The position numbers and the translations under genes are program-made. Source: Lewinella sp. W8 (GTDB lineage: Bacteria; Bacteroidota; Bacteroidia; Chitinophagales; Saprospiraceae). From it: a stretch of DNA of 64,000 bases. Below the pieces are notes generated by a model. That model was not told the origin of the DNA, ran no database searches, and saw nothing but the letters and a program-made list of their open reading frames with translations. Positions 1-64,000 of this stretch are shown in pieces. The stretch is taken from NCBI RefSeq assembly GCF_004375085.3, contig NZ_SNAQ03000011.1, forward strand, positions 62,001-126,000, in the 5' to 3' direction. Position 1 is the stretch's first letter; each line of letters begins with the position of its first letter.

Positions 1-1
1 G

Positions 2-1054
2 CAGCGGGAGATCTACGTACAAAGCACCAACAATAAGGCAAAGGCAATTCCCGTAGTGGACCTCCGTGGTGTCAACACCGCCCAGTTTTCGGATACCTAC
101 GACTACTTCGTGCTGACCAATTCCACCATCAACCAGCCCCCAAAGGTGACGGTGATGGACCGGGAGGGTAAGTCCGTACGCCAGATCATCGATAATATGG
201 TGGTCGCCGAACGGATCGGAAATTATGGTTATCAGCCTGCGGAGTTTTTTGATTTCACTACCGAAGGTGGAACCACCCTGAATGGCTACATGATCAAGCC
301 CGCCAACATGGACGAAAATACCCAGCACCCGCTGTTGATGTTCGTTTACGGCGGTCCGGGAAGCCAACAGGTAATGGACAACTGGCGGGGGCAGAATATG
401 GCCTGGTTCCAGATGCTGGTGCAACGGGGCTTCGTCGTAGCCTGCGTAGACAACCGTGGAACCGGTGCCCGCGGCGAGGAGTTCAAGAAGATGACCTACC
501 TGCAACTGGGTAAATACGAAACCGAAGACCAGATTTCCGCCGCCAAATACCTCGGGGCCAAGAAATTCATTGACGCGGACCGCATTGGAATTTTCGGCTG
601 GAGTTACGGCGGCTTCATGGCTTCCCATTGCATCACCCAGGGCGCGGATGTTTTCGCGGCCGCCATCGCGGTTGCTCCGGTAACCAACTGGAAGTGGTAC
701 GATACGGTCTACACCGAGCGCTACATGCGTACCCTGGCGGAAAACAAGGAGGGCTACGAGCAGAATAGCCCGGTCAACTACGCCGACAAGTTGAAGGGGG
801 CCTTCCTACTGGTCCACGGTATGGGAGACGATAACGTCCACTTCCAACACACCGCCGAAATGGCCAACGCCCTCATCATGGCCAATAAGGACTTCGACAG
901 CGAATTCTACCCCAACCGCAACCACGGTATCTACGGCGGTCCCACCCGTCTGCACCTCTACCGCAAGATGACCCAGTTCCTGATGGACGAGATCGGAACG
1001 CCCCAGAAACGGGCCGCTGGTCGTTCCATCAGAATTGTTCCTTCCGACAACTAA
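2..1054 (+). CDS. S9 family (dipeptidyl peptidase IV-like) serine peptidase, C-terminal part
   Basis: The reading frame is open to the left window edge, so only the last 350 residues of a larger protein are present. They form the alpha/beta-hydrolase catalytic domain of prolyl-oligopeptidase family S9. The nucleophile Ser sits in GWSYGG (codon near 602), the acid Asp in HGMGDDNVH and the catalytic His in NRNHGI. The first residues (REIYVQ, followed by VVDLRG) look like the end of the family's N-terminal beta-propeller. Family members remove N-terminal dipeptides after Pro or Ala in the periplasm or at the cell surface. A GTG at 56 could start an ORF but would cut the fold, so it is not taken as the start. 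A hairpin follows the stop. The family is certain; exact specificity is inferred. Confidence 0.93.
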   Translation, partial: QREIYVQSTNNKAKAIPVVDLRGVNTAQFSDTYDYFVLTNSTINQPPKVTVMDREGKSVRQIIDNMVVAERIGNYGYQPAEFFDFTTEGGTTLNGYMIKPANMDENTQHPLLMFVYGGPGSQQVMDNWRGQNMAWFQMLVQRGFVVACVDNRGTGARGEEFKKMTYLQLGKYETEDQISAAKYLGAKKFIDADRIGIFGWSYGGFMASHCITQGADVFAAAIAVAPVTNWKWYDTVYTERYMRTLAENKEGYEQNSPVNYADKLKGAFLLVHGMGDDNVHFQHTAEMANALIMANKDFDSEFYPNRNHGIYGGPTRLHLYRKMTQFLMDEIGTPQKRAAGRSIRIVPSDN

Positions 1055-1082
1055 TGGCGGATTGCTTCTCGTCTTAAAAATT

Positions 1083-1120
1083 GAGCAAGGCTTCGCCGTT
1101 TGGTGAAGCCTTGCTCGTTT
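1083..1120 (+). terminator. Putative Rho-independent terminator of the S9 peptidase gene
   Basis: A 15-bp inverted repeat (1083-1097 with 1102-1116, one G-T pair) with a GTTT loop lies 29 bases after the stop codon. It is followed by CGTTTC, a weak T tract. Confidence 0.6.
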
Positions 1121-1197
1121 CCCATCAATGCTTATTTGATAATTAGCTCCTCTCTCGCCGTAACTTTCGGCCCCCTTTAAGCATTGTATTCTCTGGT

Positions 1198-1659
1198 ATG
1201 GCTAAGCAAAAGAACATAGAATTCATCAACCGTAAGGCAAAGTTTGAGTACGAATTCCTCGAATCCGTAGAAGCGGGCATTAAACTTACGGGTACGGAAA
1301 TCAAGAGCATCCGCGGTGGCACGGTTAACCTCCGGGATGCCTATTGCGTATTTCAGGGTGACGAACTCTGGTGCCGTTCGCTGTACATTGGAGAATACAA
1401 GCAGGGCAACGTCCACAATCACGAAGAAAGGCGCCCGCGAAAGTTGCTGATGAAGCGCCAGGAACTCACCAAATGGCAAAAGAAAGTGAAGGAAAAAGGC
1501 TTCACGATCGTTCCCTACCGCTTATACCTCAACGAGCGCGGACTGGCCAAACTCGAAGTGGTCCTCGTACAGGGTAAGAAAAACTACGATAAGCGGGAAT
1601 CCATCAAACAACGGGAAAACAAGCGGGCCATGGCCCGGGTCCGTAAGGACTATATGTAA
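1198..1659 (+). CDS. smpB: SsrA-binding protein SmpB
   Basis: This 153-residue protein matches SmpB over its full usual length. It has the N-terminal KAKFEYEF stretch, the GTEIKSIRGG and NLRDAY core of the OB fold, and the basic C-terminal tail (KKNYDKRESIKQRE, then RVRKDYM) that enters the decoding centre. SmpB binds tmRNA and delivers it to stalled ribosomes for trans-translation. The gene stands alone with its own terminator, and no tmRNA gene was recognised in this window. The ATG at 1198 gives the canonical MAKQKNIEFINRKA start. Confidence 0.97.
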   Translation: MAKQKNIEFINRKAKFEYEFLESVEAGIKLTGTEIKSIRGGTVNLRDAYCVFQGDELWCRSLYIGEYKQGNVHNHEERRPRKLLMKRQELTKWQKKVKEKGFTIVPYRLYLNERGLAKLEVVLVQGKKNYDKRESIKQRENKRAMARVRKDYM

Positions 1660-1682
1660 AGTCCTCAGCACATCAAAAATTA

Positions 1683-1717
1683 AAGCGGCCCGGTCAGAAA
1701 ATCTGACCGGGCCGCTT
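1683..1717. terminator. Bidirectional terminator between smpB and the lytic transglycosylase gene
   Basis: A perfect 16-bp stem (1683-1698 with 1702-1717, loop AAA) lies between two convergent genes. On the minus strand the stem is followed by TAATTTTT, so it can end the transglycosylase transcript. On the plus strand the T tract is weak. Confidence 0.75.
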
Positions 1718-1746
1718 CAATTAGAATTTATCTCGTCAACTGACCG

Positions 1747-2874
1747 CTAGTTCATCGCGACTGCCTCATAGGCTTCGTACATGTTCAGCAACAGCTGATT
1801 TTCGTATTCAAGCTGAACGATACTGGGCTGGTAGTGCAGGGCATCAGACGAACAACCAAGTAACCAGCTGCGGACGTCAAAATTCAGCGTTCCCGCATAT
1901 TGTCTGGCCAGTTCGAGGTCGTCGTCAGCCGGAAGCATGACCAGGTTAGGACGCCCCCAAATGTAGGTACGAACTTCATCTCCCTTTTGGACGGGCACCC
2001 GCAGCCAGTAACCTTTGCTGCTTGCGGGAATGTATCCCCGGACGAAGCTGGGGTTCAGCTGGCGTACGTTACGGTAAGAAAGGTCGCAAGCCCGGGAAAG
2101 CTGGCGCAGGTTGAGTGCGCGGTGTACCCGAACGGTAGCGATGCTGTCTTCCAGCAACAGTTCTTCGGCCGTCAGGCCGTAGTCGCCAGCGTAGTTAATG
2201 GTGTAGGCCGCAGCCACGTAAGCAGCTACGTATTGCTGCGATTCCTGAGGAAGGAATCGTTTCACTTTGGGGTAGTAGGTATGACCTCCGGCAGCGCGGA
2301 TGGCACGACGTACGCGTCCTGGTCCACAGTTGTAGGCGGCCAGGGCAAGGTGCCAGTCACCAAACTGCTGGTACAGACCTTTGAGCATTACCACGGCGGC
2401 TTCGGTAGACCGGTAAAGGTCCATACGTTCGTCCACTACGGCGTCTACGCGCAGTCCCATTTCCCGCGCAGTAGCGGGCATGAGCTGCCAGAGACCGGCA
2501 GCGCGTGCGGAGGATACGGCTCCGGGGACGAGCATGGACTCTGCAACCGCCAGATACTTCAGGCTGGAGGGCATACCATGCTTCTCTAGATAATACTCGA
2601 AAACCGGGAAGTACTGATTTGCACGTCCGAGCATTCGCTCGGTGCTGTGACTACCATTACCGAGGTAATCGGTCAGCTTTCTTTGCAAATGGGCGTCGTT
2701 GGCGGAAGTAGATAAGGGGAGTTGAAGGCCCGCCAGGCGCCGGCTAATTTCAGTTTCGGGATCCTGAGTAATACTAGATTTTGGGGTTTCGGTAATAGAG
2801 TTAGCCTTCGTGGTGGTCGTGACCGCCAGCAGTAATACTACGGGCAGCAACAAGCACTTCATTAGCTTGCTCAT
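1747..2874 (-). CDS. Lytic transglycosylase with LysM domain (MltD-like)
   Basis: The 375-residue precursor starts with a signal peptide (hydrophobic LLLPVVLLLAV, cleavage probably near TKANS). Residues about 85-200 are an SLT lysozyme-like domain: the catalytic Glu is E112 in AVAESMLVPG, followed by AAGLWQLMPATAREMGL and the ALAAYNCGPGRV motif. Residues about 245-310 form a LysM-type peptidoglycan-binding repeat. Such enzymes cleave the glycan strand and leave 1,6-anhydro-MurNAc ends. The product is periplasmic or anchored at the outer membrane, but no lipobox Cys is visible. Architecture is as in MltD; the substrate step is inferred from family knowledge. Confidence 0.92.
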   Translation of the reverse strand: MSKLMKCLLLPVVLLLAVTTTTKANSITETPKSSITQDPETEISRRLAGLQLPLSTSANDAHLQRKLTDYLGNGSHSTERMLGRANQYFPVFEYYLEKHGMPSSLKYLAVAESMLVPGAVSSARAAGLWQLMPATAREMGLRVDAVVDERMDLYRSTEAAVVMLKGLYQQFGDWHLALAAYNCGPGRVRRAIRAAGGHTYYPKVKRFLPQESQQYVAAYVAAAYTINYAGDYGLTAEELLLEDSIATVRVHRALNLRQLSRACDLSYRNVRQLNPSFVRGYIPASSKGYWLRVPVQKGDEVRTYIWGRPNLVMLPADDDLELARQYAGTLNFDVRSWLLGCSSDALHYQPSIVQLEYENQLLLNMYEAYEAVAMN

Positions 2875-3220
2875 TCATGGGGATTTCGTTACACAATCAC
2901 TTCTCGGATCAAAACCCTAAAACTGGGGCGGGCTCCCCGAAAAGCATTTCTATTGAGTCGCCGAAGCGTTCATGGGATAATCACCTAAGCGCAAGAAATC
3001 TTACCCTCGGTGATTGTGGCCGCAAAGATGGGGGCAATAATCACTCCAGACAAGGTTTTTCGCCCTAAGGCTTTGTTTTTCAACGCCTAAGCCGGGGCAA
3101 AAGTGCTTTTTCCGGATTTGGATATGTGGAAAACGTCAAAGTGAAAGCCCGTGAAACGGAATTTTCTCCCTATTATCATCGGTTTCCCCCCCCTTAACGG
3201 AATATTCTTCCTCCTGAAGG
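2875..3220. other. Gene-free interval upstream of the transglycosylase gene
   Basis: No credible coding frame is visible in these 346 bases. The interval lies between the 5' end of the transglycosylase gene and the 3' end of msrA, both on the minus strand. It contains a run of C residues near 3187-3194 and one minus-strand -7-like box, listed separately. Confidence 0.6.
3023..3030 (-). promoter_or_regulatory. Candidate -7 box for the lytic transglycosylase gene
   Basis: The minus strand reads CATCTTTG, one base from the Bacteroidota TAnnTTTG consensus and identical to the boxes proposed here before thrA and the tRNA-like array. It would give a leader of about 140 nt. Single-motif evidence only. 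Confidence 0.3.
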
Positions 3221-3751
3221 TCAATCGATCCCCCGATTAATCTGAGGAGAAAAAAGTGTTAAAATTTCACTAATTTTCTTAAAATCTCTCCTTTTCGGAG
3301 TGATTCCACGCGCAGAACAGTACTGCTGATGGCGACTTCCGGCGGCAAAAAAGGCCGAAATTTTGGTCAGTTCCGTGGCCACTTTCTGCCCATTTTCCCC
3401 GAGAAAATCCATCATTTCCCGGGCAACTTTCCACTGATTCAGCCCCTCCTTTTCGCCCTCCAGAACGAAAATTGCGGAGCGGTATTGGCCATCAGATTGG
3501 GTTCTATTTTGAGAAAAATCGTGTAAGAGAAAAAACTCACGCAATACCGCTTCATGGCTAATTATGCGCGTATCATAAACAACCTCTACCGTTTCCGCAT
3601 GACCGGTTGACTGTTCACAAACTTCCTGGTAGGTCGGATTCGGGGTGTGTCCACCGGCAAATCCCACCCGGGTGTATTCCACTCCGGGCAGGTTTCGCAG
3701 GTGATATTCTCTTCCCCAGAAGCAGCCGCTGGCCAGGTAGAGCGTTGACCT
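3221..3751 (-). CDS. msrA: Peptide-methionine (S)-S-oxide reductase MsrA, start out of frame
   Basis: The translated frame carries the MsrA signature with the catalytic Cys in SGCFWG (codon 3724-3722), the GGHTPNPTYQEVC segment and the GHAETVEV motif. MsrA reduces methionine-S-sulfoxide in oxidised proteins, complementing MsrB encoded immediately upstream. The oddity is the start. The msrB stop overlaps an ATG (3755, ATGA), a typical coupled start, but that ATG is in another frame. In the MsrA frame no ATG, GTG or TTG lies between the msrB stop and the catalytic Cys. Skipping one base near 3740 would give MKVNA-YLASGCFWG. The coordinates mark the open frame; initiation could use CTG at 3736, a +1 shift, or there may be a sequence error. 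The first in-frame GTG (3682) would lose the active site. Confidence 0.8.
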   Translation of the reverse strand, partial: RSTLYLASGCFWGREYHLRNLPGVEYTRVGFAGGHTPNPTYQEVCEQSTGHAETVEVVYDTRIISHEAVLREFFLLHDFSQNRTQSDGQYRSAIFVLEGEKEGLNQWKVAREMMDFLGENGQKVATELTKISAFFAAGSRHQQYCSARGITPKRRDFKKISEILTLFSPQINRGID

Positions 3752-4159
3752 TCATTCCGGTTGCTCCTCCAAACGGGCGTTGTACTTCTCGCGGGGGATG
3801 AACTTGATGGAAAGGCTGTTTACGCAGTGGCGGGTGTTTTTCTCCGTAAATCGCTCGCCCTCGAAGACGTGCCCGAGGTGACCGCCGCAATTGTTGCACA
3901 AAATTTCGGTCCGGCGACCATCGGCGTCCGTTTCCCGGCGCACCGCGCCGGGCACTTCGTCGTCGAAGCTGGGCCAGCCACAGCCGCTGCTGAACTTGTC
4001 CTGGCTGTCGTAGAGGGGGGTCTCGCAGCGGCGACAGACAAATACACCGTCCACCTTGAAGTTGTTGTACTCTCCGGTGAAGGGCATCTCGGTTCCTTTA
4101 CGGACGATGATGCGCTCTTCTTCGGGGGTAAGGGTGTTCCAGTTTTTCGGATCTTTCAT
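3752..4159 (-). CDS. msrB: Peptide-methionine (R)-S-oxide reductase MsrB
   Basis: This 135-residue protein reduces methionine-R-sulfoxide. Two zinc CxxC pairs (CRRC and CNNC) frame the SGCGWPSF motif, and the catalytic Cys lies in RHCVNS near the C-terminus. The ATG at 4159 ([14 protein letters not shown]) gives the usual MsrB length. A longer frame to 4246 only adds a proline-rich, non-conserved stretch. The stop codon overlaps a potential ATG for msrA (ATGA), so the two genes form an msrB-msrA operon for repair of oxidised methionine. Confidence 0.93.
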
Positions 4160-4469
4160 ACCAGGGAAACACCCGGGACGGGGTAGGGGTTGCGGATTTA
4201 TCCATGGTGTACGTGGTGAGTAGCGGGGTATGTCGGCACCCGGCATTTACCCGGCACCCGCACACCGTTGCCCGAGTGCTAGTCGCACAAGTTCATTCGA
4301 CCCTGCCGGTCTAAAAACCTGGAGGCTTTGCGTACATTATTACCCCTCAATCCTTGCGGAAAAGACATTATCCATTGAATAGGTTAGCGCGTTCATGAAG
4401 GGCAGAGAAATCCAAATTGCACCAAAAAATGTACACTTCTATCATAAAATGTACTGTTCATAGTACACT
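4160..4469. other. Gene-free interval upstream of msrB with TGTAC repeats
   Basis: No gene is visible. Between about 4427 and 4471 the word TGTAC or GTACA occurs three times (near 4430, 4450 and 4460) in an AT-rich setting, forming short direct and inverted repeats. They lie about 270 bases upstream of msrB and just after the end of purS, and could be an operator or part of a transcript end. The function is unknown. Confidence 0.4.
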
Positions 4470-4721
4470 TTACACCTCCTCCACCACAAAGTCGTAGCTC
4501 TCCATAATCACGTTGGCCAGCAGTTTTTTGCAGGCGATTTCTACTTTGTCGTGCGCCTCATCTTCGTTCGCTGCCTCCAGGCTGATGGTGACGTGCTTAC
4601 CGATCCGGACGTCGTCCACTCCCTCAATGCCAATGTTGGGGAGGTTCTTAACGACAACCTTTCCCTGGGGGTCGAGCAATTCGGCCTTGGGCATGATGTT
4701 GATGTGAGCTAGAAACTTCAT
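4470..4721 (-). CDS. purS: Phosphoribosylformylglycinamidine synthase subunit PurS
   Basis: The 83-residue product matches the small PurS subunit: the MKFLAHINIMPKAELLDPQG start, the GVDDVRIGKH core and the C-terminal KLLANVIMESYDF. PurS bridges PurL and PurQ in the three-part FGAM synthase that converts FGAR to FGAM in purine synthesis. Its ATG overlaps the pssA stop by 4 bases, indicating translational coupling with phospholipid synthesis. purL and purQ are not in the window. Confidence 0.92.
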   Translation of the reverse strand: MKFLAHINIMPKAELLDPQGKVVVKNLPNIGIEGVDDVRIGKHVTISLEAANEDEAHDKVEIACKKLLANVIMESYDFVVEEV

Positions 4722-5440
4722 GAAGGGGTAGATTTCGGGGGCGCCAGTAAATTGATCAACAGGTAGACGCCAACGATGAACGGAAACGCTGCGGCCCGCA
4801 AGATTATCAGCAGGACGACAGCAAGAACCGCAAAGATAATTCGCGTCTCGTTCCCTTGCCAGCCCAGGCCCTTGAGCTTGAAACTAAACATGGGGTGTTC
4901 GGACACGAGCAGGTAGCTGAAGAGCAGGACCGAAGGATAAATAACCAGTGGGCTGCTCACCAGCTCGGCCCACCCGAAGCTGTCCTGCGCGTAGATCAGC
5001 ATCAGGCCCGTGGCGAAAACGGTGCTGGTCGGCGTGGCCACGCCGACGAAGTTTTCCGTCTGCCGGGTGTCCAGGTTAAACTTGGCCAGTCGGAGGGCCG
5101 AAAAGAGCGTGACCAGTAGCGCGGGAGCCGCCAGCCAGGAGAAGGTGATGGGGGGCGCGGACGCAGGTCCCACGTTTTGTCCGTTAAAGAGCAGTGCGTA
5201 ATAGATGATGCCGGGTACCATCCCGAAGGAAACCATATCCGCCAGGCTGTCCAGTTCCTTGCCGTGCTCGCTGCTCACGCGCAGCAGACGGGCGGCCAGA
5301 CCATCGGCAAAGTCGAACCATCCGGCAGCAAAAAGGAACCAAAAGGCCGGGATAAACTGCTGGTCGAGAATCAAAATCACGGCCGCACAACCACAAAACA
5401 GGTTGAGCAGGGTGATGGCGTTGGGTATCCACTTTTTCAC
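4718..5440 (-). CDS. pssA: CDP-diacylglycerol--serine O-phosphatidyltransferase PssA
   Basis: This is an integral membrane CDP-alcohol phosphatidyltransferase of about 240 residues. The full signature DGxxAR-x8-GxxxDxxxD is visible as DGLAAR followed by GKELDSLAD. Several hydrophobic segments follow. It makes phosphatidylserine, the precursor of phosphatidylethanolamine. The GTG at 5440 gives the family-typical start MKKWIPNAITLLNLFCG. A TTG at 5500 would add 20 unconserved residues and overlap the upstream gene by 4 bases. It is followed by purS with an ATGA overlap. Confidence 0.92.
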   Translation of the reverse strand: MKKWIPNAITLLNLFCGCAAVILILDQQFIPAFWFLFAAGWFDFADGLAARLLRVSSEHGKELDSLADMVSFGMVPGIIYYALLFNGQNVGPASAPPITFSWLAAPALLVTLFSALRLAKFNLDTRQTENFVGVATPTSTVFATGLMLIYAQDSFGWAELVSSPLVIYPSVLLFSYLLVSEHPMFSFKLKGLGWQGNETRIIFAVLAVVLLIILRAAAFPFIVGVYLLINLLAPPKSTPS

Positions 5441-5496
5441 GGAAGCAAGGTACGGAAATGGGTTTGCATAATCGGAAGGAGGTCCGCTCTGCTTCC

Positions 5497-6885
5497 TCAA
5501 AGAAAGTCCGCATAAAAATGCACCACCGCCTCCTCAAATTCATCAAACTCCCGGTCCAGTTTTTCCAGTAGGGATTGTTTCAGCTCCGCATCCTTGATGC
5601 TGGAATAGCGAATGGAGTTGTACACCAGCGATTTTACGTAGGGGTAACTAAAGCCGTAGCGGTGCACCAGCAGTACGTACTGCTCCGTGATGCCGGATCG
5701 CAGTACTCCCTCATCGTCCGTACAAATAACCATTGGTACCCCCAGCCGCCGGTAGAGATTGACCGGATGGAGATCATGGGAAACGCCGAGGATGAACTCG
5801 TTACTGGTCAGGTTGATTTCGATGGCGACGTCCCGGCTCTTCAGTTTCTCAATGGTGCGGAAGAAGTCGTTGTCGTAAATGATGTCGACCGCGTGCCCGA
5901 TGCGCTTCGGGCGGGCGATGTCGAGGGCCATTCTGACGTGCTTGCCCAACTGCTCCGGGCGGACCACCCCAACGGTCAGCTCCCCGGCGTGGAGGGCATA
6001 CTGGACCCCAGGATATCTTTCGCCCAGGTAGCGGTAAAACTGCATGTGGAGCCAGTAGTCCCGCAGGGATATCTCCCACTGCTCGGGAAAAACGATGTTG
6101 ACGCCCACCACCAGGTCGGAGGTGCTGGCGGACTCAAAACAGGCCAACAATTCGACGAAAAATCGGGTGGGGGCCCGGAACCGAATGGCGAAATTCTGGT
6201 ACCGGACAATGAGTGCTTCCGAGTCCGGTACGGCCCGACGGTGCAGTTGCTCCAGGCAATCGTTGTGCCGGGCGGCAATCTCCCGGACCTCCCGCAAAAT
6301 GCTGTCGTGTAGCTGATCCAGGTATTGATCCAGAGTGGTAACGTCTTGCTGGGCCTGAGCCTCGAGGAAGGCCGCATCGTAACGGTCGTCGTCCGCCTTC
6401 ACCTCCTGGGTCTCCATCAGGGAGAAGATCGTTTCGAGGTAGTACACCTTCTGGTGGATGGCCCGGTTTTTGAGTTCCTGGAGTCCGTGTTCCAGGCTTT
6501 CCTGGGAGGCAATCGAAAAACGGGGAAAGGTGGCGAAGAAGTGATCCGCCGAGGAATCTCCGCCCTTCTCGTGCACAAAATCCTTCACCGACCACTTGCG
6601 GACGAATTCCTGCTTCAGCGCCATCACGTCCGGATGGCTACTGACCTTCTTCCACTTCGCAACGTCCTTTACCCGGGCCAGATCAGCCCGGACGCTGAAG
6701 GAATCCACGTGGTAGTAAAAGTCATGCTCCACCGCATAGTCCGCGTAGGTTTCCGCATAAATGGAACCCTCGAAGTGGTGGTGCAGGTCACCACCTTTGG
6801 GCATCATGTTGAAAAAGGAGTAGAGGAAGGCCCGCTCCCGGTTCATGCTTTCGAAAAGGGCTTCGATTTTTTCGGCGTTGGTCAT
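5497..6885 (-). CDS. Adenosine deaminase-family metal-dependent hydrolase
   Basis: The 462-residue protein has the zinc-site motifs of the adenosine/AMP deaminase family: HHHFEGS (residues 35-41), ALHAGE with the catalytic Glu, RIGHAVD with a metal His, and CTDDEGV with the metal Asp. It is longer than bacterial Add (about 330-350 residues) because of an extra N-terminal helical part, recalling the ADGF/CECR1-like group, but no signal peptide is present, so it should be cytoplasmic. Substrate is likely adenosine or a related aminopurine, which fits with purS downstream. Family sure; exact substrate not. Confidence 0.82.
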   Translation of the reverse strand: MTNAEKIEALFESMNRERAFLYSFFNMMPKGGDLHHHFEGSIYAETYADYAVEHDFYYHVDSFSVRADLARVKDVAKWKKVSSHPDVMALKQEFVRKWSVKDFVHEKGGDSSADHFFATFPRFSIASQESLEHGLQELKNRAIHQKVYYLETIFSLMETQEVKADDDRYDAAFLEAQAQQDVTTLDQYLDQLHDSILREVREIAARHNDCLEQLHRRAVPDSEALIVRYQNFAIRFRAPTRFFVELLACFESASTSDLVVGVNIVFPEQWEISLRDYWLHMQFYRYLGERYPGVQYALHAGELTVGVVRPEQLGKHVRMALDIARPKRIGHAVDIIYDNDFFRTIEKLKSRDVAIEINLTSNEFILGVSHDLHPVNLYRRLGVPMVICTDDEGVLRSGITEQYVLLVHRYGFSYPYVKSLVYNSIRYSSIKDAELKQSLLEKLDREFDEFEEAVVHFYADFL

Positions 6886-6951
6886 GGGAGGGATGGTTTC
6901 GATTAATCCATTTCAAGGTGTAAAATTAATCGGGCTAATGCTGATGTACGT

Positions 6952-7033
6952 GGCGCGGAGCGCAGGTGCCAAGTTTGCACCTGCGGCCGCGCCAATTGGT
7001 TTGGCCCCTCGTGCTCAGCCGGGGCTCCGCGCC
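6952..7033. repeat. Nested inverted repeat (REP-like or terminator) after the serine hydrolase gene
   Basis: Two nested perfect inverted repeats are visible: a 10-bp outer pair (6952-6961 with 7024-7033) and a 9-bp inner pair (6961-6969 with 6977-6985). The block lies just after the minus-strand serine hydrolase stop and is very GC-rich. It may act as a transcription end or be an extragenic palindrome. Confidence 0.5.
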
Positions 7034-7037
7034 CAGT

Positions 7038-8303
7038 TTAATCCAAAGCCTGGTAAATCAGGGCCCTCAGCTTCTGGTGGTCGTCCACCGTCCCCGCAGG
7101 AATAATCTGGGTGAAGTAGACCACCACCAGCTCTTCCTTGGGGTCCACCCAGTAGGTGGAATGGTAGGCGCCTCCCCAGCCGTATTCCCCCTCCGACCCG
7201 AGGAATCCCCTTACGCCCAGATCCGTCACCACGGAGAAGCCCAGACCAAATCCCGTGCCGGGCGTCCAGGGGAAAATCACTTCACCGAGGTGATCCCTGG
7301 TCATTAGTTCCACCGACTTGCGGGAAAGGATGCGCCGCCCATTGTAGGTCCCCCCATCGAGCATCATCTGCAAAAATTTCACGTAGTCTTCGGCGGTGCT
7401 CAGCAGCCCCGCTCCCCCGGAGAAACTTCTTTTGGGGCCCGTCACGTAGGCCCCCTGGTTCTGCATCGGGTTGTCACTCGCCGCCCGCTTCAGTCCCCGC
7501 TCGGTGGCCGAATACACCACCGCCAGTCGGTCGGCCTTTTCCTGGGGCAGGTAAAAATGCGTGTCCTTCATGCCCAGGGGCGTCAGGATGCGTTGCTGCA
7601 AAAATTCTTCCAGCGTCATTCCCGAGGCGACTTCCACGATGGCCCCAAGAATATCGGTGCTGTAACCGTAGACGTACTTTTCTCCGGGATGGGCATCAAA
7701 GGGAAGGGCGGCCATCCGCTTCACGGTTTCCAGAATGGGTTCTTCCCGATTGGCAAAATACCATCCCTGAATACCGGCTTTTTCCCACTCGTCGCTGGCC
7801 ACGCCGTAGCCATATCCGATCCCCGAAGTGTGCGTGAGCAGGTCGCGAATATCAATTTTCCGTTTGGCCGGCACCACTTCATAGCCGCCGCCCTCTTTTT
7901 TCACCGCTACGGTCGTTTGCTGAAATTCCGGAATGTACTTCCCCACCGGATCGGTAATCAGCAGTTTTCCTTCCTCCTGCAACATCATGATCCCCACACT
8001 GACGATGGCCTTCGTCTGGGAAGCGATCCGAAAAATTGACTTCTTCTGAAGAGGAATACTGTTCTCTACGTCTCGATAACCGAAGGCCTCCCAGTAGGCC
8101 ACTTTTCCCCGCCTCGCCACCAGCGCCACGGAACCGGGAAGTTGATTGTCCTTCACGTAGGCCCGTAGGGTCTCACTCAGGTATTCCAAACGGTCGGAGG
8201 ACATATCCACCGCTTCGGGTACCACGGTGGGCATACCCTGAGCGATTATCTGAAATTGCAGCGGGAAGGTCAGCAGGAGAAAAAGGGTAAACAGCCTTTG
8301 CAT
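7038..8303 (-). CDS. Serine hydrolase of the beta-lactamase class C / esterase family
   Basis: The 421-residue precursor starts with a signal peptide (FTLFLLLTFPLQFQIIAQG). The SxxK motif S95-QT-K98 carries the nucleophile in FRIASQTKAI. The YGYSTD segment occupies the place of the second, YxN-type, motif. An HTSGIGYG motif and a late GWGGAYHSTYW segment correspond to the substrate-binding strand. Such proteins include penicillin-binding-type peptidases, esterases and true AmpC lactamases. The long QKKSIFRIASQTKAI environment resembles the beta-lactamase-related esterase group more than AmpC. Export to the periplasm is expected. No neighbour suggests antibiotic resistance. Confidence 0.85.
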   Translation of the reverse strand: MQRLFTLFLLLTFPLQFQIIAQGMPTVVPEAVDMSSDRLEYLSETLRAYVKDNQLPGSVALVARRGKVAYWEAFGYRDVENSIPLQKKSIFRIASQTKAIVSVGIMMLQEEGKLLITDPVGKYIPEFQQTTVAVKKEGGGYEVVPAKRKIDIRDLLTHTSGIGYGYGVASDEWEKAGIQGWYFANREEPILETVKRMAALPFDAHPGEKYVYGYSTDILGAIVEVASGMTLEEFLQQRILTPLGMKDTHFYLPQEKADRLAVVYSATERGLKRAASDNPMQNQGAYVTGPKRSFSGGAGLLSTAEDYVKFLQMMLDGGTYNGRRILSRKSVELMTRDHLGEVIFPWTPGTGFGLGFSVVTDLGVRGFLGSEGEYGWGGAYHSTYWVDPKEELVVVYFTQIIPAGTVDDHQKLRALIYQALD

Positions 8304-8615
8304 AATTCTTTGGGTTGAAGCGGATGAGTGATTCCGTAGGAGAGACTGGTCCCGATTGAATCAGGATTTTCGGGCCCACTTGCTCCTCAAGCTTCCCTAA
8401 AAGTAGGACGCCGCGGTATTTTTAAGGACTGCCGCAACCTCCGTAATTGATCCAGCTTCCCGGCTCGGGTACCCGAAACGTTAGCAAAGCGCTAAATTTT
8501 CTCGAAAAGTCGGCCATTTTCCAACTAAGTCGATCAAAACATACGTCTATTCCGGCGTTTACTGTTCAATGTTTGGGCTCGGCTGCCCCGTCCCTATTGT
8601 TTACTTTGCCCCGCC
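8304..8615. other. Gene-free interval between divergent genes
   Basis: These 312 bases separate the start of the minus-strand serine hydrolase gene from the plus-strand gliding-type protein. They should hold both promoters. A TTACTTTG word at 8601-8608, close to the TAnnTTTG consensus, precedes the ATG at 8616. No coding frame looks real. Confidence 0.4.
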
Positions 8616-11600
8616 ATGAAGCACATATACGCCTTATTGATTTTCGTCCTCTCGCCCCTGGTCCTGTTGGTTGCCCAACCCGCCAATGATGAATGTGGCA
8701 ACGCCATCCTTCTTCCCGAGGAGTTAAGCTTCTGCTCCGGCGGCAGCGCCTTCTCCAATATCGACGCTACGCCGTCGTTTACCCCCAATGATTACCCCAT
8801 CTGTATTGATGAGCGGGATCAGATCCGCGACGTCTGGTTCAGTTTCGTGGCCCTGCGCAACTCGGCCAACATTCAGGTCCGTGGAGCGGTCAGTGGGAAC
8901 TCCGGCGGTACGCTGCGGGCACCACAATTTGCCCTCTATCGGGGAGATTGCGCCACCCTCGACGACGTCGGGTGTCGCTCCCCCTTCCAGAACCCCCAAA
9001 CGGGACTGTTTCAAAACGGGGGCAACATCATCTACAACGAGCTCACCGTGGGGGAGACCTACTTCATTATGGTGGGTGCCCGCGAGGGAAACCAGGGAAC
9101 CTTTGAGCTGTGCATTGACCAGTTCGACGCCGTTCCCGATCCCAGCAGCGACTGCCAGACCGGCGTAGTCCTCTGCGATAAATCACCCTTTGCCGTTGAC
9201 TTTCTGCAGGGAACGGGGAGTGTGCGGGACGACCTCCTTTCTCCGAACATCAACTGTGCCAGTGAACCCACCGAATTCAACTCGGCCTGGTACCGCTGGA
9301 CCTGCGATCAACCCGGTAGCCTTTCCTTCGTGCTCACTCCCCTGGGGGCAGCGCCGAACGAAGACATTGATTTCGTGATCTACGAAATGGACGACATCGA
9401 CGGCTGTAGCAACCGTCGCGTTCTGCGACAGATGTTCTCCGGGGAAACCCAGGGCAATCCTCCCGATCTTAACCTCCCCTGCCTGGGCGAAACCGGCCTG
9501 AGTGACGCGGACCCCGACCAGCAGGAAAACTGTGGCTGCGATCCCGGAGATAACAATTTTGTCAACTCCATCGACATGGTTTCCGGCCGGAGCTACGCAC
9601 TGGTAGTAATGAATTTCTCCGGCTCTGGCGATGGTTTTTCCATCGAATTTGGTGGTACGGGAACCTTCCTCGGTCCCACGCCGGCCTTCAGTTTCAGCAG
9701 CAACGAAGTCTGCGTGGGCGACGCCCTTACCTTCACGGACAACTCCTCCTCCCTGGACGGTATCGCCAGCCAGGAGTGGGACTTCGGGCCCACCGCCATT
9801 CCCCGCACGGCCTCCGGACCCGGCCCCCACAGCGTGGTCTTCTCCCAGCCCGGCACCCCGGAAGTGGAACTGATCATCACCACCAACCGCGACTGCCGGG
9901 AAGTACTCTCCCAACAAGAGGTCAACGTCATCTGCTGCGACGGTCAATTTACCGGCAACGGCACCGCCAGTCCGGTCGTCTGTCCCAACGAAATGACGGG
10001 CACCATCGACTTTACGGGCAGCAGTTCATTCTCTCCCGGCACCCTGACCTTCAACTGGAGCAACGGCGAAACCACCGAAGACCTGACCGGCCTCGGCCGG
10101 GGAGACTATACCGTGACGGTGTCCGACGAATCCACCTGTACGGAAACCTTTTCCTTTACGGTAGACGGCCCGGAAGATTTCGTTTTCGATACCCTGATCA
10201 CCATGCCCGACTGTGCCGGCGGCACCAACGGCGCCCTGGAGTTCACCGTCCTCAGCGGCGGTGCCGGAGGATACGAATACAGCTTTGACGGCGGTGCCTT
10301 CGGGAGCAACAACGTCATTACCAATTTAGGCGTCCGTACGGTCAACGTCCGCGCCCGCGACGCCAACGGTTGCCTGGTTGATCAGGACATCTTCGTCAAT
10401 GAACTTGAACTGGGGCTGGTGGAAGGCGCCACCACCTTCGTCGAACCGGTATGTGCCGGCGATCCTAACGGTCAGTTGATCATCGAGCTGGCCAACGGCC
10501 AGCCCAGCTATACCTACGACTTCAACCTCGGCGACGGTCCCCAGGCCAGCAATACCCGCGGCGGATTACCCGCCGGCACCTACCGCGTAGACGCCCAGGA
10601 CGCCGACGGTTGCCGGGGCGTATTTGACATCACCATCCCCGACCCGCCCGTGCTCACGGTAGCCGTAGACGGCAACGGCAGCACCTGCTTCGGCACCGAC
10701 GACGGTGACCTGGTGGTGCTCACCGGCGGTGGCCGCCCCGGCTACACCTACCAGTGGGCCGACGGCAGCGTGGCCGATACCATCCGCACCGATCTCGTCC
10801 CCGGCACCTACACCATCAGCGTCACGGACCAGAACGGGTGTATCCGCAGCGACGCCATCACCCTGACGGAACCCAACGAAATCTTCCCCGTCCTGGAAGA
10901 AACCAATGACCTGCTCTGCTTCGAGGAGCCCACGGGCTCCTTCCTGCTGTCGGCTACCGGAGGAACGCCCGACTACACCTACAGCAGCGACGGCGAAAAC
11001 TTCCAGATCGATCCCCTCCTGGGGGGCTTGCTTTCGGGCAACTACACCCTCTACGTCATGGACGCCAACGGCTGTCTGGACTCCCTTAACGGCACGCTGA
11101 CGCAACCCCTGGAGTTCATCGTTGACCCCGGCCCCGACCTCCGCATTACCCTGGGTTTTGACACCTTATTGCGGGCGGTGAGCAGCTACGATCCGGTGAC
11201 CTACGTATGGAATCCGGCCGCAGCCGAAGATTGCCTTGATCCGGACTGCAGCCGCATCCGGGTGGGTCCGGTAAACACTACCTTATATACGGTCATCGGC
11301 ACCAACGCCGTTGGCTGCCTCGACTCCGCGCAAGTGGAAGTAGCCGTCGTTGCGGATCGCCCCATTTACATCCCCAACGTCTTTAGTCCGAACGGAGACG
11401 GTAGTAACGACCTCTTCACGCTCTTCGGGGGACCCGCCGTGGAAGCGGTGGAATACCTCCGCATCTACCATCGCTGGGGCGGACTCGTCTTCGAAAACGA
11501 AAACTTCCTCCCCAACGAACCCAGCCTGGGCTGGGACGGTACGGGCCCCGACGGCCGGCCGCTCAATCCGGCGGTATTCGTCTACTCCGCCTCGGTGCGG

Positions 11601-11654
11601 TTCATTAACGGGACGACGGTGGAGTATGCGGGAGACGTGACGTTGATGCGGTAA
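8616..11654 (+). CDS. Secreted surface protein with SprB-like repeats and gliding-type (type B) T9SS C-terminal domain
   Basis: The 1012-residue precursor begins with a signal peptide (LLIFVLSPLVLLVAQP). The N-terminal part has Cys-rich beta domains with two similar units (residues about 25-170 and 175-360). A PKD-like domain follows (about 365-450, TFTDNSSSLDG then WDFGP). From about 455 to 850 there are at least five SprB-like repeats of the type C-x-G-x-x-x-G, GG-x-x-x-Y-x-Y and L-x-x-G-x-Y-x-V-x-V-x-D-x-x-G-C. The last 90 residues (YIPNVFSPNGDGSNDLF to VTLMR) are the gliding-motility-associated C-terminal domain that directs type IX secretion and surface attachment. It probably serves adhesion or motility. 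It is monocistronic. Confidence 0.93.
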   Translation: MKHIYALLIFVLSPLVLLVAQPANDECGNAILLPEELSFCSGGSAFSNIDATPSFTPNDYPICIDERDQIRDVWFSFVALRNSANIQVRGAVSGNSGGTLRAPQFALYRGDCATLDDVGCRSPFQNPQTGLFQNGGNIIYNELTVGETYFIMVGAREGNQGTFELCIDQFDAVPDPSSDCQTGVVLCDKSPFAVDFLQGTGSVRDDLLSPNINCASEPTEFNSAWYRWTCDQPGSLSFVLTPLGAAPNEDIDFVIYEMDDIDGCSNRRVLRQMFSGETQGNPPDLNLPCLGETGLSDADPDQQENCGCDPGDNNFVNSIDMVSGRSYALVVMNFSGSGDGFSIEFGGTGTFLGPTPAFSFSSNEVCVGDALTFTDNSSSLDGIASQEWDFGPTAIPRTASGPGPHSVVFSQPGTPEVELIITTNRDCREVLSQQEVNVICCDGQFTGNGTASPVVCPNEMTGTIDFTGSSSFSPGTLTFNWSNGETTEDLTGLGRGDYTVTVSDESTCTETFSFTVDGPEDFVFDTLITMPDCAGGTNGALEFTVLSGGAGGYEYSFDGGAFGSNNVITNLGVRTVNVRARDANGCLVDQDIFVNELELGLVEGATTFVEPVCAGDPNGQLIIELANGQPSYTYDFNLGDGPQASNTRGGLPAGTYRVDAQDADGCRGVFDITIPDPPVLTVAVDGNGSTCFGTDDGDLVVLTGGGRPGYTYQWADGSVADTIRTDLVPGTYTISVTDQNGCIRSDAITLTEPNEIFPVLEETNDLLCFEEPTGSFLLSATGGTPDYTYSSDGENFQIDPLLGGLLSGNYTLYVMDANGCLDSLNGTLTQPLEFIVDPGPDLRITLGFDTLLRAVSSYDPVTYVWNPAAAEDCLDPDCSRIRVGPVNTTLYTVIGTNAVGCLDSAQVEVAVVADRPIYIPNVFSPNGDGSNDLFTLFGGPAVEAVEYLRIYHRWGGLVFENENFLPNEPSLGWDGTGPDGRPLNPAVFVYSASVRFINGTTVEYAGDVTLMR

Positions 11655-11667
11655 CCCCCCGGTACAC

Positions 11668-11728
11668 GACGCTGTGCGTCGTGGATGATCGGGAATTGGG
11701 AGGAAGTTTTCGTTCGACGCACAGCGTC
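11668..11728. repeat. Inverted repeat, copy 1 of a pair flanking the AbrB genes
   Basis: A perfect 14-bp inverted repeat (GACGCTGTGCGTCG at 11668-11681 with its complement at 11715-11728) follows the gliding-type gene. The right arm continues into CTCAACCA, which is also found after copy 2 near 12480. It may serve as a terminator or as a REP-type element. Confidence 0.65.
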
Positions 11729-11818
11729 TCAACCAGTTTGTCTGGTTAGTTTATCTGCCTACCCTGAGCACAGCAACTTAACCACCCCCAGAACACGTTG
11801 GTATATCAAAGATTGGTC

Positions 11819-12082
11819 ATGATCACAAAGATCGACAAGTACGGGCGCCTGCTCATTCCCAAGAAGTTACGCGAAGCTAGAGGGTTAGTAGCCGGAACTA
11901 AATTTGAGTTCCGTTGGAATGATAAAAGTGGAGAGCTTGTATTAACTCCGATGATAAGTCTTTCTAACCCAGTTTCAACGCTAGATGAATTCGGTATACC
12001 CTCTTTTGATTTTGGGATTGACGAAGTGATGCATTATGACTTCGGTGCTGCAATCAAAAAAGATCGCAACTATGGTCACTAA
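11819..12082 (+). CDS. AbrB/MazE/SpoVT-type DNA-binding protein
   Basis: The 87-residue product begins MITKIDKYGRLLIPKKLREARGL, the swapped-hairpin AbrB fold typical of antitoxins such as MazE and VapB and of transition-state regulators. The C-terminal half (LDEFGIPSFDFGIDEVMHYDFG) is acidic and could be a toxin-binding or dimer tail. The ATG at 11819 starts the domain directly; an upstream GTG/TTG extension of 7 residues is unlikely. No toxin gene follows; instead a paralogue starts inside its last codons. Local GC is lower than in neighbours, suggesting acquisition. DNA binding is inferred from the fold; targets are unknown. Confidence 0.82.
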   Translation: MITKIDKYGRLLIPKKLREARGLVAGTKFEFRWNDKSGELVLTPMISLSNPVSTLDEFGIPSFDFGIDEVMHYDFGAAIKKDRNYGH

Positions 12083-12334
12083 AATTGATAAGTATGGACG
12101 GCTATATATTCCGAAAAAATTGCGGGATAACATGAAGTACCGGCAGGTACCATTGTTGAGCTTACCTACTGTCCTGACACAATGAGACTTGTTGTACGGT
12201 CAGAAGATGAAAAATACCCTGACATTGAAGTCAATGCTTGGGGTTGGCCAATCATTAAAGCTTACCCGAAAGGGAAAGTCTCGTTTAACATCAAAGAATT
12301 TTTTAACGAAATTCATACGGAGCGAAATCACTAA
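12072..12334 (+). pseudogene. Second AbrB/SpoVT-type gene, frameshifted
   Basis: The ATG at 12072 overlaps the end of the preceding gene and encodes MVTKIDKYGRLYIPKKLRDNMK, nearly the same AbrB start as its neighbour. After Met-Lys (about 12137) the frame runs into a stop at 12183. One frame over, a continuous sequence goes on: PAGTIVELTYCPDTMRLVV and further to FNEIHTERNH with a stop at 12332-12334. Restoring one G (AAG-GTA-CCG) would rebuild an intact protein of about 87 residues. Either this is a recent pseudogene or a sequencing error. It was missed by ORF length filters. Together the two genes form a tandem duplicate pair between two inverted repeats. Confidence 0.75.
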
Positions 12335-12407
12335 AGCTTTAGTATCCCGTAACGAGTATCGGAAATAATCGTCTACATCAAAGGCATCCTATAGTCCTCC
12401 TTATCCC

Positions 12408-12479
12408 GATGCGGTGCGTCGTGTCTTACGTAGCCCCTTGCGCGATAGCCCCTGGTGAGCTCATTCGACGCGCAGCGTC
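12408..12479. repeat. Inverted repeat, copy 2 of the pair flanking the AbrB genes
   Basis: Left arm 12408-12421 and right arm 12466-12479 form a 14-bp imperfect inverted repeat closely related to copy 1. It ends in the same GCGTCTCAACCA word. It sits at the 3' side of the minus-strand rhamnosidase gene. Confidence 0.6.
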
Positions 12480-12488
12480 TCAACCATT

Positions 12489-14885
12489 TCACTCCACCTC
12501 AATCACCTGCTGCTTCCCGCCCGCCTGGTCCAGGGGTACCGACCGATCCTTCCAGAAGAAGGTTCCGGATACGCCTTCCGGAAGGCTGACCTTATATACC
12601 GTCTTGCCGTCGTCGGTTTCGCAGACCAGTCGAATCAGGCCCTCGGGGTGGGGGACGGTGGTGTCGTAGCCGAAGTCGGTTTTGGCGGGTCGAATGGAGA
12701 CGGTGCCAAAACCGGGCGTCTCCGGCCGAATGCCCGCCAGCGTAGCCGGGAGGTCATAGTTGGGACTGGCACTCCAGGCGTGGCAATCCGACCGGGTGCG
12801 GCCGGGTTTCTCCGGCCAGGTGGTGAAACCCTGGTCCAGATACGCCTGCCAGATGGCCAGTTGTTCGGGGTAGCGGTAGGCATTATCCGTATGGTAGAGC
12901 GCCTGAATGAGGTAGAAGCGGAAATATTCCGAGACCTGCGTGAGGCTTTCGTCCGTGAGGACCCGTTCCAGCATTTTTTGCGAGGACGCAGGTGCAATGT
13001 CCTCCAGGATCGCCAGAATGTTGGCGTGCTGACTGTAGGCCTTTCCCCCGGGGGTATCCATCATCAGTCCCCGCTCGGCGTTCCAGCAATGTTCTTTAAT
13101 CGCCGCCGCCAGGCGGCGGGCCCGGGCCGCATACCGGGCAGCTTCTTGCTCATGCCCGAAATAGGCGTGCAGCTCGGTAGCGGTCCGCAGGGCCCCCAGG
13201 TACTGCAAACTGACGATGCTGGAGCCGCCCTCCATATCCGGCACGCCCCCCACCCGCAGGACGTTATCCCAGGGCCATTCCGGCGCCCAGTCCACGAAGT
13301 TCCAGAATTTGGTGGGGCCCACCAGTCCGTTCGGCAGGAGCTGCCGATCGTACCAGTCCAGGACCGAACGCACTCCCCGCAACTGCTTCCCGACAAAGGC
13401 CGTGTCGGGTCGGTGCATCCAGTAATCCCCCACCATTTCCACCCACATCAGGGAGTAGGGGGGAATGACCTGGGGCACACTGGCCGGGTAGCGGCTCTGG
13501 GTCAGTCCGTCGCTGATCCGACTGTCCTCAAACACCTGAATCGCCTTGCGCATCAGTCGGTCATCGCCACTGACGTAGAGGCTGACCAGAGCCTGAATCC
13601 GGGTGTCGCCGACGTACTGGAGTTGTTCGTAGTAGGGGCAGTCCACGTAGGTTTCCTGCGCGCACATCCGGGCCGTACGCCAGCCGACCTCCCAGATTTC
13701 GTCGGTCCGAAGGGCATTTCCTTCCGCCTCAAAGCGCCCCCTGACGACGAAGGGATAGGCGAATTCCTCTACCCGCAGCTGCTCCAGGGTCACGGGCTCT
13801 TCCCGGGCGGTGATGGTCACTTCCACATAGCGGGCCGTCCGGAACCAGGGGGTGGTGTAGCGGCGGCCAGTGCCGCCATCCAGGACGAACTCATCGTAAA
13901 CCCCCAACATTTTCTTACCGGCCACCTCGTTCCGGTTGCCCTTCTCTCCGTTTTCGTCGAGCAGCGATTCGGCGTACTCCACCCGGACGGTAGCGCCCTT
14001 CCCGCCGGAGAATCCGAAGTCGAAGAAGGCATTCGTCAGATTTCTGAAATCCAGTAATACTTTCTGCTGCTGACCGGCGGGAATGACGGGCTCGGGAACG
14101 TTCAACCTCGTCGTGTCCGGTTCGGCCCGCACGATGGATGGGCGCAGGTTGGGGCGGGTCCGCGGGAACAGTGGAATCTCCCGGGGCACCAGTCCCCAGT
14201 AAAATTCCGTACCCACCCGGGCCGGACTTGCCCGGGTCAGGCCCCGGGCCGGCACCCAGGAGGCATCGTCAAAGTCGGTGGTTTCCCAGCCCCAGGGCAT
14301 TTTGCTGCCGTCTACGTGAATCTGCGGACCGGTAACGATGTAGGTACCCAGGCGCTCCCGGCTACCGGTAATGGGGGAATAGGCAAGGTTATGGTGGGTG
14401 GTCCACGCTCCGCTTCCCGTTTGGAGGGAAGCCCAGTCGGGGTCTTCGGGTTGGAGGAGAAAGGCCGTGCGGTAGGATTGCTGCGACCAGGGTCGATCAA
14501 TGCCGTAATTCCAGACCATGGCGGCAATGACGTTTTCCCCTTCCTCCAGGTAGGGCCGCAAATCGTAGGTTTCGTAGCGCCAGTGCTGCAGATCTCCCCG
14601 GGCGGGACCTTCGCCCACGCGTTGCCCGTTGACGAAAAGCTGATAACGGTTATCGGCCGAGACCAGCACCGGCAGGGTACCGGGCAGTTCTTCGAGGGTG
14701 AACGTATGTCGGAAGTGGACGACGGCGAAGTCCGTCGCCGGCGCTTCGGGGTGGCCGATCCAGCTGGCGGACCAGGGGAGGTTCACGTAGTCTTGTGCTC
14801 CGACGGAACCCAACATACCGCCAAGCAGGAGGAGGGCAAAAATTACCTTTTTCACATCAAGACAGTTAAGCATACGTAAAGTCAT
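12489..14885 (-). CDS. Alpha-L-rhamnosidase-like glycoside hydrolase (GH78 family)
   Basis: The roughly 800-residue precursor has a signal peptide (VIFALLLLGGMLGSVGAQ). An N-terminal beta domain has the RYQLFVNGQRVGEGPARGD lectin-like motif of bacterial rhamnosidases. A second beta domain follows, then a (alpha/alpha)6 catalytic barrel with YVDCPYYEQLQYVGDTR, the acidic active-site segment, and the PPYSLMWVEMVGDYW segment. The C-terminal beta domain contains AWSASPNYDLPATLAGIRP. The enzyme should release terminal alpha-L-rhamnose from plant or algal glycans in the periplasm. The ATG at 14885 is used; GTG at 14855 (MKKVIFALLLLGG) is an equally good start. No SusC/SusD pair is nearby, so it is not in a visible utilisation locus. 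Confidence 0.87.
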   Translation of the reverse strand: MTLRMLNCLDVKKVIFALLLLGGMLGSVGAQDYVNLPWSASWIGHPEAPATDFAVVHFRHTFTLEELPGTLPVLVSADNRYQLFVNGQRVGEGPARGDLQHWRYETYDLRPYLEEGENVIAAMVWNYGIDRPWSQQSYRTAFLLQPEDPDWASLQTGSGAWTTHHNLAYSPITGSRERLGTYIVTGPQIHVDGSKMPWGWETTDFDDASWVPARGLTRASPARVGTEFYWGLVPREIPLFPRTRPNLRPSIVRAEPDTTRLNVPEPVIPAGQQQKVLLDFRNLTNAFFDFGFSGGKGATVRVEYAESLLDENGEKGNRNEVAGKKMLGVYDEFVLDGGTGRRYTTPWFRTARYVEVTITAREEPVTLEQLRVEEFAYPFVVRGRFEAEGNALRTDEIWEVGWRTARMCAQETYVDCPYYEQLQYVGDTRIQALVSLYVSGDDRLMRKAIQVFEDSRISDGLTQSRYPASVPQVIPPYSLMWVEMVGDYWMHRPDTAFVGKQLRGVRSVLDWYDRQLLPNGLVGPTKFWNFVDWAPEWPWDNVLRVGGVPDMEGGSSIVSLQYLGALRTATELHAYFGHEQEAARYAARARRLAAAIKEHCWNAERGLMMDTPGGKAYSQHANILAILEDIAPASSQKMLERVLTDESLTQVSEYFRFYLIQALYHTDNAYRYPEQLAIWQAYLDQGFTTWPEKPGRTRSDCHAWSASPNYDLPATLAGIRPETPGFGTVSIRPAKTDFGYDTTVPHPEGLIRLVCETDDGKTVYKVSLPEGVSGTFFWKDRSVPLDQAGGKQQVIEVE

Positions 14886-15300
14886 TGTAAATCTGCTTTT
14901 TGTATTTTTCACTTTTCCACCCTTGTCCTGGGGATAAGCGTGGAAACCTGGCCCCTTTTCCACAGCCACGGCACCTGCGGGCACGCCACCCTCGGATTTA
15001 TCCACATTTCCACAGTTTTGGTGTATTCCTTTCCACTCCTTCTAGACAGTTTCTTCCCGATAGTCCACGGACCCGGGGAAAAAACTTTTTCCGTGGAAAG
15101 TAAAACAGGGACCTTGTGGAGAAATTGGAAAATGAGGTTCTATCGGGGCTTACCCCTGGGAAAACCCGTGGAAAACTGACATAAAAATGGGCAAAACGAG
15201 CTGGACAAGGAAAGTAAAATCTTGTTATCCTCCTTTCCACACCCCTAATAACGATAAAGGGGATTTTTAAATTAAAAGAAGTTAATAACTATTAGAGCTT
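14886..15300. other. Putative chromosomal replication origin (DnaA-box cluster plus AT-rich segment)
   Basis: No gene is visible. Words matching or near the DnaA box TTATCCACA cluster here: a perfect box at 14998-15006, TTTTCCACA at 14956-14964, ATTTCCACA at 15006-15014, CTTTCCACA at 15233-15241, TTCTCCACA on the minus strand at 15115-15123, and weaker ones at 14913, 15029 and 15168. They are followed by an AT-rich stretch at 15244-15294 that could be the unwinding element. Genes to the left run mainly leftwards and those to the right almost all rightwards. Further boxes lie in ctaA. Origin function is inferred. Confidence 0.6.
14998..15006 (+). promoter_or_regulatory. Perfect DnaA box
   Basis: TTATCCACA, the consensus DnaA-binding 9-mer, in the middle of the gene-free cluster. 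Confidence 0.65.
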
Positions 15301-15456
15301 GTTCGGATTTTGGTCGTCTGACCGAATTTGAGATTTTTTTGGTGGTTGCAAGGCGGGAAAACCGGAGTTTAGCAGCGCTAAATGAGGATTTTACCAACGA
15401 AGCTAGCGCCAAAAAAGGCCAAATGGAGGTCGATTACTAAATTCCAAACAAGCTCT
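15294..15456. repeat. 163-bp element with terminal inverted repeats (MITE-like)
   Basis: The ends are 18-bp imperfect inverted repeats: AGAGCTTGTTCGGATTTT at the left and, read inward from the right, AGAGCTTGTTTGGAATTT. The inside has no coding frame but has short palindromic parts (GGTCGTCTGACC near 15313). No clear target duplication is visible. It looks like a non-autonomous mobile element or other dispersed repeat inserted between the putative origin and ctaA. Only one copy is in the window. Confidence 0.55.
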
Positions 15457-15530
15457 TGAGGAAAGGGAAGAAGGGGAAAACTTCTTCTGGCTCCTGGAGG
15501 GATTAGCTTCCTGACGCCACGTACTACCGT

Positions 15531-16661
15531 ATGAATACTGCAACTACTCTTCCCTACGCCAACTCCCGCCGTGGAGGTCGATATCCCCGTGCGGTCCGCA
15601 TTTGGCTCATCGTTGGTCTGATCATGGTGGTGGGCCAGGTGGTCATCGGCGGGATCACCCGCCTGACCGAATCCGGGTTGTCGATCACCGAATGGGAGCC
15701 CCTGAGCGGGGCCGTGTACCCGACCAGCGCCGCCGACTGGCAGGAGGAGTTCGAAAAGTACCAGGCATCCCCCCAGTACGAAAAGATTTTTGCGGACATC
15801 AGCCTGGAGGACTTCAAGTTCATCTATTTCTGGGAATGGTTCCACCGGCAGTGGGCCCGGATCATGGGGCTGGTCTTCATCGTCGGCTTCCTGATTTTCT
15901 GGCGCAAAGGGTATCTGGACCGACCGCTGATGCAACGGCTGGGTATTGTTGTGCTCCTGGCGGCCCTGGCCGCCAGTTTCGGCTGGATCATGGTGGCCAG
16001 TGGGCTCATTGATCGGCCCTGGGTCAATGCATACAAATTGACGATACACCTTAGCCTGGGGTTAACCTTGTTTTCCTACTTGTTGTGGACAACTTTGAAG
16101 GTGATCCAACCCAATCTCCCCGGTTTTCCACAAGGAGCGGTGGATAAGTGGCGCTGGCCCATCAATATTGTCCTCATTCTTCAGCTTATCCTCGGGGGCA
16201 TCATGAGCGGCGCCAAGGCCGCTTTACCCTACCCAACCTGGCCCGATATGAACGGAGAGTTCGTTCCCGGAGTTTTGCGGGATGCCAGTATGTGGACTGT
16301 GGAAAACATGGTGTATTACGAGGCCACACTCTTCCAACCGGCCTTAATCCAGTTCTTGCACCGGATGACCGCTTACACCTTGTTAATCATTGTATTACTG
16401 TACCTCTACACGGCTTTTACCCGGATAAAGTCCCCCCTGTTGAAATCCACCAACCTGCTGTTGATAACCTTGTTGATAACCCAGGTTATACTTGGAATCG
16501 CTACGGTGGTCAGCAGCAAAGGACAGGTACCGGTGGGGCTGGGAGTAGCCCACCAGTTCGTCGCCATTGGGGTGGTGGCGATCGTGGTATATTTAAATTA
16601 TTTGCTGAAACCTGGCCGCGTTTTACGCCCTGTGGATAAAATGGTGGAAAAAACCCTTTGA
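15531..16661 (+). CDS. ctaA: Heme A synthase (COX15/CtaA family)
   Basis: The 376-residue membrane protein has about eight transmembrane helices and the conserved heme-ligand histidines in FHRQWAR, LTIHLSLG, FLHRMTAY and AHQFVA. The opening VVIGGITRLTESGLSITEWEP is diagnostic. It oxidises the C8 methyl of heme O to the formyl of heme A for cytochrome aa3-type oxidases. No ctaB or cox genes are adjacent. The coding sequence contains several DnaA-box-like words (16084-16092, 16124-16132, 16298-16306 and a perfect box on the minus strand at 16631-16639), which is unusual for an ordinary gene and may extend the origin region. Confidence 0.95.
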   Translation: MNTATTLPYANSRRGGRYPRAVRIWLIVGLIMVVGQVVIGGITRLTESGLSITEWEPLSGAVYPTSAADWQEEFEKYQASPQYEKIFADISLEDFKFIYFWEWFHRQWARIMGLVFIVGFLIFWRKGYLDRPLMQRLGIVVLLAALAASFGWIMVASGLIDRPWVNAYKLTIHLSLGLTLFSYLLWTTLKVIQPNLPGFPQGAVDKWRWPINIVLILQLILGGIMSGAKAALPYPTWPDMNGEFVPGVLRDASMWTVENMVYYEATLFQPALIQFLHRMTAYTLLIIVLLYLYTAFTRIKSPLLKSTNLLLITLLITQVILGIATVVSSKGQVPVGLGVAHQFVAIGVVAIVVYLNYLLKPGRVLRPVDKMVEKTL

Positions 16662-16721
16662 AAAAATTTGTTCACTTTTTTTTGTTGGGTCGGCTGGCTT
16701 TTTGTGTAAAAAACATGTTAA

Positions 16722-17099
16722 CTACTTGCTTACGTCGGTCCATGCTTTACGGCGTTCCTGCACGTAGAGACCGGCCATAAAGATGCCCAGAATGAAGTGG
16801 GTGAGCATGGCGCGATGGTCCGGATTGCCGAGCGCCTGAATAATGGCCATGGCAAAATGGAAAACGGCCAGGGTGCCGGAGATGGTGAGTAACAAGACCC
16901 GGTTCGCCCGGCTGAAGTAGGCAATCAGCGAAAGGGCGGCAAGGAGTAGGGCCGACAGGCCGTACATATTCATGAGCAGCTCGGCACTGGGGCCTTCCGC
17001 CTGACCGAAGCCCGGAATGAGGTCTCCGGCGTTGGGGTAAAAAAGAAAGAGCAGACCGACGATGCCCTCAACCAGGGTGTGAAGTAGAAGTATTAGCAT
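16722..17099 (-). CDS. Small membrane protein of unknown function
   Basis: The product from ATG 17099 has 125 residues and four predicted transmembrane helices (LLLHTLVEGIVGLLFLFY; LLMNMYGLSALLLAALSLIAYF; VLLLTISGTLAVFHFAMAI; AMLTHFILGIFMAGLYV). A longer frame to 17144 adds an Arg/His-rich stretch that spoils the signal-anchor-like start. It is transcribed divergently from the Nramp-like transporter. It resembles small DoxX/DUF4345-style membrane proteins in layout, but no family motif was recognised. Confidence 0.7.
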   Translation of the reverse strand: MLILLLHTLVEGIVGLLFLFYPNAGDLIPGFGQAEGPSAELLMNMYGLSALLLAALSLIAYFSRANRVLLLTISGTLAVFHFAMAIIQALGNPDHRAMLTHFILGIFMAGLYVQERRKAWTDVSK

Positions 17100-17148
17100 A
17101 TTACTGGAAGTCGCGTGGGGCCGGGAATGTTTATTCCGGAACAACCGC

Positions 17149-17156
17149 TAGCTTTA
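17149..17156 (+). promoter_or_regulatory. Candidate -7 box for the Nramp-like transporter gene
   Basis: TAGCTTTA at this position is one base from TAnnTTTG and lies 18 bases before the ATG at 17175. Single-motif evidence. Confidence 0.3.
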
Positions 17157-17174
17157 TCGCCCAACAATTTTTCT

Positions 17175-18413
17175 ATGGGCAATTCATCTTCCTGGGGCCG
17201 GGCGCTGGTGTGGTCACTGATCGCGGCGGCCTTCATTGGTCCGGGCACCGTAACCACGGCGACGCGGGCCGGCACCGAGGGCGGCTTTCTTTACATACCC
17301 ACGGTGGCCCTGGCCGCCATTGCGGGCTTGCTGTTGATGGAAATGGCCGCCCGCCTCACGCTGGTGAGTGGCCGCCCCCTGGGGGCAGTGCTCGGTCAGG
17401 GAAACCGCTGGCTGGCCTGGTTGTGTTTTCTGGCGGTGCTGCTGGGATGCGCCGCCTACCAGGCGGGCAACCTGCTCGGCGCCCTGGGCGGGGTGCAGTT
17501 GCTGGCCGAAGTACCCCGTTGGTGCGTCCTCCTCTTTGGCCTGCTGATTGCCACCTTGATGTGGGGAGGCAAAACCGCCACCATTGCGCGGTGGCTGGCC
17601 GCTATCGTGTCCGTCATGGGGCTCATCTTCATGGTGGTGGCGGTCGGACTGATCGCCGGTGAAGATTCCCTGGCGGGGCAGCGGCAAATCAATCCGGCTA
17701 CGGTCGTCGCGCTGGTTGGCACCACCATCGTCCCCTACAATTTTTTCCTGGCGGCCGGACTGAGTCACGGCCAGGGACTGGGGGAAATGCGCCGGGGCCT
17801 GTTTGCCTCCTTTCTGGTGGGGGCGGTGATCACCCTCAGCATCATTTTGGTGGGGGGCGTCACGGATGCCTTTTCGGGCTTTGAAGATTTGGCGCGCACG
17901 CTGGATGCCAGGATGTCGGGCCAGGGAGCCGTGGTACTGGGATTCGGATTGTTTGCGGCCGGGTTCAGCTCGGCGGTCACCGCGCCGCTGGCTGCGGCCA
18001 TGGCGGGCCGGGAACTCATTGGGCGTGAGCAATCCAGCGACTGGGAGAACCGTGGTCGATACTTTCGTCTGAGCTGGGGAGGTGTACTGCTGATCGGTCT
18101 GCTGGTGGCCCTACTGGACCTGGACATCATCGGAGTGATCGTGGCCGCTCAAATCGCCAACGGATTATTACTGCCCTTCGTGGCGGGACTGGTTCTCGTA
18201 TTCGCTAACGACCGGGCGTTACTGATCGACAAGGTCAATTCCGGCTGGCAGAACCTTGCGGGGCTGGGCGTTGCCGTTTTTCTGGCGTACAAGAATGCGG
18301 ATTTTCTGCTGCAGAAAGCAGGAATCGAGACCGAATGGACCGCTTACGCCCTCACCATTCTGTACCTGTTAATCATCAGCGGTCTGCTGTGGGCCCGTCG
18401 CCAAAACCGGTAA
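17175..18413 (+). CDS. Nramp-family divalent metal transporter-like protein
   Basis: The protein has about 412 residues and 11 hydrophobic helices. The first helix reads AAFIGPGTVTTATRAGTEGG and the sixth GTTIVPYNFFLAAGLSHG, at the positions of the discontinuous metal-binding helices of Nramp. The canonical ligands are changed: there is no DPGN motif, and the MPH-type motif reads VPYN. It therefore belongs to a diverged branch related to MntH rather than MntH itself. The likely role is uptake of a divalent metal across the inner membrane; the ion cannot be told. The start at 17175 (MGNSSSWGRALVWSL) fits the family better than GTG/ATG codons upstream. Confidence 0.8.
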   Translation: MGNSSSWGRALVWSLIAAAFIGPGTVTTATRAGTEGGFLYIPTVALAAIAGLLLMEMAARLTLVSGRPLGAVLGQGNRWLAWLCFLAVLLGCAAYQAGNLLGALGGVQLLAEVPRWCVLLFGLLIATLMWGGKTATIARWLAAIVSVMGLIFMVVAVGLIAGEDSLAGQRQINPATVVALVGTTIVPYNFFLAAGLSHGQGLGEMRRGLFASFLVGAVITLSIILVGGVTDAFSGFEDLARTLDARMSGQGAVVLGFGLFAAGFSSAVTAPLAAAMAGRELIGREQSSDWENRGRYFRLSWGGVLLIGLLVALLDLDIIGVIVAAQIANGLLLPFVAGLVLVFANDRALLIDKVNSGWQNLAGLGVAVFLAYKNADFLLQKAGIETEWTAYALTILYLLIISGLLWARRQNR

Positions 18414-18568
18414 TGGGGACTCACCCCCGCCCGTAAGGTGCTTAAGCCCGACAAAGCATCAAATTTTAACGTCCCTTCCAGCGTTTTCCCTTCAACCGAA
18501 AAGGATCTGGATTCTTTTCACTATTTTGCTTCTTCCCCCAAGTAAGTGCATTTTCAAGGAGATACGTT

Positions 18569-21500
18569 ATGCCCCAACTTTCTCAACATTACGACCAACT
18601 GATTGCTAAACTTGACCGGTTCATCCGAAAGTTTTACGTCAACCAACTCATTCGCGGCGCGCTCTATACCCTGGGCGCCGTGCTGGTGATGTTTATGGTA
18701 GTCAGTATTCTGGAATCCCAGTTCTTTTTCCCGACCGGAACCCGCAAGCTGCTGTGGTACGGTTTCCTGGGACTGAGTCTGTTGGCCCTCGGGGGATGGG
18801 TCATCCTGCCACTTACCCGTTACTTCCGGCTGGGATCCGTCATCAGCCACGAACGGGCCGCCGAGATCATCGGACAACATTTCGGCAACGTAAAGGATAA
18901 GCTGCTCAACGTATTGCAGCTGCGTCAACAGGCCGCAGCGGGGGGAGATACCAGTCTTTTATTGGCGTCCATCGACCAGAAGGCCTCGGAAATCAGCCCG
19001 GTTCCCTTCCGGTCGGCCATTGACCTGAGCCAGAACCGTCGCTACCTGAAGTATGCCCTGCCGCCACTGATGCTGCTGGTGATTTTGCTGTTCGCTGCAC
19101 CGAGCCTGATCAAAGACGGCACCAACCGCCTCATCCGCAATAACGAGTCCTTTGAGCGCCCGGCACCCTTCTCCTTCGTTTTGGAGCAGGAGTCAGATCT
19201 GGAAGTGATTCAGTACGGGGATTTTCCCCTTACGGTGAAAGTCGAGGGAGAAGTACTGCCCGCCGAAGCCTTCATTGAGGTGGATGGTTACCGCTATCGG
19301 CTGCAGAAGGAGAGTGCCAATACCTTCACCTATCAGTTCAGTAACGTACAGGAAGATACGCCCTTCCAACTCGCCGCCGCGGAAGTGGAAAGCAAGGACT
19401 ACACCCTGGAAGTGCTGCCCAAACCCAACATTGCCTCCTTTTCCGTGGAACTGGATTACCCCAACTACCTCGGAAGGCAGGACGAAGAACTGGCCAACAT
19501 CGGTGACCTGACCATTCCCGCGGGAACCCGCATCAAGTGGTCGTTTGATACCGAGAATACGGACCAAATCGATCTTCGCTTTGCCAGTCAGGACGAAGTA
19601 ACCACCCTGCGCCGGGACGGTAGCGATCTCTACAGCTTCGATAAACGCGCCATGCGGAATGATCGCTACACCCTCTACATTGGCAATGAGCGCCTGCCCG
19701 TAGCGGATTCCGTGAGTTACGGTCTGTCCGTCATCCCCGACCTACATCCGCAAATCAGCGTGGAAACCTTCCAGGACAGCACCGATGAGCAGCTGCTGTT
19801 CTTCGTGGGGGAAGCCTCCGATGACCACGGACTGAGTAAGCTCAACTTCGTTTACCGCGTTAAGCGGGGTAAGGACGGTGCCGAGCTTGACCCCGTAACG
19901 GTGCCCATTTCCGGGCCCGCGGGTAAGCAAACCCGCTATGACCACGTTTGGGACCTCGCCAATGACCTGCCACTGGAGCCCGGAGATGAACTGACCTACT
20001 ACTTCGAGGTCTTCGACAACGATGGCGTCAATGGTGCCAAGAGTGCCCGTACCGGCGTGATGGCCTTCCGGGCCCCCACCGAGGAAGAGTTGGAGCAGCA
20101 GGCGGAAGCCAACGACAACAAGGTTAAGGATGAACTCAAGAAGGCCCTGGAAGCTACCCGGGAGCTGAAGGAAGACACCAAGGACCTGCGGGAGCGGATG
20201 CTGCAGGAAAAGGAGATGGACTGGAAGATGCGTAAGGAGTTGGAAAAACTTGCCGAGCGCCAGCAGGAAGTCCAAAAGCAAATCGACGAGGCCCAGAAGG
20301 CTTTCGAGGAAAACCTGGAACAGGAACAGCAAGATGAGCAGATCCAGCAGAAGCAGGAAAAGCTGCAGGAGATGTTCGAAGAATCCCTGGATCAGGAAAT
20401 GCAGGAACTCATGCAGCAAATCCAGGAACTGATGGAGGAGTTGGAGAAAGACGAGGCCCTGCAAAAGATGGAAGAAATGGAACTCTCCGATGAAGAGACC
20501 GAAGCAGAACTGGATCGGATGCTCGAACTCTTCAAACAGCTGGAGCTGGAGAAGGAGATGATGGACGCCATCGATAAACTCGAGGAGCTCGCCCAAGAAC
20601 AGGAGGAGCTCGCCGAAGAAACCGAACAACTTTCCGAAGAGCAAAAGAACAACGGAGAGGAGCAAACGGAAGAGGAAAAACAGGCTCAGGCTGAGAAGCA
20701 GGAAGAACTGCAGGAAAAGCAGGAAGAGATTCAGGACGAATTCGAAAAGCTCCAGGAGAAAATGGAGCAAATGGAGGAGAAGAATCAGGACCTCGAAAAG
20801 CCGATGAAGCTCGACATGCAGGAAAGCGCCCAGGAAGAGGTGAAGAAGGACATGCAGGACGCCCAGAAGCAAATGCAGGAACAGGACAACCAGGGGGCTT
20901 CCAAAAAGCAGAAGGGGGCCAGCCAGAAAATGCAGGAGATGGCCGAGTCCATGGCCGGTCAAATGCAAAGCATGCAGCAGGAAGGCATGCAGGAAGACAT
21001 GGACGCGATCCGCCAGCTGTTGGAAAACATCGTTGACCTGAGTTTCGATCAGGAGGAGACCATGGAACAACTCAACCAAACTACGGTCAACACCCCTCGC
21101 TACGTGGAACTGGTACAGAACCAGTTCCAGATCAACAACGATTTTGAGCTCGTGCGGGATTCCCTGCAGGCGCTGGCCAAAAGAAACTTCCAGATCGAAA
21201 CCTTCATCACCGAGAAGGTAACCGAGATCAAGGGGAATATGGAGCAAACGGTTCGGGAGCTGGAAGAACGGCGTACGCCCCAGGCGGCCAACGTGCAGCA
21301 AAGAGCGATGACCGGACTGAACGATCTGGCGCTCATGCTGAGTGAAAGCATGCAAAACATGCAGCAACAGATGGCGGGCATGATGTCCGGTAGCCAGCAA
21401 TGCGAGAATCCCGGAAACGGCCAACCCAGTGGAAAGCCCGGTGAGCAGCCCGGCAAGCAACCCGGTAGCGACGGTCAGCGCAACCTGAACGACGCCATGG

Positions 21501-21967
21501 AGGGAATGAAGGAAGGCCTGCAGAAGGGCGAAGGCGGAACGAGTAAGGAGTTTGCCGAAATGGCCGCCCGGCAGGCGGCCCTGCGGCGGGCGCTGGAAGC
21601 CAAACAAAAAGCCCGCCAGGAAGGTGGACAGGGAATTGACCCCGAATTGCAGGAACTCATCGACAAGATGAACGAAGCCGAAGAAGACCTGGTCAATAAG
21701 CGTCTCACCAACGAAATGATGACGCGCCAGCAGGAAATCCTGAACAAACTCCTGGAACACGAACGGGCCGAGCGCGAACAGGAACAGGAAGAAAAGCGAA
21801 AGTCGGAAACGGCCCTGCAGCGCCGCCGGGATCTGCCCCCCAGCATTGAAGAATATATCAAGCAACGGAAGGCTGAAGTGGAGATGTTCAAACGGATCAG
21901 TCCCGAATTGAACCCCTACTTCCAGAATCTGGTCGACGAATATTTCCGCAGCCTGCGCGGAGAATAA
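18569..21967 (+). CDS. DUF4175 family membrane protein with long Gln/Glu-rich coiled coil
   Basis: The 1132-residue protein has transmembrane helices at about 28-48, 61-82 and 162-180. Beta-rich extracytoplasmic domains follow (about 190-500, e.g. PNIASFSVELDYPNYLGR). From about 510 to 800 there is a very long heptad-like coiled coil made of Glu, Gln, Lys, Met and Leu, then a Gln/Met-rich stretch with a PGNGQPSGKPGEQPGKQPG linker and a second coiled coil to the C-terminus. The N-terminal part is the DUF4175 arrangement, widespread in Bacteroidota and often near MoxR/DUF58 genes, which are not seen here. Function is unknown; a scaffold in the envelope is possible. A terminator follows. Confidence 0.85.
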   Translation: MPQLSQHYDQLIAKLDRFIRKFYVNQLIRGALYTLGAVLVMFMVVSILESQFFFPTGTRKLLWYGFLGLSLLALGGWVILPLTRYFRLGSVISHERAAEIIGQHFGNVKDKLLNVLQLRQQAAAGGDTSLLLASIDQKASEISPVPFRSAIDLSQNRRYLKYALPPLMLLVILLFAAPSLIKDGTNRLIRNNESFERPAPFSFVLEQESDLEVIQYGDFPLTVKVEGEVLPAEAFIEVDGYRYRLQKESANTFTYQFSNVQEDTPFQLAAAEVESKDYTLEVLPKPNIASFSVELDYPNYLGRQDEELANIGDLTIPAGTRIKWSFDTENTDQIDLRFASQDEVTTLRRDGSDLYSFDKRAMRNDRYTLYIGNERLPVADSVSYGLSVIPDLHPQISVETFQDSTDEQLLFFVGEASDDHGLSKLNFVYRVKRGKDGAELDPVTVPISGPAGKQTRYDHVWDLANDLPLEPGDELTYYFEVFDNDGVNGAKSARTGVMAFRAPTEEELEQQAEANDNKVKDELKKALEATRELKEDTKDLRERMLQEKEMDWKMRKELEKLAERQQEVQKQIDEAQKAFEENLEQEQQDEQIQQKQEKLQEMFEESLDQEMQELMQQIQELMEELEKDEALQKMEEMELSDEETEAELDRMLELFKQLELEKEMMDAIDKLEELAQEQEELAEETEQLSEEQKNNGEEQTEEEKQAQAEKQEELQEKQEEIQDEFEKLQEKMEQMEEKNQDLEKPMKLDMQESAQEEVKKDMQDAQKQMQEQDNQGASKKQKGASQKMQEMAESMAGQMQSMQQEGMQEDMDAIRQLLENIVDLSFDQEETMEQLNQTTVNTPRYVELVQNQFQINNDFELVRDSLQALAKRNFQIETFITEKVTEIKGNMEQTVRELEERRTPQAANVQQRAMTGLNDLALMLSESMQNMQQQMAGMMSGSQQCENPGNGQPSGKPGEQPGKQPGSDGQRNLNDAMEGMKEGLQKGEGGTSKEFAEMAARQAALRRALEAKQKARQEGGQGIDPELQELIDKMNEAEEDLVNKRLTNEMMTRQQEILNKLLEHERAEREQEQEEKRKSETALQRRRDLPPSIEEYIKQRKAEVEMFKRISPELNPYFQNLVDEYFRSLRGE

Positions 21968-21973
21968 CTACAG

Positions 21974-22005
21974 ATGGAGGGGCTTTGTGCCCCTCCATTT
22001 TTTTT
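21974..22005 (+). terminator. Intrinsic terminator of the DUF4175 gene
   Basis: A 10-bp perfect stem (21974-21983 with 21989-21998, loop TTTGT) runs directly into eight T residues, 7 bases after the stop codon. Confidence 0.9.
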
Positions 22006-22210
22006 GCTATTGATTTTTTCAAGTGTGAACCTTATACTTGTGGAAGCGTATTAGGGGCATGAAAATGTGTCCAAAATACCTGAGAGGCGTCTAAGACCGT
22101 TGAAAAGCAAGCGCTTATGCATCTTTTTGCGTAAACGCAGTGTTTGATTAAAGCTTCCCGTTTTTATACTCTGCGAATTTTTGTCAGAACTTTCAAGCTC
22201 AAACCTATTC

Positions 22211-22597
22211 ATGCTAACGCTCGCATCGGATCCTCGTAACATCAATAAGGTTGAACAGTACGTTAACCAAATCGCCAGCCGTTATAAGCTCGATAAGGAG
22301 AAACACGCTAATCTGCTCATCAGCCTCACCGAGGCCGTGAATAATGCCATCATTCACGGCAACAAGCAGGATCGTTCCAAAACGGTCAGCATCAAGCTCG
22401 CCCAAACCCGTAGTGGACTGGCGGTGCGCGTAAGCGACCAGGGCTGTGGTTTTAACTACGATAAGCTACCGGACCCTACCTCTCCGGAACGCCTCTGCGA
22501 ATGTGGTGGCCGGGGTGTTTTTCTCATGAACCAGCTGTGCGATAAGATGCGCTACATCAACGGTGGTTCCACGGTGGAAATGCAATTCAAGCTCTAG
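22211..22597 (+). CDS. Anti-sigma-factor-type serine kinase / HATPase protein (RsbW/SpoIIAB-like)
   Basis: The 128-residue GHKL ATPase has the N box EAVNNAIIHGN, the G1 box DQGCGFNY and the G2 box GGRGVFLMNQL. It is the free-standing RsbW-like type that binds an anti-sigma antagonist or a sigma factor and phosphorylates the antagonist. No sigma or STAS gene adjoins; ybeY follows after only 6 bases, so the two are probably cotranscribed. ATG 22211 is chosen because a -7-like AATTTTTG lies around 22175-22183; a TTG at 22181 would add ten residues and would then overlap the promoter. Confidence 0.85.
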   Translation: MLTLASDPRNINKVEQYVNQIASRYKLDKEKHANLLISLTEAVNNAIIHGNKQDRSKTVSIKLAQTRSGLAVRVSDQGCGFNYDKLPDPTSPERLCECGGRGVFLMNQLCDKMRYINGGSTVEMQFKL

Positions 22598-22603
22598 GTA
22601 AAT

Positions 22604-23056
22604 TTGGAAGAAATTCTATTTCACGAGGAACGGGGTGGTCAGGCCCCGGAGCAGGAGCATTACCTCCCCCTCGTGCGCTGGATCACGGACGTGATCTCCC
22701 GCCGGCAGGGTAAGGTCGGCCCCATCAACTACATTTTCTGCGGTGATGAATACCTGCACGACATGAACGTGCAGTATCTCGACCATGATACCCTTACGGA
22801 TATCATCACTTTCCCGTATGCGTCCTTCCCCGAAATTTCCGGGGACCTGTTCATCTCCACGGAGCGGGTAGCCGATAATGCCCGGCAATTTTCTACTAAG
22901 TATTCCGACGAACTGCATCGCGTCATCATCCACGGAATTTTGCACCTGTGTGGCCAGGGAGATAAGCGCCCGGAGGAAGCCGAGCAAATGAGAACCCTGG
23001 AACAGTGGGCACTGGACCTCCGTCCCGCTGCTTTGTTGTCCGACACGGGGGAGTAG
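22604..23056 (+). CDS. ybeY: Endoribonuclease YbeY (rRNA maturation factor)
   Basis: The 150-residue protein contains the metal motif HGILHLCGQGD, in which the third His of the usual HxxxHxxxxxH is Asp. This pattern is, as far as I recall, usual in Bacteroidota YbeY. Upstream segments INYIFCGDEYLHDMNVQYLDHDTLTDIITF are characteristic. YbeY takes part in 16S rRNA 3' processing and ribosome quality control. The only plausible start is TTG at 22604, since the first ATG (in HDMNVQ) would remove a third of the domain. It follows the HATPase gene by 6 bases. Confidence 0.92.
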   Translation: MEEILFHEERGGQAPEQEHYLPLVRWITDVISRRQGKVGPINYIFCGDEYLHDMNVQYLDHDTLTDIITFPYASFPEISGDLFISTERVADNARQFSTKYSDELHRVIIHGILHLCGQGDKRPEEAEQMRTLEQWALDLRPAALLSDTGE

Positions 23057-23171
23057 GGCAATCAGGAAGCCGGATAAACTGGATGGAAGCAATCGCTACA
23101 TTTAGGGTGGAGACTTCGTAAATCCCCGGACCATTGTTCGGCCAAAACTGTGGAAGGCGGGGCAATTTATT

Positions 23172-23179
23172 CATCTTTG
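23172..23179 (+). promoter_or_regulatory. Candidate -7 box for the thr operon
   Basis: CATCTTTG, one base off TAnnTTTG, lies 30 bases before the thrA ATG. No leader peptide or attenuator was recognised between it and thrA. Confidence 0.4.
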
Positions 23180-23209
23180 TAGCTTTATTCAGCCACGTGA
23201 AATTTTCCC

Positions 23210-25669
23210 ATGAAAGTTCTCAAATTCGGCGGCTCTTCGGTGGCCCGGCCGGAACGTATTCTCGGTATTATTGACATTCTGAAAGATTACTACGCTTCGG
23301 GTGATCACTTTACGGTAGTCTTTTCGGCTTTCGGTGGCGTGACGGACAGCCTCATCGAAATGAGTCAGCTTGCCGCCGCCGGAGACGATCGCTACGGCGC
23401 GTCGTTCTCGGCCTTCGCCAAGCGTCACCAGCAGGCCATTGTGGAACTCCTGCCCGAAGGTCCACTCCGTACGGAAACCGCCACCCAGATGCGGAAAAGC
23501 CACGAGGTGCTGAAGAATCTGCTCTACGGGATTTTCCTGGTAAGGGAAGCCTCTACCCGAACCATGGATTACGTGCTGAGCTTTGGGGAAAGGTCATCTG
23601 CCTACATCATCGCCCAGACGCTGGTACAGTCCGGAATCCCCGCCGAATTCCTCGACGCCCGAAAAATTATCAAGACCGATAAGAAATTCGGCAGCGCCAC
23701 GGTCAATTTTGAGAAATCCTACGTCAAAATTCGCGAGTATTACGCGGAACACCCTAAGGTTCAGGTGGTTACGGGTTTTATTGCCAGTGCCAAGGGTGGT
23801 TTGACCACCACCTTGGGGCGGGGAGGTTCCGATTACACGGCTTCCCTCCTGGCTGCCGGCCTTCGGGCCGATGCTATTGAGATCTGGACGGACGTCAGCG
23901 GAGTGCTGACGGCGGATCCGCGCCGGGTAAAGAAGGCCTTCACCATACCGAAGCTGACCTACGCGGAGGCGATGGAGATGTCCCACTTCGGCGCTAAGGT
24001 CATTTATCCGCCTACCCTGATGCCGGCCCTGCACCAGCGTATCCCCCTGTACATCAAGAATACCTTCGAGCCGGACTTTCCCGGCACCAAGGTAAGTGAG
24101 GAGAGTAGTCTCGACGACGTTGCCGTGCGCGGCATCAGTTCCATCAATAATGTTGCCTTGCTAACCATTTCGGGTAGCGGGCTTTTCGGCGTACCCGGAA
24201 TTTCCGCCCGGCTATTCGGTGCCCTGGCGGCGGAGCAGATCAACATCATTTTGATCACTCAAGGATCCAGCGAACACGCCATTAGCTTTGCCGTGAAGCC
24301 GAGCGACGCCGATGCCGCCCGAATGGCGGTAGAGGAAGCCTTCGCCTACGAAATCGAACGGGGAGTGGTGAATGCCATAAAGGTCGAGCGTGACCTCAGT
24401 GTAGTGGCCATCATCGGGGAAAACATGCGCTACCAACCGGGTATCTCCGGAAGGCTGTTTCAGGCACTCGGGAAAAACGGTATCAATGCCGTAGCCATCG
24501 CCCAGGGATCCAGTGAGCTGAACGTCTCGGTCGTCATCTCCCGGGAAGACGAAAACAAGGCCTTGAATGCCCTGCATGAAGCCTTCTTCCTTTCGGACTA
24601 CAAAACGCTGCACCTCTTCATTGTGGGCGTCGGACTGATTGGCGGTACCCTGCTCAAGCAGATCAAAGATCAGAACGACTACCTCCGGGCCAAGCGTGGT
24701 ATGGAGGTCAAGGTGGTTGGCCTGGCCAACTCGAAGAAAATGCTCTTTGATCCCGAAGGGATTGATCTGGACAACTGGAAGGATCAGCTAATGGCTTCGG
24801 ACATCGCGGTCGATCTCCCGGTCTTCGTCGGTCGGATGCGGGATCTCAATTTGAGCAACAGCATTTTTGTGGACAATACCGCCGACGACAAGATCGCCTC
24901 CTACTACGAAGGGATTCTGGACGAGAGCATTAGTATCTCAACGCCAAACAAGATCGCCACCTCTTCAAGCTACCTTCAGTACCAGCGACTGCAAAACATC
25001 GCCACCAAACGGGGAGTACAGTTTCATTACGAAACCAACGTCGGGGCCGGGCTTCCGGTCATCTCTACCCTACGGGACCTCCGCGACAGTGGTGACGAAA
25101 TCCGAAAGATTGAGGGAGTTTTGAGTGGCTCGCTGAGTTTCATCTTTAATAACTTTGACGGCAGTCGCTCCTTCCACGACATCGTGCAGGAAGCCCGGGA
25201 GAAAGGCTTTACCGAGCCCGATCCCCGCATCGACCTGTCGGGTAAGGATGTTGGACGGAAAATCCTGATCCTGGCCCGGGAAACCGGCGTTGCCCTCGAA
25301 ACGGAAAATATTGAACTACGCAGCTTCCTGCCCGAGGGCGCCATGGAGGCCGAAAGTGTAGATGACTTCTTCCGGGTACTTGACGATAATGGGAAGTATT
25401 TCACCGACCTCCACGCTCAGGCAGCAAAGGAAGGAAAGGTCCTCCGCATGATCGCCTCACTGGAAGGGGATCAGGCGGCCGTCGGCATCCAGGCCGTGGG
25501 GGCCGACAGTCCGTTTTACGGTCTGAGCGGCAGTGACAATATGATTGTATTTACCACCGATCGTTATAGTGAGCGTCCGTTGGTGGTCCGGGGGCCCGGA
25601 GCCGGCGCGGAGGTGACGGCCGCAGGGGTCTTTGCCGAGATTATTAAAATTGGAAATTACCTGGGGTGA
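23210..25669 (+). CDS. thrA: Bifunctional aspartate kinase / homoserine dehydrogenase
   Basis: The 819-residue fusion begins with the aspartokinase signature KFGGSSVA and has FVVFSAFGG-like and GRGGSDYTA kinase motifs (residues 1 to about 290). Two ACT domains follow (about 310-460, ALLTISGSGLFGVPG and LSVVAIIGENM). The homoserine dehydrogenase half starts at the Rossmann motif VGVGLIGG (about 475) and ends with GPGAGAEVTAAGVFAEI. It catalyses the first and third steps from aspartate to threonine, and the ACT domains suggest threonine feedback. Its TGA overlaps the thrB ATG (TGATG), and thrC follows: a complete thrABC operon. Confidence 0.97.
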   Translation: MKVLKFGGSSVARPERILGIIDILKDYYASGDHFTVVFSAFGGVTDSLIEMSQLAAAGDDRYGASFSAFAKRHQQAIVELLPEGPLRTETATQMRKSHEVLKNLLYGIFLVREASTRTMDYVLSFGERSSAYIIAQTLVQSGIPAEFLDARKIIKTDKKFGSATVNFEKSYVKIREYYAEHPKVQVVTGFIASAKGGLTTTLGRGGSDYTASLLAAGLRADAIEIWTDVSGVLTADPRRVKKAFTIPKLTYAEAMEMSHFGAKVIYPPTLMPALHQRIPLYIKNTFEPDFPGTKVSEESSLDDVAVRGISSINNVALLTISGSGLFGVPGISARLFGALAAEQINIILITQGSSEHAISFAVKPSDADAARMAVEEAFAYEIERGVVNAIKVERDLSVVAIIGENMRYQPGISGRLFQALGKNGINAVAIAQGSSELNVSVVISREDENKALNALHEAFFLSDYKTLHLFIVGVGLIGGTLLKQIKDQNDYLRAKRGMEVKVVGLANSKKMLFDPEGIDLDNWKDQLMASDIAVDLPVFVGRMRDLNLSNSIFVDNTADDKIASYYEGILDESISISTPNKIATSSSYLQYQRLQNIATKRGVQFHYETNVGAGLPVISTLRDLRDSGDEIRKIEGVLSGSLSFIFNNFDGSRSFHDIVQEAREKGFTEPDPRIDLSGKDVGRKILILARETGVALETENIELRSFLPEGAMEAESVDDFFRVLDDNGKYFTDLHAQAAKEGKVLRMIASLEGDQAAVGIQAVGADSPFYGLSGSDNMIVFTTDRYSERPLVVRGPGAGAEVTAAGVFAEIIKIGNYLG

Positions 25670-26613
25670 TGAGTAAGCAAGAAGTACGCGTTTTCGCCCC
25701 GGCCACGGTGGCTAACGTAGCGGTTGGGTATGACATCCTTGGGTTTGCCATTGACCGTCCCGGAGATGAGATCGTCGCCCGATTCGGTGCCGACGCCACG
25801 AAACCTTTTACGATTACCAGCATTACCGGAACGGGAGATAAGCAGCTCCCCTACGAGCCGGAGAAGAATACGGCCGGGGTTGCGGCCCTGCGCTTACTGG
25901 AGCATCTGGGAGAAACCGGCCAGGGCATTGAGCTGGAAATCCATAAGAAGATGCCCTTCGGCAGTGGACTGGGGTCCAGTGCCGCGAGTGCGGCGGGAGC
26001 CGTAGTGGCGATCAATCAACTACTTGGCGCTCCCCTGAACCGGGAGTCACTACTTTATTTTGCCGTACAGGGAGAAGAGGTGGCCGACGGAAGCTTTCAC
26101 GCCGACAACGTAGCGCCTTCCCTGGTGGGCGGAATTACCCTGATTCGTTCCAATGCTTCGCTGGACATTCACCAATTACCGGTACCCGAAAACCTTCAGG
26201 TAGCCGTGGTGCATCCGGAGATTGAAATCCTGACCCGAGACGCCCGGGCCGTGCTCAGTGACCAGGTGCCGCTGAAAACCGCCGTCCGGCAAACGGGGGC
26301 GATTGCCAGTTTCATTACGGCGCTGTACACCAACGACCTTCCCCTGCTGGGGCGCTCCCTCAAAGATTACATCATCGAACCGCAGCGTAAGCAGCTCATC
26401 AAGGGGTTTGATGAGGTGAAGAATGCCGCCCTCGAGCGGGGTGCGCTGGGGTGCAGCATTAGTGGCGCGGGCCCCAGTGTTTTTGCCATTTGCGATTCGG
26501 GCTATCTGGCGCAATCCGTCGGGCAGGTGATGCAGGACGCCTTTGCAAAGCACGGTATCGAAAGTCAGCTTTACGTTTCTCCGATCAATCAACGGGGGGT
26601 CGAGATTCTTTAA
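25669..26613 (+). CDS. thrB: Homoserine kinase
   Basis: This GHMP kinase has 314 residues. The VFAPATVANVAVGYD start and the ATP loop MPFGSGLGSSAASAAGAV are clear, as is the C-terminal GCSISGAGPSVFAI motif. It phosphorylates homoserine to O-phosphohomoserine. ATG 25669 overlaps the thrA stop by one base, so translation is probably coupled; a GTG at 25666 is also possible. thrC begins 27 bases after the stop. Confidence 0.96.
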   Translation: MSKQEVRVFAPATVANVAVGYDILGFAIDRPGDEIVARFGADATKPFTITSITGTGDKQLPYEPEKNTAGVAALRLLEHLGETGQGIELEIHKKMPFGSGLGSSAASAAGAVVAINQLLGAPLNRESLLYFAVQGEEVADGSFHADNVAPSLVGGITLIRSNASLDIHQLPVPENLQVAVVHPEIEILTRDARAVLSDQVPLKTAVRQTGAIASFITALYTNDLPLLGRSLKDYIIEPQRKQLIKGFDEVKNAALERGALGCSISGAGPSVFAICDSGYLAQSVGQVMQDAFAKHGIESQLYVSPINQRGVEIL

Positions 26614-26640
26614 TTCGCACATCCCCCACCCTTCTAGACC

Positions 26641-27975
26641 ATGAAATTTTACTCTACCAACAACCCTGATCACCGCACGGATCTGGCCGAAGCCATCTTT
26701 CGCGGGCTACCCGCAGACAACGGTCTTTACATGCCCGAGCGGCTGGAGCCCCTGCCTGAATCTTTCTTCACGGACCTTCCCTACATGTCGTTCGCGGAAA
26801 TTGGCTTCCGGGTAAGTAAGCAATTGCTGGGCGATGCCGTGCCCGAAGCGGACCTAAAGAAGTTGGTCTACGAGGCGGTAAACTTCCCGGCTCCGGTGGT
26901 CAAGCTTGACGACCATCGGTACGTGCTGGAGCTTTTTCACGGACCTTCTCTGGCGTTCAAGGACTTCGGTGCGCGGTTTATGTCTCGCCTCATGGGCCAC
27001 TTCAATCGGGGTAACGACCGTCAGTTGGTCATCCTGGTGGCTACTTCCGGAGACACCGGTGGGGCGGTGGCCGCGGGCTTTTACCAGACGCCGGGAATCG
27101 AGGTAGTGATTCTTTATCCCAAAGGAAAGGTGAGTGCGCTTCAGGAAAAGCAACTCACTACCCTGGGCCACAATATCCATGCGCTGGAGGTGGAGGGCAC
27201 ATTTGATGATTGCCAGGCCATCGTGAAGCGGGCCTTCCTGGACGAAGAATTACGGGAATCCATTCGGCTAAGTTCGGCCAACAGCATCAACATCTCCCGG
27301 TTGATTCCCCAAAGCTTTTACTATTTCGAAGCGTACAAACAACTTGGGGCAGACGGTGATCCGGTGGCCTTTTGTGTGCCCAGCGGGAACTTCGGTAACC
27401 TTACGGCGGGACTACTGGCCCACCGCTTGGGGCTACCGGTGGAGCAGTTTATTGCGGCGACCAACCGAAATGACGTAGTGCCCGAATACCTCCAAACGGG
27501 CGTCTATCGTCCGCGGCCTTCGGTTGCGACTCTCTCCAACGCCATGGACGTTGGTGCGCCCAGCAACTTCGCCCGGATGGCTAATCTCTACGGGCAGGTG
27601 AATGGGCTTGATCCGCTGGAACCCGCCACCCACCGGGGAATGGCTTCGCTCATCAGCGGCTACGCCTACGATGATGCCAGTACGGAAGCGGCCCTGCTGG
27701 AGGTGAAAGAACGTTACGGATACCTCATCGATCCGCACGGAGCAGTCGGTTATCTGGCCCTGAAGGAGTGGCAAAAGGAGCACCCCAATACCCGAGGGGT
27801 AATCCTGGAAACGGCTCACCCCAGCAAATTCAAGCCCGACGTAGAGCGTATCCTGGGGCACCAAATCGAAGTCCCCGAACGTCTGGCGGAGCTGGCCGAC
27901 CGGGAGAAGAAGGCTCGATTAATGTCTACGGACTACACTCCGGTAAAGAATTGGCTGCTGGAAACCTTTGGATAG
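26641..27975 (+). CDS. thrC: Threonine synthase
   Basis: The 444-residue PLP enzyme has the N-terminal MKFYSTNNPDHRTDLAEAI typical of the class, the PLP-lysine motif GPSLAFKDFGARF and the phosphate-binding ATSGDTGGAVA. It converts O-phosphohomoserine to threonine. It is the last gene of thrABC. An inverted repeat at 27997-28026 shortly after the stop probably ends the operon transcript. Confidence 0.97.
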   Translation: MKFYSTNNPDHRTDLAEAIFRGLPADNGLYMPERLEPLPESFFTDLPYMSFAEIGFRVSKQLLGDAVPEADLKKLVYEAVNFPAPVVKLDDHRYVLELFHGPSLAFKDFGARFMSRLMGHFNRGNDRQLVILVATSGDTGGAVAAGFYQTPGIEVVILYPKGKVSALQEKQLTTLGHNIHALEVEGTFDDCQAIVKRAFLDEELRESIRLSSANSINISRLIPQSFYYFEAYKQLGADGDPVAFCVPSGNFGNLTAGLLAHRLGLPVEQFIAATNRNDVVPEYLQTGVYRPRPSVATLSNAMDVGAPSNFARMANLYGQVNGLDPLEPATHRGMASLISGYAYDDASTEAALLEVKERYGYLIDPHGAVGYLALKEWQKEHPNTRGVILETAHPSKFKPDVERILGHQIEVPERLAELADREKKARLMSTDYTPVKNWLLETFG

Positions 27976-27996
27976 ACTAGGGGATAGAGCTTCTTG

Positions 27997-28026
27997 CCGG
28001 GATTGTTCCACGTGGGACAATCCCGG
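27997..28026 (+). terminator. 30-bp inverted repeat after thrC, enclosing a parS-like core
   Basis: Arms of 15 bp with a single G-T pair are centred on CACGTG and followed by TTCTATTTAT. The inverted repeat can act as the thr-operon terminator. Its core 28004-28019 (TGTTCCACGTGGGACA) differs from a consensus parS by one base. Confidence 0.55.
28004..28019. promoter_or_regulatory. parS-like site 1 (one mismatch)
   Basis: TGTTCCACGTGGGACA against the broad consensus TGTTnCACGTGnAACA. It is embedded in the putative thrC terminator, so its role in ParB binding is less sure than that of site 2. Confidence 0.5.
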
Positions 28027-28051
28027 TTCTATTTATGGAGATACGAGGATG

Positions 28052-28067
28052 TGTTCCACGTGGAACA
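28052..28067. promoter_or_regulatory. parS centromere site 2 (perfect palindrome)
   Basis: TGTTCCACGTGGAACA is a perfect 16-bp palindrome identical to the parS version used by several chromosomal ParB proteins, and matches the near-universal consensus. It lies 33 bases after site 1 and about 13 kb from the putative origin. parA/parB are not in the window. Confidence 0.8.
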
Positions 28068-28151
28068 TTTTTTGCGATCACCGCAGGTGCAGTGAAATCC
28101 TCGTGCTTTGCCGGGATGCAATGCGCTTTCCGTACGCAGTAAAGGGGCAAG

Positions 28152-28258
28152 GGATTATTCCAGTAGCACTGCCCTACCCGAGTCATGGCACCTGTACCGG
28201 CTGAGCCGAGTATTCCGCTGCGCTCCACACGCCGCTGCATTTTCTTAAAAATCATTGA
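28152..28258 (-). repeat. Dispersed intergenic repeat, copy 1
   Basis: Read on the minus strand this block resembles 53343-53448 on the plus strand over about 105 bases, with a 23-base identical core (28196-28218 against 53380-53402) containing GAATACTCGGCTCAGCCGG. Neither copy is coding. The two lie in opposite orientation 25 kb apart. The rest of 27976-28420 shows no gene. Confidence 0.6.
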
Positions 28259-28420
28259 TCCCGACGAGCATTGCGCAACCACGGACGCACATTCGGCCAG
28301 GATAAGGAATTCGGTATACGTCCGCACCTGGACGGAAATGAATTAGTAAACACCTCGGGGCATTGGGTGTTACAGGCAATGGCTATCTTAGCCACCCGAA
28401 TAATCAAATACACCCCATAA

Positions 28421-30757
28421 ATGACCAGAATTGCCTTGTTGTTTGTGCTGTGCCTCACCCTGGGTGGGCTATCGGCACAGACTGAGAACATCAACAATAA
28501 TCCGTTTCGCCAGCTTTATACGGAGTTGCCCACACCCAATGTTTACCGTAATGCCGCCGGTGCTCCCGGCCACGAATACTGGCAGCAGCAGGCTGACTAT
28601 GTGATGGAAATTCGCCTGGATGACGCCAATCAGCGCATCTACGGCACCTCTAAGATTACCTACCATAATAACTCTCCTGACGCTCTGGACTACCTCTGGA
28701 TTCAGCTGGACCAGAACGTACGGGCACTGGATAGCGATAGCTACAAAACCTCCACGAGCCGGATGAACGACCGGATGAGCCTGCGTGGTCTGTCCCGCCT
28801 GGAGCCCAGTTTTGACGGTGGATTCAAGATTGATTACGTACGGGACGGTGCCGGCAAGCCGATGCAAACTACCGTGGTGAAGACGATGATGCGGGTAGAT
28901 TTACCCAAGGCCCTCCTGCCCGGAGAAACCACCGACCTGCAACTGAAGTGGTGGTACAACATCAATAACCGCCTGACCGACGGCGGTGGCCGTTCCGGCT
29001 CCGAGTACTTCGAAGAAGACGATAACTTCCTCTACACCATCGCACAGTTCTTCCCCCGGATGGCCGTGTACATCGATAATGAAGGCTGGCAGAACAAGCA
29101 GTTTCTGGGAAGCGGTGAGTTCACCCTCACCTTTGGTGACTACGACGTAAAGATTACCGTACCCGAAGATCACCTCGTCGCTTCCACCGGTACCCTCCAG
29201 AACCCCAACGATGTACTGACCCGTACGCAGCGGAGACGGCTGGAAGAAGCCCGCGACGCCCGCGTTGAACCGGTGATCATTGCCACCCAGGCGGAGGCCA
29301 TCGAGCGGGAAAAGACCAAAGCGACCAAGGAGAAAACCTGGCACTTCAAAGCAGAAAATGTACGGGACTTCGCCTTTGCCTCTTCCCGGAAATTCATCTG
29401 GGACGCCATGGGCGTTGAGCAGTCCGACGGTAGCGTGGTCATGGCCATGTCCATGTACCCCAAAGAGGGTAATCCCCTATGGGAACGCTACAGCACCAAG
29501 GCCGTTGCGCATACCCTCAAGTGGTACACCCACTTCACTTTTGACTACCCCTACCCCGTTGCCTGGTCGATCAACGCGGCCAACATCGGAATGGAGTACC
29601 CGATGATTTGCTTCAATTTCGGTCGGGTCGAAGAAGACGGCACTTACAGTGAGCGGACGAAGTACGGTATGATCGGTGTGATCATCCACGAAGTTGGGCA
29701 CAACTACTTCCCGATGATCGTCAACTCCGACGAACGTCAGTGGACCTGGATGGACGAAGGCCTGAACACCTTTTTGCAGTATTTGACCGAGCAACAGTGG
29801 GAGCGCGGCTACCCCAGCCGCCGTGGCCCCGCCAACAAGATTGTGGATTATATGAAGGGCGACAAGGAGTTCATCTCCCCCATCATGACGAATTCAGAAT
29901 CCGTCTGGCAGTTGGGTAATAATGCCTACGGTAAGCCCGCCGCGGCACTGAACATCCTGCGGGAGACCGTCATGGGCCGGGAGTTGTTCGACTATGCCTT
30001 TAAGAAATACGCCAATCGGTGGAAGTTTAAGCACCCCGCCCCTTCCGACCTTTTCCGGACGATGGAGGATGCCTCCGCCGTGGACCTTGACTGGTTCTGG
30101 CGTGGGTGGTTCTTTACCACCGACCACGTAGACATTAACCTGGCCAGCGTCAAGCCTTACCGGATCAATACCCGCAACCCCGAAGTAGAGAATGCCCTCA
30201 CGCGGGAAATGCAGCAAGAAGCACCCAGAAACATCAGCGACATCCGTTATGCGGAGCAGGAGCAGAAAACGTACGATGAAGAGGATGCAAATCTCAGAGA
30301 TTTTTACAGTTCCTACGATCCGCTGGAGACCACCATGCTCGATAAGGAAGAGTACGAGAAGTACCTGGCTGGACTGAGCGAAGAAGAACGCGCCGTACTG
30401 GCCGCCAATAAGTATTACTACGAGCTGACCTTCAAAAATGAAGGTGGCCTGGTCATGCCCATTATTCTCGAATTCACCTTCGAGGACGGCACGACGGAGG
30501 TTCAACGGATTCCCGCCGAGATCTGGCGTCGTAACTGGAAGGAAGTTTCTAAGGTCTTCCCCTTCGAGAAAAAAGTTGTGGAGATCGAACTCGATCCCTA
30601 CCTGGAAACGGCCGACACGGATCGTAACAACAACTACTACCCCTCCAGAACCGAGACCAATCGTTTCGATCTCTTCCAGAGTCGTCGTGGCGGTGGTGGT
30701 GAAAACCCCATGCAGCGCAGCATGCGGGAGAAAGCCCGGGAAGGGTCCAATCGCTAA
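28421..30757 (+). CDS. M1 family zinc metallopeptidase (aminopeptidase N-like), secreted
   Basis: The 778-residue precursor has a signal peptide (IALLFVLCLTLGGLSAQ). The gluzincin site HEVGHNYFPMIVNSDERQWTWMDEG, near residue 424, supplies the HExxH pair and the third zinc ligand Glu. The exopeptidase GAMEN motif is replaced by IGMEYP, as in a Bacteroidota subgroup. The long N-terminal beta domain fits M1 enzymes. The C-terminus is rich in Arg, Gly and Asn (RRGGGGENPMQRSM). It likely trims peptides in the periplasm; no T9SS domain is seen. Confidence 0.92.
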   Translation: MTRIALLFVLCLTLGGLSAQTENINNNPFRQLYTELPTPNVYRNAAGAPGHEYWQQQADYVMEIRLDDANQRIYGTSKITYHNNSPDALDYLWIQLDQNVRALDSDSYKTSTSRMNDRMSLRGLSRLEPSFDGGFKIDYVRDGAGKPMQTTVVKTMMRVDLPKALLPGETTDLQLKWWYNINNRLTDGGGRSGSEYFEEDDNFLYTIAQFFPRMAVYIDNEGWQNKQFLGSGEFTLTFGDYDVKITVPEDHLVASTGTLQNPNDVLTRTQRRRLEEARDARVEPVIIATQAEAIEREKTKATKEKTWHFKAENVRDFAFASSRKFIWDAMGVEQSDGSVVMAMSMYPKEGNPLWERYSTKAVAHTLKWYTHFTFDYPYPVAWSINAANIGMEYPMICFNFGRVEEDGTYSERTKYGMIGVIIHEVGHNYFPMIVNSDERQWTWMDEGLNTFLQYLTEQQWERGYPSRRGPANKIVDYMKGDKEFISPIMTNSESVWQLGNNAYGKPAAALNILRETVMGRELFDYAFKKYANRWKFKHPAPSDLFRTMEDASAVDLDWFWRGWFFTTDHVDINLASVKPYRINTRNPEVENALTREMQQEAPRNISDIRYAEQEQKTYDEEDANLRDFYSSYDPLETTMLDKEEYEKYLAGLSEEERAVLAANKYYYELTFKNEGGLVMPIILEFTFEDGTTEVQRIPAEIWRRNWKEVSKVFPFEKKVVEIELDPYLETADTDRNNNYYPSRTETNRFDLFQSRRGGGGENPMQRSMREKAREGSNR

Positions 30758-30792
30758 ACGCTAAGATCAGACTACTCAATTTTGATCTATCG

Positions 30793-30826
30793 GGGTCGGG
30801 CAGCCAAAGGTTGTCCGGCCCTGCTT
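30793..30826 (+). terminator. Probable terminator after the M1 peptidase gene
   Basis: A 13-bp stem with G-T pairs (30793-30805 with 30109-equivalent right arm 30809-30821) and loop AAA, followed by TGCTTATTTT. Confidence 0.5.
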
Positions 30827-30903
30827 ATTTTCGGCCCATAAAAACCGGTGGCGGCTAAACCCTTGCTGCTTTCTTCGGTTGCTTACGTACATCATCAGTA
30901 TCC

Positions 30904-32004
30904 ATGGACTATACCAATCCCAGCCTTACCGTAATCAGTAGTCAAGTGCAAGCGGGGGCCGTCCGCTGGCGGAGCCCCTCCAACATTGCCCTGGTGAAAT
31001 ATTGGGGGAAGCACGGAGATCAACTGCCCCAGAATCCTTCCGTAAGCTTTACCCTGAGTGGAGCGGCTTCGGACACGACCTTACGGTATTCCGCAAGAAA
31101 AGAAGCGGGGGAGGGGGTTGCACTCGAACTCTACCTGGACGGAGCACTGAACCCCGCCTTTACCGAACGGACCCAAAAATACTTTCAGCGTCTGTTGCCC
31201 ATCTACCCGTTCCTGAAGCAGCTGAGCTTCCGGATCGAGACCAGCAATAGTTTTCCGCATTCTGCGGGCATCGCCAGCTCCGCTTCGGGCATGAGTGCCC
31301 TGGCCATGTGCCTGGTGGATTTGGAAAGCAAGTTATTCGAAGCATTTCCTGACGATGCAACTATGTTGCATAAGGCTAGCTACCTTGCGCGCTTGGGCTC
31401 CGGATCCGCCTGCCGCTCCGTTTACGGAGGGGCTGCCGTATGGGGAAAGCTCAACGGTCTGGAAGGAAGTTCTGATGAATTTGCCGTGGACGTAGCGGAT
31501 CGACTGCACCCCACTTTCGCCGATTACCACGACGATATTCTGCTGATCTCCAAATCGGAGAAAAGCGTTAGTAGTCGTGCCGGGCACGGCCTGATGGACG
31601 GTAATCCCTACGCAGAGGCCCGCTACGGGCAGGCCAGAAGGAGAACCGAGGAAATGCTTACGGTACTGAAGAACGGCGATCTGGAGCGCTTTGGGGAGCT
31701 GCTGGAAAGCGAGGCCCTCACACTCCACGCCCTCATGATGAGCAGTCACCCCTCCTATATGCTCATCGAGCCGAATACGCTCAAGGCGATTCAGGCCGTC
31801 CGACTCTTCCGGGAGCAAACCGGGCATCCCCTCTACTTTACCCTGGATGCGGGACCCAATTTGCACCTGCTTTACCCCGACAGCATCGCGGATCCCGTGA
31901 AGAGCTTCATTCGGGAACATCTGCTGTACTTCTGTGAAGACAAGATGTACCTGGCCGACCGGGTAGGGAAGGGGCCGGAAGCTTTAGAGGTTAGTGAGGC
32001 GTAA
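30904..32004 (+). CDS. mvaD: Diphosphomevalonate decarboxylase
   Basis: The 366-residue GHMP-family enzyme shows SPSNIALVKYWGK and the SFTLSGA substrate loop near the N-terminus, and the phosphate-binding NSFPHSAGIASSASGMSALA. It converts mevalonate diphosphate to isopentenyl diphosphate with ATP, the last step of the mevalonate pathway, which many Bacteroidota of this lineage use in place of the MEP route. Other mevalonate genes are not in the window; uppS, which consumes isoprenoids, is about 27 kb away. The ATG at 30904 precedes an N-terminal extension of about 18 residues. Confidence 0.93.
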   Translation: MDYTNPSLTVISSQVQAGAVRWRSPSNIALVKYWGKHGDQLPQNPSVSFTLSGAASDTTLRYSARKEAGEGVALELYLDGALNPAFTERTQKYFQRLLPIYPFLKQLSFRIETSNSFPHSAGIASSASGMSALAMCLVDLESKLFEAFPDDATMLHKASYLARLGSGSACRSVYGGAAVWGKLNGLEGSSDEFAVDVADRLHPTFADYHDDILLISKSEKSVSSRAGHGLMDGNPYAEARYGQARRRTEEMLTVLKNGDLERFGELLESEALTLHALMMSSHPSYMLIEPNTLKAIQAVRLFREQTGHPLYFTLDAGPNLHLLYPDSIADPVKSFIREHLLYFCEDKMYLADRVGKGPEALEVSEA

Positions 32005-32106
32005 TTGCTGGCTGGTTCGAGAATAAATTGATTCAAGACCTACTTCCCGAATTCCCCGCGCCATTGGGAGCTGCTTAGCATCACTGCTTGGATACTTTTT
32101 GGCCTT

Positions 32107-32123
32107 GTATACTCGGAGTATAC
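32107..32123. promoter_or_regulatory. Palindrome GTATACTC-G-GAGTATAC
   Basis: Perfect 8-bp arms around one central base. A further GTATAC half lies at 32135-32140. It is a probable protein-binding site or small hairpin, distinct from the four downstream operators. Confidence 0.45.
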
Positions 32124-32213
32124 GGCTTGGTTTTGTATACAGATACGAGAAAATGCTGCGCACAGTAGGTCACGCTGGCTAACGGTAAAGAAGTATGGCT
32201 ATGCTTTTTATGT

Positions 32214-32323
32214 CAACTTAAAGGTTGTCATTTTCGTAATATTGTCAACTTAAAGGTTGGTATTTTGGATAGTAAAGCAACTTTTAGGTTGATGATTTTG
32301 TTTATTTGTCAACTTAAAGGTTG
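32214..32323. promoter_or_regulatory. Four operator repeats with exact 32-bp period
   Basis: CAACTTAAAGGTTG occurs at 32214, 32246 and 32310, and a variant CAACTTTTAGGTTG at 32278. Each starts exactly 32 bases after the last, close to three helical turns, so all sites face the same side of the DNA. The outer CAAC/GTTG bases form an inverted repeat. The 18-base gaps share an ATTTT-G core. The likely ligand is the HTH protein encoded immediately downstream. Confidence 0.75.
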
Positions 32324-32327
32324 ATAA

Positions 32328-32789
32328 ATGCGAAATCTTCCCCAACTCAAACTCCAACTTATGTCTAATAAGTTAGGAGTGTTTAAAGCTTTAAATGAGG
32401 TAGTTATACCCCATGAGGGCTGGATTCGTGCAATACGTGAAAGCCTGAACATGACACTACAACAATTGGCTAACCGACTCGGGGTCTCGAAGGAAGCCGT
32501 ACGACGACTTGAACAACGGGAGCAGGAGGAAGCCATTACGCTTGAGTCTTTGCGGAAAGTCGGTCAGGCGCTGGACATGAAACTGGTCTATGGTTTCATC
32601 ACGATGGATGATTCCCTGGAGGACTACGTGAATCGACGTGCGCGGGAAGTAGCCAGGGAAATTATTGAACGCACCCACCGGCAAATGATCCTGGAGGGCC
32701 AGCAAGTAGACTACGACGCACTGCAGAAAGCCGTTGAGTCATCGGCGGAGGTGATGGTGAACGACGTAGATCGGCAACTATGGACTTAA
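32328..32789 (+). CDS. Mobile mystery protein A (HTH regulator)
   Basis: The 153-residue protein matches the TIGR02612-type family: KLGVFKAL, GWIRAIRESLNMTLQQLANRLGVSKEAVRRLEQRE (a lambda-repressor-type helix-turn-helix at about 33-70), ALDMKLVYGF, and a C-terminal helical part with AREIIERTHRQMILEGQ. It is always paired with a Fic-type protein B and is found on mobile or plastic regions in many phyla. It is probably the operon's autorepressor, acting at the four operators upstream. Its stop overlaps the start of gene B by 10 bases. Toxin-antitoxin function is suspected for the pair but not shown by this sequence. Confidence 0.88.
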   Translation: MRNLPQLKLQLMSNKLGVFKALNEVVIPHEGWIRAIRESLNMTLQQLANRLGVSKEAVRRLEQREQEEAITLESLRKVGQALDMKLVYGFITMDDSLEDYVNRRAREVAREIIERTHRQMILEGQQVDYDALQKAVESSAEVMVNDVDRQLWT

Positions 32790-33385
32790 CGGGCGGATCA
32801 CTGTACGGGCAGACCCCGCTCGACGAAAGTGAGAGCGTCGGGTTGAAGATTAGTATGATTTCCACTCAGGGAGAACTGAATCAGTTTGAACAGGCCAACA
32901 TTGAGCGGGCCATTAAATGGTTGAGGGGAAAGACATTTACGCCAGCGGAGGTGCTGTCGGAAGAATTTGTCCGGCGATTACACCGAAGGATGTTCGGGGA
33001 GGTATGGAAATGGGCGGGAGACTTTCGACGTACGGAAAAGAATATCGGGGTCAGCTGGGTTAAGGTTGCCCTTGAACTGAAAATACTGCTGGAGGATACA
33101 AAGTACTGGATTGACCATGAAGTATTTCCGGAGACAGAAATTGCGATCCGATTCAAACATCGTCTGGTCAGCATTCATTGTTTCCCTAACGGAAACGGGC
33201 GGCACTCCCGAATTATGGCCGACGTTTTGATGGAGAATGTTTTTGTGCGGCGCCCCTTCTCATGGACGGGAAAGCAATTAAGTGACCCGACCTCAACGCG
33301 AAAGGCATACATTAATGCTTTACGGGAGGGTGACCGGGGTGAATTTGAGGCCCTGATTAGTTTCGCGCAGGGTACGACACCGTGA
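32780..33385 (+). CDS. Mobile mystery protein B (Fic-domain protein)
   Basis: The 201-residue protein carries a Fic core: HRRMFGEVWKWAGDFRRTEKNIG and the motif HCFPNGNGRHSRIMAD (canonical HxFx[D/E]GNGRxxR, with Asn in the acidic position, as in this family). Fic enzymes transfer AMP or other nucleotide groups to target hydroxyls. An N-terminal LYGQTPLDESE segment is typical of protein B. Translation is coupled to the HTH gene by a 10-base overlap. A Fic product controlled by a DNA-binding partner suggests a toxin-antitoxin-like module, but the target is unknown. Confidence 0.88.
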   Translation: MDLTGGSLYGQTPLDESESVGLKISMISTQGELNQFEQANIERAIKWLRGKTFTPAEVLSEEFVRRLHRRMFGEVWKWAGDFRRTEKNIGVSWVKVALELKILLEDTKYWIDHEVFPETEIAIRFKHRLVSIHCFPNGNGRHSRIMADVLMENVFVRRPFSWTGKQLSDPTSTRKAYINALREGDRGEFEALISFAQGTTP

Positions 33386-33432
33386 TGATGGATGCGGTGC
33401 AACAAAAATAACCCCTCAGGCGTCCTCTTTTC

Positions 33433-33960
33433 ATGCGGCTATTGTACCAATTATCTTTGCTCTTTCCCCTGCTTCTGGCATCCTGCGTCCGCGCCCAAGA
33501 CGTACCGCCGAGACTGAAAACGGGATATGCGCCCCTCGACGATAAACTTGCCCGGCTGGTGACGGCGGACGAACGCGCCATCAGCGCCAACGAAGCCCGG
33601 GAGCTGGATAATCCAGTTTTCCTGGACGCACGGGAAACAGCGGAGTATCGGGTGAGCCACCTCCCCGGTGCCCTCCACCTTGGGTTTGACCGCATGGATA
33701 TGGGCGTAGTGGAAGAATTGGACCGCGATCGCCCCGTAGTGGTGTACTGTACCGTGGGCTACCGCAGCGAAAGAGCGGCAAAAAAACTGCGGGAAGCCGG
33801 ATTTTCCCGGGTATACAACCTATATGGGAGTCTGTACGCCTGGAAACTGGCCGGATATCCACTGGAAGACGCCGCCGGCAAGGCTACCGAACGGCTACAC
33901 ACCTACAACCGCAAGTGGGGAACCTTCGCACCGGACAGTATTGGTGAAAAAGTGCACTAA
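33433..33960 (+). CDS. Rhodanese-domain lipoprotein
   Basis: The 175-residue precursor has a lipoprotein signal (LSLLFPLLLASC, Cys18 as lipid site). A rhodanese domain fills residues about 45-150 with LDARETAEYRVSHLPGA and the active loop CTVGYRSE (Cys about 106). Rhodaneses carry a persulfide on this Cys and move sulfur to thiols or cyanide. Its neighbour is a convergent TSUP permease that may export sulfite or another sulfur anion, a common pairing. A TTATCTTTG word lies inside the signal-peptide codons and is not counted as a promoter. Confidence 0.88.
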   Translation: MRLLYQLSLLFPLLLASCVRAQDVPPRLKTGYAPLDDKLARLVTADERAISANEARELDNPVFLDARETAEYRVSHLPGALHLGFDRMDMGVVEELDRDRPVVVYCTVGYRSERAAKKLREAGFSRVYNLYGSLYAWKLAGYPLEDAAGKATERLHTYNRKWGTFAPDSIGEKVH

Positions 33961-33969
33961 TTTGATTAT

Positions 33970-34755
33970 TTAATAATAATTTTTAATCGAATTAATTACT
34001 TGAGTAGCAATGAGTAGCCCTCCGCTGATGACCATCAGCGCGATGACCCAGCGGCGAAAAGTAAGGTCACTCATTTTTTTGAGGTAGCGTTTCCCGAGAA
34101 TATTTCCCAGGGTAGCCCCCAGTCCGAGGGCAATACCGTAGGCCCAGTACTGTGCGGTGAGTAAACCAAAGAAGGTGTAGCTGCCGAGCTGGGAGAGGCC
34201 CATGAGGAAAGAATTGGCTGTTTTGGTCGCAATAATTTCTTCTTTACTGACGCCGAGGTTGAGGTAGAAGGGATTGAGCACGGGGCCGAGGGCCCCGATG
34301 AGGGTACTCAGTACGGAAACCAGCAGTCCCAGGGGGAGGAAGTGCCACGCCCGCACCGGAAAGGATTGGGCTCGCTTGCCGAACCGATACTGCCATACGG
34401 TACTGATCAGAAAGAGGCCGACAAAAATTTGTAGCCAGCTGATGCGGACCGCACTGAACACCCAGGCCCCGACGTAGGCGCCGAAAATGGCCGCCGGCGC
34501 GTAGTAGAGAACGATGGACCACTTGATGTCCTTCCAGAATAGGATCAATCGGCTGGGCCGCCCCAGAAAACTGCCAAGGTTGAGTACCGGCGCGGTATGG
34601 ATGGGGCCCAGCACCCAATTCAGGAGCGGGACCAAAATGAGGGCACCACCGCCACCGGCCACCGTCGAAAAGAGAAAGGCCGCTACTCCCGCAAAGAAGA
34701 GTAGGCAACAAAGGGCGGGGCTAACGGTGGGGAGGATTTCCGAAAAGAAAGACAT
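33970..34755 (-). CDS. TSUP family permease (TauE/SafE-like)
   Basis: The 261-residue membrane protein has about eight transmembrane helices. The family signature is GVAAFLFSTVAGGGGALILVPLL in the first helices, and the second half repeats it with LLVSVLSTLIGALGPVLNPFYL. Members export sulfite, sulfolactate or related anions. ATG 34755 (MSFFSEILPTVSP) follows the stop of the upstream minus-strand gene by two bases, so these two are likely cotranscribed. The convergent rhodanese suggests sulfur chemistry; the substrate itself is unknown. Confidence 0.85.
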   Translation of the reverse strand: MSFFSEILPTVSPALCCLLFFAGVAAFLFSTVAGGGGALILVPLLNWVLGPIHTAPVLNLGSFLGRPSRLILFWKDIKWSIVLYYAPAAIFGAYVGAWVFSAVRISWLQIFVGLFLISTVWQYRFGKRAQSFPVRAWHFLPLGLLVSVLSTLIGALGPVLNPFYLNLGVSKEEIIATKTANSFLMGLSQLGSYTFFGLLTAQYWAYGIALGLGATLGNILGKRYLKKMSDLTFRRWVIALMVISGGLLIATQVINSIKNYY

Positions 34756-34757
34756 GG

Positions 34758-35981
34758 TCACAATTTCACGAAGGTCCAACCCAAAAGGAAAAGGATAATC
34801 AACAGGAAAAACTGCAGGCTCTTGCCCCAGTTGAAGCGAGGAAGCTGTTCCTGCGCTGATTGCTCGGTAGCGTTGGACCAGGCGATGAATGCATCGGCAA
34901 CGGGGAGTACGCCCGCCAGGTACCTTTTGGTTTTCCCGAGCCGCAGGGGCAGACCAAAAGCCTCAATGGCGTTGCGTAATCCGACGTAAACCTCGGTTTC
35001 GCCGTGCAGCAGCATCGCTCTTTGTCCCACGATGGAGGCTGCGCCACCGATCTCCCAGATCACCGGACCGGAATCGACGTCCCCGCTACCGCTATGGCCA
35101 ACGGGGTATTCTCGGATTCCCGGTAGCCCCAGTCTGGTCGTGAAGAATTGGCTTCGGTAGAGTTGGAATTGTTCTTCGGCGAAAGGGCCATCAATTTCGG
35201 GCAGGAAACAGTGGATGAGACTCTGGGAACAGCCCCGGGCGCCCTCAAGTAGTTGGTTGCCCGGAGCGGATACGGCATGGGGAATCAATCCGGTTGCCGG
35301 ATCCGGTTGGCCGCGAACCGAGGTGACCCAATCCGTCAGCAAGTTTTGGTACCGTTGGGTGCCAAAGTGGTGATCGTAGCGGGCGAGCGAGGCCAGGGCA
35401 ACGACCATATCCGCCGGCCAGGCGGCATGGGGGTAGGAAGGGAGGAAGGGCCCCTCGCTTTCCCGGAGTGCGCGGGCAATTTCGTCGGAACTTTTCTGAA
35501 AGTTGATGATGTCTTCGGGCTCCGACCAAAGGTGAATCTTTTTGGCCCGCACGTAATTCGTCCATCCCCGATAGAAAATACCGTAGGAGGGGGACATGTC
35601 TTTGGTAAAGGGCCGTTTACCTTCCGGAGATTCCATTGCTCGCAGTGACCAGGTGATCGCTCTGATGGCTTCCCCTTCTACGTAATCCTGATGGACAAAA
35701 ATGTCGTGGCGACCACTTTCGGCAATGGTGGCCCAGCTTAGGGCGTGTAGCGCGTGCATGAAGAGAAAACCTTCGGGGAAAATTTCCTGCATCCTCTGCG
35801 CACCACCGGAATGAATGACTTTACTCAAATACCGCGCCTGAGCGAGGACGTCCGCAGGGTAGGTGCCACTTTGATCGCTGACGTAGTATGGCCGATAATG
35901 CAATTGAACGAGGAAGGAAAAAAGGAGGATCATGACCACGGCCAGCACCCCACGACAACTCCACCGGAAGATTTTGTGCAT
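34758..35981 (-). CDS. Membrane-anchored protein of unknown function, possible alpha-toroid enzyme
   Basis: The 407-residue protein has one N-terminal helix (GVLAVVMILLFSFLVQL) and a C-terminal one (FFLLIILFLLGWTFV). Between them lie about 330 residues rich in Trp, His, Asp and Tyr with helical repeats (MHALHALSWATIAESGRHD, YPHAAWPADMVVALASLARYD, DVDSGPVIWEIGGAAS). This style is reminiscent of (alpha/alpha)6-toroid proteins, including linalool dehydratase-isomerase-like folds, but the family was not firmly recognised. It lies 2 bases upstream of the TSUP permease and 15 bases downstream of the subtilase gene. Function unknown. Confidence 0.7.
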   Translation of the reverse strand: MHKIFRWSCRGVLAVVMILLFSFLVQLHYRPYYVSDQSGTYPADVLAQARYLSKVIHSGGAQRMQEIFPEGFLFMHALHALSWATIAESGRHDIFVHQDYVEGEAIRAITWSLRAMESPEGKRPFTKDMSPSYGIFYRGWTNYVRAKKIHLWSEPEDIINFQKSSDEIARALRESEGPFLPSYPHAAWPADMVVALASLARYDHHFGTQRYQNLLTDWVTSVRGQPDPATGLIPHAVSAPGNQLLEGARGCSQSLIHCFLPEIDGPFAEEQFQLYRSQFFTTRLGLPGIREYPVGHSGSGDVDSGPVIWEIGGAASIVGQRAMLLHGETEVYVGLRNAIEAFGLPLRLGKTKRYLAGVLPVADAFIAWSNATEQSAQEQLPRFNWGKSLQFFLLIILFLLGWTFVKL

Positions 35982-35996
35982 AACTCGGTTAGTAGC

Positions 35997-37871
35997 CTAC
36001 TGCTTGACGAACCGCCGTACCGTTGCGCCCTGCCGCGTATGAATGCGCAGAAAGTAGGTCCCGTTCGGAAGCGCCGCGACCGGAATGTTCAGGGTAGGGA
36101 CTTCCGGCGTTTTTACCTCCCGTAGCACCCGACCGGTGAGGTCCGTCAGGGTCCAGGCCTGGATGGCGGCCTCGGCGTCCGCCGTCAGGGTCAGCAGGTC
36201 ACGTACGGGGTTGGGAGAAAGCTGCACTTCGGGAAGCCGGCTGAAGCGATCGCGGGTGGAGACAATGCGGTTGACCTCGTCGAGGGCCGCCTTGGCGTCC
36301 AGTTTACCGTGGCCAAAAGTATTGTTGGGCGTGGAACCCGTAAAACCGTCTTCGCGTGCCGACTCCTGCAGAATGGTCAGAATATCGGCGGGCGTCAGAG
36401 TGGGGTCCAGCTGTAGCATGAGGGCAATCACCCCGGTAGAAAGGGGAGCGGCGGCGGACACGGCATTCTGAACACCGAAAAGACCATTGCTGCCCTGGGC
36501 CTGGAGGAAGGCATTGCGGGCGTAGAAGGAGTTAGCGCTGTAGGGGCCAAAGAGCACTTCTCCGGGAGCGGCAAAATCGATGCCGAGGCGACCATCCTGG
36601 GTCGGGCCCTTGCTGGAGCCGATCCAGATTTCTCCGGGAGCTCCCTGGCCGGTCAATCCGCGGGAAACGTTGTCGATGTCGCGCCAGGTAGGGTCCAGTA
36701 CGTAGTCCGCGGGTGAAATTACTCCGGGCGTAGCGGAGTAATCATTGATGCTGCTTTCGTTGGTGGCGAAATCCAGAAATTTATTGTCGCGACTGTAGGT
36801 CCCGGGATTCATTACCCCGATAAAGCTGCCGTCGCTGACGCTGTTCCCGGTCAGTTCGAGGGTGAAAACACCCGTTCCGGAAGGGATTCGGATGAAGACT
36901 TCCCGACGGTTGGCCGTGGAACCGTAAAAGTCCTGATCGGTGCCATTGTGCCAGACCGAAACGCCATCTCCGTCAGCCCGAGTACCGGCGTTATTTCCCG
37001 GTGTAGCCGGAGCGATCACCACTCCGTTGGGGGTAGTGAGGCGAACGCGGAAGCGATCGGCGCCGGAGTACCAAAGGTCGACGTCCATGTTTCCCGCTTC
37101 CATTTTCTGAATCCGGATGCTGGTGGTTTGTCCCTGGCTGACGGTTCCTTTGGTAACGTTATCCTGTCCGCCATCGTCACCGACCCCACAGACGAAGGGG
37201 TGGTCTTCGGCAAAATCGGCGATGGCCCGGCTCACGGAGCTGCTGCCGTCCGCCGGGCCGCCGAGGCTACCGATGTTCATTAAGGTTACGGAGGGAAGTC
37301 CGAGTTCCTCAATCTTGTCACGGGCAAATTCGAGGGCAATGGCGATGTAGGTAGGATCAAAAAACGCAGCTTCGGCGTCTTGTCCGTTGCCCGCCGGAAA
37401 ACCGTCCTGGACGAATTTGACGCTGATGATGGTGGCCCCCGGGGCCACTCCGCCAAAGTCATTGTTGTTCAGGCCGGCGTCGCTGCCGGCGATGATGCCG
37501 GTGGTAGCCGTTCCGTGCCCGTGGTTGTCGTTGCTCAGGGGAGGGCCGTCGGTCATCAGGTCCCCGTTGATGTCGTCTTCGTCCAGAATCGTGCCCACGC
37601 CGTAGGGGTTACCGTCGTGGGGAGCGATCATGTCAAAAACGTAGGCGAGCCGGGTGGTACCGTCGGCGTTCAGGTAGGCCGGGTGGTGATAATCGATGCC
37701 CCGGTCGAGCATGATGACGAGCACGCCCGTTCCGTCCAGATCGTAGGTGCTGTAGACTTGATCGAGCTTGACTTCTTCCAGGGCGCGGGTACCTTTTCCC
37801 TGGGCGAGGACGCAGGTGCCGAGCATTACCGTAAGGAGCAAAGTAGCAAAAAGGCGAGTGGAGTAGGGCAT
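35997..37871 (-). CDS. Secreted subtilisin-family (S8) serine peptidase with type A T9SS sorting domain
   Basis: The product from ATG 37871 has 624 residues and a signal peptide (LFATLLLTVMLGTCVLAQG). Catalytic residues are Asp in IMLDRGIDYHHP (usual D-S/T-G, here D-R-G), His in NDNHGHGTATTG and Ser in NAVSAAAPLSTG (usual GTSxAAP). A P-domain-like insert lies between His and Ser. The last 75 residues (SPNPVRDLLTLTADAE to VRRFVKQ) form the Por-type sorting domain for the type IX system. It should be released or bound at the surface. It begins a minus-strand cluster with the two following genes. The changed motif positions make activity likely but not sure. Confidence 0.88.
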   Translation of the reverse strand: MPYSTRLFATLLLTVMLGTCVLAQGKGTRALEEVKLDQVYSTYDLDGTGVLVIMLDRGIDYHHPAYLNADGTTRLAYVFDMIAPHDGNPYGVGTILDEDDINGDLMTDGPPLSNDNHGHGTATTGIIAGSDAGLNNNDFGGVAPGATIISVKFVQDGFPAGNGQDAEAAFFDPTYIAIALEFARDKIEELGLPSVTLMNIGSLGGPADGSSSVSRAIADFAEDHPFVCGVGDDGGQDNVTKGTVSQGQTTSIRIQKMEAGNMDVDLWYSGADRFRVRLTTPNGVVIAPATPGNNAGTRADGDGVSVWHNGTDQDFYGSTANRREVFIRIPSGTGVFTLELTGNSVSDGSFIGVMNPGTYSRDNKFLDFATNESSINDYSATPGVISPADYVLDPTWRDIDNVSRGLTGQGAPGEIWIGSSKGPTQDGRLGIDFAAPGEVLFGPYSANSFYARNAFLQAQGSNGLFGVQNAVSAAAPLSTGVIALMLQLDPTLTPADILTILQESAREDGFTGSTPNNTFGHGKLDAKAALDEVNRIVSTRDRFSRLPEVQLSPNPVRDLLTLTADAEAAIQAWTLTDLTGRVLREVKTPEVPTLNIPVAALPNGTYFLRIHTRQGATVRRFVKQ

Positions 37872-38155
37872 GTGCATTGCGGGATGATATCGAGGGTGAG
37901 CGAATTCTATCGGTGACAATAAAGATAAAAAGACGGATCGAATAAGGTGATATCATCCCCTTTTCGGGGGACGCGCTTTTGGGGAGTGTAAGGAGGTTCT
38001 CTAGGCGGAGAAGAAAGATCCGCTGCCAGTAACCTGCCTTAGTTGCGGAGAGAAAGAAGAAAAAATTCATCCCGGAAGCCCGGGAGCAATTGTTGGTTTC
38101 GGGTAAAAGCTTTTTCTAGTTCGGCGGCAATGGTCTTAGTGTCAGGGGATAACCT

Positions 38156-38163
38156 TATCTTTG
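38156..38163 (+). promoter_or_regulatory. -7 promoter element of the serine palmitoyltransferase gene
   Basis: TATCTTTG fits the Bacteroidota TAnnTTTG consensus exactly, 24 bases before the ATG at 38188. It supports that start over the upstream codon at 38161. Confidence 0.65.
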
Positions 38164-38187
38164 CACCCGTTTAAAAGCGCATCGCTT

Positions 38188-39459
38188 ATGCAAGACATAT
38201 TTGATAAGTTCAAAGAGTTTCGTGGCCCCCTGGGTCAGTACCAGGAAGTAGCTCACGGATATTTCTCCTTCCCCAAGCTGGAAGGTGACCTTGGTCCCCG
38301 GATGAAGTTCCGCGGCAAGGAGTGCATCATCTGGAGCATCAACTCCTACCTCGGCATCACCAACCACCCCGAAGTCCGCAAGGCGGACGCCGAGGCGGCG
38401 GCCGATTACGGTATGGCTTACCCCATGGGTGCCCGGATCATGAGTGGGGAAACCGACGCCCACATCCAGCTCGAAAAGGAGCTGGCGGAGTTTACCCACA
38501 AAGAAGGCGCGCTCCTGCTCAACTTTGGCTATCAGGGCATCATGTCCATCGTGGATGCCTGTCTTTCCCGCCACGACGTGGTGGTGTACGACCGCGACGA
38601 CCACGCCTGCATTATGGACGGTATCCGGATGCACCAGGGACCGAAATACGCCTTTAAGCACAACGACATCGATCACTTCCTCGTGCGGATGGAGCAGGCC
38701 AAGAAGGAGGCCGAAAAGCGCAATAGTGGTATCCTGGTCGTGACCGAAGGCGTCTTTGGTATGCGCGGAGAGCAGGGTATCCTGAAAGAAATCTGTGAGT
38801 ACAAAGAGAAGTACGGTTTCCGCCTGGTGGTGGACGACGCCCACGGCTTCGGTACGCTTGGCGCCACCGGCGCCGGCGCCGGCGAGGCCCAGGGAGTACA
38901 GGATCAGATTGACGTGTACTTCTCCACCTTCGCCAAAGCCATGTCCGGCTTCGGTGCCTTCGTGTCTGCCGACAAGGAGATCATTGAGTACTTCCGCTAC
39001 AACCTGCGGAGCCAGGTCTTCGCCAAGTCACTGTGTATGCCCATGGTGAAGGGCGCCCTTACCCGTCTGCGTCTGCTGCGCGAGATGCCCGAACTGCGGG
39101 AAAAGCTTTGGGACAATGTCCACATGCTGCAGAACGGTCTGCGGGAAGCTGGCTTCGACATCGGAAATACCGGTGCCTGCGTTACCCCCGTGTACATGCA
39201 CGGAACCCCCTACGAAGCCGGTGCCCTGATCTACGATATGCGGGAGAACTACAATATCTTCTGCTCCATCGTCCTGCCGCCGGTAATCCCCAAAGGAACG
39301 ATTCTCCTGCGCCTCATCCCCACGGCGGAGCACACCAAGGAGGATATCCAAACGACCCTGGACGCCTTCAAGGCTGTGCGCTCAAAACTGGAAGATGGTA
39401 CTTACCACAAGATGGGCGAGATGATTGCCCAGGGTGCCATCGAAGGCATCATCCAGTAG
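38188..39459 (+). CDS. Serine palmitoyltransferase-like alpha-oxoamine synthase
   Basis: The 423-residue PLP enzyme is of the alpha-oxoamine synthase family: SINSYLGITNHPEV, GMAYPMGARIMSG, the cofactor Asp in VVDDAHGFGTLG, and the PLP Lys in FSTFAKAMSGFGAF (about residue 250). The sequence style (FRGPLGQYQEVAHGYFSFP start) agrees with the Bacteroidota enzyme that condenses serine with palmitoyl-CoA in sphingolipid synthesis, rather than BioF or Kbl. The N-terminal extra residues from 38161 are excluded because the -7 box lies there. It is monocistronic with its own terminator. Confidence 0.88.
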   Translation: MQDIFDKFKEFRGPLGQYQEVAHGYFSFPKLEGDLGPRMKFRGKECIIWSINSYLGITNHPEVRKADAEAAADYGMAYPMGARIMSGETDAHIQLEKELAEFTHKEGALLLNFGYQGIMSIVDACLSRHDVVVYDRDDHACIMDGIRMHQGPKYAFKHNDIDHFLVRMEQAKKEAEKRNSGILVVTEGVFGMRGEQGILKEICEYKEKYGFRLVVDDAHGFGTLGATGAGAGEAQGVQDQIDVYFSTFAKAMSGFGAFVSADKEIIEYFRYNLRSQVFAKSLCMPMVKGALTRLRLLREMPELREKLWDNVHMLQNGLREAGFDIGNTGACVTPVYMHGTPYEAGALIYDMRENYNIFCSIVLPPVIPKGTILLRLIPTAEHTKEDIQTTLDAFKAVRSKLEDGTYHKMGEMIAQGAIEGIIQ

Positions 39460-39487
39460 GGTACTGGTCAATTAACAAAGTATCTCG

Positions 39488-39524
39488 CGGGGGAGAAAGC
39501 CATTGGTTTTCTCCCCCGTTGTTT
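39488..39524. terminator. Terminator between serine palmitoyltransferase and esterase genes
   Basis: A 14-bp stem (39488-39501 with 39505-39518, one G-T pair) with loop ATT is followed by TTGTTTT. The two genes are convergent, so it may serve both. Confidence 0.8.
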
Positions 39525-39572
39525 TACCAACCATAGCGAAGCTGTAACGAAGCGAGGCCACCAGCCAGCAAC

Positions 39573-41288
39573 CTAATACCGCCAGCTCGTCAAATCCGCG
39601 CCCTCGGGCGCGAGCAAACCCACCGTCTTGGCCCACTTGGGGATGAACATGCGGTGGTAGCGTAAGCGGCTGATGGCGTTGGGCTCATTGGGGTCGCCAT
39701 TCCAGCAGTGTTCGGCCCGGTCACCGTAGGTAATTTCACCATTGTAGTAGGGCGTAGTGGTACTTTCCAGAAACTCTTCGGTCAGGTACACGGCATTGTT
39801 GAGGTAGTAGTTATCCATGTCGCCGCAGTAGATGTTGACCTTGCCGACCAGCTTCGGGCCCAGGGTGGCCCAGTCGCGCTGCATGATGTAGGCCAGATCG
39901 TAGTTCTCCCGCCAGTGGCGGGCAACGTCGGGGTTAATCTCACCGGTTTCCTTGTCCCAGATTCTTTGCGGGTAACCGTCGGGACCGACCGGGGAGTAGA
40001 CGGCTTCCCAGATGTCCCACTGCTGTCCGCTACGGCTCCGGTCGCCGAGGGCGAGTTCCCGTTGGTTCATTTCCCGGAGCGTGCTGGATACGTGGCCCAG
40101 GCTATCCCGCCGACCGGGGCGTTCGGTGCGCTTGAAGGTGCTTTCCAGGTAGTAGGCATTCTTGTCTTTATATAGGTCCACCACCGTGAAGGCGCGGAAG
40201 TCGATCGGATCGGGGCAGGCGGCGTAGCAGGTGCCGTATTCGTCGGGATATTTTACCTGTACGGCCAGGGCTTCCCAGCCGCCGGTACTTCCGCCGTACA
40301 CAAAGCGCGCCCAACCTTCACCGATGCCGCGAAATTGTTCTTCTATGTAGGGAATGAGCTCGTAGGTGATGGCGTCGCCGTAGGGCCCGAGATTCTCGGA
40401 GTTGACGGCGTAGCTGTCGTCGTAGTAGGGGTTGGCGTGCTGGATTTTGATGGCCAGCACCCGGGGGAAGTCGGGACCGCTCCAGGTCCGGTAAAAGTCG
40501 TAAGCTTCCTGCTGCTGGATCTTATTGTAGCAATCCAAGCCGAAGCGGGTGCTGAATTCGCAGGGCATATCCTCGTCGGGAGGGGTGGTACGGAAGCCTC
40601 CAAAGTTGTAGGGAAAGTGGCCGTGCATGATGGCCAGTGGGTACTTGACCTCGGGGTGTTTGTTCCAGTCTTTGGGCAGAAGCACGTGGGCACCGAGGTA
40701 CATATCCCTTCCCCAAAAATCACTCAGGAGCTTCGAGCGAATGTTGATGTGCTTGATCCATTCGGTGTCTTCGGGAGGCGTGATCTCGGGAATGGTTTGG
40801 TCAAACTTCAGGGCGATGGTTTTGCCCTTCTCTTTGGTGACTTCCACCCGAACGGGCGTGCTGAGTAAGTTCCCCGGTGCGCGGTTCCACTGCTGTCCTT
40901 CCCCACGGTCCATGGGGAGTTTAACGGTGTGCCCGTCGGCCCGGGTAAAAGTTTCGTACTGGTGGAGCAGCACCTGAGCGTAGTAGGACCCCGCGGGAAT
41001 TTCCGCGAGGCTTTGGTGAGGGTAGACGTTCAGGCTTTGTCCCTTTTTGCCGATGATCATCCTGGTGCCGGGTGCCCAACCTTCCACGTTCAGTCCCACC
41101 AAAATTTGCGTGCCGGGCCCGTCGCTGATCTGGAAGCGTGGCTCTACGTCGGGATTGGTGGATAGCATGAGCATCAGGCGACCGTCCAGGTTTTTATTGG
41201 CCATGTCGGCGGGGAGTTCCACGGAAAATTCGCGGCCCTGAGCCGGAAGCAGAAAGGGCAATAAAAGGAAGAGTACCGTCAGGCGCAT
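39573..41288 (-). CDS. Secreted alpha/beta-hydrolase, putative esterase (esterase D-like)
   Basis: The 571-residue precursor has a signal peptide (LTVLFLLLPFLLPAQG). Residues about 20-190 are a beta-rich domain, then an alpha/beta-hydrolase of the putative-esterase type begins (YPLAIMHGHFPYNFGG). The nucleophile is in YGGSTGGWEALAV (Ser about 335), and a late His in DRAEHCWNG is the likely base. Members of the family hydrolyse carboxylic esters such as feruloyl or acetyl groups of polysaccharides, or siderophore esters. There are no partner genes nearby. The family is fairly sure, the substrate unknown. Confidence 0.8.
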   Translation of the reverse strand: MRLTVLFLLLPFLLPAQGREFSVELPADMANKNLDGRLMLMLSTNPDVEPRFQISDGPGTQILVGLNVEGWAPGTRMIIGKKGQSLNVYPHQSLAEIPAGSYYAQVLLHQYETFTRADGHTVKLPMDRGEGQQWNRAPGNLLSTPVRVEVTKEKGKTIALKFDQTIPEITPPEDTEWIKHINIRSKLLSDFWGRDMYLGAHVLLPKDWNKHPEVKYPLAIMHGHFPYNFGGFRTTPPDEDMPCEFSTRFGLDCYNKIQQQEAYDFYRTWSGPDFPRVLAIKIQHANPYYDDSYAVNSENLGPYGDAITYELIPYIEEQFRGIGEGWARFVYGGSTGGWEALAVQVKYPDEYGTCYAACPDPIDFRAFTVVDLYKDKNAYYLESTFKRTERPGRRDSLGHVSSTLREMNQRELALGDRSRSGQQWDIWEAVYSPVGPDGYPQRIWDKETGEINPDVARHWRENYDLAYIMQRDWATLGPKLVGKVNIYCGDMDNYYLNNAVYLTEEFLESTTTPYYNGEITYGDRAEHCWNGDPNEPNAISRLRYHRMFIPKWAKTVGLLAPEGADLTSWRY

Positions 41289-41338
41289 GGAGGTGTGTTT
41301 TGGTAGTCAAGATAGGGATTGAGGCAGAGGAAGTAGGA

Positions 41339-41432
41339 TTAAGGATTTAGGCTTCAGGATTGAGACCCGTGAAATCCTCATCGCTGATCAATTGTTCCTT
41401 GATCCTAAAGCCTTGATCCTAAAACCTAAAGT
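41339..41432. repeat. Imperfect inverted repeat between divergent genes
   Basis: AGGATTTAGGCTTCAGGAT near 41345 pairs imperfectly with ATCCTAAAGCCTTGATCCT near 41411. It lies in the promoter interval between the esterase gene and the nucleoid-protein gene and is purine/pyrimidine biased. Function unknown. Confidence 0.4.
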
Positions 41433-41484
41433 CATTGCACCCGCGCTGCGTCGCCCAAATCAATCCTTGCCGTACCTTCGCCGT

Positions 41485-42504
41485 ATGGATCAACTCATCG
41501 TGCATCACCTGGTCGTTCATGAACTGAAGAAGCAGCCCGAATCGGCGGAAGCGGAACTGCTGTTGAGCAAGGAGCCCCTGCCCATTACGGAGCAGGCCAT
41601 TGAACTCATCGGCCGCCTCGATCAGATCTTCGAACGCAAGAACGATCTGCTGCAGGGCTTTTTGTCCGCCCCCGATGAGTCCCTGTTTCCCGCCTTCTAC
41701 CAAACCTGGCTGGAAGAAGGACGGGCCCGCCAGGCCTTCCTGTCCTTCAGCGAGGAAACCATGAAGGTCCTGCAGAGTAGCCTTCGCGGAGTGATTGGTG
41801 CCAAGGGGGGCTACCTGCTCTACGCGGACTACACGATGGAAGAACAGCGGATGCTGGGCATTTTTCTCATCCGCGATACGCCGGGCATGATCTTCGTTAA
41901 CGATGAGGATGAACAGGCGCTAAAGCTCAGCACCACCCACTACCTGGACGTGGACCACATGGCCATGGCCGTGCGCCTGCTGGCGGGAGCTGGACGCAAC
42001 GTGCAGATGATTCGCCACGCCCGCACCCAGAGCAGCATCAGTCAGTACTTCACCGACTGGGTGGGGCTGGACCGCCCCGAAACGAGCACGGAGCTTACCC
42101 ACAATTTCCTGGAGATGGTAGAAGAATTGCCGATCCCCAAAGACAAGGAAACGGGCTTTGCCATGGAGGAGGGGGACTTTGAACGCGCCCTGCTGAAGTA
42201 CGCCGCCAAGCAACCGCAGCAGACGATCCGGGTACAGGAATTTGACGAACACTTCTACGGCAACGAAACGCCGCTGCGCGAGTTACTCGCCGAGGGGGAT
42301 GGTTCCCTGGACGAAGGCTTTCGGGTCGATAAACGATCCATGCGCAAGCGCTTTTTCCTGCGGGCGGGCTTCGGCGGCATCAGCATCACCTGTACCAAAG
42401 ATCATTTTCGGGCCGGGCAAGTAGAAGTCGACGAAGCCACCGGCACAATCACCATTCGCAGCGATGAATTGGCGTCCTTGTTACTGGACCAGGCGGGAGA
42501 ATAG
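41485..42504 (+). CDS. Nucleoid-associated protein (NdpA/YejK family)
   Basis: The 339-residue cytoplasmic protein fits the nucleoid-associated NdpA family: LIVHHLVVHEL start, GGYLLYADYT, DVDHMAMAVRLL and a strongly conserved RFFLRAGFGGISITCTKDHF-like end. The family is found on the nucleoid in gammaproteobacteria; the exact role is unclear, though some members guard against or respond to phage functions. ATG 41485 is chosen over 41392 since the first 31 residues of the longer frame come from a repeat-bearing intergenic stretch. It is followed by a DUF697-like gene. Confidence 0.8.
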   Translation: MDQLIVHHLVVHELKKQPESAEAELLLSKEPLPITEQAIELIGRLDQIFERKNDLLQGFLSAPDESLFPAFYQTWLEEGRARQAFLSFSEETMKVLQSSLRGVIGAKGGYLLYADYTMEEQRMLGIFLIRDTPGMIFVNDEDEQALKLSTTHYLDVDHMAMAVRLLAGAGRNVQMIRHARTQSSISQYFTDWVGLDRPETSTELTHNFLEMVEELPIPKDKETGFAMEEGDFERALLKYAAKQPQQTIRVQEFDEHFYGNETPLRELLAEGDGSLDEGFRVDKRSMRKRFFLRAGFGGISITCTKDHFRAGQVEVDEATGTITIRSDELASLLLDQAGE

Positions 42505-42569
42505 CCCCACCGGTTTACCTTAGTGAACATCTTGCCCCCTCATTATGCTGCAATAAATAAAACGGCAAC

Positions 42570-43100
42570 ATGAGTTCGAATAGCGATAATTTACCCATTC
42601 CGATGGTTTCTGATGCTCAGCGGGAAGAGGCCAACAGTATCATTAAACGGTACGCCCTACTGGGCACCGCTACCGGACTAATTCCGGTCTTCGGGTTGGA
42701 CGTTGCCGCCAATACGGCTCTGCAGACCAAGATGATCAAGGATCTGGCGGACGTCTACGAATACGATATCGACGAGCAATTGCTCCGTACGGCGATTACC
42801 TCCGGGATCACTTCGTTGGGCAGTCGGATTCTCACGGGGATCGCCGCTGGCCTGGCCACTTCTTTTCCCCTGTTCAAAACACTGGCGTCCAGCGCCGCTC
42901 AGGCGGCGGTTGCCGGGTTCATTACGATGGAAATCGGACGCATCTACCAGGCGCACATGGAGGAAGGGCAAAATCCGGCAGAAATTGACGTGATGGTAAT
43001 CATCAACCACATCGTGGAACAAGTACAGGAAGGTAAGTGGGACCCCATGAAGGTGGCCAACCCCGCTAGCCACATTCAGTACCTGTTCAAGAAAGAATAA
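42570..43100 (+). CDS. DUF697-like small membrane-associated protein
   Basis: The 176-residue protein has two to three hydrophobic, Ala/Gly-rich segments: YALLGTATGLIPVFGLDVAANTALQ, LGSRILTGIAAGLATSF and AAQAAVAGFITMEIGRIY. They match the DUF697/YcjF arrangement often fused to or paired with Era-like GTPases. No GTPase is next to it here. It lies after the NdpA-like gene and may be cotranscribed (65 bases apart). Molecular role unknown. Confidence 0.72.
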   Translation: MSSNSDNLPIPMVSDAQREEANSIIKRYALLGTATGLIPVFGLDVAANTALQTKMIKDLADVYEYDIDEQLLRTAITSGITSLGSRILTGIAAGLATSFPLFKTLASSAAQAAVAGFITMEIGRIYQAHMEEGQNPAEIDVMVIINHIVEQVQEGKWDPMKVANPASHIQYLFKKE

Positions 43101-43130
43101 TCGGTTACAGACCTACCAATCCAGACTTTA

Positions 43131-43196
43131 CGGAGCGGGTTCACATGAACTTACTCTGTGGAGAGACAGATGTGAAAGCTCAACTCGCTCCGCGTT
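43131..43196. terminator. Stem-loop between convergent DUF697-like gene and tesB
   Basis: CGGAGCG at 43131-43137 pairs with CGCTCCG at 43186-43192, extended by GTT/AAC, with an inner CACAT/ATGTG pair. A short T tract follows. It is a likely bidirectional transcription end. Confidence 0.5.
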
Positions 43197-43207
43197 TTGG
43201 GCTTTCT

Positions 43208-44068
43208 TTATTTTTTTACCTTGCGCATGAGCCCCTCCTGGACAACGGAGGCCACCAGTTCCCCCCTGACGTTGAAGATATTTCCCCGGGTGAATCCCCG
43301 GGCACCGCTGGCCGAAGGACTGTCAATGCTGTAGAGTAGCCACTCATCGGCCCGGAAGGGGCGATGGAACCACATGGCGTGGTCCAGGCTGGCCAGTTGG
43401 AGGTTACGGTAATCGGTGGCCTTGCCGTGGGGAAGCAGGGCGGTGGTCAGGAGGTTGTAGTCGCTGGCGTAGGCCAGCACCAGCTCGTGCTCGTGCCGCT
43501 CGTCGGGCATCTCCCCGTAAGTCTTGAACCACACGTTACGGTAGGGCTCGTAAATTTCGTGGGCAAAGGGGTTGTGAAATTCTACGGGCCGAAATTCGAT
43601 GGGCCGCTCTACGCTGAGCAGTTTGCGGATGTTTTCCGGTAGCTTATCCCCGAACTGCCGGGCCATGCTTTCGTAACTCACCAACTCATCGTAGCCCAAA
43701 ACGTCGGGCATATCTACCTGATGGTCGTAGCCCTCCTGATCGAGGTGGAAACTGGCCGTGAGGTGGAAAATGGCGGCACCATTCTGGATGGCCTTCACGG
43801 CCCGGGTGGTGAAGGATCCTCCGTCGCGAATCCGGTCGACTTCAAAGACTATGGGAATGTCAAGGTTTCCGGGAAGCACGAAGTAGCCGTGCAAACTGTG
43901 CACGAACCGGTCTTTGGGTACGGTCCGCATGGCCGCACTCAGGGCCTGGGCCAGTACCTGGCCGCCGAACACCCGGGCGCTGCCTACGGAGCGGCTTTGT
44001 CCACGGAATAAATTTACTTCCAGTTGTTCCAGATCGAGTAGGTGCAGGAGTTCGGAAACCTGTTTCAC
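43208..44068 (-). CDS. tesB: Acyl-CoA thioesterase II
   Basis: The double hot-dog thioesterase shows LEVNLFRGQSR, VFGGQVLAQALSAA, LHGYFVLPGN and SLDHAMWFHRPFRADEWLLY. With the GTG start at 44068 (MKQVSELLHLLDLEQ) it has 286 residues, the length of E. coli TesB, while the longer frame to 44296 adds 76 basic residues with no family match. The enzyme hydrolyses medium- and long-chain acyl-CoAs. The divergent thiolase gene next to it suggests a shared role in fatty-acid turnover. Confidence 0.92.
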   Translation of the reverse strand: MKQVSELLHLLDLEQLEVNLFRGQSRSVGSARVFGGQVLAQALSAAMRTVPKDRFVHSLHGYFVLPGNLDIPIVFEVDRIRDGGSFTTRAVKAIQNGAAIFHLTASFHLDQEGYDHQVDMPDVLGYDELVSYESMARQFGDKLPENIRKLLSVERPIEFRPVEFHNPFAHEIYEPYRNVWFKTYGEMPDERHEHELVLAYASDYNLLTTALLPHGKATDYRNLQLASLDHAMWFHRPFRADEWLLYSIDSPSASGARGFTRGNIFNVRGELVASVVQEGLMRKVKK

Positions 44069-44285
44069 GGCGTGTGTCGGATTGGTTAGTACGTTGAAGA
44101 ACCCGTTGCCCGGAGCAGGGTTGTCTTGTCCCAATACTTTGTCATTTTTTATTGCCCCGGAATTGGGGGTGGACCGCCGGGGAAAGTAAAATGAAAAATG
44201 CGGGCGGCTTTGTCGTTTCCTACCATTTTGAAGGCGAACTTTGCGGAGCTTTGTCCGTTTTTCTTGCCAAGACAACCAAATTATC

Positions 44286-45467
44286 ATGCCCACCACCGTT
44301 TACCTCGCTTCCGCCGTTCGTACCCCCATCGGCTCCTTTGGCGGAATGTTTACTTCACTCACTGCCCCCCAGTTGGGGTCAGCCGCCATTCGTGGCGCGT
44401 TGGAGCGCGCCGGCGTATCACCGGATCAGGTGCAGGAAGTTTTTATGGGGAACGTGGTATCCGCTAACCTGGGGCAGGCGCCCGCCCGCCAGGCGGCGCT
44501 GGGGGCTGATATCCCCAATACGGTTCCCTGTACGACGATCAATAAGGTCTGCAGCAGTGGCATGAAGGCCATCATGTTTGGCGCCCAGTCCATCATGCTG
44601 GGCCACAACGACATCGTCGTAGCCGGTGGCATGGAAAGTATGAGCAATATTCCCTACTACGTGCCGGACGCCCGCTGGGGCTCCAAGTTTGGCGACCGCA
44701 AGCTCGTCGACGGACTGAGTAAGGATGGCCTTACCGACGCCTACGACCAGAACGCCATGGGCGTTTGTGCCGACGCTACGGCGCAGAAGTACGGCTTCAG
44801 TCGCGGAGAGCAGGATGCTTACGCCATCAACAGCTACCAACGCGCCGCCGCGGCCACCGAAGACGGTACCTTCTCCAACGAAATCGTGCCAGTGCACGTA
44901 CCCCAACGACGGGGCGATGACCTCGTGATCACGGAAGACGAAGAATACAAGCGCGTCAAGTTTGACAAAATTCCCAGCCTCCGCCCTGCCTTTTCCAAAG
45001 AAGGAACGGTAACCGCCGCCAACGCCAGTACGATCAATGACGGCGCCGCGGCCGTTGTGCTGGTCAGTGAGGAAAAACTAAAAGAACTGGGCCTGACGCC
45101 CCTGGCTAAAATCGTTTCCTTCGCCGACGCCGCTCAGGAACCGCAGTGGTTCACCACTGCCCCTACGCTGGCGGCTCCCCTGGCGCTCCAGCGGGCGGGC
45201 CTGGAGATGAAGGATATTGATTACCTGGAAGTAAACGAAGCTTTTTCCGTAGTGCCCATGGCCTTTGCGAAGGAGCTCGACATCGACGGGGACAACATGA
45301 ACGTTCTCGGCGGTGGGGTTTCCCTCGGTCACCCGCTGGGTACTTCCGGTGCCCGCATCGTGGTTACGCTCCTGAATGTCCTCAAAACGAAGGGAGGAAA
45401 ATACGGACTGGCCACGCTCTGTAACGGCGGTGGGGGAGCCAGCGCGATGATCATCGAAGCGGTCTAG
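44286..45467 (+). CDS. Acetyl-CoA C-acyltransferase (thiolase)
   Basis: The 393-residue thiolase has all three active-site blocks: the nucleophile Cys89 in INKVCSSGMKA, GHPLGTSGAR with the His, and CNGGGGASAM with the second Cys. It either breaks 3-ketoacyl-CoA in beta-oxidation or condenses two acetyl-CoA, which would feed the mevalonate pathway used by mvaD. Sequence alone does not separate the two roles. ATG 44286 (MPTTVYLASAVRTPIG) is the family start. tesB is divergent. Confidence 0.93.
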   Translation: MPTTVYLASAVRTPIGSFGGMFTSLTAPQLGSAAIRGALERAGVSPDQVQEVFMGNVVSANLGQAPARQAALGADIPNTVPCTTINKVCSSGMKAIMFGAQSIMLGHNDIVVAGGMESMSNIPYYVPDARWGSKFGDRKLVDGLSKDGLTDAYDQNAMGVCADATAQKYGFSRGEQDAYAINSYQRAAAATEDGTFSNEIVPVHVPQRRGDDLVITEDEEYKRVKFDKIPSLRPAFSKEGTVTAANASTINDGAAAVVLVSEEKLKELGLTPLAKIVSFADAAQEPQWFTTAPTLAAPLALQRAGLEMKDIDYLEVNEAFSVVPMAFAKELDIDGDNMNVLGGGVSLGHPLGTSGARIVVTLLNVLKTKGGKYGLATLCNGGGGASAMIIEAV

Positions 45468-45472
45468 GGAAT

Positions 45473-45536
45473 GATTGAAGGACGGAAGGAATGAAGGATT
45501 GAATATTCCGTCATTCAATCCTTCTGTCCTTCAATC
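45473..45536. terminator. Long stem-loop between convergent thiolase and acyltransferase genes
   Basis: An 18-bp stem with one G-T pair (45473-45490 with 45519-45536) starts 5 bases after the thiolase stop. The loop contains further self-complementary GGATTGAAT/ATTCAATCC words. No strong T tract is present. Confidence 0.6.
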
Positions 45537-45538
45537 CC

Positions 45539-46135
45539 TCAACCTTTCACCACGGGTAACTCGTCGAGCACACTGGGGTCATACTCGAAGCTGTTTTCTG
45601 CGACGAGTCCCTTGACCCCATCGTAGTGGCGGTAAAGGAAATCAAAGTCGGCCCGGATGTCGTCGGTGGGCCAGAAGGGCTTGGAAAAATGGATGATCCG
45701 GTTTTCGAAGTCAAACTTGGTGAGCACCATGGGGACGCCGGCGGCCTTGGCGATAAAGTAGAATCCCGTCTTGAATTTGGTCACCTTGGATCGGGTGCCC
45801 TCGATGGCCAGGCAGAGCTTGAACTCCTCCCGCTCGTGGAAGATCTTGGCCACGGAGTCCACAAAATTGGTGCGCTTTTCGCGCACAACCGGGACCCCGC
45901 CCAGTGCTTTGAGAATGGGGCCCAGCGGAAACTTAAAGAGGGTGGACTTTCCCACGAATTTAATGTACTGCCCCACTACGGCACGTGCGTAGAGCCCGTA
46001 GGGAAAGTCGCGGTTGGAGGTGTGGGGAGCAACCGGAACCACGCACTTTTTGGGCCAGTTGCCGTCATTCTCATCCACTACGCGAATGCCGCCATTCAGG
46101 CGGAGCATAAATCGACCAAGCCAGGCGGGCATCAT
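45539..46135 (-). CDS. 1-acyl-sn-glycerol-3-phosphate acyltransferase-like protein
   Basis: The 198-residue protein has the PlsC motifs: APHTSNRDF (HxxxxD catalytic pair), a GGVPVVREKR segment for phosphate binding and AIEGTRSKV (usual PEGTRS). It would acylate lysophosphatidic acid or a related lysolipid at the inner membrane face. It is short for PlsC (about 240) and lacks a clear transmembrane helix, like the small stand-alone group of acyltransferases. Function in phospholipid or aminolipid synthesis is inferred. Confidence 0.85.
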   Translation of the reverse strand: MMPAWLGRFMLRLNGGIRVVDENDGNWPKKCVVPVAPHTSNRDFPYGLYARAVVGQYIKFVGKSTLFKFPLGPILKALGGVPVVREKRTNFVDSVAKIFHEREEFKLCLAIEGTRSKVTKFKTGFYFIAKAAGVPMVLTKFDFENRIIHFSKPFWPTDDIRADFDFLYRHYDGVKGLVAENSFEYDPSVLDELPVVKG

Positions 46136-46226
46136 GATAATTTGCTTTTAGTGGAAACCATAAAGAAGAAAGAAAACGGAGAACTAACCTAATGATTTAC
46201 TTTGGGATGCGGGGGAATCCTACCCG

Positions 46227-46715
46227 CTACACCTGCTCGAAGATGCCGGTAGACCGATTTTTCTTGACGCCATCCCAGCTGTTGAAGCGGCCATTCATGA
46301 CGACGTAAACACCCGGGGGTAAGGTTTGCACGAAGGCCAGGGCACTACCGAGATTGAAGAATCCGTCGGAGGAAGATCCAAAGGCATAGGGAATCATGGC
46401 GCCGGTGAGTACGATGGTTTTGTCGCGGATGTCGGCGTTGGCCAGATACTCGGCGGTATCCACCATCGTGTCGGTCCCGTGGGTGATCAGGATTTGATTG
46501 GTGTCGACCTTGCGGCAGTTATTGGCGATTATTTCGCGGTCCGCTTCGGTGAGCTCCAGGCTGTCGACCATCATGAGGGTGCGAATCTTGACGTCCAGGG
46601 TACAGCGCCCGACCTCGAGCATCTTGGGGAGGTTGGAATCCCGGAAGAAAAGGTTACCGGTAACGTAGTTGTACTCCTTGTCAAAGGTGCCGCCGGTGAC
46701 GAAAATTTGGATCAC
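46227..46715 (-). CDS. Single-domain asparaginase-like protein
   Basis: The 162-residue product starts VIQIFVTGGTFDKEYNY with the first catalytic Thr, and has the second site THGTDTMVDTAEYL and VVLTGAMIP-like VLTGAMIPY. These are the N-terminal domain motifs of L-asparaginase. The usual C-terminal domain (another 150 residues) is missing and no remnant is seen downstream, so it belongs to the short asparaginase group rather than being a broken full-length gene. GTG 46715 is chosen; the 31-residue extension to 46808 is unlike any asparaginase. Activity is likely but not shown. Confidence 0.82.
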   Translation of the reverse strand: MIQIFVTGGTFDKEYNYVTGNLFFRDSNLPKMLEVGRCTLDVKIRTLMMVDSLELTEADREIIANNCRKVDTNQILITHGTDTMVDTAEYLANADIRDKTIVLTGAMIPYAFGSSSDGFFNLGSALAFVQTLPPGVYVVMNGRFNSWDGVKKNRSTGIFEQV

Positions 46716-46914
46716 GGTGGAGTGATTATTTGGTGTAGGAAAGGCAGGGCAATCGGGGCGCGTTATCGTAGCGGTTGTGGTGTATTTGCCGACGGTGCGC
46801 AGGTGCAAAGCTAAGCCAGAAGGCCAGGTTTTTTACTTTTTACGTCGGCACTATTACTCCCGAATACAACCCAATCCCTAAAATTGCCATTAGTGATGTT
46901 ATAAAACCCCACCC

Positions 46915-47559
46915 ATGGAGGCCCCCGTTATCGTGTTGATCTGCCTTGCCGTTTTATTTCTGGGAATGATCGCCTGGCTAATTTTCTACACCCAACGGCG
47001 TCAGAAACAAAACCGGGATACCCAGCGGATCATCACCGATAAGGAGCTCCTCAAAATTTTTCAGAACCGCCCCGACGGTATTCTTTCCCCGGTTCAGGTT
47101 CAGGAATTGACGGGATTGAGTAAAACGGAAGCCTCTTCCCGACTACAGGTTTTGTCCATGGGGCACATCCTGCGGGCCGGTCACGCCGGTGGCGGCATGC
47201 GCCTGTACTATGAGCTCACCGCCCCCCTGGAAGAAGTGGAGATTGAGGGCCTGTCTTCCGATCCCTTTCTGACCACCGAAGATTTGCACAAAATTTTCCG
47301 GGCGTATAACTACCGCGTGAGCCCCCAGGACCTGATCATGGCCACGGGTCTGCCCTGGAAGGTGATTCAGCGCGAAATGAAGCATTTCGCGAAAAAGAAA
47401 ATTATCGACGCGGTATTCATCAACCGTCCGGGAGACAGTCCCCTGCAGTACGTCCTCAAAGATCCCTACCTGCAAAACCCCGAGGCTTTCCTTCGGGAAG
47501 CTGAAACGCTGGATTTAGAAATGAAGGAAATTCTGCGAAACGATGATTTGCTGGTCTAA
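46915..47559 (+). CDS. Membrane-anchored tandem winged-helix protein, paralogue 1
   Basis: The 214-residue protein has an N-terminal transmembrane helix (VIVLICLAVLFLGMIAWLIFY), a basic linker (RRQKQNRDTQ) and two winged-helix-like domains: residues about 40-110 (ITDKELLKIFQ, LSPVQVQELTGLSKTEASSRLQVLSMGHILR) and about 115-205 (LTTEDLHKIFRAYNYRVSPQDLIMATGLPWKVIQREMKHFAKKKI). The neighbour 50 bases downstream has the same length and architecture at roughly 45-50% identity. No known family name was recognised. Membrane-tethered DNA binding is an inference from the fold. Confidence 0.7.
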   Translation: MEAPVIVLICLAVLFLGMIAWLIFYTQRRQKQNRDTQRIITDKELLKIFQNRPDGILSPVQVQELTGLSKTEASSRLQVLSMGHILRAGHAGGGMRLYYELTAPLEEVEIEGLSSDPFLTTEDLHKIFRAYNYRVSPQDLIMATGLPWKVIQREMKHFAKKKIIDAVFINRPGDSPLQYVLKDPYLQNPEAFLREAETLDLEMKEILRNDDLLV

Positions 47560-47609
47560 GGGGCGGAATACCGACCGATCGCGCACAAACGTCAATTAAT
47601 TGATCAACT

Positions 47610-48254
47610 ATGGAAGATGCCGTAATCATTTCAGTAACCCTTGGTGTGGTGGTATTAATGGTGGCTCTGGTCATCTTTCTGGTCGCCAGGCAACAAAAAC
47701 AAAACGCCTCGACGCAACGGGAGATAACGGATGCGGACCTCCTGCGACTCATCGATCAGCAACCAGATGGACTGCTTTCCCCTCACCGGCTGCGGGACCT
47801 CTCCGGATTATCTCTGGGGGCTGCCCGCAACCGCCTCAACGCCATGGCGCATTACGGCATCCTTCGCCGAAACACGAATAGTAGGGGCCGTCACTACTTT
47901 GGGTTGCGGGACCCGCTCGAAGAGCGGGCGCCCATCGAGCTGTCCTCCGACCCCTTTCTTACCATGGAGGATTTGATGATGATCTTTCGCGCCCACGATT
48001 TTCGCGTAACGGCTCAGGAGTTGATCCTGGCCACCGGGCTTCCCCTGGCCGTCATCAAACGGGAGATGAAATATTTTGAGAAAAAGGGAATCGTGGAGAA
48101 ACTTCAGCGCTCCGACTCCAACGGCGTGATGCTACGACGGTTTTTTGTCCTGCAGGACCCTTACCGGACGGACCACGATCTGTTCCTGCGGGAAAGCCCC
48201 GGCCTCAACCGGGAAATGAAGGAAATTCTCCTCAACGAAAACCTGATCGTCTGA
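47610..48254 (+). CDS. Membrane-anchored tandem winged-helix protein, paralogue 2
   Basis: Also 214 residues, with transmembrane helix IISVTLGVVVLMVALVIFLVA, linker RQQKQNASTQ, then two winged-helix-like domains: DADLLRLIDQQPDGLLSPHRL and LTMEDLMMIFRAHDFRVTAQELILATGLPLAVIKREMKYFEKKGI. Both proteins end in LxREMKEILxNxxLxV. It is a tandem duplicate of the gene before it, probably in one operon with it. Divergence is spread over the whole length, so the duplication is not recent. Confidence 0.7.
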   Translation: MEDAVIISVTLGVVVLMVALVIFLVARQQKQNASTQREITDADLLRLIDQQPDGLLSPHRLRDLSGLSLGAARNRLNAMAHYGILRRNTNSRGRHYFGLRDPLEERAPIELSSDPFLTMEDLMMIFRAHDFRVTAQELILATGLPLAVIKREMKYFEKKGIVEKLQRSDSNGVMLRRFFVLQDPYRTDHDLFLRESPGLNREMKEILLNENLIV

Positions 48255-48315
48255 TTCCGGTCGGTCGGGGTTTGGCGGTTTTCCCGTACCTTAAGGGTGG
48301 ACCAATGCCACCTCC

Positions 48316-48693
48316 ATGCTTCACCTTCCCTTTTTGTACGTAGCCCCCAGTGAACTCGGAGGTAAGGGAGTGTTTACGGGACAGGCCATTGAAGAAGGAA
48401 GCATAATTGAACTGGCACCCGTCATTATTCTGTCGGCGGAAGATCGGGAAGCCATTCACCAGACCCGGCTCCACGACTACTATTTCCAGTGGGGCGGAGA
48501 TCGGGCGGCGATTGCCCTTGGCCTCGGATCACTCTATAACCACGATGAGTCTCCGAACGCCGACTTTACCCTCGATTATGAGTTCAAGCAAATCAGGTTT
48601 ACCTCCATCAGGAAAATTGAGGCCGGGGAGGAGATTAAGACCAATTACCGGGTCGGCGATAAGGACATGAGGCTCTGGTTTGAGGCAGAGTAG
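48316..48693 (+). CDS. SET domain-containing protein
   Basis: The 125-residue protein is a minimal SET domain: GGKGVFTGQAIEEGSIIELAPV, LGLGSLYNHDESPNADFTLDY (the NH pseudoknot motif) and IRKIEAGEEIKTNYRVG (the C-terminal motif with the Tyr). SET enzymes transfer methyl groups from SAM to lysines; the small bacterial forms have few known substrates. No pre- or post-SET zinc Cys is present. It follows the winged-helix pair by 61 bases on the same strand and precedes the tRNA-like array. Confidence 0.85.
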   Translation: MLHLPFLYVAPSELGGKGVFTGQAIEEGSIIELAPVIILSAEDREAIHQTRLHDYYFQWGGDRAAIALGLGSLYNHDESPNADFTLDYEFKQIRFTSIRKIEAGEEIKTNYRVGDKDMRLWFEAE

Positions 48694-48959
48694 GTAAATC
48701 AGGGGGCATTTAAGGCGAAGTTTCGGGTTTTACCAGAAGGTTTTTCGCTTCATTAACGGAAGCGGATGCCGATATCACAATAAATGAAGGAAGAAAGTAA
48801 TTGAAATTTTAAAAATAATACTTATTGGGGTTATTTATTGACAATAATGTAAATTTTTACCTATTTTATTGAATGAATTTGTTTTTTAGCGCTCATTGGT
48901 TGCATCTTTGCTATTGCAAGGGCGGAACAACGGTTCGCCATCAAACTTGCCGACAACCA
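48694..48959 (+). other. AT-rich leader region of the tRNA-like array
   Basis: No gene is visible. From about 48780 to 48890 the DNA is strongly AT-rich, unlike the coding surroundings. A promoter-like pair lies at 48878-48910. The stretch 48914-48950 can form a hairpin (GCAAG-GGCG with CGCC-CTTGC) just before the first tRNA-like unit. Confidence 0.5.
48878..48910 (+). promoter_or_regulatory. Candidate promoter of the tRNA-like array
   Basis: TTTG at 48878-48881 and CATCTTTG at 48903-48910 resemble the Bacteroidota -33 (TTTG) and -7 (TAnnTTTG) elements with a spacer of 21 bases. The first RNA unit begins 50 bases downstream. Confidence 0.5.
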
Positions 48960-49139
48960 TGTAGAGTGATGAAATTGGCAGCCATGCCCGCTTGTCTCGC
49001 GGGTGGGGATCACGGTAAAAACCCGGCCGGATTTCTCCTCGGAGGTTTCTTCCCGCATCGTTCGGGCGGATTCTCCGAGGAGCAAGTTCAGTCAGCGGCT
49101 AACCGCTCCGTGCAGGTTCGACTCCTGCCTCTACAGCCA
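48960..49139 (+). ncRNA. tRNA-like RNA, type A copy 1 (giant variable arm)
   Basis: The 180-base unit has a full tRNA frame. The acceptor TGTAGAG (48960-48966) pairs with CTCTACA (49129-49135), then G73 and encoded CCA (49137-49139). The D arm is ATG-11 nt-CAT with the GG pair. The anticodon stem CCCGC/GCGGG holds loop TTGTCTC, GTC in the anticodon place. The T arm GCAGG-TTCGACT-CCTGC is canonical. The region between anticodon and T arm is 108 nt (49004-49111) instead of 4-24. It folds into GGGG/CTCC and CGGT/ACCG at the base, with a 10-bp CTCCTCGGAG stem (49035-49044 with 49073-49082) and a CCCG/CGGG tip. The D arm resembles tRNA-Leu/Ser; G73, GUC and C38 are tRNA-Asp identity features. Role in translation unproven. 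Confidence 0.8.
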
Positions 49140-49167
49140 CGGAAGGAGAATGCTTCTTTCCCTTAAT

Positions 49168-49289
49168 TGTAGGATGACGAAATTGGCAGCCGTGCCCGCT
49201 GGTCTCGCGGGTGAGGGTTCGGGGATAAACTATTGATCTAGCTGATAGCTAACCCCCTCATGAAGGTTCGACTCCTTCTCCTACAGCCA
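49168..49289 (+). ncRNA. tRNA-like RNA, type B copy 1 (50-nt variable arm)
   Basis: The 122-base unit has acceptor TGTAGGA with TCCTACA, then G73 and CCA. The D arm is ACG-11 nt-CGT, anticodon stem CCCGC/GCGGG with loop TGGTCTC (GTC at 34-36 but G instead of the near-universal U33), and T arm GAAGG-TTCGACT-CCTTC. The variable region is 50 nt (49212-49261) with base stem TGAGGG/CCCTCA and an upper hairpin CTAT/ATAG (49230-49233 with 49245-49248). The words ATAAAC before and GCTAACC after the hairpin recur in type A, so A and B share one variable-arm plan. A 28-nt spacer separates it from type A copy 1. Confidence 0.8.
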
Positions 49290-49319
49290 ACACCGGATGC
49301 ATGTATGGCATCCACACTT

Positions 49320-49499
49320 TGTAGAGTGATGAAACTGGCAGCCATGCCCGCTTGTCTCGCGGGTGGGGACTACGGTAAAAACCCGGCCGGATTTCTCCTC
49401 GGAGGTTTCTTCCCGCATCGTTCGGGCGGATTCTCCGAGGGGCAAGTTCAGCCAGCGGCTAACCGCCCCGTGCAGGTTCGACTCCTGCCTCTACAGCCA
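49320..49499 (+). ncRNA. tRNA-like RNA, type A copy 2
   Basis: It is nearly identical to type A copy 1. Differences are mostly pairing-neutral: the base stem GGGG/CTCC becomes GGGG/CCCC, and the 10-bp arm has one U-A turned into U-G. CCA is encoded at 49497-49499. The preceding 30-nt spacer contains the hairpin GGATGC-7 nt-GCATCC. Confidence 0.8.
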
Positions 49500-49527
49500 C
49501 GGAAGGAGAACGCTTCTTCCCCTTACT

Positions 49528-49649
49528 TGTAGGATGACGAAATTGGCAGCCGTGCCCGCTGGTCTCGCGGGTGAGGGTTCGGGGATAAACCACCTATCTA
49601 TCAATTGGCTAACCCCCTCATGAAGGTTCGACTCCTTCTCCTACAGCCA
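49528..49649 (+). ncRNA. tRNA-like RNA, type B copy 2
   Basis: It is identical to type B copy 1 except in the variable-arm hairpin (about 49590-49608). There the stem CTA/TAG is replaced by CCA/TGG, a double compensatory change in the second pair, and the loop sequence is different. This is direct evidence that the hairpin is under selection as RNA structure. CCA is encoded at 49647-49649. Confidence 0.8.
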
Positions 49650-49680
49650 ACACCGGATGCATGTATGGCATCCACTACTT

Positions 49681-49857
49681 TGTAGAGTGATGAAACTGGC
49701 AGCCATGCCCGCTTGTCTCGCGGGTGGGGATCACGGTAAAAACCCGGCCGGATTTCTCCTCGGAGGCTTCTTCCCGAATTGATCGGGCGGATTCTCCGAG
49801 GGGCAAGTTCAGCCAGCGGCTAACCGCTCCGTGCAGGTTCGACTCCTGCCTCTACAG
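49681..49857 (+). ncRNA. tRNA-like RNA, type A copy 3 (no encoded CCA)
   Basis: It is like the other type A units, but the tip of the long arm differs: CCCGA-loop-TCGGG replaces CCCG-loop-CGGG, gaining one pair. After G73 the DNA reads CGA, so CCA is not encoded and would have to be added by nucleotidyltransferase. The terminator stem starts seven bases later. It is the last unit of the array. Confidence 0.75.
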
Positions 49858-49863
49858 CGATCG

Positions 49864-49900
49864 GGACGATGTCCGCCACGGCGGACATCGTCCTTTTTTT
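49864..49900 (+). terminator. Strong intrinsic terminator of the tRNA-like array
   Basis: A 13-bp perfect GC-rich stem (49864-49876 with 49881-49893, loop CACG) runs directly into seven T residues. Confidence 0.92.
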
Positions 49901-50044
49901 GTCTGGACAACTCTTTTTGACCGTTAATGGGCCGGATCGGTAAAAAAACTCAACCTCCACCGACCTTTGGTGTTGGTTGTGGAGTGCGTTTTTTAAGATC
50001 GCCTATTCCCACCAGTTTCCCTAGGAAATACGCCGGGTAGGCCT

Positions 50045-50052
50045 CACCTTTG
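50045..50052 (+). promoter_or_regulatory. Candidate -7 box for odhB
   Basis: CACCTTTG, one base off TAnnTTTG, lies 16 bases before the odhB ATG. Confidence 0.4.
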
Positions 50053-50068
50053 CGAAAATTTTTCAGAC

Positions 50069-51340
50069 ATGAGTATCGTCGAAATGAAAGTTCCCGTGAT
50101 CGGGGAATCCGTAACCGAAGTAACCCTTTCAGAGTGGCTGAAGGCCGACGGAGAATATGTGGAACTGGACGAGCCCATTTGTGAATTTGAATCCGATAAA
50201 GCCACGCTGGAGTTTCCGGCCGAAGCTGCCGGAAAGATCATCCACGTCGCCGCCGAAGGCGACGACCTGGAAATCGGTGCCCTGGTGGCCAAGATTGACA
50301 CCAGCGTAAGCCAGCCTTCCGGAGGAGGTGATGCCCCCGCCGAACCAGCCAAGGAGGAGACCCCCGCTACTCCCGCCCCCGCCGAAGAAAAAGCTGCTCC
50401 CGCTCCGGCGGCCAGCACCTCCTACGCTACCGGCACGCCGAGCCCCGCGGCGGGAAAAATTCTCCGTGAAGCAGAGGTAGATCCTTCTCAGGTCAACGGT
50501 TCCGGCCGCGACGGAAGAATCACCAAGGAAGATGCCCAGCGCGCTGCCGCCAATAAGGCCACGGCACCTGCGCCCGCGCCCAAAACGGAAAAAGCCGCTC
50601 CGGCCCCCAGCCCCGCTCCCGCCGCTAACTTCAGCCGGGAAGAACGGACGGAGAAGATGAGCCGGATGCGCCGGACGATCGCTACCCGACTGGTCCGGGC
50701 CAAAAACGAGACGGCCATGCTGACGACCTTCAACGAGGTTGACCTCAGCGAAGTGATGGCCCTGCGGAAACGCGTACAGGAAAAGTTTGTGGAGAAGTAC
50801 GGCGTAAAACTCGGCTTCATGTCCATCTTCGCCAAGGCCTGCGCCCAGGTACTGATGGAAATGCCCGACGTGAACGCCGCCCTGAGCGAAGACGGCAAAA
50901 GCCTGATTTACCACGACTACGTCGACATCAGCTTCGCGGTTTCTACCCCCACGGGACTGGTCGTGCCCCCCATCAAGAACATCGAAAGCCTGCATTTTGC
51001 GGACATCGAGAAGAAACTGAAGGACCTCGCGGCCCGCGCACGCGACAACAAGCTGAGCATCGAAGAGATGCAGGGAGGGACCTTTACCATCACCAACGGT
51101 GGGGTGTTCGGCAGTATGATGAGTACGCCGATTCTGAACGAGCCCCAGAGCGCCATCCTCGGGATGCACAACATCATTCAGCGCCCGGTGGCGGTGAACG
51201 GGCAGGTGGAAATCCGACCCATGATGTACCTGGCGCTGAGCTACGATCACCGGGTCATCGATGGCTCCAGCTCCGTTACCTTCCTGGTAAAAGTGAAGCA
51301 ACTCCTCGAGGATCCGACGCTGTTGCTCCTCGGTTTGTAA
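50069..51340 (+). CDS. odhB: Dihydrolipoyllysine-residue succinyltransferase (2-oxoglutarate dehydrogenase E2)
   Basis: The 423-residue protein has an N-terminal lipoyl domain (lipoyl-Lys K44 in ESDKATLEF), a long Ala/Pro linker, a peripheral subunit-binding domain ([22 protein letters not shown], about 135-170) and a CoA-acyltransferase core ending in [20 protein letters not shown] with the catalytic His and Asp. The sequence [17 protein letters not shown] and the [18 protein letters not shown] start point to the succinyl type (SucB/OdhB) of the TCA cycle. The E1 gene (sucA) is not adjacent, and the next upstream feature is the tRNA-like array. A terminator follows. Confidence 0.93.
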
Positions 51341-51360
51341 ACCCCGCGAACCACTCGCCA

Positions 51361-51397
51361 AAAGGCCACCGTAGTCATCTGCGGTGGCCTTTTTTTG
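51361..51397 (+). terminator. Intrinsic terminator of odhB
   Basis: An 11-bp stem (51361-51371 with 51382-51392) with a 10-nt loop ends in a T run 51390-51396. Confidence 0.85.
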
Positions 51398-51525
51398 TCG
51401 CGCTGCGGGAAAGATTAGCGGCCCGCCGACCATTGGGGCACCGGAATAATCCCCGTCTACCAATTGCCGGGATTATTGACTACCTTTTTATCCCCGGCCT
51501 TTACTCACCACTTATTCACCCACCC

Positions 51526-53232
51526 ATGAGACGCTTACCCCTATTACCACTGCTGACCATCATTCTGAGCGGCACGCTTTGCGGACAGATTAATTTCCAG
51601 ACGGACCTGGTGGAAGGAAACTGCCCCTACGATACTACCGTTACCGGAATTTTTCCGCAGCACTACGAGGTATTCCTCACCAAAGACGATACCTACGAAG
51701 GAGAAATTGACAGCAGCTGGTGCCCCACCTTCGTACTGCAGGATCGCCCCACGCGCTACGATCTGGACCTCTCGGACTTTGATTTTGACCGACCGCTTCA
51801 CTACCGCCTGCGCTATCCCGAAGGGTCCCGACCCGCCATTGCTCCCTACGTGGATCACATCATCGATTATACGCTGTGGAATATCCACGTAACCCTGGAA
51901 ACCCTGGAAGATTGTGGTGACAGATGCTCCAGCCAAATCCTCAAAACGGTAGCCGAAGACACCATTCCGCGTGTTTTCGAGTACACTTTTTCGGACGTCT
52001 ATCCGGAGATCGGTGCCACGAATTGCTTCTTTTCCGAACGCTTCGAACGGCAGCATCTCGTGGAAATGGGGTTAACCCTTTACCTGGAGCAAACCGCGGA
52101 AGACCCGCTGATGACTACCTACGGCTTCTTCCTTACCGAAGCTCCGGACTATTCGCTGCGGGAGGAGGTGGATGAAATCAATTATGGCCCGGATAATTTC
52201 ACGGGGTCCTTTTACTGGGCTTCTCCTTCCGAAGTCGTGTCTTCGCTCCCCCGCGACGGAGCCTTTGCATCCTTTTACTACTTACCGCAGGTAGTGGAGG
52301 AAGTGCCGGGAAATAATCGTTTTCGGTACACCGAGGTTAACTTTTCCCCGAACCCGGATACGGCGGTCACCATGCAGTTGTACATCACGGAATGGGACGA
52401 TATCGCTTTCCCGCCCTTCACGGGGCTAATTGCCGGTAAGGTAGGCGGGCAGGATAGTCTGCGGCACAATCTGGAAGTTGTCTATGACGACTGGTATTTC
52501 GGGTCCTGTTTTGATTTCCTCATCGAACGGGTAATTCCCGAGAACACGGTTCATCAGGTGGGGAACGACCAACTGCGCTTTGGCAGCAACGCCGCCTGCG
52601 TGATGCTGGAAACCGGAGCGGGTTTTGCGGTTGGGCCCAACGCCGAAGTGGACTACGGTGCCAACGGTCGGGGGCTGTTCGCCACCCGCGATGGCGGGTC
52701 GTTGACCCTGAAGGAGGGAGCCCGGATGACCCTCAATAACCGACTGCGGTTGTTGCAGTTGCCGGGAACGGCGGCCGGTGGCTTACACCTCTATCTGGCG
52801 GAGGGTAGCGAGCTGTCCTTCGGGGAATCCGCCGTGGTGGAAAGAAAATTTGCGGAAGCGGATTCCTGGATTTGGGTACACGATGCGGGCGGAACGCTTA
52901 ACCTGGAGGCCCTAAGTCCGGAAGAACGGGCGCTGTTCCGCTTCGTGCCGACGGAGCCCAGTCAGGTGCCCCTGGAAGTAGAGGAACTGTTTATCCTCGG
53001 CAATCCAGTGCGTTCCGGTACGCTGCGCTTTGCGCTGCCGAACGACCTTGCGCCGGACCAGGAAGGCGTGTATCGTATCAACGACCTGGCGGGAAGGACC
53101 CTGACCGAGGGGGTGTTTTCCGTGGATGCGCCCTCGCTTGAATTGCCTGCCGCCATGACCAACGGGGCTTACGTGCTGTCCGTATCCGTTGCGGGCCGGT
53201 CCTACAACGCCAAAATGGTGCTTCAGCGCTAG
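51526..53232 (+). CDS. Secreted protein of unknown function with type A T9SS sorting domain
   Basis: The product from ATG 51526 has 568 residues and a signal peptide (LPLLPLLTIILSGTLCGQ). The large middle part is beta-rich with few recognisable motifs; Cys pairs (EDCGDRCS) suggest disulfides. Residues about 380-480 have a right-handed-beta-helix-like rhythm (GAGFAVGPNAEVDYGANGRGL). The last 85 residues (LFILGNPVRSGTLRFALP to KMVLQR) are a Por-type C-terminal sorting domain. It is probably an outer-surface or released protein. The upstream extension to 51433 has no signal peptide at its start and is rejected. Confidence 0.82.
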   Translation: MRRLPLLPLLTIILSGTLCGQINFQTDLVEGNCPYDTTVTGIFPQHYEVFLTKDDTYEGEIDSSWCPTFVLQDRPTRYDLDLSDFDFDRPLHYRLRYPEGSRPAIAPYVDHIIDYTLWNIHVTLETLEDCGDRCSSQILKTVAEDTIPRVFEYTFSDVYPEIGATNCFFSERFERQHLVEMGLTLYLEQTAEDPLMTTYGFFLTEAPDYSLREEVDEINYGPDNFTGSFYWASPSEVVSSLPRDGAFASFYYLPQVVEEVPGNNRFRYTEVNFSPNPDTAVTMQLYITEWDDIAFPPFTGLIAGKVGGQDSLRHNLEVVYDDWYFGSCFDFLIERVIPENTVHQVGNDQLRFGSNAACVMLETGAGFAVGPNAEVDYGANGRGLFATRDGGSLTLKEGARMTLNNRLRLLQLPGTAAGGLHLYLAEGSELSFGESAVVERKFAEADSWIWVHDAGGTLNLEALSPEERALFRFVPTEPSQVPLEVEELFILGNPVRSGTLRFALPNDLAPDQEGVYRINDLAGRTLTEGVFSVDAPSLELPAAMTNGAYVLSVSVAGRSYNAKMVLQR

Positions 53233-53249
53233 GGGAGGATGGCCCCAAC

Positions 53250-53288
53250 GAACTCCGGCCATCGCATTACTTGCGATGGCCGGAGTTC
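53250..53288. terminator. 17-bp perfect stem-loop after the T9SS cargo gene
   Basis: 53250-53266 pairs fully with 53272-53288 (loop TTACT), 17 bases after the stop codon. There is no T tract, so it may be a terminator for either strand or an mRNA-end stabiliser. Confidence 0.6.
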
Positions 53289-53342
53289 ATTACGTATCGT
53301 GAAATTTTCCTTTGTTGCCGGTCCCGGAATGCTCGTTGGAGT

Positions 53343-53448
53343 CATTGCTTTTAGACAATGCGACGGAGCGTGAAGCGAAGCGGAATACTCGGCTCAGCCG
53401 GTGCAGGATGCCGGGGTATTTCCCGGTGGCAGTCCTTCCGGGATTATG
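53343..53448 (+). repeat. Dispersed intergenic repeat, copy 2
   Basis: It is related to 28152-28258 read in the opposite direction, with a 23-base identical core at 53380-53402. It abuts the 3' end of the next minus-strand gene. Confidence 0.6.
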
Positions 53449-53453
53449 CGGTC

Positions 53454-54074
53454 TTACTGAGCGACCTTCAGGGACTTAATCACCCGCCGCGTAACGTATT
53501 CGCCGGTCTTGCCGGAGAAGATGTCAACCGTCGCATACTGGATGGTGAACTTCTTGCCTACGGCCATGGTGTTGAGCAGGTCCGCTCCGGGAAAGAATTC
53601 CAGCCAGAGCAAATCCACCGGGCGGCCATCGGCCGACACGAAGCGGACCATAGCGGGGTCCGTGGTGGGGAGTGAACTCAGGGTGGCCGTCATGGAAGCT
53701 TCCTTAGCCGGGGTTTCGGTTTCTTCCTCCCCCTGCATCGATTCTCCGGCCAGGGCCATGATGATGTCGGGGCAGAACTCCAGCATCTTAACGCCGAGGC
53801 GTTCCCCGATGCGGGTCATGGCCGTGGAGTTGTTGTAGTCGATCGGCCCGAGGGCGGCTTCGGCCTTGGCCCGGTCCTTTTCGATGTGCTGGATCATGCA
53901 GGTACCGAGTAGCATCTGGCGTTCGCTGGCGGTACTGGGATTTTCTTTTGCCTGGTAACATTCGCAGACGGCCTCGGCCGCTTCGCTCATGTAGGCGTCC
54001 CCTTTGTCCTGAGCGGACAGGGTCGTCGTCACGGCCAGGGCCAGGAACAGGGTAAAGTAACGTAGAGTAGTCAT
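53454..54074 (-). CDS. Secreted protein of unknown function
   Basis: The 206-residue precursor has a signal peptide (YFTLFLALAVTTTLSAQ). The mature part has an N-terminal helical section with four Cys (AEAVCECYQAKE, LGTCMIQ, EFCPDI), an acidic linker (GEEETETPAKEA) and a C-terminal beta part (FTIQYATVDIFSGKTGEYVTRRVIKSLKV). No known family was recognised. It lies 78 bases downstream of the large peptidase/beta-barrel gene, on the same strand. Confidence 0.7.
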   Translation of the reverse strand: MTTLRYFTLFLALAVTTTLSAQDKGDAYMSEAAEAVCECYQAKENPSTASERQMLLGTCMIQHIEKDRAKAEAALGPIDYNNSTAMTRIGERLGVKMLEFCPDIIMALAGESMQGEEETETPAKEASMTATLSSLPTTDPAMVRFVSADGRPVDLLWLEFFPGADLLNTMAVGKKFTIQYATVDIFSGKTGEYVTRRVIKSLKVAQ

Positions 54075-54152
54075 GTCATAGGATTAGTACCGGAGGAATC
54101 CCCTCCGGCAATTGAAAACGGGAGTCCCAAAGGTACTATTGTTTTTTGCGCT

Positions 54153-56984
54153 TTAGAAGAAGCCGCCGAAGAGCAAACGAAACTGCCACCTGTTCTCGTC
54201 GGCGGAGAAAATATCGGGGTCCAACCGATAGGCCGTTTCCACACCCAGCGTAATTTCGGAAGAATTCAGCCAGACGTTGTCGAAGAAAAGCTGACCGCCC
54301 ACGGAGCTTTCCACTCCCGTGAAGTCGTACTGGTCAATCCGGTAGCGGCTGTAATCATAGAACGCATTGAGGCGGATGCGTTTAAAGTAGGTAATGCCGG
54401 CAATGCCAAAATCGGGGTAGAGCAGGGGCAGCTGGTAGTTCACGCTGAACCGGCTCACCTGATCGTTGAGGGGCGCGGCGTAGCCGCGGGCGTAGCGGAA
54501 GAAGTCGGGATACTGGTAGCTCAGGTTGGCGTCTTCCCGCTGGTAGCCAAAGTCGAGCCGCAATCCGTGATTGGGCCAGAGCCCCGGTAGAAAGAGGGAA
54601 GAATTCAGGCGCAGCCGTTCCCCCAGGTTTTCGTCACCGAGTGCGCGGTCATAGGCGACCTCAAGGGAGATGCCCAGGCGGCTCTGCACGTTTTGGTAGG
54701 CGATGCGGCGGAGGGAGGAGAAGCTGATCCCTACCCCGAGGCTGCTGAAGTTGTCGGGGAGATCTTCAAGGTTGGCGTCGTTCAGCGTCAGGTAGTCGTA
54801 GCTGACCGAGGGCGTCAGGCGGGTGAACATGGGGCCATCCACCCACTGCCACGGCACCCGCGCTCCGGCGCCAAAGCTCAGCTGATTAAACTCTTGCCGA
54901 CGAACGATGATGGTATCGGTGGCCGGGTCGAGGACGCTGAAGTTACGGTCCCGAAAAATGGCTTCGGCAGAGAGGACGGGGTACAGGCCGCCGTAGTCAA
55001 CCTGAAGGCCACCCGAGTAGCGTTCTTCGTTGAGGTTGTAGAGCACCTCGGCGCCGATGTCTACGGTATTGAGGGCATTGGTGGCTTCAATCCGCAGCCC
55101 GGGCGCAACGTAACTGCCGTTGTAGGACCAGCTGTGCAGCTTGATGCCGCCGAGGGTGTTCGAAAAATTCTCGGTGGGGTACTCACCTTGTTCGAGCTGG
55201 CGGACGATGTTGATCTCTTCTGCCGAGAAGGCCTTCGGGCGGGTGAAAATTCCCGGGCTGTCGGCCTCCGGTTCCCCGGCGGCTTTGGCGACGGACGGGG
55301 CCAGTACCCGGAGGTGCATGCCCGTGGATTGCGGTTCGGCGTAGTAAATTTTTCCGTCGGCCCCCACGGAAGGATAGGCCGCCCCGATGGTGGCCCGGGT
55401 CAGTTGAGTGAGCTGCCGATTCGTGGGGTCGAGACGGTAGATGTTGTCCACGCCACTTCGGCCGCTGGTGAAGTACAGCTTGCCTGCTTCGTCGACGGTC
55501 AGCATATCGACGGCGGTGGTGGCGTAGTCGGTCAGCAATTGCTTGTTGCCGGAGTTCAGGTCGAGGGCCGCAATGGCGATACCCCGGTCAGTTTGCTCAA
55601 AAAAGTAGACGGTTTGTCCGTCGGGAGCGAAGGTAGGCCAGGCGATGGTCCGGGCCTGAATGGCGTACTTCTGGAGTGTCGTACCATCCTGGGTATTGAG
55701 GATAACCAGCGAGGGTTTCCCTTCGAGGGGGAGGTATTCCACGGCGGCAATTTGTCGGCGGTCCGGGCTGAAACGAGCGGAGAGATAGCGCCCTTCTTTG
55801 GTGATCTGTCGTTTGCGGCCGCTGCCCAGTTCGTAGACGATGATTTCCGAAAACCCCTCGTTCGTAAACCGTGGGTTCTGGCGGTTTTCAATCCAGAGGG
55901 CGAGGTTGTCCCGCACGTCAAGCCAGGGTTCCCGCTGAAAACCGATGGTGGTCAGGATGGATTCTTTGCCGGTCGTCGGATCCACCGAGACCAGAGCCGG
56001 TATGTGGGTAAAACTGGATCGCAGGCTCAGTAGACGCCCCTGATCATCCATCAGAGGGAAGCGATAATTGGTGTTCACCTTCGGGGCGGGAGCGTAAGCG
56101 ACGCCTTCCAGCACCCGGCGAGACTTGAGCGCACTGTCCTGCGCCGCCGCAAGTGCCTCCATGGTGGTATCATACAGTTCGGGAGTGGTGAAACCGGTGG
56201 CCCTTTTTAGCGCATTGCTGAAGGGGTAAATCAGTCCCCGGTAGGCGGCTCCCTCCTGCAGGATGGGCTTCCAGACGTCATTGCCGTAGCGTTCCCGGGC
56301 GTAAGTAAGCATGGCGTAGCCGTAGCGATAATGATCGGGAACCAGGTCCCGATAGCTTCCGTTTCTCGCCTTGGCGTAGGAGTAAATAATATCGTCACGT
56401 AGCATGGCCCGTAGGGTTTCGCTGAAGGCGGGCGTTCGCCCGCGTCCGGATCCGGTCAGGGCCGTTTCGGCGATGACGGCATCGCCTTCGGTAAACCAGT
56501 TCGGGGTGGCCAGGGCCGAGAACACGGACCAGCCGAGTTGTCCCTGGAGGTAGGAGAAAAGCTTTGTGATGCCCCTCCGTTCGTTACTTGCCTGCTGCAC
56601 GTGACGGAATTCGTGGATGGTGAGCAGATCCACCCAGTCGGCGGTGCTGAGGAGGCTAAAGCTCTGGGGGGGCGTGACGAAAAACTCCGAGCGGAAGGGA
56701 CCCAGGCCCACGTATCCGTTGATGCGGGTGTTGGGTGTTTGTAGCACCAGGTCAAAATCGTACAGCTTTTCGCCCACGCTTCGGTTGTGTTCCGTGGCGA
56801 GGCGATCAATCAGGGAGGCGACCCGCTGCGCACGTTGCTCGTACCCTTCCGGAAAGATGACCCGGACGTGAGGGCTGCGTAATTGCTGCCAGTCCACTTC
56901 CGGGGGGTGCAGGCCGATATCCTGGGCCGGAAGTAGTGCGGAAATTGACAGTAGAAAGGCGAGGGGGAGCAGGCGACGAAACAT
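54153..56984 (-). CDS. Outer-membrane fusion: gluzincin-like peptidase domain, beta-propeller, beta-barrel
   Basis: The 943-residue precursor has a signal peptide (LLPLAFLLSISALLPAQ). Residues about 35-290 resemble a peptidase MA-like gluzincin: LLTIHEFRHVQQASNE (HExxH) and PNWFTEGDAVIAE (third ligand Glu). Residues about 300-590 are a six-bladed TolB/WD40-like beta-propeller (blades such as SARFSPDRRQIAAVEYLP and WPTFAPDGQTVYFFEQ). From about 640 on, alternating strands end in FRLLFGGFF with a terminal Phe, typical of an outer-membrane beta-barrel. Activity of the peptidase is likely since all ligands are present. Family-wide role unknown. Confidence 0.82.
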   Translation of the reverse strand: MFRRLLPLAFLLSISALLPAQDIGLHPPEVDWQQLRSPHVRVIFPEGYEQRAQRVASLIDRLATEHNRSVGEKLYDFDLVLQTPNTRINGYVGLGPFRSEFFVTPPQSFSLLSTADWVDLLTIHEFRHVQQASNERRGITKLFSYLQGQLGWSVFSALATPNWFTEGDAVIAETALTGSGRGRTPAFSETLRAMLRDDIIYSYAKARNGSYRDLVPDHYRYGYAMLTYARERYGNDVWKPILQEGAAYRGLIYPFSNALKRATGFTTPELYDTTMEALAAAQDSALKSRRVLEGVAYAPAPKVNTNYRFPLMDDQGRLLSLRSSFTHIPALVSVDPTTGKESILTTIGFQREPWLDVRDNLALWIENRQNPRFTNEGFSEIIVYELGSGRKRQITKEGRYLSARFSPDRRQIAAVEYLPLEGKPSLVILNTQDGTTLQKYAIQARTIAWPTFAPDGQTVYFFEQTDRGIAIAALDLNSGNKQLLTDYATTAVDMLTVDEAGKLYFTSGRSGVDNIYRLDPTNRQLTQLTRATIGAAYPSVGADGKIYYAEPQSTGMHLRVLAPSVAKAAGEPEADSPGIFTRPKAFSAEEINIVRQLEQGEYPTENFSNTLGGIKLHSWSYNGSYVAPGLRIEATNALNTVDIGAEVLYNLNEERYSGGLQVDYGGLYPVLSAEAIFRDRNFSVLDPATDTIIVRRQEFNQLSFGAGARVPWQWVDGPMFTRLTPSVSYDYLTLNDANLEDLPDNFSSLGVGISFSSLRRIAYQNVQSRLGISLEVAYDRALGDENLGERLRLNSSLFLPGLWPNHGLRLDFGYQREDANLSYQYPDFFRYARGYAAPLNDQVSRFSVNYQLPLLYPDFGIAGITYFKRIRLNAFYDYSRYRIDQYDFTGVESSVGGQLFFDNVWLNSSEITLGVETAYRLDPDIFSADENRWQFRLLFGGFF

Positions 56985-57013
56985 TGGGGAAAATTACGTC
57001 GCCCCTAGCTATT

Positions 57014-57616
57014 TTATTCTGCGGAAGATGTCGGAGAGCGGTACATCACCAGAATTTGCACGATAATGGCCATGAAAACGAGCATGTAGATTTCGAGATT
57101 GGTAAACAAATCTACCGCCTTGAGTGCCCGCCGGCTTTCCTTTAGCTCCCGTCGGCCTTCCATAATTTGAATATTGGACAGCTCATCAAGTAGGTCAGAT
57201 AAGCGCGATAGCTGATTAAAATAGGGTTCGCCGTTTGGGGCCGCATCACTAGCTCGTCCTTCATACTGGGCCAGTTCTTCGAAGGCCCGGCGAAACTGGA
57301 TGAAAACAATCTCTTCTTCCGGCACGAGTTTGGTTTTGGAAAAGGCTTCGATCAGGGCCCTGCACTGCTCGTTGATGATGTCATTTTCACCATCAAAGGA
57401 TTGTTGGTTCTGGCGGATGAAACGAACTTCTTTTTCGTGGAGGTAGCCGCTTAGGTCGTAGATTAAGTTCTTGGCAATTAGTCGGTCAGCATAAATCGTT
57501 TCGATGCTGTTGGTGACAATCCGAAAGTTTTGCCGATCAATCAGGTTGGTGGTCAGAATCAGAAAGAAGACCAGGAGTATCCCCAGGATCCACTTGATTT
57601 TATCGTACAGGGCCAT
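57014..57616 (-). CDS. Membrane protein with four-helix-bundle sensor-like domain (no signalling domain)
   Basis: The 200-residue protein has a transmembrane helix at 8-26 (IKWILGILLVFFLILTTNLI), an extracytoplasmic helical stretch of about 140 residues (DRLIAKNLIYDLSGYLHEKEVRFIRQ, FRRAFEELAQYEGRAS) and a second helix at 172-192 (YMLVFMAIIVQILVMY). The arrangement is the same as the 4HB ligand domain of chemoreceptors, but only about 10 residues follow the second helix. It could act with a separate partner. No family name is certain. Confidence 0.65.
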   Translation of the reverse strand: MALYDKIKWILGILLVFFLILTTNLIDRQNFRIVTNSIETIYADRLIAKNLIYDLSGYLHEKEVRFIRQNQQSFDGENDIINEQCRALIEAFSKTKLVPEEEIVFIQFRRAFEELAQYEGRASDAAPNGEPYFNQLSRLSDLLDELSNIQIMEGRRELKESRRALKAVDLFTNLEIYMLVFMAIIVQILVMYRSPTSSAE

Positions 57617-57809
57617 CGGAGAAAATTTTGGGCGGCAAGGCGGGAGGCTTTGCGATCGCGGTGAAGAACTAGTGCTGCTAGGAATACAATAGTTTTACTA
57701 ACTAAGTTGAAAGTTATGCTATCGTTTTCTTGCGAACGGGAGTTCATTGTCGCAGGGTACCAAAATTTCTACCCGCAGTTCCAGAGGTTGTAGGCGAGGG
57801 ACGTTTTGC

Positions 57810-58367
57810 TCAGACTTCCTTTTTGCAGTACAGCACCCATGCTGGCGGAAGGTTGGCCCACACCCGATGAGCGTCTACCTGGCCGAAGGCGGCTTCGTAG
57901 TACGATTTTGTCTTCAGGCTGTAGTGGACCTGGTTGTAGCATCCGCCGGGACGAAGGTTGGTTTTTGCCGCTTCGACGATGGATTTGCCCAGGGCCTCCG
58001 GGAGGGCGGCAAAGGGGATGGCGGAAACGACGTGATCGGCCAGGTCCGCACCGATTTGATCCAGATACTTGCGGATGTTTTCGGCACTGTCCTGAGCGAC
58101 CACGAGTCGGGGGTCTCCGATGGCGCGCATATCATCACAGAGGTCGGGGCTTACTTCGAAGGCAATGACTTTCCCGTCTTTTCCCAATCGGTCGAGGATA
58201 TAGCGGGTGATGACCCCGTCGCCGGCGCCGAGTTCCACGATAACCTTGGCCTTGGCAAAATCGATGCGGTCAATGGCGGCCCGACAAAGTGCCGGACTGC
58301 TGCGGGTAAAGGTTCCCGTGGTGCGGATATTGCGCAGGCCTTCGAGCAAAAAGGAAAAGGTAGACAT
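57810..58367 (-). CDS. SAM-dependent methyltransferase (phospholipid N-methyltransferase-like)
   Basis: The 185-residue class I methyltransferase has motif I VELGAGDGVITRYIL, motif II VIAFEVSPDLCD and a motif IV-like VVSAIPFAALPE. The N-terminal FLLEGLRNIRTTGTFTRSSPALCRAAIDRID is close to phospholipid methyltransferases of the PmtA and rRNA-dimethylase (KsgA-like) type. It likely methylates a lipid headgroup, such as phosphatidylethanolamine, at the membrane. Substrate is inferred only. Confidence 0.78.
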   Translation of the reverse strand: MSTFSFLLEGLRNIRTTGTFTRSSPALCRAAIDRIDFAKAKVIVELGAGDGVITRYILDRLGKDGKVIAFEVSPDLCDDMRAIGDPRLVVAQDSAENIRKYLDQIGADLADHVVSAIPFAALPEALGKSIVEAAKTNLRPGGCYNQVHYSLKTKSYYEAAFGQVDAHRVWANLPPAWVLYCKKEV

Positions 58368-58373
58368 AGAAAA

Positions 58374-58406
58374 CGGGCTTTGCCGCTAAGGTAACCGCAA
58401 AGCCCG
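58374..58406. repeat. 10-bp inverted repeat at the methyltransferase gene start
   Basis: CGGGCTTTGC (58374-58383) pairs with GCAAAGCCCG (58397-58406). It sits 7 bases upstream of the methyltransferase ATG and contains a minus-strand TACCTTAG word near a -7 box. It could be an operator or an mRNA 5' hairpin. Confidence 0.4.
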
Positions 58407-58443
58407 GAGGAAGAGAAATTGTGGGGGGAAATGACGAGCGAGG

Positions 58444-58920
58444 CTAGCTTTTGCGCACGAAAATGGCAACAATCGCCGAGGTGACCATGCCCATGAAAAT
58501 GGAGCCGATGGCTCCCATGATCAGGTAGCTGTTCAGGTTGAAAAAGCTTTCTGCCTCTTCCTGGGTGGCGTTACCACTTTCGACGGAATAAGCGATGGCG
58601 TTTTCGAAGTATTGGGGAGATACGTAGGTGAGCGTAATGAACTGCATCAGCGGACTGAGGACGGCGATGATGACCGAAATGATCAAGCCGGAAATGAAGC
58701 CCTGCATCCAGGTCATTTTGCCGTCCAGGTCCTTATCCCGCTTTTCGCGTAGGGCCAGGACGAAGATGATGATGGCCGGGATGGCCACAAAATTGGTGAA
58801 GATGGGGTGCTTATCGATGTGCACGTCGTGCAGCCCCGTCAGGCGCTCTCCGATCATCCAGAGAAACATCATGCCGGTAAAAATGAGCGCCCATTTGAGT
58901 TCGGTACGGTACTTATTCAT
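58444..58920 (-). CDS. DUF4199 family membrane protein
   Basis: The 158-residue protein has four transmembrane helices (WALIFTGMMFLWMIGE; FVAIPAIIIFVLAL; FISGLIISVIIAVLSPLMQFI; LIMGAIGSIFMGMVTSAIVAIFV) and the typical YVSPQYFENAIAYS segment between the third and fourth. DUF4199 proteins are common in Bacteroidota and of unknown function. It is monocistronic, upstream of the methyltransferase on the same strand. Confidence 0.82.
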   Translation of the reverse strand: MNKYRTELKWALIFTGMMFLWMIGERLTGLHDVHIDKHPIFTNFVAIPAIIIFVLALREKRDKDLDGKMTWMQGFISGLIISVIIAVLSPLMQFITLTYVSPQYFENAIAYSVESGNATQEEAESFFNLNSYLIMGAIGSIFMGMVTSAIVAIFVRKS

Positions 58921-59131
58921 TGCGGTGAGTGGTTAATGTGTGTTCAAGATAGTGGCAAAAGTCATTTATTGCAACTTTATGTTTAAATAACTGATAAAAA
59001 TTATTTTTTTGTGTCAAAAATTGCAAAACAAATGGATTCATTCGGGGGCGGTAAACGGCCAAATTATTATTAAAAAGCATCGCGATGGCGTCCTAAGGGC
59101 TTGTTACTTAGTGCATCCTAAATAAACGGGT

Positions 59132-59139
59132 TACCTTTG
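59132..59139 (+). promoter_or_regulatory. -7 promoter element of uppS-bamA
   Basis: TACCTTTG, an exact TAnnTTTG match, lies 14 bases before the ATG at 59154. It favours this ATG over the TTG at 59148. Confidence 0.6.
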
Positions 59140-59153
59140 CGGCACTTTTGGAT

Positions 59154-59912
59154 ATGAAGCATCTTGCTGAAAATATTGATAAGAGCCGTCTTCCCCGCCA
59201 CGTTGGCGTGATCATGGATGGTAACGGGCGCTGGGCAAAGGGCCAGGGGAAACCCCGGGTCTTTGGTCATCACAGTGCGGTGGAAGCCGTTCGGGCCACC
59301 GTGGAAGCTTGCGCTGAACTGGGCGTAGGCTACCTGTCGCTCTACGCGTTCAGTACGGAAAACTGGAGTAGACCGCAGATGGAAGTTGGTGCGTTAATGC
59401 AGCTACTGGTGGATACGATCGGTTCTGAAATGAGCACCCTGCTGGAGAATAATATTCGTCTGGCGGCTATCGGGGACACCTCCCAGTTGCCGGAGGCCAC
59501 CCAGCAGGCGCTGGAATTTGGTATTCGGAATACGTCGGACAATGACGGGATGACCCTGATCCTTGCCCTGAATTACAGCGGGAAATGGGACGTAACCCAG
59601 GCCGTTCAGCGGATTGCGGCCGAGGTAGCATCGGGCCGGCTATCTCCGGACGCGGTAGACGAAGCCACCATCGGCAGTCAGCTCAGCACCGGCCAGTGGC
59701 CGGACCCCGAGTTGATCATCCGGACGAGCGGTGAACATCGCCTGAGTAACTTCTTCCTCTGGCAGGCAGCATACGCTGAATTCTACTTCAGCCCCGTATT
59801 CTGGCCGGAGTTCCGCAAGCCTGACCTGTACCAGGCCATTCTCGATTTTCAGGGACGGGAAAGACGTTTTGGCAAAACCAGCGAACAACTCGATCCATCA
59901 ACCAACCCCTAG
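59154..59912 (+). CDS. uppS: Isoprenyl transferase (undecaprenyl diphosphate synthase)
   Basis: The 252-residue cis-prenyltransferase has the catalytic Asp22 in HVGVIMDGNGRWA, HHSAVEAVRATVEA, LSLYAFSTENWSRP and the C-terminal LIIRTSGEHRLSNFFLWQAAYAEFYF. It lengthens farnesyl diphosphate with cis units to the lipid carrier needed for peptidoglycan. It is followed by bamA after 65 bases, the usual Bacteroidota order uppS-bamA. The start is set by the -7 box. Confidence 0.95.
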   Translation: MKHLAENIDKSRLPRHVGVIMDGNGRWAKGQGKPRVFGHHSAVEAVRATVEACAELGVGYLSLYAFSTENWSRPQMEVGALMQLLVDTIGSEMSTLLENNIRLAAIGDTSQLPEATQQALEFGIRNTSDNDGMTLILALNYSGKWDVTQAVQRIAAEVASGRLSPDAVDEATIGSQLSTGQWPDPELIIRTSGEHRLSNFFLWQAAYAEFYFSPVFWPEFRKPDLYQAILDFQGRERRFGKTSEQLDPSTNP

Positions 59913-59977
59913 GCCCCAAAACCTGTCCTTTAACGGGAACCGTCACCCCCCTTGCCGACGGTAAATTCTAGCGACAA

Positions 59978-62509
59978 ATGAGATTAAGCTCACTTTTACT
60001 ACTTCTTAGCCTGCTGGCCACCGGATTTCTCGGGGCCCAAACTGATTCCCTGAACCTGCCCGTATACAACTACGCGTCACCCCAGGAATTCGAAATCGGT
60101 AGCATCAAGGTGGAAGGTGCCTTCTTTGCCGAACAGAACGCCATCATCGGAGTAACCGGTCTGGCCGTAGGAGATAAGATTCGCATCCCCGGACCGGACA
60201 TCCCCCGGGCCATCAAAAACCTTTGGCGGCTGCGACTCTTCACCGACGTTTCCATCGAACAGGAAAAGAGTATCGGTGATGTGATCTTCCTCGTAGTGCG
60301 GGTAGAGGAACGACCCCGTTTCCTCCGACACAGCTACCGGGGAGCCAAGCAGGGGGCCCACGAAGACCTCAATGAGATCGTCAACACCTACATCGTTCGT
60401 GGCGGAATCGTCACGGAAGACGCGAAAGTGAATGCCGCCGAGGGGATCCGCGAGTTCTACGAGGATAAGGGGTTTCTGGACGCCACCGTCAGTGTGGAAG
60501 AGATCGTGGATACCAGCCGGGCCAATAGCGTACGCCTCGTGTTTGACGTTAATCGCGGGGAAAAGGTTAAGATCAAACGCATCACCTTTGATGGCAACGA
60601 GGAGATCGCGGATAAGAAACTGCGCAAGCGGATGAAAGAAACCGCGGAGAAGCGGAAATTCCTGAAGTCTTCCAAGTTCCGCCCCGAGCTGTACAAGGAA
60701 GACCTCGATGCCGTTATCGCCTACTACAACACCCAGGGCTTCCGGGATGCCCGCGTCATCGGAGACAGCATTTACCGCAACGAAGACGGAGAATTGATGA
60801 TTGACGTTAAGGTCAACGAAGGCAATCGTTACTATTTCCGGAACATCACCTGGAAGGGGAACTCCATCTACGATGATGAAACCCTGAGCCGCGTACTGGC
60901 CATTGAAAAGGGCGACGTCTACAACGAGGAGGAACTACAAACCCGACTGAGCTTCAGCCCCACCAACGCCGACGTCTCCTCCCTGTACATGGATAACGGT
61001 TACCTGTTTTTCAATGCGGATCCCATTGAGATCGCCATTGAGAATGACTCCATCGACATTGAGATGCGGGTCTTTGAGGGGCCGCAGGCTACCATCGATA
61101 AGGTGATCATCAAGGGGAATGACCGTACGCACGAGCACGTCATCCGCCGGGAAGTATTTACGCGCCCCGGACAGAAGTTCAGCCGCTCCGACATCATCCG
61201 CAGCCAGCGTCAGATCATTGGCCTGGGGTACTTCAACCAGGAAACCCTGGGAATCGATACGCCCGTTAATCCGGACCGCGGTACGGTAGACATCATCTAC
61301 ACCGTAGAAGAAAAGCCCAGCGATCAGCTGGAGCTGAGCGCCGGTTGGGGTGGTCGCCAGGGGGTAATCGGTACCCTGGGGGTAACCTTCAACAATTTCA
61401 GCCTGCGGAACCTCTTCAACAAAGAGGCCTGGCACCCGCTGCCGCAGGGCGACGGCCAGCGACTGAGCCTGCGGGCGCAGACGAACGGCCGCTTCTTCCA
61501 GAGCTACAACGCCAGCCTGACCGAGCCCTGGCTCGGTGGTAAGCGCCCGACCTCCCTCACGGTCTCCGGTTTCTACAATAAGTATGACCTGGGTACCACG
61601 GCCCTGCCCCGCAAACTGATCATTCAGCAGGCGGCCGTCAGCCTCGGTACGCGTCTGCGCTGGCCCGACGACAACTTCATTCTTCGCACGGGCATCAACC
61701 TCCAGGTACTCGAGCTGAACGAATGGTCTAACCTCTTCATCACGGACGAAGGGGAAACCGTACGGAACGGTAACTACAACAACTTCAGCTTCCAGTTTAC
61801 CCTGGCCCGGACCACGGCCACGGACCCCATCTTCCCCAAGCAGGGCTCCAACATCGAACTGACCGTGAAGCTGACGCCCCCCTACCGGTCCCTGGGCCTG
61901 CGGTCCAGCGACCCCGAACTCCTCAGCGACGTCGAAGAACGTTTCCGCTTCCTGGAGTACCACAAATGGCGGCTTAACGCCGATTGGTACACCCCGCTGG
62001 GCGGCAAGTTTGTCCTGAAGACCCAGGCCAAAATTGGTTTCCTCGGCGCCTACGATGACGCCGTCGGGGTATCGCCCTTCGAGCGCTTCCAGCTGGGTGG
62101 TGACGGAATCAACAACCAGCAGTTCGCCTTCGCCGGGGTGGACATCATCAGCCTGCGGGGATACGAAATTGAGGACCTGCCCAGTAACCTGAATCCGGTT
62201 ACGGGTCAGCAGGGAGCTACGCCAATCTTCAGCAAGTACACCCTGGAGGTCCGCTACCCGCTTTCCCTCAACCCCTCCAGTACGATTTTCGTCCTGGCCT
62301 TCGCCCAGGGCGGTAACGCCTGGCGCTCGGCCCGCGACTTCAACCCCTTCGATCTTCGTCGCTCCGTCGGATTCGGTGCCCGGGTATTCCTGCCCATGTT
62401 CGGTACGCTCGGATTTGACTGGGGTCTCGGTTTCGATAAGGACGCCGCCAATACCCAGAACGGTAACCTGAGTACCTTCAACATTATTCTTGGCTTCGAG
62501 CCGGAGTAA
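59978..62509 (+). CDS. bamA: Outer membrane protein assembly factor BamA
   Basis: The 843-residue precursor has a signal peptide (LLLLLSLLATGFLGAQ). Five POTRA-like domains cover about 40-440 (e.g. FEIGSIKVEGAFFAEQ, VKIKRITFDGNEEIADKKL, ATIDKVIIKGNDRTHEHVI). The C-terminal 16-stranded barrel spans about 445-843, including the NNFSLRNLFN strand, the long loop before YTLEVRYPLSL and the terminal NIILGFEPE. It folds outer membrane beta-barrels, including presumably the fusion protein encoded about 3 kb upstream. It differs from proteobacterial BamA in ending with E rather than F/W. A terminator follows. Confidence 0.95.
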   Translation: MRLSSLLLLLSLLATGFLGAQTDSLNLPVYNYASPQEFEIGSIKVEGAFFAEQNAIIGVTGLAVGDKIRIPGPDIPRAIKNLWRLRLFTDVSIEQEKSIGDVIFLVVRVEERPRFLRHSYRGAKQGAHEDLNEIVNTYIVRGGIVTEDAKVNAAEGIREFYEDKGFLDATVSVEEIVDTSRANSVRLVFDVNRGEKVKIKRITFDGNEEIADKKLRKRMKETAEKRKFLKSSKFRPELYKEDLDAVIAYYNTQGFRDARVIGDSIYRNEDGELMIDVKVNEGNRYYFRNITWKGNSIYDDETLSRVLAIEKGDVYNEEELQTRLSFSPTNADVSSLYMDNGYLFFNADPIEIAIENDSIDIEMRVFEGPQATIDKVIIKGNDRTHEHVIRREVFTRPGQKFSRSDIIRSQRQIIGLGYFNQETLGIDTPVNPDRGTVDIIYTVEEKPSDQLELSAGWGGRQGVIGTLGVTFNNFSLRNLFNKEAWHPLPQGDGQRLSLRAQTNGRFFQSYNASLTEPWLGGKRPTSLTVSGFYNKYDLGTTALPRKLIIQQAAVSLGTRLRWPDDNFILRTGINLQVLELNEWSNLFITDEGETVRNGNYNNFSFQFTLARTTATDPIFPKQGSNIELTVKLTPPYRSLGLRSSDPELLSDVEERFRFLEYHKWRLNADWYTPLGGKFVLKTQAKIGFLGAYDDAVGVSPFERFQLGGDGINNQQFAFAGVDIISLRGYEIEDLPSNLNPVTGQQGATPIFSKYTLEVRYPLSLNPSSTIFVLAFAQGGNAWRSARDFNPFDLRRSVGFGARVFLPMFGTLGFDWGLGFDKDAANTQNGNLSTFNIILGFEPE

Positions 62510-62531
62510 GAAGTACGATAGAAAATTAAAG

Positions 62532-62567
62532 CGCGACCATCCAGATATTCTGAATGGTCGCGTTTTT
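62532..62567 (+). terminator. Intrinsic terminator of bamA
   Basis: CGCGACCAT (62532-62540) pairs with ATGGTCGCG (62554-62562), extended by CAGA/TCTG with one mismatch, and is followed by five T residues. Confidence 0.85.
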
Positions 62568-62601
62568 ATTTTCTGTCAATCGGCTTATGGTTGGTGGGTT
62601 G

Positions 62602-63222
62602 CTACCCGCAACGCATATGCTCTCCCGCAAGGATGGCCTCGTAATCGGGGGTTGAAATATACTGGGGAGAATACGTCACATCGTATCCGGATAACTTGGC
62701 GGTGAAGGCCCGCATATGATTTCCTGATCCGCATTCGAGTAAGTTAAAAAGCGAAATCAGGTCCGGATTGTCGGTTTGAGACTTTGCGGCCCGGAGGTCA
62801 AAAATATCGACATCCTCAATTGTTGCTCCCACTTTCAGGGCCTCAATTATAGAGGTTGCTCCCTGAGCGGTGAGTGCATCATACAAATCTTGGAGGGCTG
62901 GGTCCGTAAAGACACCCACATCGTTGCTGCCCAAATTCACCACGTTATACTGTACCATAACTTCAAGGGTGAGGTCCATGTGAGACTGTTCACTACCCGA
63001 AATATTAGGGAAAACGTTCGTGTCGTATAGTCCGGCCAGGTAACTGTAAACGTCTCGGGCCAGTTTTTCTTCTTCCCACATATACTGAAGCAAGGCCTGT
63101 TCGCCAGCGGTAAGCGCAAGATTTTCAGTGGTCGTTATTGGATCAGCTTTTTCACAGGCGGAAAAGCTGAAAGCGCCAAGGACAAGGATGAAGAAGATTG
63201 GAATTACTTTTAAATCGCTCAT
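62602..63222 (-). CDS. DUF2202 ferritin-like lipoprotein
   Basis: The 206-residue precursor has a lipoprotein signal (FFILVLGAFSFSAC, Cys23). Residues about 40-195 match DUF2202, a ferritin-like four-helix bundle: WEEEKLARDVYSYL, SEQSHMDLTLEVM and NHMRAFTAKL carry Glu and His placed like di-iron ligands. The family is assumed to bind metal, but no enzymatic role is known. No linked genes; it is convergent with bamA. Confidence 0.85.
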   Translation of the reverse strand: MSDLKVIPIFFILVLGAFSFSACEKADPITTTENLALTAGEQALLQYMWEEEKLARDVYSYLAGLYDTNVFPNISGSEQSHMDLTLEVMVQYNVVNLGSNDVGVFTDPALQDLYDALTAQGATSIIEALKVGATIEDVDIFDLRAAKSQTDNPDLISLFNLLECGSGNHMRAFTAKLSGYDVTYSPQYISTPDYEAILAGEHMRCG

Positions 63223-63643
63223 GACAATACTTTTGGTTCATCAGCAATTTAGGAGCTAACGCCATCAGCAATTCGTGATGGCGGTTACAAGAAGCTTTTT
63301 TGTATATGCTTGAGGAAAACTCGAATAAAACGAACGAAAATTACCGTAAAATGGGGTGGAATACAAAGCGGTACCGAAACGCATCGATACCGCTCTAAGG
63401 TTTTGGGATCGCCCCCTTAGATTACGTTATAAGCTAGGCTGTTCCGTGAATTAACCCTTTGGCCATCAAGTCCTTGAATTTTCCAGTAGCGGCAAGGCAT
63501 GCCTTGCCGCTACCATTTGCCCCTCTGAACTGCCGCGATTCCACAGGAATCGCTGGTGAAACCTCACGGAACAGCCTACGTTATAATCGTACGGGCCGAA
63601 GCTTTGTCAAGGCCTACACTGATGGTCGAAGCCTGGAGTTGCG
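63223..63643. other. Interval between DUF2202 gene and hpd, with an inserted element
   Basis: Contains an 11-bp imperfect stem-loop (63257-63287) near the DUF2202 start and the TIR element at 63433-63577. No gene is visible. The ORFs drawn across the element are unlikely to be real. Confidence 0.5.
63433..63577. mobile_element. MITE-like element with 14-bp terminal inverted repeats and 9-bp target duplication
   Basis: The left end AGGCTGTTCCGTGA (63436-63449) is the exact complement of the right end (63564-63577). The 9-mer ACGTTATAA flanks it directly at 63424-63432 and 63578-63586. Inside are a 28-bp perfect palindrome (63486-63513) and a GCGATTCC/GGAATCGC hairpin. There is no transposase, so it would be moved in trans. 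Confidence 0.75.

Positions 63644-64000
<357 letters not shown>

What the first reader, a model, noticed from the sequence alone, without database searches (positions are those of the whole stretch)
48960..49857. Array of five tRNA-like RNAs with giant variable arms
Five tandem units (A-B-A-B-A) keep a complete tRNA frame: 7-bp acceptor, 3-bp D stem with GG, 5-bp anticodon stem with 7-nt loop, TTCGACT T loop, G73, CCA in four of five. The region between anticodon and T arm is 50 nt (B) or 108 nt (A), far beyond the usual maximum of about 24. I know of no described tRNA class with such arms. They could be special tRNAs, non-translating aminoacyl donors, or RNAs that borrow tRNA processing (RNase P, CCA enzyme, EF-Tu).
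Basis: partly seen in the sequence, partly recalled or inferred. Interest (0 to 1): 0.95.

Follow-up and report, generated by a model that had tools for sequence, protein, structure and literature searches.

The report
tRNA-like carrier RNAs for asparagine synthesis
A family of tRNA-like RNAs with very long variable arms, found across many Bacteroidota genomes and in some phages, carries most of the marks by which cells recognise an aspartate tRNA, and is likely used not to read codons but as a carrier on which aspartate would be turned into asparagine.

Summary
In detail: five tandem tRNA-like units (A-B-A-B-A, 48960-49857) with 108- or 50-nt variable regions, missed by ARAGORN and Rfam's tRNA model. 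They belong to a structured, covarying RNA family: strong matches in 138 of 248 genomes of the order, 31 of 296 of the phylum, and 79 viral contigs. In 136 of 136 cellular units with a 7-nt anticodon loop, G34, U35, C36, C38, G73 and G2-C71 (published aspartate determinants) and U1-A72 (published GatCAB determinant) are invariant, while positions 33 and 37 do not suit decoding. The two tRNA-Asn and two tRNA-Asp genes found in the window's genome are all G1-C72. Among 64 hand-chosen genomes with GlnRS and AsnRS, GatB occurs in 32 of 32 with the RNA and 0 of 32 without; in the wider order sample the link is weaker (132 of 138 against 55 of 110). E. coli-type AsnB was found in 0 of 40 RNA-positive genomes, though broader relatives occur in 38. 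An AsnC-like gene often lies beside the RNA. Most likely it is a non-decoding carrier that would be charged by AspRS and amidated by GatCAB to yield asparagine.

The parts
48838..48867 (+). promoter-like site upstream of the array
   Evidence: consensus scan, 10 of 12 matches; 2 sites found in the region against 0.8 +- 0.9 in shuffles; weak
48960..49136 (+). unit A1, long form (108-nt variable region), through G73; CCA 49137-49139 encoded
   Evidence: R1 113.3 bits
49141..49161 (+). hairpin in the spacer A1-B1
49168..49286 (+). unit B1, short form (50-nt variable region), anticodon loop TGGTCTC; CCA 49287-49289
   Evidence: R1 132.4 bits
49295..49313 (+). hairpin-forming spacer B1-A2 (GGATGC...GCATCC)
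   Evidence: sequence; not listed by the scan
49320..49496 (+). unit A2, long form; CCA 49497-49499
   Evidence: R1 114.7 bits
49501..49520 (+). hairpin in the spacer A2-B2
49528..49646 (+). unit B2, short form; CCA 49647-49649
   Evidence: R1 133.9 bits
49655..49673 (+). hairpin in the spacer B2-A3
49681..49857 (+). unit A3, long form; no encoded CCA (CGA follows G73)
   Evidence: R1 112.6 bits
49863..49894 (+). terminator-like hairpin closing the array
   Evidence: 14-bp stem followed by a T tract
48316..48693 (+). neighbour: SET-domain protein, recurs upstream of the array in 8 of 38 examined loci, the window included
   Evidence: Pfam PF00856 E=5.7e-14; cluster
50069..51340 (+). neighbour: sucB, 2-oxoglutarate dehydrogenase E2
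   Evidence: NCBIfam TIGR01347 over cut-off

Best explanation
The array encodes tRNA-like RNAs that carry most of the aspartate identity set together with the U1-A72 pair, and they are predicted to be charged with Asp by AspRS and amidated to Asn by GatCAB, so that they likely act as dedicated, non-decoding carriers for making asparagine. Shown: the conserved fold, the invariant identity positions, the loss of decoding features, the co-occurrence with GatB, the G1-C72 pair of the tRNA-Asn and tRNA-Asp genes found in the window's genome, and the frequent neighbourhood of an AsnC-like gene. Inferred: transcription, RNase P and CCA maturation, aspartylation, amidation, release of free Asn (by hydrolysis or an unknown enzyme), and control by asparagine through AsnC. 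The logic: the genomes checked keep one AspRS that looks discriminating, and in the window's genome a tRNA-Asn that GatCAB should not accept; an extra acceptor with the anticodon AspRS reads (GUC) and the acceptor end GatCAB reads (U1-A72) would join the two enzymes. Asn on a GUC anticodon would corrupt Asp codons if it decoded, which would explain the lost U33 and purine 37; the giant arm may also keep it from the ribosome.
For: Identity: G34, U35, C36, C38, G73, G2-C71 and U1-A72 in 136 of 136 distinct units with a 7-nt loop, while position 33 is T110/G14/C12 and 37 is T130/C4/G1/A1. Published: five strong Asp determinants G73, G34, U35, C36, C38, plus G1-C72 and G2-C71; U1-A72 confers amidation, G1-C72 and U20a prevent it (passages of PMC9976931); positions 20-20a are CA in 54 of 54 units. 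GatB: 40 of 40 RNA+ against 5 of 37 RNA- hand-chosen genomes; those 5 are exactly the RNA- genomes without GlnRS; among the 64 with GlnRS, 32/32 against 0/32, with the switch inside f1 (9/9, 0/7), f20 (9/9, 0/5) and f23 (3/3, 0/2). AsnRS in 77 of 77, so GatCAB is not needed for Asn decoding there. E. coli-type AsnB over cut-off 0 of 40 against 13 of 37; G000 and the one-contig genome G211 show no match to AsnA or to either AsnB model. Own tRNA-Asn x2 and tRNA-Asp x2 all G1-C72. One bacterial AspRS over cut-off in each of 26 genomes. AsnC-like gene divergent beside the RNA in 15 of 38 loci and RNA beside 45 of 80 AsnC-like genes. Precedent: D. radiodurans, T. thermophilus and B. bacteriovorus make Asn with GatCAB (PMC4206432, passages and section 16).
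Against: G1-C72, which the review calls crucial for aspartate identity along with G2-C71, is absent from all 136 units. In the whole order sample (248 genomes) the link is weaker: RNA+ 132 of 138 have GatB, but so do 55 of 110 RNA- genomes. GlnRS was looked up in only 3 of those 55 (absent in all 3), and RNA- is not proof of absence, since at most 14 of several hundred to two thousand first-look candidates per genome were scored. Two of the six RNA+ genomes without GatB are rated 99% complete (G149, G241), though all six are in 290-530 contigs. 38 of 40 RNA+ genomes hold at least one protein of the broad asparagine-synthetase family and 3 of 40 have AsnA, so the RNA is not always the only possible route. 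Of 20 genes examined beside AsnC-like genes without the RNA (20 of 35 such loci), 14 were S41 peptidases, 4 FadD ligases, 1 a mevalonate-pathway decarboxylase, 1 without match, 0 asparagine synthetases: a simple asnB-for-RNA swap is not supported. PMC4206432 reports U1-A72 tRNA-Asn in all 18 genera with AsnRS, GlnRS, GatCAB and no Asn synthetase, some of them Bacteroidetes, unlike the window's genome. No expression or biochemical data; no enzyme is known here that would release Asn.
Confidence: 0.6

Rival explanations
1. Aminoacyl donor: the RNA is charged with Asp and amidated to Asn as above, but the Asn (or Asp) would be handed to a lipid, cell-wall precursor or peptide by a transferase instead of being released.
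For: Same identity and GatB evidence; non-translating tRNAs that feed cell-wall or other enzymes are known (recalled).
Against: Among the neighbour clusters of 38 loci the one most widely shared is the AsnC-like regulator (15 loci), which points to Asn pools; I identified few of the other clusters, so a transferase is not excluded.
Confidence: 0.14
2. Regulator or sponge: the RNA would bind AspRS and/or GatCAB, or report Asp/Asn charging, without carrying amino acid flux.
For: Multi-copy arrays, a conserved internal loop GG.A(T/C)AAA / CTAA in the arm and, in many long units, an apical GGGTTGACCACTAA motif; AsnC neighbour.
Against: Strict conservation of the acceptor end (U1-A72, G2-C71, G73) in 136 of 136 suggests charging and amidation, not binding alone.
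Confidence: 0.1
3. Decoy or replacement tRNA in phage-host conflict: it would soak up or resist anticodon nucleases aimed at GUC tRNAs.
For: Phage contigs carry the units (79 of 79 contigs with the signature), some near tRNA clusters.
Against: Wide chromosomal presence (138 of 248 genomes of the order), tie to GatB and invariant U1-A72 are not predicted.
Confidence: 0.05
4. Decoding tRNA: an Asp (or serine/leucine) elongator with an oversized arm.
For: Complete cloverleaf with A15, T48, GG and T loop; closest ordinary tRNA is tRNA-Leu, 57 bits at best; G73 with a long arm is also SerRS-like (PMC7609411, passages).
Against: U33 missing in 26 of 136, pyrimidine 37 in 134 of 136, arm 47-108 nt in 54 units; G73 excludes LeuRS (recalled); SerRS does not read the anticodon (recalled), so invariant GUC+C38 would be unexplained; ordinary tRNA-Asp is present.
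Confidence: 0.04

Closest known systems
tRNA-dependent asparagine synthesis on tRNA-Asn (ND-AspRS + GatCAB; Deinococcus, Thermus, Bdellovibrio; PMC4206432, passages and section 16)
   Same: GatCAB in genomes with AsnRS and GlnRS, few or no Asn synthetases, U1-A72 acceptor for amidation
   Different: There the acceptor is the decoding tRNA-Asn and AspRS is relaxed or duplicated; here the acceptor is a separate RNA with the Asp anticodon, one discriminating-looking AspRS, and the tRNA-Asn genes found in the window's genome have G1-C72
Bacterial tRNA-Asp
   Same: G34, U35, C36, C38, G73, G2-C71
   Different: U1-A72 instead of G1-C72, mostly pyrimidine 37, 47-108 nt variable region, tRNA-Leu-like D loop
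tRNA-Leu (class II)
   Same: 3-bp D stem, D loop like GAATTGGTAGA of the genome's own tRNA-Leu, long variable arm; best-scoring ordinary tRNA under R1
   Different: G73 not A73, Asp anticodon invariant, arm several times longer
Non-translating tRNAs, e.g. staphylococcal tRNA-Gly for cell wall (recalled)
   Same: tRNA removed from decoding to serve metabolism
   Different: Those keep ordinary arms and serve a transferase (recalled); this is predicted to serve an amidotransferase
tRNA-Sec-like selC* tRNA-Cys and allo-tRNAs (PMC7609411, passages)
   Same: non-canonical cloverleaf with longer variable arm in bacteria
   Different: those also have longer acceptor and anticodon stems; this keeps 7/5/5 stems and an enormous variable arm

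Membership tests
decoding (elongator) tRNA | cloverleaf with 7-bp acceptor, D arm, 5-bp anticodon and T stems, G18G19, T-loop | tested here: met
decoding (elongator) tRNA | U33 | tested here: not met
   G or C in 26 of 136 units, G in both B units of the window
decoding (elongator) tRNA | purine at 37 | tested here: not met
   pyrimidine in 134 of 136; requirement recalled
decoding (elongator) tRNA | recognised by tRNA models | tested here: not met
   ARAGORN 0 in the window, in 20 loci with units and in L244; Rfam tRNA none in the array; of 20 related loci one unit at 27.3 bits, below the 29-bit gathering score
aspartate identity (tRNA-Asp) | G34, U35, C36, C38, G73 | tested here: met
   136 of 136; determinants from PMC9976931, passages
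aspartate identity (tRNA-Asp) | G2-C71 | tested here: met
   136 of 136
aspartate identity (tRNA-Asp) | G1-C72 | tested here: not met
   U1-A72 in 136 of 136; the review calls G1-C72 crucial
GatCAB substrate | U1-A72 and no U20a | tested here: met
   U1-A72 136 of 136; A20a in 54 of 54
GatCAB substrate | amidation of the Asp-charged RNA | not testable with these tools
   needs in vitro assay
tRNA-dependent Asn synthesis | GatCAB present although AsnRS and GlnRS are present | tested here: met
   32 of 40 RNA+ genomes have GatB, AsnRS and GlnRS; the other 8 lack GlnRS
tRNA-dependent Asn synthesis | no AsnA/AsnB | tested here: inconclusive
   E. coli-type AsnB 0 of 40, AsnA 3 of 40, but broad AEB homologues in 38 of 40
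tRNA-dependent Asn synthesis | tRNA-Asn with U1-A72 and a non-discriminating AspRS | tested here: not met
   own tRNA-Asn x2 are G1-C72; AspRS mostly lacks the recalled ND residues; other genomes' tRNA-Asn not seen
tRNA-Leu | A73 | tested here: not met
   G73 in 136 of 136; requirement recalled

The most novel reading that the evidence does not exclude
A new class of RNA: a tRNA-derived carrier cofactor for amino-acid biosynthesis. The RNA is loaded with Asp by the ordinary AspRS, converted to Asn by GatCAB, kept out of the ribosome by its non-decoding loop and giant arm, and gives free asparagine; in many species its gene stands under an asparagine-sensing AsnC, and phages bring their own copies to feed protein synthesis.
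Probability: 0.52. Interest if true: 0.97.

Novelty: new variant of a known kind. Interest (0 to 1): 0.92.

Why it matters
It is a conserved tRNA-like RNA family, spread over much of Bacteroidota and into phages, that standard tRNA and Rfam searches miss. If the mechanism holds, a cell has split tRNA's two jobs and kept an RNA only for metabolism, a living example of an RNA-borne amino-acid carrier. It would also explain why genomes with AsnRS and GlnRS keep GatCAB, and how bacteria without a clear asparagine synthetase may make asparagine.

Tried and rejected
asnB-for-RNA swap: I guessed that the 550-aa genes beside AsnC-like genes in loci without the RNA were asnB; 20 proteins scanned were 14 S41 peptidases, 4 FadD ligases, one mevalonate-pathway decarboxylase and one protein without a match, so this was dropped.

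Weak R1 hits as family members: in the window's genome the five units score 113-134 bits and the best ordinary tRNA 57; order-wide best E-values have a gap between 1e-12 and 1e-20, so weak hits were counted as ordinary tRNAs; this was checked only in the window's genome.

Encoded CCA as a trait: 13 of 54 units only. The Rfam sR32 match at 50650-50725 lies inside sucB and below the gathering score; taken as chance.

Published names: none of the eight text searches (one search returned nothing) listed, by title and start of abstract, a paper that describes such an RNA; subscription papers and preprints are mostly outside the library. Passages of PMC7609411 and PMC8450103 named nothing like it.

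Rows dropped: one A4 row with N (L068) and one degenerate 11-nt-loop unit (L142:3037-3200) were left out of the 136; two phage copies (L289 cut by the contig end, L311 altered acceptor) are told in the text. L028 (from G047, a hit) gave no unit and was left out of the neighbourhood count. My notebook said 24 of 26 AspRS keep the lysine; the print shows 23 of 25, one not displayed. My notebook's 37 neighbourhood loci are 38 on recount.

Full report
1. The observation. The window holds five tandem tRNA-like units at the stated place. ARAGORN sees none of them, Rfam shows no tRNA there at E<=1, and a search of the whole genome with the Rfam tRNA model gives 52 matches, none in the array. The array has a promoter-like site, hairpin spacers and a terminator-like hairpin with a T tract, as a processed polycistronic transcript would.

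2. A real RNA family. BLASTN of unit B1 matched 28 of 60 genomes, the own genome included. Alignment of 39 units (of 54 distinct) gave 98.0% paired cells and 113 two-sided changes (29.6 +- 4.3 in shuffles; slid controls 0-18) for the cloverleaf plus variable arm. The arm has a 4-bp stem, a bulge of about 4 nt, 3 bp, a conserved internal loop (GG.A(T/C)AAA opposite CTAA) and a variable tip. A covariance model, R1 (14 sequences), found strong matches (E<1e-15) in 138 of 248 genomes of the order (counted) and, at E<=1e-13, in 31 of 296 genomes of the phylum. Fifty-eight distinct R1 matches beside AsnC-like genes again covary: 182 two-sided cells against 53.8 +- 6.0 (that alignment leans towards the model).

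3. What it is built like. Under R1 the best ordinary tRNAs of the window's genome are tRNA-Leu (up to 57 bits; units 113-134), so the body is Leu-like. The identity is not: G73, and anticodon GUC. In 136 of 136 distinct units with a 7-nt loop, G34, U35, C36, C38, G73, U1-A72 and G2-C71 never vary, whereas 32 (C76/T60), 33 (T110/G14/C12) and 37 (T130/C4/G1/A1) do. All come from searches with one model or its seed, so a unit lacking several of these would have been harder to find. A15 and T48 are constant (54 of 54), so the L-shape contacts are likely kept.

4. Reading the identity. A review gives the strong aspartate determinants as G73, G34, U35, C36 and C38, calls the pairs G1-C72 and G2-C71 crucial, and says that U1-A72 confers amidation of Asp-tRNA-Asn while G1-C72 and U20a prevent it (PMC9976931, passages). 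The units have this set except G1-C72, and carry the amidation pair with A20a. In the window's genome I found two tRNA-Asp and two tRNA-Asn genes, all G1-C72, and tRNA-Gln genes with A1-U72 and C1/U72; the three tRNA-model matches that ARAGORN left out or named oddly do not read as Asn, Asp or Gln. The genome is in 91 contigs, so a gene may be missing. So the array RNAs are the only Asp-identity RNAs found there with the GatCAB signal.

5. The test. I chose 40 RNA+ and 37 RNA- genomes by hand before any protein-family search of genomes. GatB: 40 of 40 against 5 of 37. AsnRS: 77 of 77. GlnRS is missing in 8 RNA+ and in exactly the 5 RNA- genomes that have GatB. Among the 64 with GlnRS: GatB 32 of 32 against 0 of 32 (Fisher p 1e-18, which ignores relatedness), with concordant switches inside three families. 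E. coli-type AsnB over cut-off: 0 of 40 against 13 of 37, one more RNA- genome just below it; AsnA: 3 of 40 against 4 of 37. The broad asparagine-synthetase family is found at E<=1e-30 in 38 of 40 RNA+ and 34 of 37 RNA- genomes; many of these lie in longer frames (about 600-690 aa) and may be paralogues (inferred); the window's genome and the one-contig genome G211 have none. I then ran GatB over the whole order sample: RNA+ 132 of 138, RNA- 55 of 110; outside the 77, 104 of 110 against 52 of 89. The six RNA+ genomes without GatB are in 290-530 contigs, two of them rated 99% complete. The RNA-/GatB+ half may lack GlnRS (3 of 3 checked do) or hold missed RNAs; this is unresolved and lowers confidence.

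6. AspRS. Each of 26 genomes (17 RNA+, 9 RNA-) has one bacterial AspRS over the cut-off; the other matches are weak (below 130 bits) in frames of 493-596 aa, those that I could place being AsnRS. The four archaeal control genomes also rang at that threshold, though the call does not say with which protein. The site where E. coli has Lys82 (recalled) is lysine in 23 of 25 that could be read (not G531, G107; G083 not displayed), and the site of P. aeruginosa His31 (recalled) is never histidine in 26. So AspRS looks discriminating, and would need an RNA with a GUC anticodon.

7. Surroundings. In the window the array lies between a SET-domain gene and sucB. Elsewhere the gene upstream and divergent is an Lrp/AsnC-family regulator in 15 of 38 loci; for one of them the best solved relative is E. 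coli AsnC (2cg4, E=3e-33, next best 1.7e-20), and for two the best NCBIfam model is AsnC, below that model's cut-off. From the other side, 45 of the 80 nearest AsnC-like loci in named genomes carry the RNA upstream and divergent, 136-295 nt away (median 168). E. coli AsnC activates asnA, and asparagine reduces this (PMC8707732, passage). Of the other 35 loci, 20 upstream proteins were scanned and none is an asparagine synthetase. Whether the window's genome has AsnC was not searched.

8. Phages. The signature occurs in 79 IMG/VR contigs, all with an R1 match of at least 70 bits. Of 52 distinct copies, 50 keep U1-A72 and 51 G73 (one is cut by its contig end, one has an altered acceptor); the anticodon loop was part of the search pattern, so its constancy there says nothing. 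One protein cluster is shared by 41 of 79 loci; its member scanned matched a terminase large subunit. Of ten phage proteins scanned, the others gave portal, exonuclease, PhoH, a carbamoyltransferase, two families of unknown function and three without match. That terminase is 25-26% identical to its best phage relatives, which I recall as crAss-like. One phage unit had no match in 50,697 phage records.

9. Mechanism. Only sequence and co-occurrence support these; none is measured. The published precedent makes Asn on the decoding tRNA-Asn with a relaxed or second AspRS (PMC4206432, passages and section 16). That paper reports U1-A72 tRNA-Asn in all 18 genera with the three enzymes and no Asn synthetase, including some Bacteroidetes, which does not fit the window's genome; its supplementary tables were not seen.

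10. Verdict. A real and widespread RNA family with an identity set that is hard to explain except by AspRS and GatCAB. The carrier role is my best reading at about 0.6.

Noticed in passing
L245-L323 (IMG/VR contigs): Phage contigs carry copies of the RNA, 41 of 79 loci with a shared terminase-containing cluster; contigs up to 288 kb.
   Followed up: partly
L071, L072, L074-L076, L084, L025, L027 and others, variable-arm tip: Many long-form units share an apical motif like GGGTTGACCACTAA, often flanked by GAGCCGAC...GGCCGACC, across several families; its role is unknown.
   Followed up: no
G000:C11:160300-161400 (L235) and G000:C2:151660-152342 (L219): Clusters of atypical tRNAs (Gln C1/U72, Ser, Gly, Phe, Leu; Asn, Asp, Ile, Lys) that look like a mobile-element or phage tRNA array.
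   Followed up: no
L142:3037-3200: A degenerate unit (56.6 bits, 11-nt anticodon loop) beside intact ones, perhaps a decaying copy.
   Followed up: no
G297:C1:285799-287433: asnB match interrupted by two stop codons in an RNA-negative genome.
   Followed up: no
window 49136-49137 and relatives: C74 follows G73 in 54 of 54 units although CCA is encoded in only 13, so the G73-C74 step itself may be selected.
   Followed up: partly
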